Assembly: GCA_026994195.1 (NCBI GenBank)
Contig: JALWRH010000050.1
Span: 1 to 64,000 of the forward strand
Origin: Sedimenticola sp.
GTDB taxonomy: Bacteria; Pseudomonadota; Gammaproteobacteria; Chromatiales; Chromatiaceae
DNA: 64,000 bases
Reading direction: 5' to 3'
Made by a program: the position numbers and the translations under genes
Part shown: positions 1 to 64,000 of the stretch, piece by piece
How positions within the stretch are numbered: position 1 is the stretch's first letter
Layout of the letters: each line of letters opens with the position of its first letter
The notes under the pieces: generated by a model
Told to the model about the DNA's origin: nothing
The model's database searches: none
Seen by the model: only the letters and a program-made list of their open reading frames with translations

Positions 1-2
1 CT

Positions 3-134
3 TCCGGTGACCAGGAATCCGACCAGCAGCAGTCTTCGGGCAATCAGGAGTCCGACCAGCAGCAGTCGTCAGGCGACCAGGAATCCGAAGAGCAACAATC
101 TTCCGGTGATCAGGAATCCGACCAGCAACAGACT
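3..134 (+). repeat. Four tandem copies of a 33-bp coding repeat (S-G-D-Q-E-S-D-Q-Q-Q-S)
   Basis: tccggtgaccaggaatccgaccagcagcagtct and three near copies at 3-35, 36-68, 69-101 and 102-134. Confidence 0.85.
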
Positions 135-794
135 TCGGATTCCGGAAAACAGCCCCCTGAAGCGCAACAAGAAGACACAGCCGCCAGTCAAAGCGCTGAA
201 GAGGAAAAGGATACCAGCGGCGGAGAAGAACCAGATCAGCAAGAATCAGGTAAAGACGATCAATCCGGAGAACAGGAGGAAAGCGGCCCGCCATCTGAAG
301 AACAGCCGACCGAGCAGAAGCCCGAAGGCAGCAATGCGGACAAAGAGCAGAAAGGCGATCAGGGAAAAGACCGGGATGAAAACGCTACAGAGGAATCCGG
401 CGACCAGGACAAGTCCCAGGGAGATCGGGCTGCTGCTGGTTCTCCGCCCCCCAAAGCGCCCTCATCAGGTCAGCCGCCCCCTCAGCATCCGGGGTCTGCA
501 GCAAAGGAAACTGAAACCTTCGATGCAGAACAGGCTGGAAAAGATCAGGGCGCCGTGGAGAAATTTGATCAACAGGGTCAACAGCCCGACAAGGGCGCAG
601 AGCAGCAAAGCGATCAGGACGTACAGGGCTCCAATGCTGAAAAAGCCGGCAATGGCGCCATGGGTCTCATGGAACAATGGTTGCAGCAGGCGGAAGGCAA
701 TCCCGCCTACCTCATGCGCAATCAGTTCATGCTGGAAGAAAAGCGTGCTGTCAGCACCCGGTCTGCACCCCTGCAGGAACCGCGCCCCTGGTAA
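3..794 (+). CDS. C-terminal part of a probable VWA/TPR (BatB/BatC-like) protein, 5' truncated by the window edge
   Basis: Frame 3 is open from the window edge to the TAA at 792-794: SGDQESDQQQSSGNQESDQQQ...GLMEQWLQQAEGNPAYLMRNQFMLEEKRA. The Q/E/D/S-rich linker and terminal 'WL...P..LMRNQFMLEE' resemble VWA-TPR (Bat) protein C-termini. Family call from memory. Confidence 0.55.
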   Translation, partial: SGDQESDQQQSSGNQESDQQQSSGDQESEEQQSSGDQESDQQQTSDSGKQPPEAQQEDTAASQSAEEEKDTSGGEEPDQQESGKDDQSGEQEESGPPSEEQPTEQKPEGSNADKEQKGDQGKDRDENATEESGDQDKSQGDRAAAGSPPPKAPSSGQPPPQHPGSAAKETETFDAEQAGKDQGAVEKFDQQGQQPDKGAEQQSDQDVQGSNAEKAGNGAMGLMEQWLQQAEGNPAYLMRNQFMLEEKRAVSTRSAPLQEPRPW

Positions 795-859
795 ATCGCA
801 TGGGTGGAACAAGCAGGGCAAGCTTTGCGCGCCACGCCGCAACTATCACACTTCCCCGT

Positions 860-1795
860 TCAGGGCATATCGTCGACAACACCTTCCTTCTGTACCGGCA
901 TGAGGTCTGCCTTGCTCACACCCAGCATGAGCGCAGCGCTGCTGGCCACGTAGATGGAAGAATAGGTACCCACGACCACGCCCAGAATCAGCGCCAGGGA
1001 GAAGTTGTGAATGACTTCTCCGCCTATGACGAACAGAGCAATCAGCACGATGAGGGTGGTCAATGAAGTGACTATGGTGCGTGACAAGGTCTGGTTCAAC
1101 GAGGTATTGATGATCTGTTCCGAATCGCCTTTGCGGATCTTGCGGAAGTTCTCACGGATACGGTCGAACACCACGATGGTGTCGTTTAGTGAGTAACCGA
1201 TGACCGCCAGCACCGCTGCCAGCACTGTCAGATCAAATTCGATGTGGAATATAGAGAAAAAGCCCAGGGTGATGGTCACATCATGCACCAGGGCGATAAC
1301 GGACCCTAGGGCAAAACGCCACTCGAAACGTACCGCCACGTACATGAGTATGGCAATCAGTGAAACCAGTACGGCAAGGGCGCCATCCTCAGTAAGCTCA
1401 TCACCCACCTGGGGACCAACGAACTCCACCCGGCGCAACTCCACCTTGCCCGGAGAGCGCTTGCTCAGCACCTGAAATACCTTGTCGCTGAGTTCAGAAC
1501 TCTTGATGCCTTCCCGGGGAGCCAGTCGGATCAGCACGTCTCTGGGGGTGCCAAACTGCTGTACCTGAGCATCCGCAAAGCCATTGGCCGCGAGTTCGTT
1601 GCGCACGGATTCCAGATCGACATCCTCGGTATAACCCACCTCGATGAGGGTGCCGCCGGTAAAATCGATGCCGAACACCAGACCCCGGGTCACCAGGGAA
1701 GCCAGGGAGATCACCACCAGGGTAATAGAAAAGATCATGGCCAGCTTGCGTCTGCCCATGAAGTTGAAATGCAAGTTTGATGTCAGGGTTTTCAT
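860..1795 (-). CDS. secF: Protein translocase subunit SecF
   Basis: 311 aa; GIDFTGGTLIEV, VIGYSLNDTIVVFDRIREN; adjacent to secD. Confidence 0.97.
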   Translation of the reverse strand: MKTLTSNLHFNFMGRRKLAMIFSITLVVISLASLVTRGLVFGIDFTGGTLIEVGYTEDVDLESVRNELAANGFADAQVQQFGTPRDVLIRLAPREGIKSSELSDKVFQVLSKRSPGKVELRRVEFVGPQVGDELTEDGALAVLVSLIAILMYVAVRFEWRFALGSVIALVHDVTITLGFFSIFHIEFDLTVLAAVLAVIGYSLNDTIVVFDRIRENFRKIRKGDSEQIINTSLNQTLSRTIVTSLTTLIVLIALFVIGGEVIHNFSLALILGVVVGTYSSIYVASSAALMLGVSKADLMPVQKEGVVDDMP

Positions 1796-1809
1796 AGGTG
1801 ATTACCGAT

Positions 1810-3666
1810 TCAGATGGCCAGTTTCTTCACGCGTTTGCCGCCATACACAAGGTTGGCCAGAGCCCGCGTTCCCACAATGGAAGTGAACATGGAGGTGACG
1901 ATGCCGATCGCCAGGGTCACGGCAAAACCCTTCACCGGTCCGCTGCCTATGGAAAACAGCACAATGGCTGCAATCAGCGTGGTGACGTTGGCGTCCATGA
2001 TGGTGCTGAAGGCTTTTTCGTAGCCGGCATGAATGGCGGCCTGGGGCGTACTGCCCACCCGCAGCTCCTCGCGGATACGCTCGTAGATAAGCACGTTGGC
2101 ATCCACCGCCATGCCCACGGTCAGCACAATACCGGCAATACCCGGCAGGGTCAGTGTGGCCTGCAGCATGGAGAGGATAGCCACGATGAGCACCAGGTTG
2201 GCCAGCAGGGCCGCGTTGGCGAACAGGCCGAAAACCTTGTAATAGACCACCATGAAGATCATTACGGCCAACAGCCCGATCAGTACAGAATTCAGGCCCT
2301 GATCGATGTTCTCCTGTCCCAGGCTGGGGCCAATGGTGCGTTCCTCGACAATGTCGATAGGCGCGGCCAGGGCGCCGGCACGCAGCAGCAGGGCCAGTTC
2401 ATGGGCTTCCTGGGGGCTGTCCAGCCCCGTGGTCTGGAAACGCGCGCCCAGGGGTTCCAGGATATTGGCAACGCTGATGACATCTTCCACCAGGCGCTTG
2501 ACGGGTTTGCCGTCGGCATCACGACCCACTACGCGGTTCTCCTTGAACACCACAGCCATGGGCTTACCCACGTTGTCGATGGTCACGTTACGCATGCGCC
2601 GTGCGCCCTTGCTGTCCAGGTTGACGGTGACCATGGGGCTGCCTGAACGCTGGTCGAAACCGGATGCGGCATCAGTGATCTGGTTACCCGTAACGATAAC
2701 GCGCTTCTTCAACAGGATGGGGCGGCCATCCTCGCGCACGGTGTACAGGCGTGATCCCGGGGGAATCTTGCCGGTGTTCTTGGCATCCAGGGCATCATGC
2801 TCCGTATCCACCAGGCGGTATTCCAGGGTCGCCGTGGCGCCCAGAATATTCTTCACCTGGGTGGGATCCTGCACGCCGGGCAACTCCACCACGATACGGC
2901 GATCACCCTGTTGCTGCACCAGGGGCTCCGCCACACCCAGGGCGTTCACCCGGTTGCGGATGGTGGTGATATTCTGCTGCAGGGCAAATTTCTTGATGGA
3001 GCGGATCTCGGTTGGCGGCAGGGTCAGGCGCACCAGGTAGCCACCATCAGCATCCAGTGTTTCGACCCCCAGATTGCGGAACTCATTGCCCAGCACTTCT
3101 TCCGCCTTGTCCCGGGTAGCGGCATCCTTAAACTTGATATTGATTCCCAGGGCATCCGCTTTAACCGTCAGATAACGGATTTTCTTTCCCCGCAGGGTCG
3201 CACGCACATCGCCTGTATAGGCCTCCACCTTTTCCTTGATGGCCGCATCCATATCCACGTCGATGAGCACATGGATGCCACCGCGCAGGTCCAAGCCCAG
3301 GTTCATGGGCTTGCCGCCCATACTCAACAGCCAGCCCGGCACATTGGCCGCCGTAGTCAATGCATAAGAAACCGTTTCCGGCAGCACCTCGGCAATGACC
3401 TTCTGGGCTTTCTGCTGATCCGTAGTGGAGGAAAAATGAATCAGCAGGCTGCTACCCTTGTCTTCCACTTCCTTGGCGGTAATACCCGCCTTGCCAAGCG
3501 CCTCTTGAACCTTGTCTTTGACCGACTGCTCCACCACCGCACCCCGCACGCCGGAGATGGCGATCGCCGGGTCCTGGCTGTAAACATTGGGCAGCGCATA
3601 AAAGAGACCGATTGCCAATACAAAGACAACCATGAGGTTTTTCCACAAAGGGTATTGATTCAACAT
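1810..3666 (-). CDS. secD: Protein translocase subunit SecD
   Basis: 618 aa; LGLDLRGGIHVLIDVD, GMAVDANVLIYERIREELR. Confidence 0.97.
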   Translation of the reverse strand: MLNQYPLWKNLMVVFVLAIGLFYALPNVYSQDPAIAISGVRGAVVEQSVKDKVQEALGKAGITAKEVEDKGSSLLIHFSSTTDQQKAQKVIAEVLPETVSYALTTAANVPGWLLSMGGKPMNLGLDLRGGIHVLIDVDMDAAIKEKVEAYTGDVRATLRGKKIRYLTVKADALGINIKFKDAATRDKAEEVLGNEFRNLGVETLDADGGYLVRLTLPPTEIRSIKKFALQQNITTIRNRVNALGVAEPLVQQQGDRRIVVELPGVQDPTQVKNILGATATLEYRLVDTEHDALDAKNTGKIPPGSRLYTVREDGRPILLKKRVIVTGNQITDAASGFDQRSGSPMVTVNLDSKGARRMRNVTIDNVGKPMAVVFKENRVVGRDADGKPVKRLVEDVISVANILEPLGARFQTTGLDSPQEAHELALLLRAGALAAPIDIVEERTIGPSLGQENIDQGLNSVLIGLLAVMIFMVVYYKVFGLFANAALLANLVLIVAILSMLQATLTLPGIAGIVLTVGMAVDANVLIYERIREELRVGSTPQAAIHAGYEKAFSTIMDANVTTLIAAIVLFSIGSGPVKGFAVTLAIGIVTSMFTSIVGTRALANLVYGGKRVKKLAI

Positions 3667-3716
3667 GTTTTGGACTTATGGTTATTTACTGGGAAGTATA
3701 GAAAGAGAGAGAGGGT

Positions 3717-4052
3717 TCAAAGTTCCTTGAGAGTACCCTTGGGCATGACGGCTTCGACGGCGGAACGGCGTACGGTGACCACCATGCCGTCAGCAATTTC
3801 CACTTTCACGAAATTTTCACCCACATCGGTGATCTTGCCCATGAGGCCGCCCATGGTCTGGACCTCATCGCCTTTTTTCAGGCTTTCCACCAGAGCGCGA
3901 TGCGCTTTCTGACGCTTCACCTGGGGACGGATCATGAAGAAATACAGAACGATGATCAGGCCAATAGGAAAAAGCAGACCGGCCAGGCCATTGGGTCCCG
4001 CTGCAGCAGCAGGAGCCGCCTCGGCCAGGGCGTCATTGATAAAAAAGCTCAT
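3717..4052 (-). CDS. yajC: Preprotein translocase subunit YajC
   Basis: MSFFINDALAEAAP...LIIVLYFFMIRPQVKRQKAH...LKKGDEVQTMGGLMGKI; internal ATG at 4052 preferred over the longer ORF; upstream of secD. Confidence 0.93.
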   Translation of the reverse strand: MSFFINDALAEAAPAAAAGPNGLAGLLFPIGLIIVLYFFMIRPQVKRQKAHRALVESLKKGDEVQTMGGLMGKITDVGENFVKVEIADGMVVTVRRSAVEAVMPKGTLKEL

Positions 4053-4185
4053 TGTGTTTCTCCAGGAATGCCGCCATCCGGCAACACTCGGCAAAGTAGA
4101 AGGATGATGAAGCCGGGTATTATGCCACAAATCCCCTGACAGGAACCCAGATTTGGCAGATCAGCGCAGCCAGCAGGGGCTTCAC

Positions 4186-6429
4186 TCACGCCAGCGCCAG
4201 ACCATCCACTTTCTGGAAGCCCCGCGGCAGCTTGTTGCCCCGGCGCCCTCTTTCGCCTTCATAGGCATTGAGGTCAGCCGCTTTCAGATTCAGGTGCCGT
4301 TTGCCGGAAATAAGCCGCACCTTACCGCCTTCAGGCACCACCAGCATATCCACCACATACTCTTCCCGGGCGGCAACACGCTTGCCGGGAATGCCGATGA
4401 TCTTGTTGCCCTTGCCCCGGGCCATCTCGGGCAAATCGCTCAGGGGAATCACCAGCATGCGTCCTTCGTTGGTAACCGCCACGACCCGGTCCGTATGGAT
4501 ATCCGTTACCGGCCGCGCTTTCAGCACTCTGGCCCCTTTGGGCAGGGTCAGCACCGACTTGCCTTTCTTGGTATTGGCCAGAAGGTTTTTTGCCTGGGTA
4601 ATGAAGCCATAACCGGCATCCGAAGCCAGCAGCCAGCGCTGTTCAGGATCACCTCCCAGGGCGGCGGTGAACACGGCGCCATCCGGCGGGGCGAAGCGGC
4701 CGGTCAAAGGCTCACCCTGCCCCCGGGCCGATGGCAGGGTATGAGCCAGGAGGGAATAACTGCGCCCGGTGGAATCCAGGAATATGGCGGGCTGATTACT
4801 GCGCAGGCGCACCGCATCCTGGAAACCATCCCCTGCCTTGTAGTTCAGGCCCGCTGGATCGATCTCGTGTCCCTTGGCGGCGCGTACCCAGCCTTTTTCC
4901 GAAAGCACCACGGTCACCGGCTCGCTAGGGGTCAACTCGGATTCATCCATAGCGATGGCGGCTTCACGCTCCACCAGCGGTGAACGGCGATCATCACCGT
5001 ATTCCCGGGCATCCGCCTGCAGTTCCTTGCGCACCAGGGTTTTCATGCGTTGCTTTGAGCCCAGGGTCTTTTCCAGCTGATCCCTTTCCTTCGCCAGCTC
5101 CTCCTGCTCGGCACGGATCTTCATCTCTTCCAGGCGCGCCAGCTGGCGCAGCTTGGTGTCCAGCACATAATCGGCCTGAATCTCGGTGAGATCGAAGCGG
5201 GTCATGAGCACGGGTTTGGGCTCGTCCTCGGTGCGGATGATGTGAATGACTTCATCGATATTGAGGAAGGCGATGAGCAGGCCTTCCAACAGGTGCAGGC
5301 GGTCCAGAACCTTGTTTAGGCGGTGCTGCAGGCGCCGGCGCACGGTGGCAAAACGGAAGTCCAGCCATTCCACCAGGATCTCCCGCAGATTCTTCACCTG
5401 CGGGCGGCCATCCAGGCCAATGAGATTCAGGTTCACCCGGTAACTGCGCTCCAGATCCGTGGTTGCAAACAAATGGGACATGAGGCGTTCCACGTCCACC
5501 CGGTTGGAGCGCGGCACGATGACCAGGCGCGTGGGATTCTCGTGATCGGACTCATCCCGCAGGTCTTCGATCCAGGGGAGCTTCTTGGCGCGCATCTGGC
5601 CGGCGATCTGTTCCAGGATCTTGGCGCCGGACACCTGGTAAGGTAGAGCGTTGACTACCAGGTTGCCGTCCTCCTTTTCCCAGCGGGCGCGGGCTTTGAC
5701 GCTGCCACGGCCGGTCTGGTAAATCTTGAGCAGGTCAGACCTGGGGGTCACGATCTCTGCCTGGGTGGGAAAATCCGGCCCCGGCACATGCTCACAGAGT
5801 TCTTCCAGGGTGCTTTTCGGCGCTTCGATAAGACGGATGCAGGCGCTGACCACTTCCCGCAGGTTGTGGGGCGGGATATCGGTGGCCATGCCCACGGCAA
5901 TACCTGTTGCGCCGTTGAGCAGCACGTTGGGCAGCCGCGCCGGCAGCAGGCTGGGTTCCTTCATGGTCCCGTCGAAATTGGGCGTCCATTCCACCGTGCC
6001 CTGACCCAGTTCCGCCAGTAGCACCTTGGCATAGGGTGTCAGGCGCGCTTCCGTGTAGCGCATGGCGGCAAAGGATTTGGGATCATCCGGCGAGCCCCAG
6101 TTTCCCTGGCCATCGATAAGGGGGTAACGATAAGAGAAAGACTGGGCCATGAGCACCATGGCTTCATAGCAGGCGGTATCCCCGTGGGGATGAAACTTGC
6201 CCAATACGTCACCCACGGTGCGTGCGGACTTCTTGTGTTTGCTCGCCGCCGACAGGCCCAGCTCGGACATGGCATACACGATGCGCCGCTGCACAGGTTT
6301 GAGCCCATCGCCGATATGCGGCAGAGCCCGGTCGAGAATGACATACATGGAATAATCCAGGTAGGCCTTCTCGGTGAATTCGGCAAGGCGGATGCGCTCT
6401 GTGCCTTCTTCGGTATAGTGTTCGCTCAT
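4186..6429 (-). CDS. parC: DNA topoisomerase IV subunit A
   Basis: 747 aa; [62 protein letters not shown]. Confidence 0.96.
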
Positions 6430-6887
6430 TTGGGATTTTTCAGATCACGCATTTCATTCAGCATGGCGCGAATGTCGTTATACCACCGGGCCAGCTGCAC
6501 CTGGAGTTCCGGATCATCGGGAAACATGGGCGCCAGAGACCGGGGGTCCACGGAAGCCAGCACCGTGCCCTCATTCTCCGCCACGACTGCTATCTTCAAA
6601 GGCAGATAGGGCGACATCTCGGGATGACGTTGCAGTACAGCCCGTACTTCCTCGATCTTGCCGAAAAACACCACCCGGTAGAAGTCAGACTTGTAGTGAA
6701 ACTCTGCCATGCCACCATCGCAACGTTGCACATGAGCGGTCTGGTAACCGTATTCCAGAACGGTTTCCTTGAGCACATCCATGACATGAGCTGCCTTGGC
6801 GGGACTGCGCACCATAACAAGGTTCTGCTCGTTGGCGAAAGTGGCGCCAGCTCCCAGTATCAGCAGTATCGCAAGCAATTTTTTCAC
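6426..6887 (-). CDS. Exported DUF302-family protein
   Basis: 153 aa with signal peptide; DUF302-like segments ([47 protein letters not shown]). Overlaps both neighbours by 4 bp. Confidence 0.7.
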
Positions 6888-7912
6888 AGGGTGGCCTCCT
6901 CCATGACAGAAAGAATGATCTCCTCCATGAGCACGCCCACTTCCGACAGCTCCTGGTTGTTGAACAAGGTTGCCAGCTGGGCCACATTGGCGGAGATCAC
7001 CAGAACTTTACCGTCCCGTTCGATGACATTGATGCGGCAAGGCAATACGGTACCCAGGCGCGGGTCGATGTTGAGCAGGTGATAAAGTTCTTTGAAGTTA
7101 CAGAAACGGATGCTGATCTGGCGGGTGTTCACACTGAACTCATCCGTCAGGCCCTGCTCCAGGTAGCGCGGAGGAAAGATGCGGAAATTGGCGCCGGTCA
7201 GCGCCTGCTTCACGTTCTCCACCGTGGTTTCGAAATCATAAGGCGATTCCATGATATAGGCCGGCTTGCCACGCCATTCTTCCATGCCCTGCTTGGGCGC
7301 TGGTGGTTCCAGGGTTCGCACGTAGGCAACAACGTCGGCAATCTCCTGATCTGTGAGCTTGCTCTTGAATGACGGCATGCCCCCCACCTTACGCCCGGAC
7401 AGGACAATGTCATGAATCATGGCATCCGAGGCCGACTGCTGGAAACCGGGGTTGTTCAAGGCCGCCGGCATGACCATGAAAGAACGCTCCCGGGACTGGG
7501 TCACGCCTGTGCCCGGCCCTTCCCCACTGCCGTCCTGGCCATGGCAGCGCACACAATGCTTCTTATACAGCGGTTTGCCCCTGGCAACATTCCCTTTGCT
7601 CTTTATAGCCTTGAATACCGGACCGGGTTTTCCCGACCAGCTGCGGATATAGCGGATGATCGCACCCACCTGCGCATCGCTGAGGGTATTGAACGAGGGC
7701 ATGATGCGCCCCGGACGCCCCACGCGTATAGTGCGCCCGATATAGTCATCAGAGATCTGCGAAAGAATCTCCTTTGTCAGCGGCAGGCCAATACCGCCCT
7801 CACCCCTGTAGGAATGACAGACGCTGCATTTCTCCTCGTACAAGGCCTTGCCGTCCGGTGCTGCATGGGATGCGAGACTCAGGAACAACAGCAACAAACT
7901 CATATATTTCAT
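6884..7912 (-). CDS. Exported di-heme cytochrome c fused to a C-terminal DUF302-like domain
   Basis: 342 aa; signal peptide; two CXXCH motifs (CSVCH, CVRCH) with distal Met motifs; C-terminal DUF302-like region. Confidence 0.85.
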   Translation of the reverse strand: MKYMSLLLLFLSLASHAAPDGKALYEEKCSVCHSYRGEGGIGLPLTKEILSQISDDYIGRTIRVGRPGRIMPSFNTLSDAQVGAIIRYIRSWSGKPGPVFKAIKSKGNVARGKPLYKKHCVRCHGQDGSGEGPGTGVTQSRERSFMVMPAALNNPGFQQSASDAMIHDIVLSGRKVGGMPSFKSKLTDQEIADVVAYVRTLEPPAPKQGMEEWRGKPAYIMESPYDFETTVENVKQALTGANFRIFPPRYLEQGLTDEFSVNTRQISIRFCNFKELYHLLNIDPRLGTVLPCRINVIERDGKVLVISANVAQLATLFNNQELSEVGVLMEEIILSVMEEATL

Positions 7913-9828
7913 CAGGCTTCGACTCCTGCAATAAGGTCCTGGGCAGCTTCTGCCATATCGCCCTTTTCCTGCAGCCAGGTTTTCCGGTCGGCTGCGCGTT
8001 TCTTTGCCAAAAGCATATCCATCACCTTCATGGTTTCATCACCAGGCTCCATGGCCAGTTGCACCAAACGCCGGGTATCCGGATGTATGGTGGTCTCCCG
8101 AAGTTGCAGGGGATTCATTTCACCCAGTCCCTTAAAGCGCTGTACGTTGACTTTGCCTCTGAGCTTTTCAGCCTCGATACGGGCAAGCACGCCCTGCTTT
8201 TCCGCATCGTCCAAGGCATAGAACACCTGTTTGCCCACGTCGATACGGTACAGGGGCGGCATGGCGACATACACATGCCCTTCCCGCACCAGCTTGGGGA
8301 AATGACGTACAAACAGGGCGCACAACAGGGTGGCGATATGCAGTCCATCCGAATCCGCATCCGCCAGAATACAGATTTTGCCGAAGCGCAGCTTGGACAG
8401 ATCATCCACCCCAGGCTCAACTCCAATAGCCACGGAAATATCATGCACCTCCTGAGAGGCCAGCACTTCGGCAGAACCCACTTCCCAGGTGTTCAGGATC
8501 TTGCCACGCAAGGGCATGATGGCCTGAAAATCCTTGTCCCTGGCCTGCTTGGCCGAACCCCCGGCGGAATCTCCCTCCACCAGGAACAATTCCGTGCGTT
8601 TCACATCGTCCGAGGCGCAATCCGCCAGCTTGCCCGGCAGGGCAGGCCCCTGAGTGACCTTCTTGCGCACCACCTTGCGTCCGGCACGCATCCGCATCTG
8701 GGCGGCATTGATGGCGAGGTCGGCAATGGCTTCCCCCGCTGCGGTATTCTGATTCAGCCAGAGACTGAAAGCATCCTTCACCACCCCGGAAACAAAAGCC
8801 GCGCATTCCCGGGAGGACAGGCGCTCTTTGGTCTGGCCGGAGAACTGGGGGTCGGACATCTTTACCGACAGCACGTAGCTGACCCGGTTCCAGACATCAT
8901 CCGGCGTGATCTTCACCCCCCGGGGCAGCAGATTGCGGAACTCGCAGAACTCGCGCACAGCTTCAGTCAGGCCCGCACGCAGACCGTTTACATGGGTGCC
9001 GCCCTGGGCCGTGGGAATCAGGTTCACATAGCTTTCGGTCAGAGGATCTCCCCCCTCTGGAAGCCAGGCGACGGCCCAGTCGGCAGCTTCCCCGGTGCTG
9101 GACATGCTGCCGGTGAAAGGATCCGCAGGCAGCATCTCAAATCCCTGCAGGGCATCCAGGAGATAGTCCTTGAGACCATCGGCATACTGCCACTCCTCGG
9201 TCTCACCGGTTTTCTCCTCGGTGAACCGGACCAGCAATCCTGGACACAGCACAGCCTTGGCCCGCAGCACATGCTTGAGCTGGCGCACACTGAACCTGGG
9301 ACTGTCGAAGAAGCTGGCATCCGGCCAAAAGCGGATACGGGTGCCGGTATTCTGCTTGCCCACCTTGCCCACGACTTCCAGATCGGAAACCTTCTCACCG
9401 TTGGCGAAGGCGATGTTGTACTCCTTGCCATCCCGTTTGACCCAGACTTCCAGATGGCGGGACAAGGCATTGACCACGGACACGCCCACACCATGCAGAC
9501 CACCGGAAAACTGGTAGGACTTGTTGGAGAACTTGCCACCCGCATGCAGCTTGCACAGAATGACTTCCACTCCGGGCAGACCTTCTTCCGGATGAACGTC
9601 CACCGGCATGCCCCGGCCATCATCGGCCACTTCCAGGGATCCATCCTGGTACAGGATCACTTCGATTTTCTTGGCATATCCGGCCAGGGCCTCATCCACG
9701 CTGTTGTCGATGACCTCCTGGGCCAGGTGATTGGGCCGTGTGGTGTCCGTGTACATGCCTGGACGCTTGCGCACGGGCTCCAGACCACTGAGAACCTCGA
9801 TGGCCGAGGCATCGTATGATTCAGTCAT
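7912..9828 (-). CDS. parE: DNA topoisomerase IV subunit B
   Basis: 638 aa; GHKL motifs (RKRPGMYTDTTRPNHLAQEVIDNSVDEA), TOPRIM EGDSAGGSAKQARDKDFQAIMPLRGKILN. Confidence 0.96.
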   Translation of the reverse strand: MTESYDASAIEVLSGLEPVRKRPGMYTDTTRPNHLAQEVIDNSVDEALAGYAKKIEVILYQDGSLEVADDGRGMPVDVHPEEGLPGVEVILCKLHAGGKFSNKSYQFSGGLHGVGVSVVNALSRHLEVWVKRDGKEYNIAFANGEKVSDLEVVGKVGKQNTGTRIRFWPDASFFDSPRFSVRQLKHVLRAKAVLCPGLLVRFTEEKTGETEEWQYADGLKDYLLDALQGFEMLPADPFTGSMSSTGEAADWAVAWLPEGGDPLTESYVNLIPTAQGGTHVNGLRAGLTEAVREFCEFRNLLPRGVKITPDDVWNRVSYVLSVKMSDPQFSGQTKERLSSRECAAFVSGVVKDAFSLWLNQNTAAGEAIADLAINAAQMRMRAGRKVVRKKVTQGPALPGKLADCASDDVKRTELFLVEGDSAGGSAKQARDKDFQAIMPLRGKILNTWEVGSAEVLASQEVHDISVAIGVEPGVDDLSKLRFGKICILADADSDGLHIATLLCALFVRHFPKLVREGHVYVAMPPLYRIDVGKQVFYALDDAEKQGVLARIEAEKLRGKVNVQRFKGLGEMNPLQLRETTIHPDTRRLVQLAMEPGDETMKVMDMLLAKKRAADRKTWLQEKGDMAEAAQDLIAGVEA

Positions 9829-10408
9829 CGTTCATCCAGTTGTTGAAAGGATTGTGGGCCTCATACAGGCCTTTCACGGCCTGCTTGATCTGGTACTTTC
9901 TGCGCGGCGTCTCACCGGCGCAGAATACATCCTCGGCCAGTTCCTGGCGGTAGTTGCCGCTTCTGCCGTTACCCAGGGGGCGCCAGCGGGGCTGTTTTAC
10001 CGGGCGCACAGGCGGTGTGCGTTTCTTGTAGCCCCAGGCATAGAGGATGTACTCCCTGGCGCTGCAGCGGACGCCTTCAAAGCTTGCCGTGTATGCGCCC
10101 TTGTCAGAACGGATCAGCAACCAATAGCGCACCACGAAATCCTTGTCCGAGACATTCAGACTGTTCATGTCCAGGTAGGCGTGAAGATTTTTTGGCAGAG
10201 TGTCGATGGAAACCGGTGTCCAGGCATCGTCAGCAGGCACAGGCGGGACTTCAGTGCGAAACTCTTTCCACTCCTTCACATCAGCCTCGAAATCGTCCTG
10301 ATCCCCGGTAAGTTCTTCATACCGGTCCGTGGGCGCAGCGAGCAGCCCACCGGCACAAAGCAGCAGGGAAATCAGAAACCATTGTTTTATTCCACACACA
10401 GCGCACAC
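9821..10408 (-). CDS. CNP1-like family exported protein
   Basis: 195 aa; signal peptide; KNLHAYLDMNSLNVSDKDFVVRYWLLIRSDKGAYTASFEGVRCSAREYILYAWG. Family name from memory. Confidence 0.6.
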   Translation of the reverse strand: MCAVCGIKQWFLISLLLCAGGLLAAPTDRYEELTGDQDDFEADVKEWKEFRTEVPPVPADDAWTPVSIDTLPKNLHAYLDMNSLNVSDKDFVVRYWLLIRSDKGAYTASFEGVRCSAREYILYAWGYKKRTPPVRPVKQPRWRPLGNGRSGNYRQELAEDVFCAGETPRRKYQIKQAVKGLYEAHNPFNNWMNDD

Positions 10409-10651
10409 CGAAAAGGATGGGGTTCAAGGGCGGAAGTTTACAACCCTCGCCCGCGAAAGAACAGAAAGCTTCGCTCAGGGAACCGCTGATTCCGGCATTA
10501 GCAGAGGCTGAATCGGGTGAATTTCCCCGCAATTCGAAACTGCCGGTATCCTCATCACTCTACCCGGGCGGCAGCCAAAATCACAGCCGTCATTGCAGCA
10601 GACCGGCGTCTGGGGTATTTTGCTGCCTGCGAAACCAATAATCGAGCTGCT

Positions 10652-10897
10652 ATGAGCCGAAAAAAACCGGAAAACCTGGATTTTGAAAGCGCCCGGGACG
10701 AACTGCAAGACATCGTGGAGAAACTTGAGCAAGGTGATATATCCCTGGAAGAATCCCTGAAAGCCTTCGAACGCGGTGTAGCCCTGTTCCGCAATTGTCA
10801 GAAACTGCTGTCTGAAGCGGAACAGAAGGTCAGCATACTCAGTGAAAAAAGCATGGATGCAGAGCCCGAAGCCTTCGAGCCCGACCATGCAGACTGA
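10652..10897 (+). CDS. xseB: Exodeoxyribonuclease VII small subunit
   Basis: MSRKKPENLDFESARDELQDIVEKLEQGDISLEESLKAFERGVALFRNCQKLLSEAEQKVSIL; ATG at 10652; upstream of ispA. Confidence 0.95.
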   Translation: MSRKKPENLDFESARDELQDIVEKLEQGDISLEESLKAFERGVALFRNCQKLLSEAEQKVSILSEKSMDAEPEAFEPDHAD

Positions 10898-11783
10898 TAC
10901 CGGTTTCAGCGACTTTTCCAGCCAATGCATTTCCCGGGTGGAACAAGCCCTTGAAAAGCAGCTCCCCTCCACTGCCATAGAGCCCGCCCGATTGCACGAG
11001 GCTATGCGTTACGCCACGTTCAACGGCGGCAAACGGGTGCGGCCCATACTCGTCTACGCCAGCGGCCTGGCCTGCCAAAGCGCTCCGGAGCGACTGGATA
11101 TGGCCGCCTGTGCCGTGGAACTGATCCACAGCTATTCCCTGGTGCATGATGATCTCCCGGCCATGGACAACGATGATCTGCGCCGGGGCAAACCCACCTG
11201 CCACCGGGCCTATGACGAAGCCACCGCCATTCTGGTGGGAGATGCCCTGCAATCCCTGGCCTTTCGCCTCCTGGCGGAGACCCAGGCAGAATTGGCTGCA
11301 GACACGCGCCTGCAGATGGTGAGCCTGCTGGCCACTGCCAGCGGCTCCCGGGGAATGGCCGGCGGCCAGGCCATGGATATCGACGCCGTGGACCGGGATC
11401 TGTCGCTGCCGGAGCTGGAGATCATGCATATTCACAAGACCGGCGCACTGATCCGCGCCAGCGTGCAGCTGGGCGCCCTGGCCGCCGGCGCCGGAGAACA
11501 GCAACTGCGCTTGCTCAGGCGCTATGCCACGGCGGTGGGCCTGGCTTTCCAGGTACAGGACGATATTCTGGATATCACCGGCGACACGGACACTCTGGGT
11601 AAGACCCAGGGCAAGGATGCTGCCGCCAATAAACCGACCTACCCGGGCCTTCTGGGATTGGACGGCGCACGGCAGAAGGCGCAGGAACTGCTGGATGAGG
11701 CTCTGGATGCTCTGGTGGATTTTGGCGCTGAAGCGGATCAACTGCGCCACCTGGCCCGTTATGTGGTGCAGCGCGTCCATTGA
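10887..11783 (+). CDS. ispA: (2E,6E)-farnesyl diphosphate synthase
   Basis: 298 aa; GGKRVRPILVYASG, DDLPAMDNDDLRRGKPT, FQVQDDILDITGDTDTLGKTQGKD; ATG at 10887 overlaps the xseB end. Confidence 0.95.
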   Translation: MQTDTGFSDFSSQCISRVEQALEKQLPSTAIEPARLHEAMRYATFNGGKRVRPILVYASGLACQSAPERLDMAACAVELIHSYSLVHDDLPAMDNDDLRRGKPTCHRAYDEATAILVGDALQSLAFRLLAETQAELAADTRLQMVSLLATASGSRGMAGGQAMDIDAVDRDLSLPELEIMHIHKTGALIRASVQLGALAAGAGEQQLRLLRRYATAVGLAFQVQDDILDITGDTDTLGKTQGKDAAANKPTYPGLLGLDGARQKAQELLDEALDALVDFGAEADQLRHLARYVVQRVH

Positions 11784-11826
11784 TCCCCTGGTTGAAGCCA
11801 GACATTACCCCTTTGAGGCAGCGGTT

Positions 11827-11844
11827 GTCGGGCTGAAGCCCGAC
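11827..11844. repeat. REP-like intergenic palindrome (GTCGGGCT-GA-AGCCCGAC), followed by CTACCC
   Basis: Perfect 8-bp stem between ispA and folE2; similar in form to the pair at 28234-28286. Confidence 0.75.
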
Positions 11845-11949
11845 CTACCCATAAATTACATCCTGATGCTGTAGGGTTATTTCAGATTTCCCTTATATGC
11901 CCAACCGGGCTAAAATGAGCGGCTATCATTCGGAACCCATTGTCCATCC

Positions 11950-12750
11950 ATGACCACTCACTGCAGCACATCGACCCCTGAAATCGAGGACGTACAGGGC
12001 AGCGCCGATACCCGGCAGATTGCCATCGACCGCGTCGGCATCAAGGACATCCGCCATCCCGTGCGGGTGAAAGACCGCAGCGAGGGCGAGCAGCACACCA
12101 TTGCCAATTTCAACATGTACGTGTTCCTGCCCCATAACTTCAAGGGCACACACATGTCCCGCTTCGTGGCCATACTCAACAACCACGAGCGCGAGATTTC
12201 CATCAGTTCCTTTGAGGACATGCTCATGGAAATGGTGGAACGGCTGGAATCCGAGTCAGGCCATATTGAAATGACCTTCCCGTTCTTTGTCAACAAGACG
12301 GCCCCTGTATCCGGCGTACAGAGCCTCATGGACTACGACGTGACCCTCATTGGCGAAGTGGAAAACGGCAAGCCCAGCATCTTCACCAAAGTGGTGGTGC
12401 CAGTCACCAGCCTGTGCCCCTGTTCCAAGTCCATCTCCGATCGCGGCGCGCACAATCAGCGTTCCCATGTCACGGTGACCGTGAGCACTACGGATTTCAT
12501 GTGGATCGAAGAGATCATAGAACTCGTGGAAAGCGAGGCATCCAGCGAACTCTACAGCCTGCTCAAGCGGCCTGATGAGAAATTCATCACCGAGCGCGCC
12601 TATGACAACCCCAAGTTCGTGGAAGACGTGGTGCGTGACGTGGCAGGCCGGCTCAACGCCGATTCCCGCATTGCCTCCTATGTGGTGGAAGCCGAGAATT
12701 TCGAATCCATCCACAACCACTCTGCCTACGCGCGCATCGAAAAACCCTGA
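11950..12750 (+). CDS. folE2: GTP cyclohydrolase FolE2 (type IB)
   Basis: 266 aa; [50 protein letters not shown]. Confidence 0.95.
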
Positions 12751-15369
12751 CTACACCGGCCCCCCGGACACACCGCCTGCCCCGGCGTCCTTTCGAATTC
12801 GCATGGCTCTGGCCAGGGAATCGCGGGCTTCAAGCAGCAGTCTGCGCAGAAAACCCGGCTCCCCGGCTTTCTCCCTGAGCAGCTGGTCGGTGGCATCGAG
12901 CACATCTTGATCCAGGTACAGGCGCGGGTAGGCGAACCGAATGAAACGCCGGGCGAACAAAGGATCGCGCTTGCTCACTACTTTTGGAAGCTCCTGGAAA
13001 TAGCGTTTGGCCCAGGGCCGCGTCAGAGCCAGGCTGGAACGCTGGTAGAACACTTCCAGGGCGGCACGCACATGGGTCAGGGGAAGATCCTCATCCTCCA
13101 GCAGACGCTTCCAGATCCGTGCTTTTAACGCAGGATCCGGTCTGGCGGCCTGGGCGGCAAACAGCTGCCTGCTGCCCCTCTCGCCCGGATCGCGCTGGGC
13201 TTCCCGGGATAACAGGTTTTCGATGTCCTCCGCCCCCAGGCCCGCCAGGCGCACCAGGATCTGCCAGCGCCGGTCCTGGCTCAGCTCCAGCCCCGGAACC
13301 ACCACCCTGCCATCCAACAGGTCATGCAGGCGCTGGGCCGCCCCGGTCGTCTCCGCTGCGCGAAGCAGGTGTTCGAACCAGGCCGCCTGCAGGTCAGAAC
13401 CCGGCCTCAGGGACAGCAACTGCTGCCAGGCCGTCTCGTGCAGCCGTCTGGCACTGGAGCGCCATTCTTCTTCGCTCAGGTACTGACTGAAAAGCGTATC
13501 CAGTTTCCAGCGGAAGGATTTGACCAGGCTGGCGTCGGTTTCCCTGGGAAGTTTGTCCAGGAGAATATCCATGTAGGCTGCGGGAGACAGGCGCCCATCC
13601 CTGACCATGAACCACAGGGTATTCCAGACATTGACACGGATATCCCCCGGCAACTGCTCCAGGTGCGCCCTGGCCCACGCCAGGCTGCGTTCATCCAGAT
13701 ACACCTTGGCATAGGCATGATCACCCTGGTTGGGGAAAATGAAGTCTGGCGCGGGCAGGCCCTCCAGGGTCCCGATCCGGGAATGCTCCCCGCGAATCGC
13801 GGCAGTAACGCGCTTTCCCGGAACGCCCTGGGAATAAAAGGCGATCTGCAGCCGGTGCGGACGCAACACCCCATCTCCATTGCCTCTGCCCTGCACCAGC
13901 TCGAAGCGCGTAATGATTCCCTCCGCGTTGGTATCGTAGTCCACTTCCAAAGTATTGATGCCCGAAGTCTGCAGCCACAGGCGGGTCCAGGCCTGCAGAT
14001 CCTTCCCGGAGGAGCGGGCGATGGCACGGATAAAATCCCTGCGTTCGGCATTCTTCCAGGCATGGTGCTTAAGATAAGCGGAAACACCTTTCCTGAAGCT
14101 GTCCTCTCCCACGAAGAACGCCAGCTGTTTGAGCACGGATGCGCCTTTTCCGTAGGTGATGCCGTCGAAGTTGTCGAAGGTGGAGAGCGTGTCCGCCACC
14201 GGGGTTTCAATGGGATGAGTGGTGGGCAGTTGATCCTGCCAGTAAGCCCAGACCTTCATGCGGCTGGAAAAATTCTGCCAGGCCTTTTTATCCGCCGTGG
14301 CCTGCACCTGGGCCAGGTAGGACGTATAGGTGGCAAAGCTTTCATTCAGCCACAGGTCATTCCACCAGCGCATGGTGACCAGATCGCCAAACCACATATG
14401 CGCCATTTCGTGCAGCAGGGTATTGGCGCGCCTGTTCAGGCTGGATGGCTGGGGTTTCTCCCGAAACAGGTAGGCATCTTCATTCACCACCACGGCTGCC
14501 ACATTTTCCATGGCCCCGGCATTGAAATGAGGCACCATGATCTGATCGTATTTTTCGAAGGGGTAAGGAATGCCGAAGTAGGCCTCATAGAAATCCATGC
14601 CCTGGCGGGTCACTGTAAAAATGTTCTCCACGTCAGCATAGCGGGCCATGGACTGGGTGGTGAATACCCGGCTGGGCAGCTTTGCCCGGGCATCTTCGAA
14701 AACCGCAAAAGGACCACCCACCAGTGCAAACAGATAAGTGGAGAAACGCGGGCTGCGCTTGAACACATGCCGCGACCTCTCGCCGGCCCGGGTGATGGTG
14801 GCCAGGGTGTTGCTCACGATCTGCCAGTCCCTGGGCGCCATCACCGTCAGTTCAAAACTGGCCTTCAGATCCGGCTGGTCGAAACAGGGAAAAAGGCGAT
14901 TGGCGCGAAAAGGTTCAAAGTGGGAAAAGAAGTAGGCTTTGTGATCCTCCGGATCGACAAAGCGGTGCAGGCCGCTGCCGTTGGTATCAAAGCGGTTCTC
15001 GTATTCCAGGATTACCCGGTTGCGCCCGGGTTTTAGCATTTCCGGCGCCAGCTGTACGCGAAAGTCCCTGATGGCCGCCTGGGGCATGTCCCTGCCATTG
15101 ATGACGACGGATTTCAGACTGTCGCCCTGAAAATCCAGAAACAGGGAACGGGGCCTGGCGCGTAGATCAAAAGAAACCTGCGTCCGACCACTGTATTGGC
15201 TGCTGCCGGCCGTGAACTCGAAATACAGCTTGTAGTCCACGGCCGATATCTGGCGGCTGCGGGCCTGCGCTTCATCCTGAGTCAGATTCGGCGTGGCGCC
15301 AAACGCCAGGCTGGCCAAACCCAGGAACAAAGCGATGAAGCGGAGCATGATACGAGCCGCTGCCGTCAC
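12751..15369 (-). CDS. M1-family metallopeptidase (aminopeptidase N-like), exported
   Basis: 872 aa; GAMENVAAVVVNE, HEMAHMWFGDLVTMRWWNDLWLNESFA zinc site; start GTG 15369 or ATG 15348 (signal peptide MLRFIALFLGLASLAFGA). Confidence 0.92.
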   Translation of the reverse strand: MTAAARIMLRFIALFLGLASLAFGATPNLTQDEAQARSRQISAVDYKLYFEFTAGSSQYSGRTQVSFDLRARPRSLFLDFQGDSLKSVVINGRDMPQAAIRDFRVQLAPEMLKPGRNRVILEYENRFDTNGSGLHRFVDPEDHKAYFFSHFEPFRANRLFPCFDQPDLKASFELTVMAPRDWQIVSNTLATITRAGERSRHVFKRSPRFSTYLFALVGGPFAVFEDARAKLPSRVFTTQSMARYADVENIFTVTRQGMDFYEAYFGIPYPFEKYDQIMVPHFNAGAMENVAAVVVNEDAYLFREKPQPSSLNRRANTLLHEMAHMWFGDLVTMRWWNDLWLNESFATYTSYLAQVQATADKKAWQNFSSRMKVWAYWQDQLPTTHPIETPVADTLSTFDNFDGITYGKGASVLKQLAFFVGEDSFRKGVSAYLKHHAWKNAERRDFIRAIARSSGKDLQAWTRLWLQTSGINTLEVDYDTNAEGIITRFELVQGRGNGDGVLRPHRLQIAFYSQGVPGKRVTAAIRGEHSRIGTLEGLPAPDFIFPNQGDHAYAKVYLDERSLAWARAHLEQLPGDIRVNVWNTLWFMVRDGRLSPAAYMDILLDKLPRETDASLVKSFRWKLDTLFSQYLSEEEWRSSARRLHETAWQQLLSLRPGSDLQAAWFEHLLRAAETTGAAQRLHDLLDGRVVVPGLELSQDRRWQILVRLAGLGAEDIENLLSREAQRDPGERGSRQLFAAQAARPDPALKARIWKRLLEDEDLPLTHVRAALEVFYQRSSLALTRPWAKRYFQELPKVVSKRDPLFARRFIRFAYPRLYLDQDVLDATDQLLREKAGEPGFLRRLLLEARDSLARAMRIRKDAGAGGVSGGPV

Positions 15370-18300
15370 ATGGCCGCCATCTGTGCGGCTTCCTCCACAT
15401 CCACGGACACCAGGCGGGAGACCCCGGGCTCGTTCATGGTCACGCCCAGCAACTGGTTGGAGATGGCCATGGTCACCTTGTTGTGGGTGATGAAGATGAA
15501 CTGCACGGTATCGGACATTTCCTTCACCAGTTCGCAGAAGCGTCCCACGTTGGCATCGTCCAGGGGCGCGTCCACCTCATCCAGCATGCAGAAAGGCGCG
15601 GGATTGAGCTGGAAGATGGAAAACACCAGGGCCACGGCGGACAGAGCCTTTTCACCGCCAGACAGGAGATGAATGCTGGAATTGCGCTTGCCCGGCGGCC
15701 GCGCCATGATCGCCACGCCAGCATCCAGGGGATCTTCGCCCACCATTTCCAGGTAGGCATGGCCACCGCCGAACAGCTTGGGAAACATGGCCTTGAGACC
15801 ACTGTTGACCTTGTCGAAGGTTTCCTTGAAACGGGTGCGGGTCTCACGGTCGATCTTGCGTATGGCCTCTTCCAGGGTTTCCAGGGACTTAGTTACATCT
15901 GCGTGCTGGGCATCAATGTATTCCATACGCTCTTTCTGCTCGCGGAATTCATCAATGGCCGCCAGGTTGATGGCGCCCAGGCGCTGGATACGCCGGGCCA
16001 GAACCTCGGAACGCTCCTTCCATTCGGCAATGCTGGCATTTTCATCCAAGCCCTGTTCCAGCTCTGAGCGGGACTTGCCCGTCTGCTGCAACTGTTCTTC
16101 CAGAGTGGTGATACGCACCACGATCTCCTGGCGGGACAGGTTCGCCTGGTTGAGCTTTTCACGCTGTTCCTGCACCTGCTGCTCGGCCAAATGGCGTTCC
16201 TTGTCGAGTTCCCGCAGACGATGATCGATGGACTCCAGCTGATTGCGCGCCCCTTTGAGTTCGGTTTCCACCTGCACGCGTTTCTGCAGCAGGTTTTCCA
16301 GTTCCTGCTGCTGCGCCTGGAGGGGCTCACTGCCCTGCTCCAACTGTTCGCTGAGAATCTGGCAGCGTTCCTCGTACTGGGCGAGTTGCTGGGCGGCGCG
16401 TTCTATGCCATCGCGCAGGGACTGCTCAGAGCTGCGCATGGACTCCACGCGCAAGGCGATCTGGTGCGCTTCGCTGCGGGCCTGGCGGGCGGCTTCCCGG
16501 GCATCCGCCAGCTCTTTTTGCAGCCGTTCGCGGCGGGCCGCCAGCTGTTCGCGCTGCACGCTGAAAATCTCCATCTGTTCCAGAGCACGGTGCAGACGCT
16601 GACGGGCCTGCTCCATGTTTTCCTTGTCCTGTTCCAGCTGGGTGCGGATCTCTTCCATGTCCTGAGCCAGGCCTTCCATGCGCTGCCGGATATGGTCGGC
16701 GCGGGCGCGCTTGCCACTGAGCTGGGCCTGGATGGCCGCCACCTCTTTGTTGGCCTGCTCGATACCCCGCTGTTGTTCAGCGCGGCGCTGTTCCTGCTCT
16801 GCCAGGCGCCTGCGGTCATCGGCCAGCTGCTGGTTGAGCTGCTCCACCCGGGGTTCCAGTTCCTCCACCCGGGCGGCCAGTTCGCGGATCTCCTGTTCCC
16901 GCGCCAGGATGCCGGCGCTGGCGTCCCCGCGCTCCAGGCGCAGCCATCCCCTGCCCAGGCACACGCCTTCAGGCGTCACCAGCATTTCACCGGCAGACAG
17001 GCTGTCGCGCTGATGCAGAGCGCTGTCCAGGTCATCGGCCAGGCGCACCCGGCTCAACAGCAGGCGCAGGGCATCCGGCCCCCGAACCACAGCCGCCAGG
17101 CTGCCCTGGGTGTCGTCCACACTTAGCGCGGCAGTTTCCACCAGGTTGAGGTGACCGGACTCCAGGCCCGCCAGCCGCGGCGACAGGGTTTCCAGGTTCT
17201 CCACCAGCAATCCCTGCAGCTGATCCGCGAGCACCGCCTCCACCGCCTGCTGCCAGCGGGGTTCCACCTGCAGCTGTTCGAGTATGCGCGGGGCATTCTT
17301 CAGCCCTGTCTCGTCCAGCCAGGCGGAAAAGACTTCGTCATCATCCCCCATGGCGGCCTGCTGCAGGGTGCGCAGGGATGCCAGCCGGCCCCGGGCCGTT
17401 TCAAGCTCGCTGCGGGCGCTGGCCAGGGACTGCTGCTGCTCCTCCAGGCGGGCGCGGGTCTCCTCGATACTCAGATTGACTTCTTCCGCGCCTTCACGGA
17501 GTTCTTCCAGAAGCGCCGCCTTCTCCGCCTCCTGGGATTCCAGTTCACTGATCTCCGCCTGAAGCTTGAGATCCGCCAGCTTGTGATGCTCGTCCTCCAG
17601 GCGCGCCAGGCGGGTCTTGAGCTGTGTTTCCTGCTGCTCCAGCTGATTGATGAGGGCGCGCTCCACCTGGGCAGTCTGGGCAGGTTCCGTGGCAGTAGCA
17701 TTGAAACTGTCCCACTCTTCCTGCCAGGTCTGCATGGTCTGTTCCGCATCCGCCTCGCGGTCGGCCAGTTCCGTGGCCCGGGCGCGGGCCAGTTCCAGTT
17801 CCGGCTGATCCTGCATCAGGGACTGGGCCATCTCCTGGAGTTTGCCTTCATCCTGGGAACGGTGTGCGCGGGCTTCTTCAAGGGCCTGGCGGGCGCGCAG
17901 CAATTCCGCCTCGTTGCGCTGACGGGACTCCCGGGCATACTGAATGGCTTCCTCGATGCGGGCAATATCAGCGCCGGCGGCATAGAAACGCCCTTGCACT
18001 TCATTGAAGACCTCGTTGGCCTCATTGTGCGCTTCACGCTGGGCTTCAATCTCGCTTTCCACCCGGCGCTGATTGGCCAGGGCTTTTTCAAAGCGATTCT
18101 TCTCCTCGGCAATGCGCCGGTCCTTGCGCGCCTGTTCCTCCTCCATATCACGCAGGCGCAACAGCAGCAGTTCAGCATTCACCTGGCGTTCTTCGGCCTT
18201 GAAGGTCTTGTACTTCTCGGCGGTGGCCGCCTGGCGTTCCAGATGACGAAGCTGCTTTTCGATTTCGTCGCGCAGATCCGTGAGACGTTCCAGGTTGTCC

Positions 18301-18863
18301 CGGGTGTGGCGAATGCGGTTTTCCGTCTCCCGGCGCCGTTCCTTGTACTTGGAGATTCCCGCGGCCTCTTCCAGATAGACGCGCAACTCCTCTGGCCGGG
18401 ACTCGATAATGCGCGAAATCATGCCCTGCTCGATGATGGCGTAACTACGGGGACCCAGGCCGGTACCCAGGAACAGATCGGTGATGTCCCTGCGGCGGCA
18501 GCGCACGCCATTGAGGAAATAGGTGGACTGCCCCTCCCGGGTCACCTGGCGGCGCACGGAAATGGTGCTGTACTGGGCGTATTGCCCGCCGGCCTTGCCA
18601 TCACTGTTGTCGAACACCAGCTCGACACTGGCCACGCCTACGGGTTTGCGCGCGCTGGAACCATTGAAGATGACATCGGCCATGGATTCCCCCCGCAGCA
18701 TCTTGGCGGAGCTTTCCCCCATGACCCAGCGCACGGCGTCGATGACATTGGATTTGCCACAGCCATTGGGCCCCACAACCCCCACCAGGGAACTGGGAAA
18801 GGGAACATTGGTGGGATCAACAAAGGACTTGAATCCGGCGAGTTTGATTTTTTCCAGACGCAT
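15366..18863 (-). CDS. smc: Chromosome segregation protein SMC
   Basis: [43 protein letters not shown]; long coiled coil; [41 protein letters not shown]. Confidence 0.97.
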
Positions 18864-19063
18864 GGGGCGCAAAGATACAGGAACAAGGGGGGGTGAGACA
18901 AGCAGAATCTATATTGATTATTTACTTTATATATTTCTTTTATCTTATTATTATTTATCGTTTTATTGTCTTTTTCCGCCTCCCCAATAAAGACAAACCA
19001 GCTTCCCGCACGGCGCCTGTCCTCCGGTATAATCGACCCATCATTTTTTTCAGGAGGCGCCTC

Positions 19064-19453
19064 ATGCCCAGCCAGCCCAGCAAAGAACTGGAAACCTTCG
19101 ACAATCCCCAGCCAGCGCGGGACTACAGCATTCGCATCCGCATTCCGGAATTCACCTGCCTGTGTCCGAAAACCGGGCAGCCGGATTTCGCCGAACTTCA
19201 TCTGGAATATGTGCCCAGGCACCTGTGCGTGGAGCTCAAGGCCCTGAAGATGTACGTCTGGTCTTTCCGCGATGAGGGGGCTTTTCATGAAGCTGTCACC
19301 AACCGGATACTCGAAGACCTGGTAGCCGTTACGCAGCCGAAATTCATGCGCCTGACGGCGGACTTCAATGTTCGCGGCGGCATCTACACCACGGTGGTGG
19401 CCGAGCATCGTGATCCGGAATGGCAGCCACCGGTACCCGTGACGCTGCCCTGA
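19064..19453 (+). CDS. queF: NADPH-dependent preQ0 reductase QueF, short single-domain type
   Basis: 129 aa; [54 protein letters not shown] 19064 with CAGGAGGCG ribosome-binding site. Confidence 0.95.
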
Positions 19454-19455
19454 GG

Positions 19456-20754
19456 GTGAAACCACCCGGCTTCATCGGCATCGACCTGGGCACTTCGGGC
19501 TGCCGGGGCGTTTGCATCGATGAAACCGGTCATGTCCTGGCCTCGGCGCAGCTTCCCCTGTCCCCTTCCCGGCATCCACAGGAGAACCGGGCGGAACAGC
19601 AGCCCGAGGACTGGTGGCGGGCTGCCCTGACAGTACTCGGGGAGCTGTGTGAACGCGTGCCGGATCACCAGGTTCTCGCCCTGGCGGTGGATGGTACTTC
19701 CGGCACTCTGCTCCTGGCTGATCAGCAGGGCAAGGCCCTGACGCCCGGACTCATGTACGATGACAGGCGCGCCGTGGAGGAAGCACGCAGGCTGGCCATC
19801 CTGGCGCCGGATCAGCCCGCCCTGCACACCCCCTCTTCCAGCCTGGCCAAGCTTATGTGGCTGCAACAGCACTCTGGCATCCCTGCCGGCGCCCGGGCTC
19901 TGCATCAAAGTGAATGGATCAGCGCAAGACTGTGCGGCATCTGGGGAATCGGCGATGAAAACAACTGCCTGAAACTGGGCTATGACCCCGTTGAGCAGCG
20001 CTGGCCCGACTGGCTGGCCAAGCTGGAATTGCCAGAGGGACTGCTGCCCCAGGTGCATCCTGTGGGAACTCTCATGGGCCGCCTCAGCCCGGACATCGCC
20101 GCGCGCACCGGGCTGCCCGCACAGTGCCAGGTCGTCTGCGGAACCACGGACAGTACCGCTGCCGCCCTGGCCGCTGGCCTGGAACGCCCCGGCCAAGCCC
20201 TGACCTCCCTGGGCAGCACCCTGGTATGCAAGATCCTGGTTGACCGGCCCGTGCAATCTTCGGTTTACGGTATCTACAGTCACCGCATCTTCGGCCAATG
20301 GCTGGCGGGAGGCGCGTCCAACAGCGGCGGAGCCGTACTGCGCCAGTATTTCACCCAACAGGAGATCCAGCATCTGAGCCAACGACTGGATCCCCGGCGC
20401 AGCCTGTGCCTGGAATATTATCCCCTGCCTGCGCCGGGAGAGCGCTTTCCCATCAATGATGCGCACATGCAACCCCGTCTGCACCCTGTACCCCGGGACC
20501 GGGGACGTTTTCTGCAGGGGATTCTTGAGGGCATAGCGCGCATCGAAGTCCTGGGGTACAGAAAACTCGAAGCCCTGGGGGCAGGCTATCCCATCGAAGT
20601 GTCCACCAGCGGCAGGGGCGCGGCCAACGCCTACTGGGAAAAGCTGCGCCAACGTCTGCTGGGACGCCCCGTAACAGCGGCCCGGCATTCCGAACCCGCC
20701 TATGGCGCAGCCCTCATCGCAAAACGGGGCATACTGTTGGGCCGGGAGGGTTGA
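19456..20754 (+). CDS. FGGY-family carbohydrate kinase (possibly pentulose kinase)
   Basis: GFIGIDLGTSGCRGVCIDETG, LALAVDGTSGTLLLAD, GTTDSTAAALAAG, SLGSTLVCKIL; GTG start at 19456 proposed. Confidence 0.85.
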   Translation: MKPPGFIGIDLGTSGCRGVCIDETGHVLASAQLPLSPSRHPQENRAEQQPEDWWRAALTVLGELCERVPDHQVLALAVDGTSGTLLLADQQGKALTPGLMYDDRRAVEEARRLAILAPDQPALHTPSSSLAKLMWLQQHSGIPAGARALHQSEWISARLCGIWGIGDENNCLKLGYDPVEQRWPDWLAKLELPEGLLPQVHPVGTLMGRLSPDIAARTGLPAQCQVVCGTTDSTAAALAAGLERPGQALTSLGSTLVCKILVDRPVQSSVYGIYSHRIFGQWLAGGASNSGGAVLRQYFTQQEIQHLSQRLDPRRSLCLEYYPLPAPGERFPINDAHMQPRLHPVPRDRGRFLQGILEGIARIEVLGYRKLEALGAGYPIEVSTSGRGAANAYWEKLRQRLLGRPVTAARHSEPAYGAALIAKRGILLGREG

Positions 20755-20774
20755 GCGGCCCTCCCGGCAGGGTT

Positions 20775-22703
20775 TCAGGCGCTCAGTACGTCCAGATCGC
20801 GGCTGCAGCGTATGCTCTGGGCAAACTCCACATCCGCACCCTCGGGATACACCTGGGACACGATCCAGATCTGGGTCAGCTTGTCGCTGAGATCCGTGAG
20901 GGCTTTCAGGGCATAGCGGGTGCGCTCTTCATCGAAGAAGGCAAAGGGCTCATCCAGGAAGGCGAACTGATCGCCATGCACACGGCGCACCAGCAGCTTC
21001 TCTGACAAAGCCAGGCGCAGGGCCAGCATGATCTGCCGCTGGGTGCCACTGGACACTTCATCCAGGTCCATGAAGTCCCGCTTGTCACTGGAGAATACCC
21101 GCACGGTCAGATCCGGGTCGATACGCAGGTGCTCGTAACGGCCCTGGGTAAATACCGGCAGGGTGCGGGCCACCAGGTCGCGGATATCCCGGTTGAAGTT
21201 GCTGGAAACATAGCCGGAAGCCCCTTCCAGGAGTTCGATGGCTTTGAGACGTTTCTCCCGGTTGGCGTCCAGCTCCGCCATCTTGGCCTCCAGGCCGTCG
21301 ATGACTTCACTCAGGCGGGCCACCTGGCGCACACGTTCCATTTCCCGGTCCACTTCCTGACCATGGGCCCAAAACTGCTCTTCCTTGCGGCTGATATGCT
21401 CGCGCAACCAACGCGCTTCCTGTTCCACGTAATTGCGCATCTCGGAAACACCCGCCAGCACATCTTCCACCCGGGACAACAAGGCGGCATAAGCGCTTTC
21501 TTCGGGACGTTCCAAAGCCTCTTCTGTCATGGACAGGCTCATGGCTTCTCCGGCGGCCACATCCGTATCCTCTTCGGCGGCAGTCTCCTGGGCTGCCTCT
21601 TCCTGAATCACGGTTTCCTGCGCGCTTTCCCCGGTATCACCCTCGAAGGCGGAAACCGCCCTGGCTTTCTCCAGGGCATCGCCCAGCACCCGGGCGTCTT
21701 CCGCCAGGCGCGTGGCGCGGGAACCATGGCTGGCAGCCCGTATCCAGAACAACAACATGAGTACGGCGAACACAATGCCCGCAATGCCGATATAGGGAAT
21801 CCAGGCATCCTGCCAGTTCGGCACTTTCTGCTGCAGGAGATGCAGCAACTGCTGGGACTGGGCCAGATCCGGTTTCTTTGCCAGCATGAACCAGGCGCCG
21901 CCGCCGATGAGGGCCAGCACGAAGCTCAGGAAGCGCCAGAAGCGCGCCCGGCCGCGCTTGCTGCGGGCGCGGCGGATCTGGGGATGATTCTCGGCATAGA
22001 TGTCCGCCGCCTGCTCCAGATTCTCCACGGCGGACTTGTTGGCATTGACCTCAGCTTCCAGGGCATTCTTGCGGTCTTCCAGATCCACCAGATAGCCTTC
22101 CTGGAAATCCATCTCCTCCAGTTCCTGGCGCAAGGTCTCTGCTTCCGCATCCAGCTCTTCGCGCATTTCATCGAACTGGGCGATCTCTTCCTGGAAACTG
22201 ACCATCACATGTTCCAGGGGCGCGACACCCGCCATGGTCTTCACCGCAACGCTGTGGGGATGCGGCGTGGTGATCTCCCGCTGCGCCAGGTAGAAGGACT
22301 CCACGAATTCATCGAATTCATAGCCCAGAATATCGAACAGCTTGTCCGCCACGCTGTTCACGCCCCGGGCTACAGGATTCTCAGTGTCCCCGGCCAGGCT
22401 CAGGCGGGCGCTGTGATTGCCGTCCCGGTCGAGAAAACGCGACAGCTGGTAGTCTGTACCTTCCACGGAGAACTCCAGCACCACGGAACAGTGATGCTCG
22501 CCCCAGCGCAGGACTTTGTCCAGGTCGTCGGGGCCCAGGGAGAAGGTTCGGCCGAACAGGGCGAAACAGACGGTTTCACCAATGGTGCTCTTGCCGGATT
22601 CATTCTCACCGCTGATGGCGATGATGCCTTTTTCAGGAATATCCCCCAGATCCAGGGAGGCATACTTGAGGACGTTTTCTGCTTTTACCGACTTGATGAT
22701 CAT
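20775..22703 (-). CDS. SbcC/YhaN-like ABC-type ATPase with two predicted transmembrane segments in the coiled-coil region
   Basis: 642 aa; Walker A GENESGKST; signature SSGTQRQIMLALRLAL; Walker B FAFLDEPFAFFD; hydrophobic FWRFLSFVLALIGGGAWFML and WIPYIGIAGIVFAVLMLLFWI. Confidence 0.85.
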   Translation of the reverse strand: MIIKSVKAENVLKYASLDLGDIPEKGIIAISGENESGKSTIGETVCFALFGRTFSLGPDDLDKVLRWGEHHCSVVLEFSVEGTDYQLSRFLDRDGNHSARLSLAGDTENPVARGVNSVADKLFDILGYEFDEFVESFYLAQREITTPHPHSVAVKTMAGVAPLEHVMVSFQEEIAQFDEMREELDAEAETLRQELEEMDFQEGYLVDLEDRKNALEAEVNANKSAVENLEQAADIYAENHPQIRRARSKRGRARFWRFLSFVLALIGGGAWFMLAKKPDLAQSQQLLHLLQQKVPNWQDAWIPYIGIAGIVFAVLMLLFWIRAASHGSRATRLAEDARVLGDALEKARAVSAFEGDTGESAQETVIQEEAAQETAAEEDTDVAAGEAMSLSMTEEALERPEESAYAALLSRVEDVLAGVSEMRNYVEQEARWLREHISRKEEQFWAHGQEVDREMERVRQVARLSEVIDGLEAKMAELDANREKRLKAIELLEGASGYVSSNFNRDIRDLVARTLPVFTQGRYEHLRIDPDLTVRVFSSDKRDFMDLDEVSSGTQRQIMLALRLALSEKLLVRRVHGDQFAFLDEPFAFFDEERTRYALKALTDLSDKLTQIWIVSQVYPEGADVEFAQSIRCSRDLDVLSA

Positions 22704-22897
22704 GCCAGCCCCTCTTCTTCAAGCTGACGCAGGCGCACCAGGGCCATTTCCATAGCTTCCTGATAGGCAGCCTCGTCAAAATCCTCGCCGGAATTCCGGC
22801 GGCGTTCAAATTCCGCGTTACAGTAGGCTACGAATTCTTCCGAAATAGCCGTTTGTCGTTGGGCGGGATGAGGTGCGAGTTCTGTTTCCAGGGACAT
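22700..22897 (-). CDS. Small 65-aa protein coupled to the ATPase
   Basis: MSLETELAPHPAQRQTAISEEFVAYCNAEFERRRNSGEDFDEAAYQEAMEMALVRLRQLEEEGLA; 4-bp overlap with the downstream ATPase. Confidence 0.75.
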   Translation of the reverse strand: MSLETELAPHPAQRQTAISEEFVAYCNAEFERRRNSGEDFDEAAYQEAMEMALVRLRQLEEEGLA

Positions 22898-22967
22898 AGT
22901 CTTGTTCCTTCATGTCTAGGCAGACAGGATGTCTGTCGAAAAAATGCTTGTCGTGCTCCGGCAGGCG

Positions 22968-24842
22968 TCAGATCCTGCGAAAATAAACGGCCTGTGCCGG
23001 CACGTCCACTTCCTGAACCTGCAGCTTGACGGTTTGGTCGAGCTGCATGTCCTCGGTTCGGCGAATCCGGGTCTCCAGAGCCAGCTGTGGAATCATAACA
23101 ACCGCCTTGCGTTCTTCCAACGCCAGAATGACAGCTTCCCCCTGCCAGTGCTCCTGTTCCTTGAGCCAGATCAGTTTCCAGTGCAGATTGGACAGGCGCT
23201 CAGCGCGGCGGATGATGCCCCCCACGGCCCCTGCCTCGGCCACCCTTTCAGTCACTTTCTCTTTATCCAGGGGAGTAGCGCCCGTCACGAAGGCGCGCAG
23301 TTGCTGGTGCACCACCAGATCCATGTAGCGGCGCAGAGGGCTGGTGGTGCGGGCATAGTAGTCCAGGCCCAGGCCAAAATGCCGGCCCGCGCTCATGGCT
23401 GCATTGCTGGGCTTGAACAGGCGGCGGTAAGCATGGGACTCCGACAGGGTTTCCGGGTGGCGGATCTCCTGGGGTTCGGGCTGCACGGCGTAGGGAATGC
23501 TGATGCCGTTGGCCTCGGCAAAACGTGCGGCCGCTTCTCCAGCCATGAGCATGGCATCAGTGACCATCTGGCGGGAAGCCAGACGCGGCAACGGGCGGAT
23601 CTGCACCTCGCCATCCACGACCTTTACACTGACCTCGGGCAGATTGATCTGGGCGGCATTGCGCGCCAGGCGTGCTTCGCGGTAGCGGCGGGTAATGGCC
23701 AGCAGAGGTGCAAACGCTGCCTCTTCCAGGCGCTGTTCCGCAGCCTCGTAACTGATGCGCTGCACCCGGACGCGGCTGGGGGTGATCTCGATATCCGTCA
23801 CCTCCGCCGCATCATTCAGCTTGAAACCGAAAGACAGGGCCACGGATTCTTCCTGCAGCCCCAGTCCCAGGAGATCCGTGGTAACCGGAGGCAACATCTG
23901 CACCATGCCTTCAGGCAGGTAGAGATTGGCGCTGCGGGAACGGGCCGCCAGGTCCAGGTGGGAGTCCGGTTTCACCAGGGCAGCCACATCAGCCACATGC
24001 ACCCAGATGCGTTCCCCATCGAGACTGATGGCATCATCCGGGTCGGTATTGCCTTCATCATCGATGGCCCAGGATTCCAGATGGGTCAGATCCCGGCGGG
24101 GTTCGTCCACCAGGGGGGGCACCGGCAGGTCCGGCGATTCCAGGTTGGCGCCCTGGCGCGCCGGCCAGGGGTTGTAAGACGCCGGCCAGTACCCACAGCG
24201 CAGCAGAAACGCGTGGGCGCTCTCGGGAGACTCGGTGATATTCAAGGCGCTGAGTACCCTGCTTTTGGCGGTCTGTCCCAAAGCCACACGCTCCACTTCA
24301 CCCAGACGGCTGCGGTCGGCTTCTTCCAGCTTTCCCTGCTGCACCCGCTCAAGAAAGTCCGCCCATTCCTGAGCCTCCCGGGCTTTGCGCTCCCGGGCGG
24401 CCCGGTCATCTGCCACCGCCTGGGCCTTGCGCCCGCGGATGCTGCGTACAGAACCTTCGAAGTACAGTCCGTCGCGCAGCAGCTGCCAGACGCCCCAGGC
24501 ACTGGCCGGGGTGTACTCGCCGTAAACCAGCTCCGCCACTTCTTCCAGTGACGCCTGCTCGCCTTCGAGGAGTTCCCAGGCTTCCTCCAGATTGCCTTCC
24601 CCGGCATCGAGCCCCCCCAGATCCACTCCCGGCCCCGGATGCAGCAAGCTGATGTCCTTGTCCCGCACCCGCTTGGTCTTGCCGTCCTCGAATCGGATTT
24701 CGATCTTGTCTCCGACGGACGCCACCACGGCAGGGCGTATTTTGTACAACACCAGGGCGCCTGCCCTTGTTCCTGATTCAGCCACGTATTGTTTTTCACT
24801 TAGAGAGAATAGGCGGCAATGATACCTGTTTGACCGCGGCAT
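22968..24842 (-). CDS. RNB-domain exoribonuclease (RNase II/R family)
   Basis: AIDDEGNTDPDDAISLDGERIWVHVADVAALVKPDSHLDLAARSRSANLYLPEG; ARTTSPLRRYMDLVVHQQL. True start may be GTG 24785. Confidence 0.9.
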   Translation of the reverse strand: MPRSNRYHCRLFSLSEKQYVAESGTRAGALVLYKIRPAVVASVGDKIEIRFEDGKTKRVRDKDISLLHPGPGVDLGGLDAGEGNLEEAWELLEGEQASLEEVAELVYGEYTPASAWGVWQLLRDGLYFEGSVRSIRGRKAQAVADDRAARERKAREAQEWADFLERVQQGKLEEADRSRLGEVERVALGQTAKSRVLSALNITESPESAHAFLLRCGYWPASYNPWPARQGANLESPDLPVPPLVDEPRRDLTHLESWAIDDEGNTDPDDAISLDGERIWVHVADVAALVKPDSHLDLAARSRSANLYLPEGMVQMLPPVTTDLLGLGLQEESVALSFGFKLNDAAEVTDIEITPSRVRVQRISYEAAEQRLEEAAFAPLLAITRRYREARLARNAAQINLPEVSVKVVDGEVQIRPLPRLASRQMVTDAMLMAGEAAARFAEANGISIPYAVQPEPQEIRHPETLSESHAYRRLFKPSNAAMSAGRHFGLGLDYYARTTSPLRRYMDLVVHQQLRAFVTGATPLDKEKVTERVAEAGAVGGIIRRAERLSNLHWKLIWLKEQEHWQGEAVILALEERKAVVMIPQLALETRIRRTEDMQLDQTVKLQVQEVDVPAQAVYFRRI

Positions 24843-24921
24843 GGGGGTAAAACCTGCGCGGTTGTTGTGTCTGCTTTTTGGCTACAATGAACGCATTGCT
24901 TCCATCAACCGGCACAGGCTT

Positions 24922-25911
24922 ATGAACTGGAATGATTTACTGCAACAGGCGTCTCCGGACACCCAGGCTGCTGAGGCGAACTGCGCATTGGCACCTGTGG
25001 CGTCCGTGGGATTGATACGGGTTCAGGGCGAGGACGCACGAACCTTTCTCCAGGGACAACTGACCAACGACATCAATGCGGTCAGTGAAGAACAGGCTCA
25101 GCTCAGCGCCTGGTGTACCCCCAAGGGACGCATGCTGGCCCTGTTCCTGGTCTTTCAGCGCGGGGATGACCTGTACCTGCAACTGCCCCGGGAACGCCTG
25201 GATGCCGTACTCAAGCGCCTGCGCATGTTCGTGTTGCGCACCAGGGTGACCCTGGAAGACGCCAGCGACGCCCTGGCCATCGCCGGTGTCTGGGGCGACT
25301 GCCTGGGCAGCCAACTGGAAACTCTGCCTGAACAAGACTTTGGCGCCGCCAACCTCAACGGCCTGACCCTGATCCGGTTTCCCGGCGCTTCCCCGCGTGT
25401 GCAGATCATCGGCGAACCCGAAGCACTGGCGAATTTCTGGCAGCCATTGGCCGACGAAGGAACACTGGCCCATGAACAGAGCTGGACTCTGCACAACATC
25501 CGCGCCGGCCTGCCCACGGTGGTGGATGCCACGGCGGAAGCCTTCATTCCCCAAATGCTGAACCTGGATGTCCTCGGCGGCATCAGCTTTACCAAGGGTT
25601 GCTATACAGGTCAGGAAGTGGTGGCGCGCATGAAATACCTAGGCCAACTAAAACGCCGCATGTACCTGGCGCGCCTGTCCGGGGAAACGCCGGCCGCGCC
25701 CGGCGACGCTCTGTGGTCAAAGGAAAGCCAATCCGCCCAGGGCGCAGGCAGAATCGTCCTCACGGCCAAAACGGAAGATGGCGGACAGGAAGCCCTGGTA
25801 GTGGCGGAAATCAGCGCTGCCAAAAAGGGCGGCATGCGCCTGACAGACGAGAACGGACCGGAAGTCGTCCTCAGTCCTCCTCCCTACGAGGTGCCCGAGC
25901 TGAACGACTGA
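24922..25911 (+). CDS. ygfZ: Folate-binding Fe-S cluster/tRNA-modification protein YgfZ
   Basis: ARTFLQGQLTNDINAV, GISFTKGCYTGQEVVARMKYLGQLKRRMY; ATG at 24922. Confidence 0.92.
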   Translation: MNWNDLLQQASPDTQAAEANCALAPVASVGLIRVQGEDARTFLQGQLTNDINAVSEEQAQLSAWCTPKGRMLALFLVFQRGDDLYLQLPRERLDAVLKRLRMFVLRTRVTLEDASDALAIAGVWGDCLGSQLETLPEQDFGAANLNGLTLIRFPGASPRVQIIGEPEALANFWQPLADEGTLAHEQSWTLHNIRAGLPTVVDATAEAFIPQMLNLDVLGGISFTKGCYTGQEVVARMKYLGQLKRRMYLARLSGETPAAPGDALWSKESQSAQGAGRIVLTAKTEDGGQEALVVAEISAAKKGGMRLTDENGPEVVLSPPPYEVPELND

Positions 25912-25945
25912 AGGGCGGCTGTTACCTGAAACCGGGGTTTGTGTA

Positions 25946-26734
25946 TCACTTCTCCCGCGAACGGAAATACCCGGTTCGTAAGAACTGTATGACCGCGTCC
26001 ACCAACTGGTCACTGAAGCGCATCATGACGTGATCCGAGTTCACCAGCATGAAATCCTTCATCCCCGCAACCCGGGTGCTCTCAACAGAAACAATACCGT
26101 CATCCGGCCCCTTCAATAGCCATGATCCCACAGGATTGAGGCTGTGGGTGCCGGCGATCACTCCGAGTTCATAATCCGGTGTGGGCAGGCTGTGGGGAAA
26201 ACTCTGCTCGCCCGTACCCAGACGCCCCCCGGCAGGTCCTGCCAAGCTCTTGAAGAGCCGGGTATCTCCCAGCAAGTCCACCAGTTGAGCCCCTTGATTG
26301 GGCGTACCCAGGATGACAACCCGGCCAAGGTTGACAGGACGTTTTTCGGCCAACATGGCCCGGACCAGAAGCCCCCCAAGGGAATGGGCGACGAAATGCA
26401 CTTTTTGCTTCTCCGCACAACAGAGCTGCACCCGGTCATGCAGCAGCCTCACGAGACTTTCCGGTGGCAACTCCGTTGAAGGATAACCGATGTTGAAGAC
26501 TTCGAAGCCGGCCCGGGTCAGGCGGTATTCCAGGTAGTGCATGGCTCGGGGATGGCGCCCCAGACCGTGCAGGAGCACCACGGTTTCCCGGGATGCCGGA
26601 GACGAGGCTGTTTCCGGTTCCGTCGCGCAACCCCAGGCCAGCAAAACGGGCAAGAGCAGAACCAGACAGCGCCACCTGGCCAGTGAACGCGCGCCTGAGG
26701 CGGAAACACAGGACCAGCGGGCGTTTCCGCACAT
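25946..26734 (-). CDS. Alpha/beta-hydrolase (lipase-like), predicted lipoprotein
   Basis: Lipobox-like LLAWGC; ETVVLLHGLGR; nucleophile elbow VAHSLGGLLVRAML. Confidence 0.8.
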   Translation of the reverse strand: MCGNARWSCVSASGARSLARWRCLVLLLPVLLAWGCATEPETASSPASRETVVLLHGLGRHPRAMHYLEYRLTRAGFEVFNIGYPSTELPPESLVRLLHDRVQLCCAEKQKVHFVAHSLGGLLVRAMLAEKRPVNLGRVVILGTPNQGAQLVDLLGDTRLFKSLAGPAGGRLGTGEQSFPHSLPTPDYELGVIAGTHSLNPVGSWLLKGPDDGIVSVESTRVAGMKDFMLVNSDHVMMRFSDQLVDAVIQFLRTGYFRSREK

Positions 26735-26737
26735 TGA

Positions 26738-28216
26738 CTACAGTGGACGCATATGGGGGAACAACAGCACGTCGCGGATAGACGGCACATCGGCAAACAG
26801 CATCACCAGACGGTCTATGCCTATGCCCTCGCCCGCCGTGGGGGGCAGGCCGTGCTCCAGAGCTTGCACGTAATCCTCATCGAAGTGCATGGCTTCGTCG
26901 TCGCCGGCATCTTTTTCCTCCACCTGCTTGCGGAAACGCTCTGCCTGGTCTTCGGGATCATTGAGCTCGGAAAAACCGTTGGCGATTTCCCGCCCGCCGA
27001 CAAAGAACTCGAAGCGGTCGGTGACGAAGGGGTCCTCGTCATTGCGCCGCGCCAGGGGTGAGACTTCCGTGGGATAGGCGGTAATGAATGTGGGCTGCTT
27101 GAGATTGTGCTCCACGGTCTTCTCGAAGATCTCGATCTGGATCTTGCCCAGGCCATAGCTTGGCTTGACCTCCACACTCAGACGCTGGGCATGGGCTGCC
27201 GCCTTTTCCCGGTCCTCCAGATCTGCCGCAGGAATATCCGGATTGAAATGCAGGATAGACTCCTTCACCGTCATGCGTGCGAAGGGCTTGCCGAAATCAC
27301 AGGTCTCGCCCTGGGATTCGATTACGGTGTTGCCTACCAGATCCTCGGCAATGCCGCGCAGCATGGCCTCGGTGAGATCCATGAGGTCATGGTAGGTGGC
27401 ATAGGCCTCGTAGAACTCCAGCATGGTGAACTCGGGATTGTGCCGGGTGGACAGGCCCTCGTTGCGGAAGTTGCGGTTGATCTCGAAGACTTTCTCGAAC
27501 CCCCCCACCACCAGGCGCTTGAGATAAAGCTCCGGCGCGATGCGCAGATACAGAGGTAAATCCAGGGCATTGTGATGGGTGACAAAAGGCCGCGCCGTGG
27601 CGCCGCCGGGGATCACCTGCATCATGGGCGTCTCCACTTCCAGGAAGCCCCGTTCCACCAGGAAGCGGCGAATGTAGTCGATCATCTTCGAACGCAGCTC
27701 GAACACCTTGCGCGACTCGGGGTTCATGATCAGATCCAGGTAGCGCTGGCGGTAGCGCAGCTCGGTGTCCGACAGGCCATGCCACTTCTCAGGCAATGGG
27801 CGCAGGGACTTGGTGAGCAGTACGGCGTTTTTCAGATTGATGTACAGATCGCCCTTGCCAGACTTGTGCACCGGCCCCTCGCCGCCGACGATATCGCCAA
27901 TATCCCAGGTCTTGATGTCTTCCAGCAGCTCCGCCGGCAGACCCTTGCGGTCCACGTAGAACTGGATGCGGCCGCTCATGTCCTGAATAACCAGGAAAGG
28001 CCCGCGCTTGGCCATGATGCGCCCGGCCACCTTGGCCTGGCGGTCCAGGGCTTCCAGCTCTTCCTTGCTCTTGTCACCCAGCTCGGCGTTCAGGTCCGCT
28101 GCCAGGTCCTCGCGGCGGAAATCATTGGGAAAGGCCACGCCCTGCTCGCGCTTGCGCTGGAGTTTCTCCCGGCGCAGGGCAATGAGCTTGTTTTCTTCCT
28201 GGGTTGTATCATTCAT
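26738..28216 (-). CDS. lysS: Lysyl-tRNA synthetase (class II)
   Basis: [20 protein letters not shown]..., [42 protein letters not shown]. Confidence 0.96.
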
Positions 28217-28233
28217 ATTTTCAAACACCATTT

Positions 28234-28286
28234 GTAGGTCGGACTTCAGTCCGACCTGTCTTCAGGCTGGGCTGAAGCCCAACCTA
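28234..28286. repeat. Paired REP-like palindromes between prfB and lysS
   Basis: GTAGGTCGGACTTCAGTCCGACC (9-bp stem) followed by GGCTGGGCTGAAGCCCAACCTA in opposite orientation (BIME-like pair). Confidence 0.8.
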
Positions 28287-28298
28287 TCATATAACTCC

Positions 28299-29397
28299 TC
28301 AAAGACCGCTCTTCAGGCTGGCCTCGATGAACATATCCAGACCACCATCGAGCACCGCCTGGGTATTGCCGGTTTCCACGCCCGTGCGAAGATCCTTGAT
28401 CCGCGACTGATCCAGTACATAGGAACGGATCTGGCTGCCCCAGCCGATATCGGACTTGGAATCCTCCAGCTCCTGCTGGCTTTCCATGCGCTTCTGCATC
28501 TCCAGCTCGTAGAGCTTGGCCTTGAGCTGTTTCATGGCCTGGTCTTTGTTCTTGTGCTGAGAACGGCCGCTCTGGCACTGCACCACGATATTGGTGGGCA
28601 AATGGGTCAGGCGCACGGCGGATTCGGTCTTGTTGACGTGCTGACCACCGGCACCGGAAGCCCGGTAAACATCCACACGGATATCCGCCGGATTCAGATC
28701 AATATCCACGCTGTCGTCCACCTCGGGGGAGACGAACACAGCCGCAAAAGACGTATGACGCCGGCCGCCGGAATCGAAGGGCGACTTGCGCACCAAGCGA
28801 TGCACACCAGTTTCCGTGCGCAGCCAGCCATAGGCATAAGGGCCTTCAAAGCGAATGGACGCCGACTTGATGCCCGCCACTTCCCCCGGCGACACTTCCA
28901 TCAGCTCGGTCTTGAAACCGTGGGCCTCACCCCAGCGCAGATACATGCGCAGCAGCATCTCCGCCCAGTCCTGGGCCTCAGTGCCGCCAGAGCCGGCCTG
29001 AATCTCCAGGAAGGCATTACTGCTGTCCATGTCGCCGGAGAACATGCGGCGGAACTCCAGCTCCTCCACGCGCTTCTCATAGCCATCCACTTCACTGGCA
29101 ATGCTGGCGACAGATTCCTCGTCGCCCTCTTCCACGGACATTTCCAGCAGATCGCCCGCGTCTTCCAGACCCGAGGTAATGGCATCGATGTTCTCGACCA
29201 CCGCCTCCAGATCCGCACGCTCGCGCCCAAGAGCCTGCGCCCGGTCAGGGTCGTTCCACACCTCCGGGTCTTCCAGTTCTGCCAGAACTTCTGTCAGCCG
29301 GTCCTTCTTTTCAGGGTAGTCAAAGATACCCCCTGAGGGATTCCACACGTCCCTTCAGATCAGCGATTTTATTGGTAATTGGATTGATGTCCTGCAT
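28299..29397 (-). CDS. prfB: Peptide chain release factor 2, produced by programmed +1 frameshift
   Basis: Zero-frame ORF 29397-29320 ([28 protein letters not shown]), then +1 frame from [25 protein letters not shown]...; AGGGGGTATCTTTGAC present; GGQ loop [13 protein letters not shown]. Confidence 0.97.
29320..29336 (-). promoter_or_regulatory. RF2 programmed +1 frameshift signal (internal SD AGGGGG + CTT TGA C)
   Basis: Minus strand reads AGG GGG TAT CTT TGA CTA, as remembered for the E. coli prfB site. Confidence 0.95.
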
Positions 29398-29530
29398 CTT
29401 GGTTCCTCGAAATCAGGAAACCGGGTAGTTTACTCAGTTTGAGCGCTGACTGAAAGCGCAAGACGGCCCCGACCTTCAGAGGAGGAAGGTTCTGACCGGG
29501 AAGGGGCAATGGATGGAGGTTCTTATTTGC

Positions 29531-29584
29531 CATTAACCGCAGAACTACACCGAGGACGCGAAAGAAGAAGCGCCCTGTTGGGCC
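29531..29584 (+). repeat. Possible degenerate attC-like site at the upstream edge of the cassette array
   Basis: Ends in GTTGGGC (29578-29584) after a weak GGACGCG...GCGCCC pairing; the R'' end (CATTAAC) departs from RYYYAAC. Confidence 0.25.
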
Positions 29585-29649
29585 TGGCTATACATACCCC
29601 TAATTGCTGGTGTAGTATTTTAACGACACTCACATACAGGGAAACGACA

Positions 29650-29781
29650 ATGACAGATGCTCAGGGACGATTCCAGCCGTATCTCCGACATTCATCTTCA
29701 TCGCACCGGACTTCTAGCCAGGTTTCCTTCGAAGTTGCTTCAAGCCTGGCGGGTTTCCCCATCGTGTTATTGGTGACCTAA
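29650..29781 (+). CDS. Small hypothetical ORF (43 aa), possible first cassette ORF or gene remnant
   Basis: MTDAQGRFQPYLRHSSSSHRTSSQVSFEVASSLAGFPIVLLVT; stop overlaps ACCTAAC. Confidence 0.35.
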   Translation: MTDAQGRFQPYLRHSSSSHRTSSQVSFEVASSLAGFPIVLLVT

Positions 29782-29889
29782 CGCCAAGGTGGATCAATGA
29801 AATCTGCGGGTTATGGTGGATACGGAATTTTATTTGGCGGATTCGTCGTGTTGCAACATGACGGATTTGCCGTCGAATTGTAGTTATGC
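29776..29889 (+). repeat. Candidate attC-like site upstream of the DUF2971-like gene
   Basis: Starts ACCTAAC (29776-29782), ends GTTATGC (29883-29889); weak internal symmetry (GACGG...CCGTC). Confidence 0.35.
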
Positions 29890-29909
29890 ATTAAAAGAAA
29901 ATCATCTAC

Positions 29910-30536
29910 ATGGCTTCGAAAGATATTAGAAGATACACTGATTTTCCATCAGTGCTGTATATGCTGAGGAATAGGAAGTTAACCCTGCTTAACCCGTCAA
30001 GCTGGGATGATAGGAATGACGCCTACTTCCTTGAGGTATATAAGGAAAAAAAGAATCTTTCGTCTGCTCTCGCGCTGTGTTTTTCAGAGAAAAATGAAAC
30101 GTACCACCATTGGAGCGTGTTTTGCTCTAGAGAAAACGGTGTGTGTATTGTATTCGATAGAGAAAAATTCATAGAACACCTAAGCGGTCAGCAAGGGATT
30201 ACTTTTGGGCCAGTTAATTATAGAACAATTGGTGATACCGGCTGGCCCGATCTGGCAATAGATGATTTGCCATTTTTGAAAAGGTGGGCGTTCAGAGACG
30301 AGTCGGAATTTCGAATTATCTACTCTGATGAATCCAGATCAGAAGAAACCAAAGATATTCATTTGCCGCTTTCTTGTGTGAAGAAAATAATGATCAATCC
30401 ATGGATTCCAGATCAGTTGTTTTTTGCCATTAAAGAAACGATAAAGGAAATCGATGGATGCAAGTCACTCGGTGTTGGAAAATCTAGGCTAATAAATAAC
30501 GACAGCTGGAAGATGGTCGGAAAAATAATTGCATAA
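29910..30536 (+). CDS. DUF2971-like protein, putative gene-cassette cargo
   Basis: 208 aa; RYTDFPSVLYMLRNRKLTLLNPSSWDDRNDAYFLEVY...ALCFSEKNETYHHWSVFCSRENGVCIVFDREKF; AT-rich; stop codon lies inside GCATAAC. Confidence 0.75.
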   Translation: MASKDIRRYTDFPSVLYMLRNRKLTLLNPSSWDDRNDAYFLEVYKEKKNLSSALALCFSEKNETYHHWSVFCSRENGVCIVFDREKFIEHLSGQQGITFGPVNYRTIGDTGWPDLAIDDLPFLKRWAFRDESEFRIIYSDESRSEETKDIHLPLSCVKKIMINPWIPDQLFFAIKETIKEIDGCKSLGVGKSRLINNDSWKMVGKIIA

Positions 30537-30603
30537 CAAGAAAATTAACGCGGAGGCTATTTTCGCTAGCGCTCAAATTGCCCCGGTTATTTAGTCGTTG
30601 GGC
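30531..30603 (+). repeat. attC-like recombination site (73 bp)
   Basis: GCATAAC ... GTTGGGC ends; central palindrome GGCtATTTtcGCTAGCgctcAAATtGCC. Confidence 0.7.
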
Positions 30604-30624
30604 AGAAAAAGGGAGGAATACAAT

Positions 30625-31539
30625 GTGAGCATCAAAGAGATTGCACTTTTAATAGTCTCGCTACTATTGACAACTTTCGCGAACGCAGACCAAGCTGCAG
30701 TCGAGAAATACAAGAACTTCACGCCGAAACAGATCGCTGGTATTCCCGAAAAACAAAGAAGCTCCGAGGTTCCTATGATGTATATCATGGCCGCAAGGAA
30801 GGCATTATCGGAAGGTTCTGAATTGGTCTTTGGGATGGAGCTCAACCAATTAATGTATTCTGGCTTGTACGCATATCAAGATGCGGTTCGCCAATTTCAG
30901 AAAGATCTTGGTGATACTCCCTCTGGTAAGTTAACTGTTTGGCAAATTCATCAGCTCGGCCAAAGGGCTGAAATGCAGGGGCTATCTCGCGTCCTATTCC
31001 CAGATCAATTTTCGAGCTTCATCACAGATGACTACGCTAGCGTCCAGGGCACGATGAAGATCGTAGATGACAATATTGCTTGGCCAATCAATCATTCAAA
31101 AATTAAATGTTTTAAGGCAACTGGCCAGTGTGAATTCAGCCAAATTTATCTCAATGTTCCAGATGAATCATCTTGGAGTCAAAACTACCACGTGATGGAG
31201 GCGGATACTGAGTACTATTCGATTTCTCGATGGGGAAAAGATAGCATTGAAACCCTTCCCCTTGGAGGAAGCAATGCATGCAGGACCACAAGTATTAGCC
31301 TTAACTTTAAAACAAAAGAGTTCTATTTCATAACAAAGAACGCTGGCGGCGAGTGTAAAGCATTGGGAGTTGAGCTAGAAAAGCTCTCTAAGCCACGTAT
31401 TGCACAAGTTGTCGATGGCGCGGAAATCATCAATTCTAAGTTCTCCGAAATTCAGAAAAAGTCGTTTGAAGTGCTGGCGAGCGATTTCCGCAAGAAGGTA
31501 CAAGCGTCAATAGAAAAAGCAAAGAAAGCTGGTGAGTAG
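30625..31539 (+). CDS. Exported hypothetical protein with a possible peptidoglycan-binding-like segment; cassette cargo
   Basis: GTG start after GGGAGGAA; signal peptide IKEIALLIVSLLLTTFANA; segment AYQDAVRQFQKDLGDTPSGKLTVWQIHQLG resembles PG-binding repeats (weak). Confidence 0.7.
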   Translation: MSIKEIALLIVSLLLTTFANADQAAVEKYKNFTPKQIAGIPEKQRSSEVPMMYIMAARKALSEGSELVFGMELNQLMYSGLYAYQDAVRQFQKDLGDTPSGKLTVWQIHQLGQRAEMQGLSRVLFPDQFSSFITDDYASVQGTMKIVDDNIAWPINHSKIKCFKATGQCEFSQIYLNVPDESSWSQNYHVMEADTEYYSISRWGKDSIETLPLGGSNACRTTSISLNFKTKEFYFITKNAGGECKALGVELEKLSKPRIAQVVDGAEIINSKFSEIQKKSFEVLASDFRKKVQASIEKAKKAGE

Positions 31540-31555
31540 TACCGCAATGATTTAT

Positions 31556-31644
31556 GCCCAACACATGCCCTGAGGCATGTCCATTAAACCTCCCCCAAAA
31601 AAGCGCTGCGCTTATTTTTGGGCAACTAGAATGCGACGTTAGGC
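31556..31644 (+). repeat. attC-like recombination site (89 bp)
   Basis: GCCCAAC ... GTTAGGC ends; central inverted repeat CCCAAAAAAGCGC-TG-CGCTTATTTTTGGG. Confidence 0.75.
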
Positions 31645-31663
31645 TTACAAAGGAGTAATTGGC

Positions 31664-32032
31664 ATGAAAAAACTTACTCTGATATTTTTGCAATTAGCAG
31701 TTGCTCCGCTTTCATGGGCAAGCACAGCAAACTGCAATATAGAAATTGAGGATGTAAATGCTGGCACTAAATACAATGTAGAGCAAAAGTTTACAAATCA
31801 ACCAGGTTCTGATGCCCAAAGGAAGCATTTCAAACTACCAGGGAGCAATTATTCCTGCACCTTAGCTTTTTTTAACCTTGAGAGCGGCACCATGTTGTCG
31901 TGCCAGTTTGATGAGTTAGGCCAAAATTTCGTGCAATCTGACCGAAGTATCATTGGTGAGGGTAATGCGAAAAACAATCTCAGCTTTCGCTATGAATCCT
32001 CTTTTTTTGTTTTACACTCAAGCTGCAAATGA
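31664..32032 (+). CDS. Exported hypothetical protein (122 aa); cassette cargo
   Basis: AAAGGAG ribosome-binding site; MKKLTLIFLQLAVAPLSWASTANCNIEIEDV...; three more Cys residues downstream. Confidence 0.75.
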   Translation: MKKLTLIFLQLAVAPLSWASTANCNIEIEDVNAGTKYNVEQKFTNQPGSDAQRKHFKLPGSNYSCTLAFFNLESGTMLSCQFDELGQNFVQSDRSIIGEGNAKNNLSFRYESSFFVLHSSCK

Positions 32033-32033
32033 A

Positions 32034-32071
32034 GCCTAACACACGCCCTGAGGTAGTCCATCAAGAAAAAC
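32034..32071 (+). repeat. Truncated attC-like half-site at the 3' end of the array
   Basis: GCCTAACACACGCCCTGAGGTAGTCCATCAAGAAAAACC aligns to GCCCAACACATGCCCTGAGGCATGTCCATTAAACC at 31556; no GTTRRRY partner before the VOC gene. Confidence 0.6.
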
Positions 32072-32118
32072 CCACCTGACTCGCCAGCTCTTCAATAAGC
32101 CCCCCAGGAGATACCCCA

Positions 32119-32541
32119 ATGAGCCTGCTCCGCAACATTGACCATATCAACCTTACTGTCGCCGACTTTCGGGAATCAGCCCGTTGGTATGAGCAGGCAT
32201 TCGGCTTTGTAGTCGTCGAGGAAGCAGTTACCGATGGCGTTCTGTGGGGCATTCTCCGGGCAGGGGACAGCATGTTGTGCCTGTATGAGGCGCCGGACTT
32301 TACTCTGCTGGATCGCCACCAGCTGGCGGAGCGCAAGCTTCATGGCCTGGCGCATTTTGGCCTGCGTATCAGCGATCCGGAGAAATGGCAGCGGATTGCC
32401 AGGGAAATGGGCATCGAAATTCTTTATGGCGGGACCTACCGTTGGCCTCATTCCGACAGTTGGTACATCAAGGATCCCACCGGGTATGAAATCGAAGTCG
32501 TCCACTGGGATAAGGAACAGATAAGCTTCGATCCGCTATAA
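32119..32541 (+). CDS. VOC-family (glyoxalase/bleomycin-resistance fold) protein
   Basis: IDHINLTVADFRESARWYEQAFGFVVVEE...WYIKDPTGYEIEVVHW. Confidence 0.88.
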   Translation: MSLLRNIDHINLTVADFRESARWYEQAFGFVVVEEAVTDGVLWGILRAGDSMLCLYEAPDFTLLDRHQLAERKLHGLAHFGLRISDPEKWQRIAREMGIEILYGGTYRWPHSDSWYIKDPTGYEIEVVHWDKEQISFDPL

Positions 32542-32575
32542 TCGGATCTTTCCCGTTGTTCTCCCTATTCCGTTC

Positions 32576-34618
32576 ATGAAAAAAACCTGGCGACTCCGCC
32601 CCCTTCTGGCCGATACCGGCTTCATTGTTTTGAGCGCATTTCTACTGCTGTTCCTGCAGGCTTTGCTGCGCGCTCTGTTGCTGGTACGCAACCCGGAACT
32701 GGCGGCAGGCGCCGCCAACACAGATCTTGCCTGGGCTTTCGTGGTGGGCATGCGCTTCGATTTCATTATCGCCAGTTATATTCTGCTTCCCCTGGTTTTG
32801 TCACTACTGTTGCCCAACGGCCTGGGAGAACGCCGCCTGGCGCGTCTGTGGCTGCTGTTTACCGGCGGCATCGTGCTGTTTCTGGGGGTTTCAGAACCGG
32901 AGTTCTATCACGAATTTCACACCCGCCTGAACAGCCTGGCCATTCAGTACCTCAAGGAAGATCCTTCTACCGTGAGCAGCATGATCTGGCACGGTTTTCC
33001 CGTGGTGCGCTATCTGCTCCTGTGGGCCGTGCTCCAGGCTGTTCTGGCCTGGGGCCTGAAGCTGGCTGACCGCTGGACACGCAAGTTTGGCATGGCCTAT
33101 CCCCAGTGGTGGGCGCGTATTCCTGTATTTCTGATATTCGCCTTCCTGGTGGCCTTGGGCGCCAGGGGTACTCTGCGTCATGGCGCACCCCTGCGCTGGG
33201 GCGATGCCTTTCACAGCCAGAATCTGTTTGCCAATCACCTGGCTCTGAACGGCACCTGGTCCCTGGCCAAGGCGGCCATGGGCAACAAGAAAAAAGATGC
33301 GGGCAAGACCTGGCTCAAAGCCATGAACCGGGAACAGGCCCTGGCCCGCACCCGCCAACTTCTGCTGGCGCCAGGCGATGATCTGCAGCAGCCGGATCAA
33401 TACCCGGTATTGCGCCGCCACCAACCTGGCGCCACCCTGCCCCACCCGCCGAAAAACCTGGTGTTCATCATCATGGAAAGCTTCTCCGGCCAGTTCACCG
33501 GCGCGCTGGGCAACGACCATGGCATCACCCCCCGTTTCGACGAGCTGGCGCAGGAGGGCCTGCTCTTCGACCACATGTTCTCCAACGGCACCCATACCCA
33601 CCAGGGCATGTTCGCCACCGTGGCCTGTTTCCCCAACCTGCCCGGCTTTGAATACCTCATGCAGGAGCCTGAGGGGCAGCACCAGTTCTCCGGCCTGCCC
33701 GCCCTGCTCAAGCCCCTGGGCTTTCAGGACGTGTATGTGTACAACGGCGCCTTCAACTGGGACAACCAGAAAGGGTTTTTCCGTAACCAGGGCATGACCC
33801 GATTCATTGGCCGGGACCAAATGGAAAACCCGGTATTCACTGACCCCACCTGGGGCGTGTCCGACCAGGATATGTTCGATCAGGCGTTGCGTGAACTGAA
33901 CCGCATGCGCCCGGATCAGCCCTTCTTTGCGGTATTGCAGACCCTGTCCAATCACACGCCTTATGCCCTGCCCGATCCCCTGCCGGTGGACAAGGTGACA
34001 GGCTTTGGCGGGCTGGATGACCATCTCACCGCCATGCGCTATGCCGACTGGGCTCTGGGGCGGTTCTTCGATGAGGCGAAGAAACAGCCTTGGTTCAAGG
34101 ACACCCTGTTTGTCCTCCTGGGTGATCATGGATTCGGAGTCAAGAAACAACTGGGAGAAATTGACCTACTGCGCTTCCACATTCCTATGCTGATGCTGGC
34201 GCCCGGCATCCAGGACCGGTTCGGCAAGCGTATCCACACAGCCGCCACCCAGGTGGATGTGATTCCCACCAGCGTAAGCCTTCTCCTGGGCAAGCCTTTT
34301 ACCCACCAGTGCTGGGGGCGGGATATCCTTTCTCTGCCCGCAGATGATCCTGGCCTTGGCGTCATCAAGCCCTCGGGCAGCGATCATACGGTGGCCCATT
34401 TCCGGGGTGACCGCATCGTTATCAAACCGCCCCATGGCAAAGCTGTGGCCGGGCGTTACCGGCTCTATCCCGAACCGGCCTTCTTCCCGGATGGGAAACC
34501 GGCGGAAAAAAGCGAAATGCTTGCTGATCTGAAAGCGTATGTCAGCACCGCCATGCATGCTCTGCTGGAGAACCGCACGGGACTGCCAAACGCTTCTCGC
34601 TCAGGAAAACAGGATTGA
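32576..34618 (+). CDS. LTA synthase-family/sulfatase-fold membrane phosphotransferase
   Basis: 680 aa; N-terminal TM segments; NLVFIIMESFSGQFTGALGN, FSNGTHTHQGMFAT, LGDHGFGVK. Confidence 0.88.
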   Translation: MKKTWRLRPLLADTGFIVLSAFLLLFLQALLRALLLVRNPELAAGAANTDLAWAFVVGMRFDFIIASYILLPLVLSLLLPNGLGERRLARLWLLFTGGIVLFLGVSEPEFYHEFHTRLNSLAIQYLKEDPSTVSSMIWHGFPVVRYLLLWAVLQAVLAWGLKLADRWTRKFGMAYPQWWARIPVFLIFAFLVALGARGTLRHGAPLRWGDAFHSQNLFANHLALNGTWSLAKAAMGNKKKDAGKTWLKAMNREQALARTRQLLLAPGDDLQQPDQYPVLRRHQPGATLPHPPKNLVFIIMESFSGQFTGALGNDHGITPRFDELAQEGLLFDHMFSNGTHTHQGMFATVACFPNLPGFEYLMQEPEGQHQFSGLPALLKPLGFQDVYVYNGAFNWDNQKGFFRNQGMTRFIGRDQMENPVFTDPTWGVSDQDMFDQALRELNRMRPDQPFFAVLQTLSNHTPYALPDPLPVDKVTGFGGLDDHLTAMRYADWALGRFFDEAKKQPWFKDTLFVLLGDHGFGVKKQLGEIDLLRFHIPMLMLAPGIQDRFGKRIHTAATQVDVIPTSVSLLLGKPFTHQCWGRDILSLPADDPGLGVIKPSGSDHTVAHFRGDRIVIKPPHGKAVAGRYRLYPEPAFFPDGKPAEKSEMLADLKAYVSTAMHALLENRTGLPNASRSGKQD

Positions 34619-35205
34619 TGAAAAACAATAGTTCTATTGCGGCCATTCTTGATTTCATCGTGGAGATAGAAAAACTCAAGGCGGTGCAACGCAAGACCCG
34701 CCCGGTAGGACTGGATCGCTACGAGAACTCTGCAGAACACAGCTGGCATGTCTGCCTCACGGCCCTGATGCTCAAGGATTACGCCAACGAGGACATCGAT
34801 ATCGACAAGGTGATCCGCATGCTTCTAGTTCACGATCTGGGTGAAATCGATGCCGGTGACCAGATCGTCTATGCAGAACAGGATGCTTCCCGCTACAACC
34901 AGGAGCGGGAGGGCGTCAAACGCGTACTTGGAAAGCTTCCCGGAAACCAGGGCGATGAGTACCTGGCTCTGTGGGAGGAATTCGAGGCGGGGGAGTCAGC
35001 CGAATCCCGCTATGCCCGGGCCATAGACCGCGTCCCGCCCCTGTTGCACAATCTGCACGGCAATGGCCACAGCTGGAAGGAGAACCGGGTGCCAAAGGAA
35101 AAGGTTCTGTCCCTGAACAGCCGTATCGCCCAGGGCAGCGAATTGCTGTGGCAGGTGCTGCGAGAACGACTTGAGCAGGCCGCCGCCGACGGCCTGCTGC
35201 GGTAG
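34618..35205 (+). CDS. HD-domain hydrolase
   Basis: ENSAEHSWHVCLTALML...IRMLLVHDLGEIDAGDQ. Confidence 0.88.
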   Translation: MKNNSSIAAILDFIVEIEKLKAVQRKTRPVGLDRYENSAEHSWHVCLTALMLKDYANEDIDIDKVIRMLLVHDLGEIDAGDQIVYAEQDASRYNQEREGVKRVLGKLPGNQGDEYLALWEEFEAGESAESRYARAIDRVPPLLHNLHGNGHSWKENRVPKEKVLSLNSRIAQGSELLWQVLRERLEQAAADGLLR

Positions 35206-35211
35206 CCTCTC

Positions 35212-35613
35212 CTACATGACTTCGGAAAGAAAAGCGCCCAGGTCCATGTCTGCGCCCAGAATATGTCCCGTCAGCCAGTGTTCCAGAAACTGGATATCTT
35301 CGGCGGTGATGTCCACCTCATGTTGCTGACGTTCCTGCTGCAGGGCTTTGACGCTTTCAATCAGCTCGTCATGTTCCCGACGATGCTCCTGGTATCCACC
35401 ATAGCCATGGCGGATCATCAGACGCTCTTCGTGCTTGAAATGCCAGACGGTGCAGGCGATGAGTTCGTCCAGCAATGCTTCTATGTAATCCCTGGGTGCG
35501 CCCTCTTCCACGGCATGCCCCAGTAGATTAAACAGCTCTACCAGGCGGCGATGATCCTCATCGATTTCCTGAACCTGGACACTCAGGGTATTGTCCCATA
35601 TCAGATCTTTCAC
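35212..35613 (-). CDS. Bacteriohemerythrin
   Basis: DEDHRRLVELFNLL, WHFKHEERLMIRHGYGGYQEHRREHDELI. Confidence 0.9.
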   Translation of the reverse strand: MKDLIWDNTLSVQVQEIDEDHRRLVELFNLLGHAVEEGAPRDYIEALLDELIACTVWHFKHEERLMIRHGYGGYQEHRREHDELIESVKALQQERQQHEVDITAEDIQFLEHWLTGHILGADMDLGAFLSEVM

Positions 35614-35723
35614 GACGGCAGTCCTCCTGTTGGTTCTTATTCTGATTTTGCGTCAGATCGGTCTTTGAAACCATTGTTCCAGATCAGTCAGAGTGGAAAT
35701 CGGTCAGACCCGCAGAGCAGGCT

Positions 35724-36230
35724 TCATTCTGCCGTATGCCGCCCTATCCAGGCGGACAGAATCATGGTGAGGATCACGCTGGCGGCAAAGGCGTACAGGC
35801 CAAATTCCACCTGGGCTCTAGCCAGCATGCCCAGCTTCAGGGTCACCACCAGCAGGGCCACCACGAACACATCCAACATGGACCATTTGCTGTAAGTATT
35901 GAGCCATTTCAGGTGTTTGCGGTGTCCCGGGCTGCGCGCATCCTCCAGATTCCAGATGTAGAAGAGCAACAACAGCTTGACCACAGGAAACAGCAGGCTG
36001 AACGAGCCGATGAGCACCGCCAGGCCCTTTTCCCCCTCCTGCCAGAGCTGGGAGATGGCGGACAGCAGGCTCACGGTGTTGCCGAAGAACCAGAATTTTT
36101 CGATGCTGACCAGAGGCAGTTTGAGCCCCAGGGCCAGCAGGGCACAGGCGAGCAACAGCATCAGGTTGATCAGAACCCCTCTCAAGGGATGCCGTGCGGC
36201 ATAGCTGTTGCGGATATTCAGTGCAGCCAT
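35724..36230 (-). CDS. PqiA-family membrane protein (single module)
   Basis: KFWFFGNTVSLLSAISQLWQEGEKGLAVLIGSFSLLFPVVKLLLLFYIWN. Confidence 0.8.
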   Translation of the reverse strand: MAALNIRNSYAARHPLRGVLINLMLLLACALLALGLKLPLVSIEKFWFFGNTVSLLSAISQLWQEGEKGLAVLIGSFSLLFPVVKLLLLFYIWNLEDARSPGHRKHLKWLNTYSKWSMLDVFVVALLVVTLKLGMLARAQVEFGLYAFAASVILTMILSAWIGRHTAE

Positions 36231-37528
36231 TCGGGACGTTCCCAAAGCAAAGGGTTGTCATTGGAGGGGGCATCACAAAGGCAGTAGTCCGCCACGGCCA
36301 GCAGCTTTCCGTCACGCACCAGCAGGGGTATGCGGGGACGCAGCCAGGGAGGAATATGCAGGTCCTGACACAGGCGTTTGAAACTGCGTTCCCCCTCACG
36401 GCCCGCCGGCTGGCATTTCATGCCTCCCTGACGAAACTGGATGGAGACGCCGTCCTGCAGCCAGGATGCCGGTTCCTTGAGCGCCAGACGGCCTAGACCC
36501 TGGGGGAGCTGCAGGCTATCCCTGCCATCCCATTCCACCACCAGGTCTTTGTCTGGCGCCTTTGGCAGAGGCGGCATCAGATACAGCTGCCCACGATAAC
36601 GGCGCAGCTGGCCGCCTTCCCAGTCCACCTGGGGAACGGCATCTTCCCGGGCGGGTATGAGTTCCTGTTGCACCCGGGCCAGCACTTTTTCTGGCGGCAA
36701 AGGCAGATCGCGGCTGCCTATCCAGTAGCGCAGCAGGTTCTTGCGGCGTTCGGGAGAGAGCGCTTCCAGGCCCTGCAGCGGTAGTTGCCAGGGCTTGGCA
36801 AGATCCAGGATCAGCATCAGATCCTCTTCTGCTGCTTCACCCAGAATACGGGCGGCCTCAGCGCAGTGCCGGGCGCTGCGCCCCAAAGTGGCCACCAGGC
36901 CGGGCCATTGTTCCCTGAGCAGGGGAATGACCTCATGGCGCAGGTAGTTGCGGCGGATATCCGTTTCCCAGTTGCTGGGGTCTTCCCGCCACCGAAGTCC
37001 GTGGGCCTTGGCCCAGGCTTCCAGCTCGGAACGGCTGAAACCCAGCAGGGGACGCGCCAGCCAGCCGGACTGCCAGTCCCGCAGCAGGGGCATGGAAGCT
37101 AGCCCCTGAACACCGGCGCCGCGCAGCAATTGCAGGAGCAGGGTTTCCGCCTGGTCATCGCCATGATGGGCGGTGAGGAGCATTTCCCCTTCCTGCAACT
37201 GTTCGGCAATGATGCTGTAACGTGCCTCCCTGGCCAGGGCTTCCAGGCTCAAACCGCGCATGGGCTGCAGTTCCAGCTGCAGACTGATCAGGGGAATATC
37301 CAGGGAGGCGCACAGGGCTTCGCAGAAGTTTTCCCATTCCAGAGCATCGCCGTGCAGACCGTGATTCACATGCACAGCTTCCACAGGGGCATCGAGACCG
37401 GCGGCGATCTCATGGAGCGCATGCAGCAGGGTTACCGAGTCCAGGCCACCACTCAGGGCAACCCGATAGGTGGTGGGAACAGGCAGCCCCTGCAGGATCT
37501 GCAACAGATTTGCGGGGGAGAAAGTCAT
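36218..37528 (-). CDS. tilS: tRNA(Ile)-lysidine synthetase
   Basis: RVALSGGLDSVTLLHAL, VHVNHGLHGDA, TAHHGDDQAETLLLQLLRG. Confidence 0.93.
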   Translation of the reverse strand: MTFSPANLLQILQGLPVPTTYRVALSGGLDSVTLLHALHEIAAGLDAPVEAVHVNHGLHGDALEWENFCEALCASLDIPLISLQLELQPMRGLSLEALAREARYSIIAEQLQEGEMLLTAHHGDDQAETLLLQLLRGAGVQGLASMPLLRDWQSGWLARPLLGFSRSELEAWAKAHGLRWREDPSNWETDIRRNYLRHEVIPLLREQWPGLVATLGRSARHCAEAARILGEAAEEDLMLILDLAKPWQLPLQGLEALSPERRKNLLRYWIGSRDLPLPPEKVLARVQQELIPAREDAVPQVDWEGGQLRRYRGQLYLMPPLPKAPDKDLVVEWDGRDSLQLPQGLGRLALKEPASWLQDGVSIQFRQGGMKCQPAGREGERSFKRLCQDLHIPPWLRPRIPLLVRDGKLLAVADYCLCDAPSNDNPLLWERPEWLH

Positions 37529-37539
37529 GTCCGGCGATG

Positions 37540-38496
37540 TTACTCGCTGAACACTCCATAGGACATGAGACGCTGGTAACGGTTGTCCAGCAGTTCCTGG
37601 TCACTCTTGCCCTGCAGTTCATCCAGAGTGGCGATGAGGGCAGTTTTAAGGTTGTCAGCCATGGCATCCGGGTCGCGATGCGCGCCCCCAAGGGGTTCGG
37701 GCACGATGCCATCGATGAGGCCCAGCTCCTTGAGCTTCTCCGAGGTGATGGCCATGGCCTCGGCGGCCTGAGAGGCCTTCTCCGCGCTCTTCCACAGAAT
37801 CGAGGCACAACCCTCGGGAGAAATGACCGAATAAGTGGCGTACTGGAGCATCATCAGCTTGTCCGCCACGCCGATGGCCAGGGCGCCGCCGGAGCCACCT
37901 TCACCAATGACGGTGGCGATGATGGGGGTGCGCAGCCCCGCCATCTCGCGCAGGTTGCGGGCAATGGCCTCGCTCTGACCCCGCTCCTCGGCATCGATGC
38001 CGGGATAGGCGCCGGGGGTGTCGATAAAGGTGAGAATGGGCAGCTTGAAACGTTCTGCCGTTTCCATCATGCGCAGGGCTTTGCGATAACCTTCGGGGCG
38101 CGGCATGCCAAAGTTGCGCTTGAGTTTTTCCTTGGTGTCCCGGCCCTTCTGGTGTCCGATGATCATCACCGGCCGGCCATCGATACGACCGATGCCGGAA
38201 ACGATGGACTGGTCGTCCGCAAAAGCGCGATCGCCGTGCAGGCCTTCGAAATCATCCACGATGCGTTCGATGTAGTCCTTGGTATAGGGACGCAGGGGAT
38301 GGCGGGCCAGCTGGGAGATCTGCCAGGGGTTCAGGGATGAGAACAGGGACTCGGTGAGCTTGCGGCTCTTCTCTTCCAGGCGTTCGATTTCTTCCTGGAT
38401 GTTGATCTCGGCATCATCGCCAAGCAGACGCAATTCGCTGATCTTGGCTTCGAGTTCGGCAATGGGTTGTTCGAATTCAAGAAAATTGAGATCCAT
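37540..38496 (-). CDS. accA: Acetyl-CoA carboxylase carboxyltransferase subunit alpha
   Basis: 318 aa; [53 protein letters not shown]. Confidence 0.96.
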
Positions 38497-38559
38497 GAAG
38501 GCCGCTCACTGGTTTTTTTGGATGAGGCATATCATACCTTAATCCGCTGGTCCGGCATA

Positions 38560-41500
38560 TCAGGCGCCCATTGTGGCTGTTTCCTGAATGAGACTGCCAA
38601 AGTGCAGCACCACCCCCTCCCGGCCAAGGGCGCGGTACAGGCGGTGCAGCAGCTCATCCCCCGGTTTCACCCGCCAGTCGTCGCCGAGGCGGATCAGAGC
38701 GCTGGCATCCGCGCGCTGGTAACGCACCGCCACAGGCACCGTGCCGCCCCGGGCGTCGGCCAGCAGTTCCTGCAGCCAGTTGCGCAGGTCAACGGCGCTC
38801 CACTTGCGGCTGCGTATGAATGCTTCATCCAGCACCAGGTCCAGGGCCGCCAAGCGGCTCTCCCGGTAGTCCTCGAAACTGCTCACCTGGTTGGCGCGCA
38901 GGCCCAGGCCGCCCCGGTATTCGTCATGCACCAGCTTGCCCTGCACCACCAGCACCTTGTCCACCACCAGCAACTCCCGGCATGCCTCGAAAGACTCGTT
39001 GAACAGGGTCAGCTCGATACGTCCGCTCTTGTCGTCCAGGAGTACCGAAGCCATGGTGCCGCGCTGGGTGTTGCGCTTGTTCACTTCCATCACCAGCCCG
39101 GCCACGGTCACATCCTTGCCCCGGCCATAGCCTTTCTGGCTCTCATCCAGGGACAGGCTGCCGATGCGGCTGGCGATCTGCTTCAGCTCCGCTTCGTAGA
39201 AATCGATGGGATGCCCGGTGAGGAACAGCCCCAGGGTTTCCTTTTCACCCCGCAGGCGCTGTTCATCACTCCAGTCCTCCTGATCATCAGGGATGATGCC
39301 CATGGCCGGCGGGGCTTCGGGTTCACTCATGCCAAACAGATCTGTCTGTCCCGCGGCTTCCAGGGCATGATGCTGTTCCGCCATCTTCAGGGCCAAGGGC
39401 AGCTGCACCATGAGGGTGGCGCGGTTGCTGCCCATCTCGTCCAGGGCGCCGGCACGGATCAGGGATTCCAAAACCCGGCGGTTACACTTGCGCAGGTCGA
39501 TACGGCGGCAGAAATCGAACAGGTCCTTGAACGCCCCGCCTTCTTCCCGAGCGGCAATAATGCCTTCGATGGCGGACTCCCCCACCCCTTTTATGGCGCC
39601 CAGGCCGTAGATCACCGTGCGTTCCCCTTCGGCATTGAACATGTACTGGGAACGGTTCACCTGGGGCGGCAGCACCTCCAGCTTCATCTCCCGGCATTCT
39701 TCGATGAGATGCACCACCTTGTCTGTGTTGTCCATATCGGCAGACAGCACCGCCGCCATGAAGGGAGCGGGATAGTGGGTCTTGAGCCACAGGGTCTGGT
39801 AGGACACCAGGGCGTAGGCCGCCGAGTGAGACTTGTTGAAGCCGTACCCGGCAAAGTGCGCCATCAGATCGAAGATACGCGTGGCCAGGGCCTCGTCCAC
39901 GCCACGCTCCACGGCGCCTTTGCGGAAAATCTCGCCCTGCTTCTCCATCTCCTCGGGTTTCTTCTTGCCCATGGCCCGGCGCAGCAGGTCCGCGCCACCC
40001 AGAGAATAGCCCGCCAGCTCCTGGGCGATCTGCATGACCTGCTCCTGGTAGAGGATGACGCCATAGGTGGGCTTGAGTATGGGTTCCAGCTTGGGATGGG
40101 GATATTCGGCCTGTTTTTTGCCGTGCTTGCAGGCGATGAAATCATCCACCATGCCCGTGCCCAGGGGGCCGGGGCGGTACAGGGCCACCAGGGCGGTGAT
40201 CTCGTCGAAGTTATCCGGCTGCAGTTTGCGGATCAGCTCTTTCATGCCATGGGATTCGAGCTGGAACACCGCTGTGGTGGCCGCGGACTTGAGCAGGGCA
40301 AAGGACTCGGGATCGTCCATGGGTATGGCATCGATATCCACAGGCTCCAGCCCCTGCTCCCGGCGCTGGCGGTTCACGCTCTTCAGGGCCCAGTCGATGA
40401 TGGTCAGGGTGCGCAGGCCCAGGAAGTCGAACTTCACCAAGCCCACGGCTTCCACGTCGTTCTTGTCGAACTGGGTCACCAGGTTGCCGCCATCAGCATC
40501 GCAGTACAGGGCGGTGAAGTCCGTGAGTTTCCCCGGTGCGATGACCACCCCTCCAGCATGTTTGCCCGCGTTGCGGGTCAGGCCCTCCAGTTGCAGGGCC
40601 ATGTCGATGAGCTGGGTGACCTCCTCGTCGTTCTCATAGGCCTGTTTCAGGTCTTCGCTCTCTTCCAGGGCTTTGCTCAGGGTTATGCCCAGATCGAAAG
40701 GCACCATCTTGGCTACCCGGTCGGTAAAACCGTAGGGATGGCCCAGCACCCGGCCCACATCACGCACCACAGCCTTGGCCGCCATGGAGCCGTAGGTGAT
40801 GATCTGGGATACAGCATCCCGGCCATATTTCTGCGCCACATACTCGATGACATGGTCGCGCTTGTCCATGCAGAAATCGATATCGAAATCCGGCATGGAT
40901 ACCCGCTCGGGATTGAGGAAACGCTCGAACAGCAGCTCCAGGGCCAGAGGATCGAGATCCGTGATCTTCAGGGCATAGGCCACCAGGGAACCCGCGCCAG
41001 AACCGCGCCCAGGCCCCACAGGAATGTCATTGTCCTTGGCCCACTGGATGAAGTCTGCGACGATGAGGAAGTAGCCGGGGAATCCCATCTCGATAATGAC
41101 ATCCAGCTCGGTCTTCAGGCGCTCGTCGTAGGGTTTGCGTTTTTCCTGAAAATCCTCCGCCTCCCGGTCAAGAATCTTGTCCAGGCGTGCTTCCAGGCCC
41201 TTCTGCGCCAGCTGGCGGAAAAACTCGTCCATGGTCAGGCCATCCGGCACGGGGAAATCCGGCAGGAAATTCTCACCAAAGCTCATGCGCACATTGCAGC
41301 GCCGGGCGATTTCCACGCTGTTCTCCAGGGCTTCAGGAATATCGCTGAACAGTTCCGCCATTTCCTCGGCGCTGCGCAGGTACTGCTGGGGTGAGTAGTC
41401 CCGGGGCCGGCGGGGATCATCCAGGGTGCGCCCCTGGTTGATGCACACCCGCACCTCATGGGCCTGAAAGTCTTCTTCTTTCAGGAAACAGACCTCGTTG

Positions 41501-42096
41501 GTGGCCACCACCGGCACTTGGCGGCGCGCCGCCAGTTCCACGCTCAGGTGCAGGCAATCTTCCTCGTCAGGACGGCCCGTGCGCACCAGCTGCAAATAAT
41601 AGGCATCGCCAAACAGTTCCAGCCAGTGATCCAGCAGGGCTTCCGCCTGTTTCTCATGACCCGCCAGCAGCGCCCGGCCCACATCCCCGTCCCGGGCGCC
41701 GGACAGAGCGATGAGTCCCTGGCAGCTCTGGGGGGTCAGCCAGTCCCGGTCCAGCATGGGCTTGCCCAGGTGCTGACCCTGCTGGTAGCCCCGTGACACC
41801 AGTTCCCGCAGATTGCGGTAGCCTGTCTCATCCCGGGCCAGCAACACCAGGCGGTCCGGCTGGTTCAGGTTTTCCGGATTGCGCAGATGCAGATCCACGC
41901 CGAAGATGGGCTTGACGCCCGCGCCGGTGGTCGCACGGTAGAACTTCACCAGGGAAAACAAATTGAACTGATCAGTCACCGCCACGGCCGGCATGCCCTG
42001 CTCCGCCAGGCTGTCCACCAGGGGTTTGATACGCACCACGCTGTCCACCATGGAGTACTCGGTGTGCAGGTGCAGGTGTACGAAGCGGGGTTCCAT
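38560..42096 (-). CDS. dnaE: DNA polymerase III subunit alpha
   Basis: 1178 aa; FVHLHLHTEYSMVDSVVRI, GPGRGSGAGSLVAYALKITDLDPL, FNKSHSAAYALVSYQTLWLK. Confidence 0.97.
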   Translation of the reverse strand: MEPRFVHLHLHTEYSMVDSVVRIKPLVDSLAEQGMPAVAVTDQFNLFSLVKFYRATTGAGVKPIFGVDLHLRNPENLNQPDRLVLLARDETGYRNLRELVSRGYQQGQHLGKPMLDRDWLTPQSCQGLIALSGARDGDVGRALLAGHEKQAEALLDHWLELFGDAYYLQLVRTGRPDEEDCLHLSVELAARRQVPVVATNEVCFLKEEDFQAHEVRVCINQGRTLDDPRRPRDYSPQQYLRSAEEMAELFSDIPEALENSVEIARRCNVRMSFGENFLPDFPVPDGLTMDEFFRQLAQKGLEARLDKILDREAEDFQEKRKPYDERLKTELDVIIEMGFPGYFLIVADFIQWAKDNDIPVGPGRGSGAGSLVAYALKITDLDPLALELLFERFLNPERVSMPDFDIDFCMDKRDHVIEYVAQKYGRDAVSQIITYGSMAAKAVVRDVGRVLGHPYGFTDRVAKMVPFDLGITLSKALEESEDLKQAYENDEEVTQLIDMALQLEGLTRNAGKHAGGVVIAPGKLTDFTALYCDADGGNLVTQFDKNDVEAVGLVKFDFLGLRTLTIIDWALKSVNRQRREQGLEPVDIDAIPMDDPESFALLKSAATTAVFQLESHGMKELIRKLQPDNFDEITALVALYRPGPLGTGMVDDFIACKHGKKQAEYPHPKLEPILKPTYGVILYQEQVMQIAQELAGYSLGGADLLRRAMGKKKPEEMEKQGEIFRKGAVERGVDEALATRIFDLMAHFAGYGFNKSHSAAYALVSYQTLWLKTHYPAPFMAAVLSADMDNTDKVVHLIEECREMKLEVLPPQVNRSQYMFNAEGERTVIYGLGAIKGVGESAIEGIIAAREEGGAFKDLFDFCRRIDLRKCNRRVLESLIRAGALDEMGSNRATLMVQLPLALKMAEQHHALEAAGQTDLFGMSEPEAPPAMGIIPDDQEDWSDEQRLRGEKETLGLFLTGHPIDFYEAELKQIASRIGSLSLDESQKGYGRGKDVTVAGLVMEVNKRNTQRGTMASVLLDDKSGRIELTLFNESFEACRELLVVDKVLVVQGKLVHDEYRGGLGLRANQVSSFEDYRESRLAALDLVLDEAFIRSRKWSAVDLRNWLQELLADARGGTVPVAVRYQRADASALIRLGDDWRVKPGDELLHRLYRALGREGVVLHFGSLIQETATMGA

Positions 42097-42141
42097 GAGG
42101 GGGATTATTTCAGTTTTCCGGGGCGGGGAACAATAGCATGT

Positions 42142-42711
42142 TCACGCCTCCAGCAAGCGCCGCACGGGACCAAAGCTGCAGCGGTGGATTTCTGTGACAC
42201 CCAGCGCCGCCAGGGCCTCCAGGTGCGCCTTGGTGGGATAACCCTTGTGACGGGCCAGGCCATAACCGGGATAACGCTGGTCCAAGACAAACATTTCCCG
42301 GTCCCGGGAGACCTTGGCCATGATGGATGCGGCGCTGATGCAGGCCACGCTACCGTCACCGCCAACAATGGCCTCGGCACTGCAGGAAAGCACCGGCAGC
42401 TTGTTACCGTCCACCAGCGCATGATCCGGGGACACGGGCAAAGCCTCTACGGCCCGTTGCATGGCCAGCAGGGATGCCTGCAGGATGTTGATCCTGTCGA
42501 TCTCTTCCACTTCCGCCCGGCCCAGGGACCAGGCCAGGGCCTTGTTGCGAATTTCCTCGAACAGGGCTTCGCGGCGCTTCTCCGTCAGCTTCTTGGAATC
42601 GTCCAGGCCGGATATGGGCTGTGCTGGATCGAGTATCACTGCGGCAGCCACCACCGGCCCGGCCAGGGGTCCCCGGCCGACTTCATCCACGCCACATATC
42701 CGCTCAGTCAT
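42142..42711 (-). CDS. rnhB: Ribonuclease HII
   Basis: [42 protein letters not shown]. Confidence 0.95.
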
Positions 42712-43850
42712 GTTTTCTCCATTTGTTTCAACACCGCCCGGGCGGCAAGATCATTGGTCTCCATGACCAGGGATTCATGCACCTGCCGGTACCGGGCGGC
42801 AATCACGTCCCGGCGTTCGGCATCTCCGAACAGATCCAACAGGGCGCCCGCGAGGTTTTCCGCGGTGCATTCCCCCTGGAGATATTCCCGGGCCAGAGGT
42901 TCTCCAGTCAGAAGATTGGCCATGGAGACATGCTCGATCTGCAGCAGTTTCAATCCGCGGATAATGCCATGAGTGAGGGCATTGAGGCGATAGCCCACCA
43001 CCATGGGACGCTCGCACAGCAGCGCCTCGAAGGTAGCCGTACCAGAAGCCACCAGCACCACATCGGCAGCCTCCAGGGCCTGGCGGGTGCGATTGCGCAC
43101 CAGGGTGATATCGAGTTCCGATGCTGTTTCCCGGCAGGCGCGCTGAAAATCTTCATGGGTGCGCGCCGTGGCCAGCGGTGTAACCACCTGCAGTTGCGGG
43201 AGCTTTTCCAGGCACAGACGCGCAGCGCCAAGAAACGGTGGCGCCAGGCGTTTCACCTCCCCCACCCGGCTGCCGGGCAGCAAGGCCAGAACCGGCGCTT
43301 CCTTCTTAAGACCCAGGGCATCCCTGGCGGCAACCCGATCCGGCTGCAGTGGATAATCAGCCGCCATGGGATGTCCCACGTAAGCACTGGGAACCTGGTG
43401 CTGATGGAGAAAAGCCTCTTCAAAGGGAAAGATGCTGAGCACCAGGTCTGCGGCGCGGCGGATCTTCTTCACCCGCCCGGGGCGCCAGGCCCAGACCGTG
43501 GGACAGACATAATGCACCGTAGGCACTCCCCCTTCCCGCATCCGGGTCTCCAGCTTGAGATTGAAATCCGGAGCATCCACGCCAATGAACAGGTCCGGTG
43601 GCTGATCCTTCCAGCGCCGGATCAGATCATGGCGCAGTTTCAGCAACCGGGGCAGGCGCCCCAGCACTTCCACCAGCCCCATGACCGAAAGCTGTTCCAT
43701 GGGGGCCAGGCTCTCCAGCCCGGCGGCAAGCATGGCTTCCCCGCCGATGCCTTCAAACCGGACCTCAGGATGCAGTTCAGCGATACGGCGCATGAGCCCG
43801 GCGGCAAGCTGATCGCCCGAGGGCTCAGCCGCTACCAGCGCGATACGCAT
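42708..43850 (-). CDS. lpxB: Lipid-A-disaccharide synthase
   Basis: [45 protein letters not shown]; start at 43850. Confidence 0.95.
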
Positions 43851-44638
43851 CAGCGGATGATGCTGCGCGAGGGATTGGCGATGAATTCTGCCAGGGGACG
43901 CACGGCTTCGGCATCCTCGCACATCTGTTGAATCTGTTCCCTGGCCTCTTCCAGGCGCAGGTTGGAGCGGTATAGCAAGCGGTAAGCCTTTTTCAGGGCG
44001 GACAGATCCCCGGCATCGAAACCACGGCGCTTGAGCCCTTCACTGTTGATGCCACGCGGCACGGCGGGGGCACCACCCACCATGACGTAAGGCGGCACGT
44101 CTTTACCGATGGCGCTCCCCATGGCGGCAAAACTGTGGGCGCCCACCCGGGTGAACTGATGCACCATGGAAAAACCGCCGAGAATAGCCCAGTCGTTGAT
44201 CCGCACATGCCCTCCCAGGGAAGCGGCATTGGCCAAAATGGTGTTGTCTCCAAGGATGCAGTCGTGGGCCACATGGGTGTAGGCCATGAGCAGGTTGCCA
44301 TTGCCAATGCGGGTCACGCCCTGATCCTGGGCCGTTCCGCGGTTGATGGTGGCGAACTCGCGGATGACGTTGTCATCACCGATCTCCAGCCAGGTTTCCT
44401 CGCCGGCGTATTTCTTGTCCTGGGGATCATCGCCCACGGAGGCGAACTGGTACACCTTGTTGTTGCGCCCCAGGCGGGTATTGCGGCGGATGACCGCGTG
44501 AGAGCCGATCTCGCAGCCGTCACCGATCTCCACGCCGGGGCCAATGACGGCAAAGGGACCCACCTGCACGCCTTCCCCGATACGGGCGCTGTCGTCGATG
44601 ATGGCGGAGGGATGGATCAAATTTCTCTCGCAGTACAC
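43850..44638 (-). CDS. lpxA: UDP-N-acetylglucosamine acyltransferase
   Basis: Left-handed beta-helix hexapeptides; [54 protein letters not shown]. Confidence 0.95.
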
Positions 44639-45045
44639 ATGATTTCAGCGCTGGCCGCCAGTTTGCCATCCACCAGGGCCCGGGCGCTGAACACCCAGAT
44701 GCCCCGTTTGCGTTTCTCCAGGGTGGCCTGCAGAGCAAGCTGGTCGCCAGGAACGACCTGTCGCTTGAAGCGCGCATTGTCCACCCCGGCCAGCAGATAG
44801 GTGATGTCCTTGTCGGAAGGCTCCGTCTCCATGGCCAGCAGGCAGGTGGCCTGGGCCATGGCTTCCACCAGAAGCACTCCAGGCATCACCGGCTTGCCGG
44901 GGAAATGTCCCTGAAAGAAAGGTTCGTTCATACTCACGTTCTTGATCGCCAGTAGGCTTTCTCCGGGGGTGCACTCCAGCACCCTGTCCACCAGGAGAAA
45001 GGGGTAGCGGTGTGGCAGCCGCTCCATGATCTGACCGATATCCAT
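44617..45045 (-). CDS. fabZ: 3-hydroxyacyl-[ACP] dehydratase
   Basis: [24 protein letters not shown]...[26 protein letters not shown] at 45045. Confidence 0.95.
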
Positions 45046-45122
45046 ATTTTCCAAGGGAACCTCCCAAATACCGGCTGTCAGGGACAGGCCGGACTGATGT
45101 TGGTATATCCTGCGCCTGCGCG

Positions 45123-46163
45123 TCAGGATTTGTCTTGCGGCGCATCCGCCAGCAGCTTCTCCAGTTTTCTGAGCCGCCTGGCCATGTCGTCGAGTTGCTT
45201 TATTCGTGCGATATTCTTCTGCCAGGTCTTGTGGGGCATGGCCAGAACACCGCCTGTGTACACGCCGGGCTCCTTCAGAGAACGGCTCACCACGCTTGCG
45301 CCGGAGACATGCACGCCGTCCGCCAGTTCGATATGCCCCACCACGCCCACGCCACCGGCCAGGGTGCAGCCAGCGCCAATGCGCGTGGAGCCGGAAATGC
45401 CCGTGCAAGCGGCAATGGCCGTATTTTCGCCAATCTCCACGTTATGGGCCACCTGAATCTGGTTGTCCAGCTTCACGCCATCGGCAATAACCGTATCGTG
45501 GATCGCGCCCCGGTCGATGGTGGTATTGGCCCCGATCTCCACGTTGTTGCCGATAGTCACACTGCCCAGCTGGGCGACCTTCTCCCAACGCCCCTGGTCA
45601 TTCGCCAAACCGAAGCCGTCGCTGCCGATGACGGCGCCAGGATGAATCAGGCAGTCTTCACCTATGCTGACGCCATCCAGAACGGTGACCGAAGCCACCA
45701 GCCGCGTGCCCCGCCCCAGAATCACGTTCCGGCCAATGACGCAATGGGGACCGACCTGCACATCCGGCCCCAGCATGGCGCCCTCGCCCACCACGCTTCC
45801 TGCCGCAACAGCGGCACTTTCGTGAACGTCAGCCAGCGCATGGACCACAGCAGTGGGATGAATCCCCGGCTCCAGGCGATCCTGCCTGGCGAAGCAGGCG
45901 GTGACCCTGGCCCAGGCCAGGTAGGGGTTGTCCGTCAGCAGGGCACTGCAGGGGCAGTCATGCGCATCTTCGGGGCGCAGAATGACCGCAGAGGCGGCTG
46001 TGTCTGCCAGGTATCTGCGGTACTTGCTGTTGTTGAAAAAACTGATCTGGCCGGGACCGGCGCCGTTCAGGGATTCCACCCCGCTGATGACGCAGTCGCC
46101 ATCCCCGCGCAACTGCGCGCCGGTGCACTGCGCCAGTTCAGCGAGAGTATAAGTCCTGGCCAT
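45123..46163 (-). CDS. lpxD: UDP-3-O-acylglucosamine N-acyltransferase
   Basis: [19 protein letters not shown], hexapeptide repeats, [28 protein letters not shown]. Confidence 0.95.
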
Positions 46164-46175
46164 AAACGATGGGAA

Positions 46176-46682
46176 TCAGCGCCGTTTCAGCTCTTTGAGG
46201 ACCTGGGGTGTGATGTTGACCTTGTCGTTGGCCCAAACAACACCGCTTTCCAGCACCAGATCATAGCCACCTTTCTTGGCTACCTTGACGATCACTTCGG
46301 CAATGATCTTACGCAGTTTGCCCAGTTCCTCATTCTGGCGCAGTGCCAGGTCTTCCTGGAATTCACTCTGGGCGTTCTTCAGCTTGCGGGTGCGCGCAAT
46401 GATGTCTCTTTCCAGGCGCTTGCGTTCCGCTTCACTCATGATGCTGCCATCACGGGCCAATTTTTCCTTGAGCTTCTTCAGTTTCTTCTGCTCTGCCACC
46501 AACTGGTCATCCCGCTTGGCGAATTCCTTACGGATCTTCTCCTTGACGGCCTTGACCTGGGGGGATTCCTGCAGCACCTTGCCAACTTCCACATAGGCGA
46601 TCTTGGTGGCGGACAATGCGGCCCCGCTCAGAGAAACAAGAAACACTGCAAGCAGCGCCAACATCGACGTTTTCTTCATCAT
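46176..46682 (-). CDS. skp: OmpH/Skp-family periplasmic chaperone
   Basis: 168 aa; signal peptide; KIAYVEVGKVLQESPQVKAVKEKIRKEFAKRDDQLVAEQKKL; between lpxD and bamA. Confidence 0.9.
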   Translation of the reverse strand: MMKKTSMLALLAVFLVSLSGAALSATKIAYVEVGKVLQESPQVKAVKEKIRKEFAKRDDQLVAEQKKLKKLKEKLARDGSIMSEAERKRLERDIIARTRKLKNAQSEFQEDLALRQNEELGKLRKIIAEVIVKVAKKGGYDLVLESGVVWANDKVNITPQVLKELKRR

Positions 46683-46696
46683 TTTCTACACTCCTG

Positions 46697-48976
46697 TTAA
46701 AAAGCCGAGCCAAAGCTGAACTGGAAGTTTTCCACGTCATCGATGCTTTGGTCATTCATAGGCACACCGTAGCTGAGAGTCATGGCGCCCATGGGAGACA
46801 ACCATGTGGCTCCAACGCCAACAGAATACCGTATGTCGTTAAATTCTACCCTGTCCTGGAAGACGTTGCCCGCATCGACGAATACAGACAAACGGAGTGT
46901 CTGTGCCAGGTCCTCGGAAAAAGGCGGAGGCATGAACAGCTCCATACCGCCCACGAGCTTTATATTCCCGCCCAGGGGATCGCCCGTAGAATCCCGGGGA
47001 CCCAGGGTATTGTTCTTGAAGCCACGCACGCTTCTCTCACCACCGGCGAAGTAGTTCTCGAAGAAAGGCAGCTTGCTGGTGCTGCCATAGCTGTCTCCAT
47101 AACTCAGATCCACCCGGCCGGACAGAATGAATTTCCGGTAAACCGGCACATAGTGGCGATATTTGTATGAGAGCTTGTAGAACTGCAGGTCACTGCCCGG
47201 CAGGGTGAGGATACCGGAGAAACTCTGCTTGGTTCCCACTGAAGGGAAGATGGCGCTGTCCCTGGAATCGTGACTCCAGCTGCCATTCAGTTTGAAGTCC
47301 AGGTAGCTGTCCCCTTCCTGTTTTACGAAATCGATGATTTCAAGGGGTGGAATGGAGCCCAGGGTGAGATCGGTATTTTCAATGGCAAAACCGCCTCTCA
47401 AGCGGTTGAAATCACTCAGGGGAACGCCGTAATTCACCGACGCCACGGATTTGTCCGTACGGAAGTCGGATACATTCAGCTGGTTGAAATTTGTTTTCTG
47501 GTAACTGAGATTGAAGCCCCGGCTGATACCGTTGATGGTCGCATAGGGATTGAAATAGGACAGCTGATAGCGTGTGTTGTAGCTGCTGGTGTTCGCCGCC
47601 AGGGTGACCTTTTTGCCAGTGCCCAGGAAATTGTCCTCGGTGATACTGGCCTGGAAACTGATGCCCTGATCCCCGGAATAGCCCAATCCACCGGCCAGGG
47701 AGCCGGAAGGCTTCTCCTTCACGGTTACAACCACATCACTCAGATCCGTGGAGCCGGGCACTGTGGGGGTTTCGATAGTCACATCCTCGAAGAATCCCAG
47801 GCGGCGCAGACGCTCCCGGGACAGGTTCAGACGGGTGTTGGACATCCAGGTGTTCTCCATCTGGCGCATTTCCCGGCGGATGACCCGGTCCCGGGTCCGG
47901 GTGTTGCCCTTGATGTCGATGCGGCGCACATAGACGCGTTTGCCCGGATCCATGAAGAAAGTGATGGCAACCGTATTGTTTTTCTTGTCGATCTCGGGAA
48001 TATGGTTGATGTTGGCAAAAGCGTAACCCATTTCCGACAGTTTCTCGGTGATTCTGTCTGTGCTGTCCACGACCTTGCGCCGGGAAAAAGGCTCCCCGCG
48101 CCGCAGGTGTATCAGGGGAAAGTACTCTTCGGGGTCAACGATGAGTTTTCCGGTGATGTGAATATCACTGATGGTGAATACCTCGCCTTCCCTGACATTG
48201 ATAGTGACGTACACGCCTTTCCGGTCGGGAGTGACGGTCACCTGGGTCGAATCAACAGCAAAATTCAGGTAACCGCGATCCAGGTAGAAAGACTTGATCA
48301 GTTCCAGGTCTCCCGCCAGTTTCTGCCGTGAATATTGATCATCCTTGGTCAGCCAGGAAAACCAGCCGCCAACGCTGGACTGGAAGCCTTTCATCAGCTC
48401 TTCGTCGCTGAAAGTTTTGTTACCAACGATATTGATCCCCCGGATACGGGCCGTATCCCCTTCACGGATCTTGATCTTCACCGCCACGCGATTGCGTTCC
48501 AGGGGGGTCACTTCGGTTTCCAGCTGTACGCCGTACTTGCCGCTGTTGAAGAACTGGCGCCGCAGTTCCTGTTCGATCTTGTCCAGCACGGAACGGTTGA
48601 AAGTGCGCCCTTCCGCCAGGCCGATGTCCCGCAGTCCGGTTTTCAGGTCATCCGTCTTGATGGACTTGTTGCCGGTAATTTCGATCTGGGCAATGGCCGG
48701 GCGTTCCTGCACCACGATATTGAGGACATCACCTTCCCGTTCCAGGCGCACGTCCTTGAAAAAACCGGTTTTGTAGAGCGCCCGGATCACCTTGGGCATA
48801 TTGTGGCTGTCCAGCACCTCGCCAGGCTTGAGAGGCAGGTAATTGAATACTGTGCCAGCGGAGATACGCTGCAAACCTTCCAGGCGGATGTCCTTGACCA
48901 CGAAAGGTTCAGCCAGCGCCGATGCCACCAGCATCAGGCTGACAAACAATGCAGAGATATAACGGCTGGTGCGCAT
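46697..48976 (-). CDS. bamA: Outer membrane assembly factor BamA
   Basis: POTRA domains, FFAGGERSVRGFKNNTLGPRD, C-terminal FQFSFGSAF; start at MRTSRYISALFVSLMLVASALA. Confidence 0.95.
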   Translation of the reverse strand: MRTSRYISALFVSLMLVASALAEPFVVKDIRLEGLQRISAGTVFNYLPLKPGEVLDSHNMPKVIRALYKTGFFKDVRLEREGDVLNIVVQERPAIAQIEITGNKSIKTDDLKTGLRDIGLAEGRTFNRSVLDKIEQELRRQFFNSGKYGVQLETEVTPLERNRVAVKIKIREGDTARIRGINIVGNKTFSDEELMKGFQSSVGGWFSWLTKDDQYSRQKLAGDLELIKSFYLDRGYLNFAVDSTQVTVTPDRKGVYVTINVREGEVFTISDIHITGKLIVDPEEYFPLIHLRRGEPFSRRKVVDSTDRITEKLSEMGYAFANINHIPEIDKKNNTVAITFFMDPGKRVYVRRIDIKGNTRTRDRVIRREMRQMENTWMSNTRLNLSRERLRRLGFFEDVTIETPTVPGSTDLSDVVVTVKEKPSGSLAGGLGYSGDQGISFQASITEDNFLGTGKKVTLAANTSSYNTRYQLSYFNPYATINGISRGFNLSYQKTNFNQLNVSDFRTDKSVASVNYGVPLSDFNRLRGGFAIENTDLTLGSIPPLEIIDFVKQEGDSYLDFKLNGSWSHDSRDSAIFPSVGTKQSFSGILTLPGSDLQFYKLSYKYRHYVPVYRKFILSGRVDLSYGDSYGSTSKLPFFENYFAGGERSVRGFKNNTLGPRDSTGDPLGGNIKLVGGMELFMPPPFSEDLAQTLRLSVFVDAGNVFQDRVEFNDIRYSVGVGATWLSPMGAMTLSYGVPMNDQSIDDVENFQFSFGSAF

Positions 48977-49061
48977 GCTTACAGGGCCATTGTTTTTGTG
49001 ATGCGGTATTATATCGGCTGGCCGGGAAATTGCACCCGAATCTGGCGATTTCCACACATTA

Positions 49062-50432
49062 TTAACCCGCAAGACGGGCGATATCCTGGTAGAACACCAG
49101 CACCATCAGGCTCAGTAGCAACGCCAGACCGATTTGCTGCCCACGCAGCATGAAATCTTCAGATGGCGGCTTGCCCCGGACAGCCTCGATCAGGAAATAC
49201 AGCAGGTGTCCACCATCCAGAACCGGAATCGGCAACAGGTTGAATACCCCCAGACTCACGCTGATGATCGCCAGCAATCTGACAAAGGAAACCAGCCCCG
49301 CGCTGACCGCGCTGCCCGCCGCATCCGCCATGGTAATGGGGCCGCCCAAATTTTTCAGGGAAGCCTGACCACTGACGATACGCCACATCACCTTGAAGGT
49401 CAGGATGGAAAAATCCCAGGTCCGGGTCACCGCCACCGGCACGGCTTCAAGAGGCCCCAGAGAATACTCCACGCGATAAGGCTTCCATAATTCCGGCATG
49501 GGCTGATTGGCCGCGCCGATACGGCCGATGGCTTTTCCGTCCGCCCCATCGATGGCCGCTGGCACAAGCTCCAGATCCATGACCTGCCCGTCACGTTCAA
49601 TCTTCACCAACAGGGGCTGCAAAGGCTTCTTCCTGATGATCTTTACCCATTGGGTCCAGCTCTTCACGGGATCTCCATCCACTTCGAGAATCCTGTCCCC
49701 GGGTCTCAGGCCGGCTTTTTCTGCAGGCTCACCGGGAAGCACCTTGCCGATGACCGCGGGCAGCACGGGAAACTCCGGGGTGATACCCAGGGCCTTGAGG
49801 GGATTCTTGACTTCCGCCATATCACCAATGGCATCGAAAGCAAGCTTTCTGTACTGGATACGCTGATCCCGGTCGCGGGTATCCATGACGATGGCGTCTC
49901 CGCTGGCGGCTGCCGACGCAAAATGATAGAGCATCTGGCTCCAGGTCGGAGTTTCCCGGCCATTGATGCGCTGAATTTCTTCTCCCGGAGTAAAGCCCGC
50001 CTGGGCCGCAGGCGTACCCGGCTGCACCTCTCCGACTATGGGTTTCAATCCCGTCTCACCCAGGACCAGCACCAGCCAGAACAGCAATACGGCAAACAAC
50101 AGATTGAACAGGGGCCCTGCCAGCACCACCGCCACGCGCACCCACAGAGGCTGGCGATTGAAGGCACGGTGGGCATCTTCTTCTGGCACCTCCCCTTCCC
50201 GCTCATCCAGCATCTTCACGTAGCCACCCAGGGGAATGGCGGCCAGGACATACTCGGCATCGTCATTCCTGCGGTGCCAGGTCAGAAGGGGCTTGCCAAA
50301 TCCGATGGAAAAACGCAGCACCTTCACCCCCAGCCTGCGGGCCACCCAGAAATGCCCAAACTCATGGACAGTTACCAGGATGCCAATGGCAAGGACGAAG
50401 CCGAAGATACTGTTGGCAAGGGATTCCAGCAT
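49062..50432 (-). CDS. rseP: RIP metalloprotease RseP
   Basis: VTVHEFGHFWVARRLGVKVLRFSIGFG, PDZ domains, NLLPIPVLDGGHLLYFLIEAVRGKP. Confidence 0.95.
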   Translation of the reverse strand: MLESLANSIFGFVLAIGILVTVHEFGHFWVARRLGVKVLRFSIGFGKPLLTWHRRNDDAEYVLAAIPLGGYVKMLDEREGEVPEEDAHRAFNRQPLWVRVAVVLAGPLFNLLFAVLLFWLVLVLGETGLKPIVGEVQPGTPAAQAGFTPGEEIQRINGRETPTWSQMLYHFASAAASGDAIVMDTRDRDQRIQYRKLAFDAIGDMAEVKNPLKALGITPEFPVLPAVIGKVLPGEPAEKAGLRPGDRILEVDGDPVKSWTQWVKIIRKKPLQPLLVKIERDGQVMDLELVPAAIDGADGKAIGRIGAANQPMPELWKPYRVEYSLGPLEAVPVAVTRTWDFSILTFKVMWRIVSGQASLKNLGGPITMADAAGSAVSAGLVSFVRLLAIISVSLGVFNLLPIPVLDGGHLLYFLIEAVRGKPPSEDFMLRGQQIGLALLLSLMVLVFYQDIARLAG

Positions 50433-50435
50433 GGT

Positions 50436-51617
50436 TTATGTGACTCTTGCAGCCAACAATCGTTCCGCTGTCTTGCGGGCCAGGGCATCCGCCTGCAGCA
50501 ATATCTCCAGGCTGTCCGCCCCTTGCCCCCGCAGACTGTCCATGGTCTGCTCGATGACACGGGGGATGTCGCCAAAGCCCAGGCGCCCATCGAGAAATGC
50601 CGCTACAGCCACTTCGTTGGCGGCATTAAGAATAGCAGGCATGCTGCCCCCTTCCTCGATGGCGCGGAAAGCCAGACCCAGACAGGGAAAACGCTTCAGA
50701 TCCGGCTTTTCAAAATCCAGCCGGGCCACATCGAACAGATCCAGGCTGGCCACTCCGGAGTCGATGCGCTCCGGCCAGGCCAGGGCATGGGCGATGGGAG
50801 TGCGCATATCAGGATTGCCCAATTGCGCCAGCACCGAACCGTCCACGTATTCCACCATGGAATGAATCACGCTCTGGGGATGGATGACCACCTGTATCCG
50901 CTCGGGGGCGGCGCCAAACAGCCAGTGCGCCTCGATGACTTCCAGGCCCTTGTTCATCATGGTGGCCGAATCCACGGAAATCTTGCGCCCCATGTCCCAG
51001 TTGGGATGAGCACAAGCCTGCTCCGGCGTTACCGAGGCCAGTTCCTCCACCGGCGTGGTGCGGAACGGACCGCCTGAAGCCGTGAGCAGTATGCGCCGCA
51101 CGCCTTTGCCATCCAGCCCCTGTTCATAACCCTCGGGCATGCACTGGAATACGGCGTTGTGTTCGCTATCAATGGGCAGGACGGTCACTCCATGACGGCG
51201 CACCGCGTCCATGAACAGGCCGCCCGCCACCACCAGGGCCTCCTTGTTCGCCAGCAGGATGCGCTTGCCGGCCTCTACCGCCGCCAGCACCGGCACCAAC
51301 CCGGCAGCGCCCACAATGGCTGCCATCACCTGTCCAGCCGCTTCATGGGTGGCCACAGCCTTCAGACCTTCGACACCGGAAACCACGGTGATTTCCGGCG
51401 CTTCTGCGGCCAGCAGGTCAGCCAGCGCTTCAGCGCTGGCATGATCCGCCATGGCCACCAGGGAAGGACGATGAGCCAAGCACTGCCTGCGCATACCTTC
51501 CACATCAGAATTGGCGCTCATGGCAACCACCCGGTATCGATCCGGATGACGCGCCAGCACATCCAGCGTGCTCTTGCCGATAGAACCCGTGGAACCCAGT
51601 ATGCTGACGCCGATCAC
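50436..51617 (-). CDS. dxr: 1-deoxy-D-xylulose-5-phosphate reductoisomerase
   Basis: [55 protein letters not shown]. Confidence 0.96.
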
Positions 51618-52435
51618 AGGGCCACTCCAGCGGACATCAGGCCAGCCACGAACCAGGGGCCTGCGGCAATCTGGCTATCGATACGGTCCAGGATGCCGCC
51701 ATGGCCCGGCAGTATGTTGCCACTGTCCTTCATGCCCCGTTCACGCTTGAGTACGCTTTCCCACAGGTCCCCCCCCACGGAAACCAGCACGGTGCTGATA
51801 CAAAGCAGCACCAGCTTCCACCAGGGAATGGGCAGCCATTGCAACCCTGCCAGCACCAGGGCGCCCAGCAGGCCTCCGGCCAATGCGCCCAGCACACCTT
51901 CGATGGTCTTGCCCGGGCTGATATGCGGTGCCAGTTTATGCCGGCCAAACTTCCTGCCGGTGAAATACGCCCCGGAATCCGCCACCCAGATCAGCAGCAG
52001 GAAGAACATCATGAGTTGCGGTCCAGGTCCGGCCATATCATGCAGGCGCACCAGAGCCACCCAGACACCGGACAAGGCGACCAGCCCGGTCAGCAGAAAC
52101 AGTGGACGGAGGCTGTTTTTCTGCCGGGGAACAATGATTCCTGAGAGCAGCAACAGCAGATTGATCAGCCAACCGGCAGCCAGCAGCTGAACCAGGCTCA
52201 TGATCCACGTGCTGTGTCTCACCTCATAGACCAACACCAGGATGCCCATGGTGGCAACCACCAGCGCCAGCCGCTGCCAAGTCTTGCCAAAGCCACAGAG
52301 ATTGGCCAATTCCCACACAGCGCCCAGCACGACGAAGCCCAGAGCCAGGGCGAACCAGGCATTGGGCAGGCCAAGGACTCCCCAAAATACCAGAGGCACC
52401 AGCAGCAGCGCCGTGATCAGGCGGGTCTTCAACAT
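51614..52435 (-). CDS. cdsA: Phosphatidate cytidylyltransferase
   Basis: [72 protein letters not shown]. Confidence 0.95.
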
Positions 52436-53175
52436 TTCTCTTCCACCTGTTCAGCAATTTTCCCAAAGCGGCGCTGGCGTCCCGCATAGTCGGTGAAGGC
52501 CTGGAGCAGCTCTTGCTCGCCAAAATCCGGCCACAGGGTGTCGCAGAACCACAGTTCCGTATAGGCGCATTGCCAAAGCAGGAAATTGCTGATGCGCATT
52601 TCACCACCGGTGCGGATGAAAAGGTCGGGATCAGGAACATCTGCAAAAGACAGGCAGGCCGCCAGGGCGTCTTCCGTTACCTGTTCCGGCTGAAGCTCCC
52701 CCCTGGCCACCCGGGGGGCGATCCGGCGCGCGGCCTGGGTGATGTCCCAGCGCCCGCCGTAGTTGGCGGCTATCTGCAACAACAGGCCGTCATTTTCCGC
52801 CGTCAGGCGTTCACTTTCCTGAATGAGTTTTTGCAGTTTGTCGGAAAAGGCGCTGATATCACCAATGACGCGCAAACGCACATTGCGCTTTTTCAGGCGC
52901 CGCACTTCGCGGCTCAGGGCGGAGAAGAACAGCTCCATGAGCATCTTCACTTCTGTTTTGGGACGCCGCCAGTTTTCACTGGAAAAGGCGAACAGGGTCA
53001 GGGTGCGCACCCCCTGCTGACCACAGATCTCCATGACCTGGCGAACGGTTTCCACCCCCGCCCGATGCCCGGCATGACGGGGCTTGCCCCGATTCTGCGC
53101 CCAGCGCCCGTTGCCATCCATGATAATCGCCACATGTTCGGGAACTTTATCCCTGGATGGTACTTTGGATGGCAT
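52429..53175 (-). CDS. uppS: Undecaprenyl diphosphate synthase
   Basis: PEHVAIIMDGNGRWAQNRGKPRHAGHRAG, FSSENWRRP, PDLFIRTGGEMRISNFLLWQCAYTELWF. Confidence 0.96.
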   Translation of the reverse strand: MPSKVPSRDKVPEHVAIIMDGNGRWAQNRGKPRHAGHRAGVETVRQVMEICGQQGVRTLTLFAFSSENWRRPKTEVKMLMELFFSALSREVRRLKKRNVRLRVIGDISAFSDKLQKLIQESERLTAENDGLLLQIAANYGGRWDITQAARRIAPRVARGELQPEQVTEDALAACLSFADVPDPDLFIRTGGEMRISNFLLWQCAYTELWFCDTLWPDFGEQELLQAFTDYAGRQRRFGKIAEQVEEKC

Positions 53176-53456
53176 GTTCCGAAGAGCCTTTTCTCAAGCC
53201 GGGAGGAAACCGATGGCATCCGCCACCTGAATCCGCGGGTTCACAGGGAATGCTGCGGGCAGGATACTGTTTTGGCCAACGGGGCAGAAAACCGCGGCCG
53301 CACCATCAGGTCTGGTGGCAAGTCTTGCACGAACGGACAAAGTACATGCCTGTGCGAGGCACCCTGACAACCTTGGGGAGACAGGTGCCCGGTTGGAAAA
53401 TCCGGCACGGCTATCCGATATATCATGTGTGAGAGGCAGCTGCATGAAAGGAGGGG

Positions 53457-54014
53457 CTAGACCGCCATCAAGTCTTTTTCCTTGGCCTCCAGCAGTTCAT
53501 CAATCTCCTTCACATGCTGGTCAGTGAGCTTTTGGATGATCTCATGTCCCCGGCGCTCATCATCTTCGGTAATGAGCTTTTCCTTTACCATGTCTTTGAG
53601 ATCTCCATTGGCATCACGGCGGATATTGCGCACGGCAACCTTGGCCTGCTCACCTTCCTGGCGCACCACCCGGGTCAGATCCCGGCGGCGTTCTTCCGTG
53701 AGGGGCGGCATGGGCACGCGGATGACTGTTCCCGCCGTGTTGGGATTCAAACCCAGATCCGACTCCATGATGGCTTTTTCCACGGCCTTGACCATGGACT
53801 GTTCGAAAGGCTGGATGGCCAGGGTGCGGGCATCTTCCACATTGATATTCGCCACCTGTTTCAAAGGCGTGTCCGCACCGTAGTAGGACACACTGAGATG
53901 ATCCAGCAAACTTGGGTGAGCGCGACCGGTGCGGACTTTCGCCAGGGAATCCTGCAGCGCCTTGACGGTCTTGTCCATACGCTCGGCAGCGTCCTTTTTA
54001 ATATCGTCTATCAT
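53457..54014 (-). CDS. frr: Ribosome recycling factor
   Basis: 185 aa; [36 protein letters not shown]. Confidence 0.97.
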
Positions 54015-54745
54015 GCTTGTTCTCCGGTGCTAACCAGTGTTCCAATGTCCTCTCCCGCAAGCAGGCGGGCCAGTGCGCCTTCCTGGTTGATGTTCATCAC
54101 CCGCAGGGGCATGTCGTGATCCCGGCACAGGATCAGGGCAGTGGCATCCATGACACCCAGTTTGTCCGCCAGAGCCTTGTCATAGCTCAGGCGGGAATAG
54201 AATACAGCTGTGTTATCCCGCATGGGATCAGCAGAATAGACCCCATCCACCTTGGTGGCCTTGATGAGCAGATCCGCCTTGATCTCGATGGCGCGCAGGC
54301 TGGCCGCCGAGTCAGTAGTAAAGAAAGGACTGCCGGTGCCGGCGGAAAGAATCACCACCCTGCCCTTGTCCAGATGTTCCAGGGCGCGGTAACGGGCATA
54401 GGGCTCACAGACCTGGTTCATATCCAGGGAGGAAAATACCCGGGCATCCACGCCTTTCTTGCGCAGGGCATCCCCCATGGCCAGGGAATTGATCACCGTG
54501 GCCAGCATACCCATGTGATCACCGGTCACCCGGTCCATGCCGCCTCCCGCCAGGCCGGCGCCACGGAAAATATTGCCACCGCCAATCACCAGGGCCAGTT
54601 CATGTCCCCGGGAAGCCAGATCCGCGATCTCCCCGGCAGTGCGTTCCAGGACATCCGGATCGATACCAAAATCTCCGCCGCCCATGAGGGCCTCGCCACT
54701 GAGTTTCAGCAGCACCCTGCGGTACACTAGCTCTCCATCTGGCAT
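54011..54745 (-). CDS. pyrH: UMP kinase
   Basis: [44 protein letters not shown]. Confidence 0.96.
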
Positions 54746-54851
54746 ACTTTATCGAACTCCCGTTGGGTTGTGAGGGATCAACTGGACACGAATAGTATCA
54801 ACAGCGATTCGCCTTGTGTAGCAAAATCCTCCGGTTTCCCAGGCGACAGGC

Positions 54852-54888
54852 ATAAAAATGGCGCGGACAGTCGGCTGCCCGCGCCATT
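54852..54888 (-). terminator. Rho-independent terminator downstream of tsf
   Basis: Minus strand ATGGCGCGG-gcagccgactgt-CCGCGCCAT-TTTTATG: 9-bp GC-rich stem plus U-tract. Confidence 0.85.
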
Positions 54889-54922
54889 CTTGCCTTTAAC
54901 AAGCCAACTGGCTCCGGAGGTC

Positions 54923-55807
54923 TTACTGACCACGCATTTGCGCAGCCACTTCCTCGGCAAAGTTTTCCTGCTTCTTCTCGATGCCTTCACCCACTTCAAA
55001 GCGCACAAACTGGTTGACGCTGGCATCCTTGCTCTTGAGCAGTTTGCCGACAGTGGTGTCCGGGTCCTTGACGAAAGGCTGACCGGTGAGGGTCACTTCA
55101 GACAGATACTTGCGCAAACGGCCTTCCACCATCTTTTCGACGATGTTGTCCGGTTTGCCGCTCTCCTTGGCCTGGGCTTCGATGATCTCCTTCTCCTTGG
55201 CCAGCAGTTCCTCAGGAACGTCCTTCTCTTCCACGCACACGGGGTTGCTTGCAGCAATGTGCATGGCCAGATCCCGGCCCAGTTCCTCATCACCACCAGC
55301 CAGGTCCACCAGGACGCCAATGCGCACGCCATGTCGATAGCTGGCGATCTGGCCATCGGTATCCATGCGCACGAAACGGCGCACGCTCATGTTCTCGCCA
55401 ATCTTGGAGACCAGCGCCTGACGGGCCTCTTCGACTGTTGTCTCCTCGCCTTCGTGCAAAGGCAGGGCGTTCAGGGCATCAACATCGGCGACATCGCTGT
55501 CCAGAACACGGCCTACGACCGCATTGGCGAAGGACAGGAAGTTATCATCCTTGGCCACGAAATCGGTTTCACAGTTGACTTCGGCCATAGCGACTTTCTT
55601 GCCGTCGTCACTGGCCTGGATCACGATCACGCCTTCGGCGGCGATACGGCCGGCCTTTTTGGCGGCTTTCGCCTGACCGGATTTGCGCATATTCTCGATG
55701 GCCTGTTCAATATCACCATCAGTTTCGACCAGTGCTTTCTTGCATTCCATCATGCCGGCGCCAGTGCGCTCGCGCAGTTCTTTTACCAAAGCTGCTGTAA
55801 TTGCCAT
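54923..55807 (-). CDS. tsf: Elongation factor Ts
   Basis: [59 protein letters not shown]. Confidence 0.97.
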
Positions 55808-55912
55808 GGTGTTCCTCGCTTGTGTGTTTCATGCAAACGGTAGCCGTTTGCCAATAAATACAACGCCCCTGCCCCGCATGCGCCGGACAGGGGAATTCTC
55901 TGTTATCCGGAA

Positions 55913-56653
55913 TCAGCCTTCGGCGGCTTCTTCTGCCGGAGCCTCTTCAGCAACGACGGCTTGGGCCGCCACGGCACGTCCTTCCAGGATCGCAGCGGAT
56001 GCGCCCTGCACATACAGCTGGATGGCGCGGATGGCGTCATCGTTGCCGGGAATAACGTAATCAACCAGCTCTGGGTCGTTGTTGGTGTCCACGACACCGA
56101 TGACAGGAATACCCAGTTTGCGCGCTTCAGCAACGGCAATATCCTCATGGCCGGTGTCCACCACGAACATGGCATCGGGAATACCGCGCATGTTCTTGAT
56201 ACCGCCCACGCTGCGCTCCAGCTTTTCCTGCTGACGCTTGAGACCCAGGGCTTCCTTCTTGTTGAATTTCTGTTCCATGGAACCGTCAGCGGCCATGGCC
56301 TCCAGTTCCTTGAGCTTGTTGATGGACAGCTTGATTGTCTTGTAGTTGGTCAGCATGCCGCCCAGCCAGCGATGGTTGACGTAGGGCATACCGCAACGCT
56401 CTGCCTCTTCCTTGATCACGCTGCTTGCCGCACGCTTGGTGCCCACGAACAGCACCCGACCGCCATTGGAGGCCAGTTTGCCGATAAAGTTCATGGCATC
56501 GTTGAACAGGGGAAGGGTCTTTTCCAGGTTGATGATATGGATCTTGTTACGCTGACCGAAGATGTAGGGAGCCATCTTCGGGTTCCAATAGCGGGTCTGG
56601 TGACCAAAGTGTACGCCTGCTTCCAGCATTTGGCGCATGGATACATTACTCAT
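55913..56653 (-). CDS. rpsB: 30S ribosomal protein S2
   Basis: [46 protein letters not shown]. Confidence 0.97.
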
Positions 56654-56792
56654 GTTTATACCTTCAATTGTAAGGGTTAAGCCTCCGCAACCTCTGGCAC
56701 ACCAATTACCTGGATTCAGAGTAGAATGCAGGCAACACCCATGATGCGCGTCATACCGGGATTGCGTGTGTATTTGCCGTTTGGCGGCGCGT

Positions 56793-56821
56793 TTTATACC
56801 ATACCCGGCTCAATTCAACAA
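56793..56821 (-). promoter_or_regulatory. Candidate sigma70 promoter for rpsB-tsf
   Basis: Minus strand TTGTTG-17 bp-TATAAA, leaving a leader of roughly 130-140 nt before the rpsB ATG. Confidence 0.55.
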
Positions 56822-56852
56822 TACCGGGCCATCCGCCCTACTCAGGTACCCC

Positions 56853-57623
56853 ATGTCCATCATCATCAAAACGCCCGAAGAAATCGAAAAAATGCGCGTT
56901 GCGGGACGCCTGGCGGCGGAAGTGCTGGAAATGATCGAGCCTCATGTGCAGGCCGGTATCAGCACGGATGAGCTGGATCGCATCTGCCACGATTACATCG
57001 TGAACGAGCAGAAGGCCATTCCCGCCCCCCTCAATTACCACGGTTTTCCCAAGTCCATCTGCACTTCGGTGAATCACCAGGTCTGTCACGGCATTCCCGG
57101 TGACAAGGTGCTGAAAAACGGCGACATCGTCAACATCGATATCACCGTGATCAAGGACGGCTGGCATGGCGACACCAGCAAGATGTTCTGCATAGGCAAA
57201 CCCAGCGTGTTGGCCAGGCGCCTGTGTGACATCACGCAACAGGCCATGTGGAAAGGCATCGAAGTGGTTCGCCCGGGCGCCCATTTTGGCGATATCGGCC
57301 ATGCCATCCAGCGCTTTGTCGAAGCCAATCACTATTCCGTAGTGCGGGAATACTGCGGCCATGGCATCGGCATGGGTTTCCACGAAGAACCTCAGGTTCT
57401 GCACTTTGGCAAGAAAGGCAGCGGCGTGGAGATTCAGGCGGGCATGATCTTCACCATCGAGCCTATGGTCAATGCCGGCAGGAAAGACGTGAAGCAACTG
57501 GGTGATGGCTGGACCGTGGTCACCCGGGACCGCAAGCTGTCCGCCCAGTGGGAGCACACCATACTGGTCACGGACGAGGGCTATGAAGTACTCACCCTGC
57601 GCAAGGAAGAGCTGAACCACTGA
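56853..57623 (+). CDS. map: Type I methionine aminopeptidase
   Basis: MSIIIKTPEEIEKMRVAGRLAAEVLEMI, NGDIVNIDITVIKDGWHGDTSKMF, GHGIGMGFHEEPQVLHFG. Confidence 0.96.
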   Translation: MSIIIKTPEEIEKMRVAGRLAAEVLEMIEPHVQAGISTDELDRICHDYIVNEQKAIPAPLNYHGFPKSICTSVNHQVCHGIPGDKVLKNGDIVNIDITVIKDGWHGDTSKMFCIGKPSVLARRLCDITQQAMWKGIEVVRPGAHFGDIGHAIQRFVEANHYSVVREYCGHGIGMGFHEEPQVLHFGKKGSGVEIQAGMIFTIEPMVNAGRKDVKQLGDGWTVVTRDRKLSAQWEHTILVTDEGYEVLTLRKEELNH

Positions 57624-57624
57624 C

Positions 57625-60249
57625 ATGCCTCTTTCCCTGATCCCCGACCTGGATGCGCAACTGGCCGCATCCGGCACGCCCCTGGAAGACTTTCGCCAGA
57701 TCATCAAGGCAAGCAAGGCGCATTTGGCCGAACGCTTCGCCGCCGGTGACGATGTGGAAGAACTGGTGCATGCCCGTTCCCACTTCATCGACCAGGTACT
57801 GATCCGCGCCTGGCAACAGTTTCTGCAAGATAAAAATGCCGCACTGGTGGCCGTAGGCGGCTATGGACGCGGCGAGCTGCATCCAGCATCGGACGTGGAC
57901 GTGCTGATCCTGGTGGACCAGACTCCCCAGGGCCAGGTGGCTGAACAGCTGGAGCAGCTGATCACTTTCCTCTGGGATATCGGTCTGGAGGTCGGCCACA
58001 GCGTGCGTACCCTGGAGCAGTGCGTGGAAGCCGCCAAAAGCGATGTGACCATCGTCACCAATCTCATGGAATCCCGCTTTCTCGCTGGCGAGGAAAATCT
58101 GTTCCGGGATATGCGCCAAGCCACCGGGCCTGACCGCATCTGGCCCAGCAACGAGTTCTTTTCCGCCAAATGCGAAGAGCAGAAAGCCCGGCACGCCCGC
58201 TTTGGCGATACCGCCTACAATCTTGAGCCCAACATCAAGTCCAATCCCGGGGGGCTTCGCGACATCCAGATGATTGGCTGGGTGGTAAAGCGCCACTTCC
58301 GCGCCGAACGCCTTTCCGAACTGCTGCATCAGGGGTTTCTCACGGACGCCGAGTACCACGCCCTCAAGGCCGGGCAGAAACATTTGTGGAAGATCCGCTT
58401 CGCCCTGCACCTGCTCACCGGGCGTCATGAAGACCGCCTGCTGTTCGAACACCAGCGCGCCATTGCCCGCCAGTTTGGCTACTGCGACGAAGACAGCAAC
58501 CTGGCCGTGGAACAGTTCATGCAGGCTTATTACCGCACGGTGATGGAACTCAACCGTCTTAACGAGATGCTGCTGCAGCTGTTCCAGGAGGCCATCCTGT
58601 ATCAGAACCAGCCCTGCGACACGCTTAAGATCAACAATCGCTTCCAGTCCTGCAACGGCTACCTGGAAGTGAGCAACAACGCCATCTTCGTCCGCTATCC
58701 CATTGCCATCCTGGAACTGTTTCTCATCCTCCAGGAACATCCGGAACTGGAGGGCGTGCGCGCCAGCACCATCCGCCTGATCCGCGCCCATCTGCATCTC
58801 ATCGACGAACGCTACCGCAAGGACATCCGCGCCCGCAGCCTGTTTCTGGAGATTCTGCGCCAGCCCACGGGCATCACCAATGTCTTGCGGCGCATGCACC
58901 GCTATGGCGTGCTGGAAGCCTATATTCCCGCTTTTGCCAACATCACCGGGCGTATGCAATTCGATTTGTTCCATGTATACACCGTGGATGAACACACTCT
59001 GATGCTGCTGCGCAATCTGCGGCGTTTTTCCGTGGCGGAGTTCGAACACGAGTTCCCCTTGTGTTCCCGGGTTTTCCGCCAGCTCGCCAAGCCGGAGCTG
59101 TTGTACATCGCCGGACTGTTTCACGATATCGCCAAAGGGCGCGGCGGGGATCATGCGCAACAGGGGGCTGTGGATGCCCGGGAATTCTGTAAGCTGCATG
59201 ATCTCTCGGATTATGACGCCAACCTGGTGGCTTGGCTGGTGAGTAAGCATCTGCTCATGTCCGTCACCGCCCAGCGCAAGGATATCGAGGATCCCCTGGT
59301 GGTTCAGGAGTTCGCCGCCGAAGTGGGCGACCGTTCACGCCTGGATTATCTCTACCTGCTCACGGTGGCTGATATTCGCGCCACTAACCCCAAGCGCTGG
59401 ACATCCTGGAAAGCCTCCCTGCTGAACCGGCTCTACCACAGCACCCGCCAGGCCCTGTTGCGGGGACTGAAATCCCCCATGGGACAGGATGAACTCATTC
59501 AAGCCAAGCAGACCGAAGCGCGCCGCCTTCTTGCCAACCAGGGATTCGACCTGGAAAGCATCAATCAGCTGTGGAGCGCACTGTCGCTGGAATACTTCCT
59601 GCAGAACGATCCCGAGGAGATCGCCTGGCATGGCAGCATGGTTCTTTCTGCGAAAAACTTCGAAAAACCCTTGGTGGCGCTGCGCAAGTCCATTCCCCGG
59701 GGCTGCAATGAGATCTTCATCGTCCAAAAGGACCGCAGGAACCTGTTTGCCCAGTGCACAGCCCTGATCGACCAGCTGCATCTGAACATCCTCGAAGCGC
59801 GTATCAAGACCACGGATGACGGCATTGCCCTCAACAGTTTTTTTGTGCTGGAAGTGGACGGCAGCCATATTGCTGCCGGCCGGGCAGAAGAAATCCAACA
59901 GGCGCTGGAAACCGGACTCAGGAATTCACTGGACGGCATACCCCAGGCCCGTCCCCTGCCCCGGCGACTGCAGCAGTTCTCCAGCAAGAGTGAAATCAGC
60001 ATCACCCAGGACGAGGCCAATCAACACACCCTGCTGCGCATCAAGAGCATGGACAGGCCGGGCCTGCTCTCCCTTATTGCCTGGGTACTGGCGGAACAGA
60101 ACCTGCGCCTGCTCAGCGCCAAGGTCACCACTGTGGGTGCCCAGGCGGATGACGTGTTCACCATCACGGATGCCGGAGGCCGCGGACTGACGGATGATAC
60201 CAGGCTGAAAGAGCTGAAAAGTGCGCTTCTGGAGCGGCTGGACGCCTGA
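57625..60249 (+). CDS. glnD: Bifunctional [protein-PII] uridylyltransferase/uridylyl-removing enzyme
   Basis: 874 aa; GGYGRGELHPASDVDVLIL, HD motif GLFHDIAKGRGGDHA, two C-terminal ACT-like regions. Confidence 0.96.
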   Translation: MPLSLIPDLDAQLAASGTPLEDFRQIIKASKAHLAERFAAGDDVEELVHARSHFIDQVLIRAWQQFLQDKNAALVAVGGYGRGELHPASDVDVLILVDQTPQGQVAEQLEQLITFLWDIGLEVGHSVRTLEQCVEAAKSDVTIVTNLMESRFLAGEENLFRDMRQATGPDRIWPSNEFFSAKCEEQKARHARFGDTAYNLEPNIKSNPGGLRDIQMIGWVVKRHFRAERLSELLHQGFLTDAEYHALKAGQKHLWKIRFALHLLTGRHEDRLLFEHQRAIARQFGYCDEDSNLAVEQFMQAYYRTVMELNRLNEMLLQLFQEAILYQNQPCDTLKINNRFQSCNGYLEVSNNAIFVRYPIAILELFLILQEHPELEGVRASTIRLIRAHLHLIDERYRKDIRARSLFLEILRQPTGITNVLRRMHRYGVLEAYIPAFANITGRMQFDLFHVYTVDEHTLMLLRNLRRFSVAEFEHEFPLCSRVFRQLAKPELLYIAGLFHDIAKGRGGDHAQQGAVDAREFCKLHDLSDYDANLVAWLVSKHLLMSVTAQRKDIEDPLVVQEFAAEVGDRSRLDYLYLLTVADIRATNPKRWTSWKASLLNRLYHSTRQALLRGLKSPMGQDELIQAKQTEARRLLANQGFDLESINQLWSALSLEYFLQNDPEEIAWHGSMVLSAKNFEKPLVALRKSIPRGCNEIFIVQKDRRNLFAQCTALIDQLHLNILEARIKTTDDGIALNSFFVLEVDGSHIAAGRAEEIQQALETGLRNSLDGIPQARPLPRRLQQFSSKSEISITQDEANQHTLLRIKSMDRPGLLSLIAWVLAEQNLRLLSAKVTTVGAQADDVFTITDAGGRGLTDDTRLKELKSALLERLDA

Positions 60250-60291
60250 TCCGGGGTTCAAGACACAACCGGCGGTGCCCTGTTCATCCTC

Positions 60292-61002
60292 TTACGATGA
60301 GTGGGCAGGTCTGCCAACAGAAGAACGGGGCTTGGCGGCGACATTGTCGCGGATATACACCGGCAGAGCCGCTTCCGCAGATACCGTATTACCCTTCAGC
60401 AGTGCGGCCAGCCCCAGACTGGCCACATCCCGGGCATGAACGGGCTGCTCTGCCAGAACATGGGAACCGTCAATGCCGCTGGCGGCCGCCAGATCCCCGG
60501 CGTAGCTGGCCCAGCCACTGCCAGCGCCCCAGGCATGCTCTGCAGGTGCGGCTGGGACAGCCTTGGCTGGCCCCACCCGTTCCCCGCTCTCGCCAATACG
60601 CATCACACCATCATCCAGCTCACACCAGGCCCAGTAGATTTCTCCCATGCGGGCATCCAGAGCGCTGAGCACCCGAACCGCCCCTTGCTCCCGCAAGGCG
60701 GCCTGGGCCAGAGCCGCCAGGGTGGAAACCGGCACAACCGGCAGGTCAGCCCCCAGAGCCACGCCCTGGGCCACCCCGGTGGCGATGCGGATTCCGGTGA
60801 AAGAACCGGGACCTCGGCTGAAAGCCAGGCCATCCAGTGCCTGCACGCTGAGCTGTGCTTCGGCCAGCAGGGACTCCATCATGGGCAGGATCAGCTCGCT
60901 GTGACGGCGCGGCGCCAGTTCGAAGCGCCAACGCATCTCATCATCGACGCACAGGGCCACGGAGCAGCTGTCTTCGGTAGTATCCAGGGCAAGCAGTTTC
61001 AT
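60292..61002 (-). CDS. tsaB: tRNA t6A biosynthesis protein TsaB
   Basis: LLALDTTEDSCSVAL, RRHSELILPMMESLL, GPGSFTGIRIATGVAQGVALG. Confidence 0.94.
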   Translation of the reverse strand: MKLLALDTTEDSCSVALCVDDEMRWRFELAPRRHSELILPMMESLLAEAQLSVQALDGLAFSRGPGSFTGIRIATGVAQGVALGADLPVVPVSTLAALAQAALREQGAVRVLSALDARMGEIYWAWCELDDGVMRIGESGERVGPAKAVPAAPAEHAWGAGSGWASYAGDLAAASGIDGSHVLAEQPVHARDVASLGLAALLKGNTVSAEAALPVYIRDNVAAKPRSSVGRPAHSS

Positions 61003-61007
61003 GAATA

Positions 61008-61238
61008 TCAGGCGGTAAGCTTTCGGGAACGCTCCAGGGCTTCCTGTTCCGCATCGGACAGGCGGCGTTCCAGCTCGGTCTCCAGGGATTTGTAGACCTG
61101 TATCTCCGCCCGTTGATACACCGTTTCCGGTATCTGCCCGGCAAAGGTAATCAAGGCGTCACAAAAGGCCAGGTCAGCCTCCAGTTCGGAGATCTTGGCC
61201 TTGAAACGCGCGGGCAGTGGAATCTTTCTGGCTTCCAT
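61008..61238 (-). CDS. Small hypothetical protein (76 aa)
   Basis: MEARKIPLPARFKAKISELEADLAFCDALITFAGQIPETVYQRAEIQVYKSLETELERRL...; just upstream of tsaB. Confidence 0.6.
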   Translation of the reverse strand: MEARKIPLPARFKAKISELEADLAFCDALITFAGQIPETVYQRAEIQVYKSLETELERRLSDAEQEALERSRKLTA

Positions 61239-61391
61239 AAAATCTATTGGCGCAACCGCCGGGGCATCCGCATCAGTCGGGTTTCATCATACCGCAGTCC
61301 ATCCCACGATGTTCATACCAGGGGAACCACCGGTGCTATTTTACCGACCAGCAGCATACAATACCGTGAAAATACAACCAGTAGCTCCCTC

Positions 61392-61421
61392 CCCCGCTTG
61401 CGGGGGTGGGCTGGGGTGGGA
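61392..61421. repeat. Intergenic CCCCCGCTTGCGGGGG hairpin with an adjacent G-quadruplex-compatible run
   Basis: Perfect palindrome at 61392-61407; GGGGGTGGGCTGGGGTGGG at 61403-61421. Confidence 0.75.
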
Positions 61422-61452
61422 GCCAAGACTGGCGCCTTGAACCAGCCCGGCT

Positions 61453-62226
61453 TCAACGGGAAGCCTTCTTATCCAGTATGGCTTGCAAATGAACAGGAAT
61501 GTTCCTGGCGCCGCTGAAATCCGCCGTACCTCTGGCATTGACGAAACGGGAGTTGTGCAGATCAGCTCCCCTGAAACTGGCGCCTTCCAGGGCAGCGCCA
61601 TTCACCAGGGAATGGGTAATGGTGGCCCCATCGAAATTTGCGCCTTCCAGGGCTGCGCCTGTGAGTACGGCGTCATGAAAAAAACTGCCCTTCAGATTGC
61701 TTTCGATGAGCACCACACGCTGCATGAAACAGCCGATAAAGCTGCTATGGTTGAAGTCACCTTCTTCCATGATGATGTCTTTCATATAGGCATCCTGAAA
61801 ATTGACACCCCTGGCCTGCACTTCGATGAGATTGGCGCCGAACATGTCAGCGCCCACAAACCGGCTGCCATCCAGGGTGCTGCCATCGAACACCGTGTGG
61901 AAGAGTTCAGCTTCAAGAAAATCCGCCCCCAGGATCGAGCAGTTGGTCAACTGGGTCCATTTGAAATCCGCCTGTTTCAGGCTGGCGCGCGAAAGATTGC
62001 AGTCCGGCAGCCGGGCATTGGAAAAATCCACGCCATTCAATAGGGAACCGCTGAGATCCAGCCCTCTGATATGTTTTCCGGCAAAGGAACAATGGCGGAG
62101 ATCCGTGTTGGGCTGAGGGTGCTCGCAGTCTCCCCTGGGAACATTGATGACGGGAACAGGCGCCGCCATGGCTTCCACCGGCACCCACAGAGACAGGCAC
62201 AAAAGAACAAGGAACCTCCAAACCAC
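61453..62226 (-). CDS. Exported pentapeptide-repeat protein
   Basis: Signal peptide FLVLLCLSLWVPVEAMA, then A(D/N)LXX/F-type repeats (LLNGVDFSNARLPDCNLSRASLKQADF...). The longer ORF reaches 62349; GTG near 62226/62232 follows GGAGGA. Confidence 0.8.
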   Translation of the reverse strand: MVWRFLVLLCLSLWVPVEAMAAPVPVINVPRGDCEHPQPNTDLRHCSFAGKHIRGLDLSGSLLNGVDFSNARLPDCNLSRASLKQADFKWTQLTNCSILGADFLEAELFHTVFDGSTLDGSRFVGADMFGANLIEVQARGVNFQDAYMKDIIMEEGDFNHSSFIGCFMQRVVLIESNLKGSFFHDAVLTGAALEGANFDGATITHSLVNGAALEGASFRGADLHNSRFVNARGTADFSGARNIPVHLQAILDKKASR

Positions 62227-62428
62227 AAACACTCCTCCGGTCAGTTTCTTTTTTCTTCCAGGAATGGTTCCATTTTTCCACCCTTGGGTCAAGACAGTAC
62301 AGAAATATCGGATATTCATATTAAATTGCGTTTTTTCTTGTTCCTCCAATATCTTGTGCTAGACTTTTGATAACACTTTCAGCGGGAATCTATCCCATTC
62401 AATACAATAATAGGACAATCTTCCTAAA

Positions 62429-64000
62429 ATGTCAGAACTGCTACAGCGCCTGAAAGATTCCTCGCCGTTCTATGATGGAAACGCACCCTTTATCGAAAGC
62501 CTGTACGAAGCCTGGTTACAGGATCCTTCCAGTGTAGCGGAAAACTGGCGGCGGCATTTCGAAAGCCTGCCCCAGGTGGATGGCTGGTCTGGAGACGATA
62601 TCTCCCATCAGTCCATCGTGCAGGACTTTCGCCGTATGGCCCGGGAAAAACCGGCGGCCCCGGGTAGCTGCGATGATACCCTGGCGGCCCAGGCTGCCGC
62701 CAAGCAGGCTTCGGTGCTGCGCCTGATCAACGCCTACCGGGTGCGGGGCCACCAGCTCGCTGATCTCGATCCCCTGCATCTTCACGAGCCTCCCCACCTG
62801 CCCGAACTCACCCTCACCTACCACAACCTTACAGAGGAGGATCTGGACAGGCCGTACAACACCGGCTCCCTGTTTGCCCCCGAGCGCCTGCCTCTGAGGG
62901 AAATTCTGGATCTGGTGAAAAAGGTCTATACGGGTACTGTGGGTTCTGAATACATGCACATCACCGATACGGTGGAAAAACGCTGGATCCAGCAGCGCCT
63001 GGAAACCTACCGCACCCGGCCCGAGCTGGCTGCCGGAGACAAACGCTGGATTCTGCGTATGCTCACCGCCGCTGAAGGCCTGGAAAAGTACCTGCACACC
63101 CGCTATGTGGGACAGAAGCGTTTCTCCCTGGAGGGCGGCGAGTCCCTGATTCCCTTGCTGGACGAACTGATTCAGCGCGCGGGAAGAGATGGTATCGAGG
63201 AAGCGGTTATCGGCATGGCTCACCGCGGACGCCTGAACGTCCTCACCAATATCATCGGTAAACCGCCCTCAGAGATATACGACGAATTTCAGGGCACGCG
63301 CAAGGAACACGGCGTGATGACCTCCGGGGACGTGAAATATCACAAGGGTTTCTCCAGCAGTATCGAGACCCCTGGTGGGCTGATCCATGTGGTGCTGGGC
63401 TTCAACCCTTCCCACCTGGAGATCATCGGCCCGGTCATCGAAGGCTCGGTGCGCGCCCGGCAGAAACGCTATGACGATGAGCAGGGCGAGAAAGTACTGC
63501 CCATCGTACTCCATGGCGATGCGGCCTTTGCCGGTCAGGGGGTGGTCATGGAAACCCTGAACCTGTCCCAGACCCGGGGCTTCAGCACCGGCGGCACGGT
63601 GCATATCGTCATCAACAACCAGATAGGTTTCACCACCTCGGACCCCTTCGACAGCCGCTCCACCACCTATTGCTCCGATGTTGCCAAGATGGTCCAGGCG
63701 CCCATCTTCCACGTCAATGGCGATGATCCGGAAGCGGTGATCTTCGTCACCCGTCTGGCCCTGGACTACCGCAACCATTTCCACAAAGACGTGGTCATCG
63801 ACCTGGTCTGTTACCGCCGCCAGGGTCACAACGAAGCCGATGAACCCGCCGTCACCCAGCCCCTGATGTACCAGAAGATCCGCGTGCATCCCACTACCCG
63901 GACTCTGTATGCGGAACGCCTGCTGGCAGAGGGCGTAATCACGCCAGAGCAGGCAGAACACATGATCGGACACTACCGTTCGGAACTGGACAAGGGCGAG
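62429..64000 (+). CDS. sucA: 2-oxoglutarate dehydrogenase E1 component, 3' truncated by the window edge
   Basis: Read from sequence, absent from the ORF track: MSELLQRLKDSSPFYDGNAPFIESLYEAWLQDPSSVAENWRRHFESLP...; open to the window end. Confidence 0.93.
   Translation, partial: MSELLQRLKDSSPFYDGNAPFIESLYEAWLQDPSSVAENWRRHFESLPQVDGWSGDDISHQSIVQDFRRMAREKPAAPGSCDDTLAAQAAAKQASVLRLINAYRVRGHQLADLDPLHLHEPPHLPELTLTYHNLTEEDLDRPYNTGSLFAPERLPLREILDLVKKVYTGTVGSEYMHITDTVEKRWIQQRLETYRTRPELAAGDKRWILRMLTAAEGLEKYLHTRYVGQKRFSLEGGESLIPLLDELIQRAGRDGIEEAVIGMAHRGRLNVLTNIIGKPPSEIYDEFQGTRKEHGVMTSGDVKYHKGFSSSIETPGGLIHVVLGFNPSHLEIIGPVIEGSVRARQKRYDDEQGEKVLPIVLHGDAAFAGQGVVMETLNLSQTRGFSTGGTVHIVINNQIGFTTSDPFDSRSTTYCSDVAKMVQAPIFHVNGDDPEAVIFVTRLALDYRNHFHKDVVIDLVCYRRQGHNEADEPAVTQPLMYQKIRVHPTTRTLYAERLLAEGVITPEQAEHMIGHYRSELDKGE

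Follow-up and report, generated by a model that had tools for sequence, protein, structure and literature searches.

Gene Cassettes Occupy an Insert between prfB and a VOC-family Gene

We compared the window, that is, the whole stretch of 64,000 nucleotides analyzed here, with the same-genus genome G008. Native DNA common to the two stops at 29456 and restarts at 32101, and G008 is colinear with both flanks of the insert thus delimited (29457–32100), which has prfB on one side and a native VOC gene on the other. The genus was taken as Thiolapillus because G006, one of the compared genomes, carries the T. brandeum plasmid pTBH10; the compared genomes are mostly MAGs, and several of these relatives were deposited as "Sedimenticola sp." The GC content is 0.40–0.47 across about 29.5–32.2 kb versus roughly 0.55–0.63 elsewhere, as the first-pass annotation had described in speaking of an AT-rich block in a GC-rich context; the foreign block is indeed present, but is slightly wider than the 29531–32071 proposed there. 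The features of the region are as follows.

29457..29589, no strand: left end of the insert; the native flank shared with G008 ends at 29456, and module conservation starts from about 29590
29590..29766, plus: leader common to orphan attI modules
29767..29889, plus: attI, crossover G29883|T29884; same sequence beside intI in G005, G013 and G008
29884..30597, plus: cassette 1 (714 bp); core GTTATGC and R'' GCATAAC, exact complements
29910..30536, plus: cassette 1 ORF, DUF2971, 208 aa, candidate defence family PDC-S31 (PF11185, 7.4e-5; PDC-S31, 1.5e-17)
30531..30603, plus: attC 1, intact, bottom strand predicted to be recombinogenic (covariance model E=2.1e-6, a rough value; hairpin)
30598..31638, plus: cassette 2; core GTTGGGC and R'' GCCCAAC, exact complements
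30625..31539, plus: cassette 2 ORF, GTG start, 304 aa, N-terminal signal-peptide-like stretch
31556..31644, plus: attC 2, damaged; R boxes present, IS1111-attC type end after R'', no model match
31639..32040, plus: cassette 3, 3'-truncated; core GTTAGGC and R'' GCCTAAC (32034–32040), exact complements
31664..32032, plus: cassette 3 ORF, 122 aa, signal-peptide-like start
32041..32100, minus (transposase direction): relic of an IS1111-attC type end, directly after R'' of the third cassette; native DNA from 32101
32119..32541, plus: VOC-family gene, native neighbour; 90% orthologue at the same place in G008

The VOC gene was considered as a last cassette and ruled out, since it is native and its G008 orthologue holds the same position. 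G009 and G010 retain only the last 34 bp of this gene (window 32508–32541), which lie after prfB as the scar of a deletion, ahead of the gene that follows; the VOC gene itself is still present in the window and G008. A phage or plasmid origin of the insert was also ruled out: phages gave 0 DNA matches, plasmids matched the IS end only, and viral contigs lacked the attI pattern. A search against Rfam returned nothing credible. Upstream of prfB, the prfB-sulfatase spacer of G001:C380 holds about ten tandem copies of GGAAGTGAG.

All three cassettes begin with a core exactly complementary to their own terminal R'', giving the chain GTTATGC (29883)–GCATAAC (30531), GTTGGGC (30597)–GCCCAAC (31556), and GTTAGGC (31638)–GCCTAAC (32034). 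Such an exact chain reads as the trace left by insertion of circular cassettes, and it bears out the gene cassettes of the first-pass annotation, whose four RYYYAAC motifs (GCATAAC, GCCCAAC, GCCTAAC, and ACCTAAC) are all present. The protein of cassette 1 is matched by the profile of PDC-S31, a candidate anti-phage family (E=1.5e-17). In another genus, a 79%-identical DUF2971 homologue is likewise an attC-bounded cassette of an array, closed by the same R'' with a good attC. No family was matched by the cassette 2 and cassette 3 proteins in profile searches. The cargo can still be called unstudied, cassette 1 being assigned to DUF2971 and to PDC-S31 as a candidate only.

One attC Site Is Intact and Two Cassette Ends Carry IS Relics

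RYHYAAC...GTTRRRY pairs spanning 52–150 nt occur on the two strands of the 64 kb only at 30531–30603, at 31556–31644 (where both strands give the motif pair), and in the attI region as read on the minus strand. We then used an attC covariance model. A first alignment of 14 attCs had misaligned arms and yielded no consensus fold, and six sites of other loci were used instead, all of one type, which makes the model narrow. It gave a single match in the 64 kb, exactly 30531–30603 with the bottom strand folded (E=2.1e-6, E-values of purpose-built models being rough), and it also picks up attCs in neighbouring integrons. The site at 31556–31644 was not matched even without filters. Its R boxes pair. 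The attC fold, in which R and L arms pair on the bottom strand, is seen at site 1 and not at site 2, and site 3 is truncated. Of the two good attC sites reported earlier, the first thus stands, whereas the second fails the model and has an IS end after R''.

The stretch after R'' of attC 2 reads AACACATGCCCTGAGG, and IS elements of G009 and G003 begin with the identical sequence. No genuine R' follows the R'' of cassette 3 (GCCTAAC, 32034–32040), and 32036–32100 is 88–89% identical to the end of an IS110-type element (T. brandeum copies), which in T. brandeum directly follows R'' of attC sites. An IS end beside attC R'', the mark of IS1111-attC elements, is found at 32041–32100 and within 31556–31644, in both cases as a relic. 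A later deletion would have fused the IS relic of the third cassette to native DNA. The IS1111-attC insertion sequences were described by Tetu and Holmes (2008), as cited in PMC11187229; the likeness lies in the ends placed right after R'' of attC 2 and attC 3, and the difference is that the window keeps relics only.

The Array Is Headed by an attI Site and a Conserved Leader

The 123 bp ahead of cassette 1 match the interval between intI and the first cassette of three genomes of the same genus (G005, G013, and G008), and Candidatus Thiodiazotropha G184 gives a weaker match. By sequence, the window thus has a complete attI site. The ACCTAAC motif at 29776–29782, previously listed as a possible cassette end, was rejected as an attC R''; it is conserved inside intI-adjacent attIs and belongs to the attI (29767–29889).

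Upstream of attI, the leader holds a conserved promoter-like block (TATACA, 29589–29594; 18 nt; TAGTAT, 29613–29618), and a scan for consensus promoters called no standard forward promoter. We infer that the leader may act as the promoter of the array. Among 210 genomes of the family, the leader model matches orphan modules of Thiolapillus only. Conservation of the module rises at 29590, peaks at 29605–29619 and 29830–29889, and collapses past the crossover. No resemblance was found between the leader and the 5' region of intI, and the idea that the leader is a decayed form of that region was rejected.

These features bear on the plainest account of the locus, a CALIN in which attC-bounded cassettes lie at a random genomic site without attI. 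Cassettes are present and no intI is nearby, but the 123 bp before cassette 1 are an attI, intI-adjacent in relatives, which contradicts this account and makes it very unlikely. The definition of a CALIN calls for two or more attC sites with no integrase close by; the locus has no integrase, one intact and one damaged attC, and, unlike a plain CALIN, an attI. The earlier description as a CALIN-like array was right about the cassettes and the missing integrase, but with attI and a conserved leader at its head the array is better described as an integron platform without an integrase.

No Integrase Gene Is Found in the Assembly

The first-pass annotation saw no integrase in the window and proposed a search for intI elsewhere in the genome. 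The first point was confirmed and the search was negative: neither window nor assembly contains an integron integrase, the best score in the assembly being 84 bits against a cut-off of 265 bits. Of the elements of a complete integron, adjacent intI is thus absent and attI is present, as judged by its match to intI-adjacent attIs. Nor did any piece of intI turn up near the orphan attIs that have the leader. The integrase that neighbours this attI, IntI-A, was found only in G005, G008, and G013; G000, G001, and G009 are without it.

We considered whether an artefact of assembly or binning had split intI from the array. The genome is a draft of 126 contigs and integrons assemble badly; however, the intI-less order recurs in independent assemblies (G001, listed at 8% contamination, G008, G009, and the HyVt-567 contig), and both flanks of the window are colinear with G008. 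An artefact is therefore extremely unlikely.

In T. brandeum (G006:C1:1955850–1956150), an attI-A adjoins a 46-codon intI-A remnant, which looks like an intermediate stage of integrase loss. Partial intI genes are found in G109, G112, and G184:C5. The attI region of IntI-B (62–65% identical), up to the first cassette, holds repeated copies of a GGCGATTTTCCACCTAG-like motif.

Leader-attI Modules Are Dispersed over Five Loci

The leader (about 180 bp) followed by attI was found in the window, G000:C40, G001 (in triplicate, with one copy apparently divided between contigs C139 and C188), G008:C3, G009:C41, and the HyVt-567 contig. As their upstream flanks show, these modules, all without intI, occupy five loci in the genus, two of them in this genome.

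Locus 1: prfB; window
Locus 2: 418-aa gene of unknown family; G000, HyVt-567, G001
Locus 3: GTPase gene; G008, G009
Locus 4: 3' end of AMP-binding enzyme gene; G001
Locus 5: partial duplicate of the AMP-binding gene 3' end locus; G001

Module-free alleles of the GTPase locus exist in G000, G006, and G003, and at the prfB locus the module is present in one genome only. The HyVt-567 contig, labelled Desulfobacterales, is probably a misbinned Thiolapillus contig, because it is 98.5% identical to G000:C40.

Comparison of these two alleles revealed a replacement of cassettes. G000:C40 and HyVt-567 have 98.5% identity across a 1790-bp stretch that takes in flank, leader, and attI, and they diverge exactly from G|TT, where the first cassette encodes a lipoprotein-like protein in G000:C40 and a PIN7-domain protein, closed by the matching R'' CCCTAAC, in HyVt-567. 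At the same 418-aa-gene locus, G001 has a third, different first cassette. The HyVt-567 cassette has an attC whose type also occurs in the IntI-A array of G005. This first-cassette variation at an orphan attI could predate the loss of intI or have arisen by homologous recombination.

The locus might instead be an ordinary chromosomal integron in decay, in which the intI beside this attI was deleted and attI with a few cassettes was left without later activity. The T. brandeum attI-A with its intI remnant, the partial genes in G109, G112, and G184:C5, and the broken attC 2 and 3 of the window are consistent with such decay. However, no intI remnant is found in the leader family, whose common leader sits where the 5' end of intI would be; moreover, modules stand at five loci, with different first cassettes in alleles that are 98.5% identical. 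We regard simple decay as unlikely.

G001 (C116/C286) carries a duplicate of the 3' end of the AMP-binding enzyme gene along with leader and attI (77% over 567 bp), which hints at a route by which modules may get copied. The 418-aa-gene locus is occupied by a complete integron with a different integrase, IntI-B, in T. brandeum (G006:C1:2968255–2970452) and G008:C113.

A GTT stands at the left edge at three of the five module loci, an observation made post hoc. In the window, GTTGGGC (29577–29583) within the left end of the insert may be the core of the left junction. Since attI-bearing cassettes are known to be mobile (PMC12901181), this post hoc pattern suggests insertion of the modules by IntI. 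The leader-attI module might then itself be mobile, a promoter-bearing attI-type cassette without an ORF that IntI inserts and that seeds capture platforms chromosome-wide; we put this forward tentatively, as a rather doubtful extension. On the same doubtful footing, the window module would begin at G|TTGGGC (29577) and end at the attI crossover, G|TT (29883).

The Window Carries a Probable Orphan attI Platform

Taken together, we conclude that the locus is probably an orphan attI platform, consisting of leader, attI, and cassettes but no intI, which an IntI encoded elsewhere loads or has loaded in the past. An integron integrase would have placed the cassettes at G29883|T29884, and the likeliest is one of the IntI-A type, which neighbours this attI in related genomes. 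Because precise insertion of cassettes needs IntI, the enzyme would have acted here either in trans from another locus or in an earlier state of the genome. Present activity in G000, G001, and G009 would need another IntI, such as IntI-B, or one missed by the assemblies, because IntI-A is absent there. The window copy is presumably nearly immobile, since attC 2 and 3 are damaged and the array has lost its 3' end; cassette 1 alone keeps an intact attC, and decay of this copy is the best reading. The suggestion of a sedentary or remnant array therefore holds in part, as two attC sites are damaged, but it does not cover a dispersed family whose orthologous copies have different first cassettes.

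The closest precedent is the CALIN of Shewanella prophage M16-3, which has its own attI (PMC9892861) and is likewise an integrase-less array headed by an attI of the host-integron type. It is a single prophage copy beside a complete integron, whereas the system described here is chromosomal, occupies several loci, has a conserved leader, and lies in a genome without intI. CALINs in general (PMC9024848, PMC12444791) share attC-bounded cassettes that have no intI; Xanthomonas is known to have conserved CALIN loci in its chromosome, and mobilization in trans is accepted for CALINs (PMC12444791). The window array differs from them in its complete attI, its leader, and its single intact attC. Delta-attI-type gene cassettes, which IntI1 can excise and insert (PMC12901181), also place attI sequence away from the integrase gene, but in them a partial attI comes after an ORF in the interior of an array, whereas an ORF-poor leader and a complete attI head the array here. 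The sedentary chromosomal integron of Thiolapillus (IntI-A in G005, G013, and G008) has the same attI and attC-bounded cassettes; the window lacks its intI and has the leader in place of the intI 5' end. A search of open-access papers for Thiolapillus together with integrons found no paper. What appears to be new is a dispersed family of chromosomal attI platforms with its own leader.

The usual picture of an integron is a single integrase with a single attI at its side. If our reading is correct, one integrase can serve several expression sites per chromosome. Entries filed as CALINs may then also hide unrecognized attI sites, because attI sites other than those of class 1 have been little characterized and escape common software (PMC9024848). 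With the orphan platforms, it can be tested directly whether IntI acts in trans on attI sites of the chromosome.

A similar arrangement was seen in the genus Candidatus Thiodiazotropha, in which G184:C2, G180:C114, and G176:C4 share a 4-kb upstream flank (94%) that ends in an attI-like site without intI. This site appears to be a second orphan attI, kept vertically and without the Thiolapillus leader.
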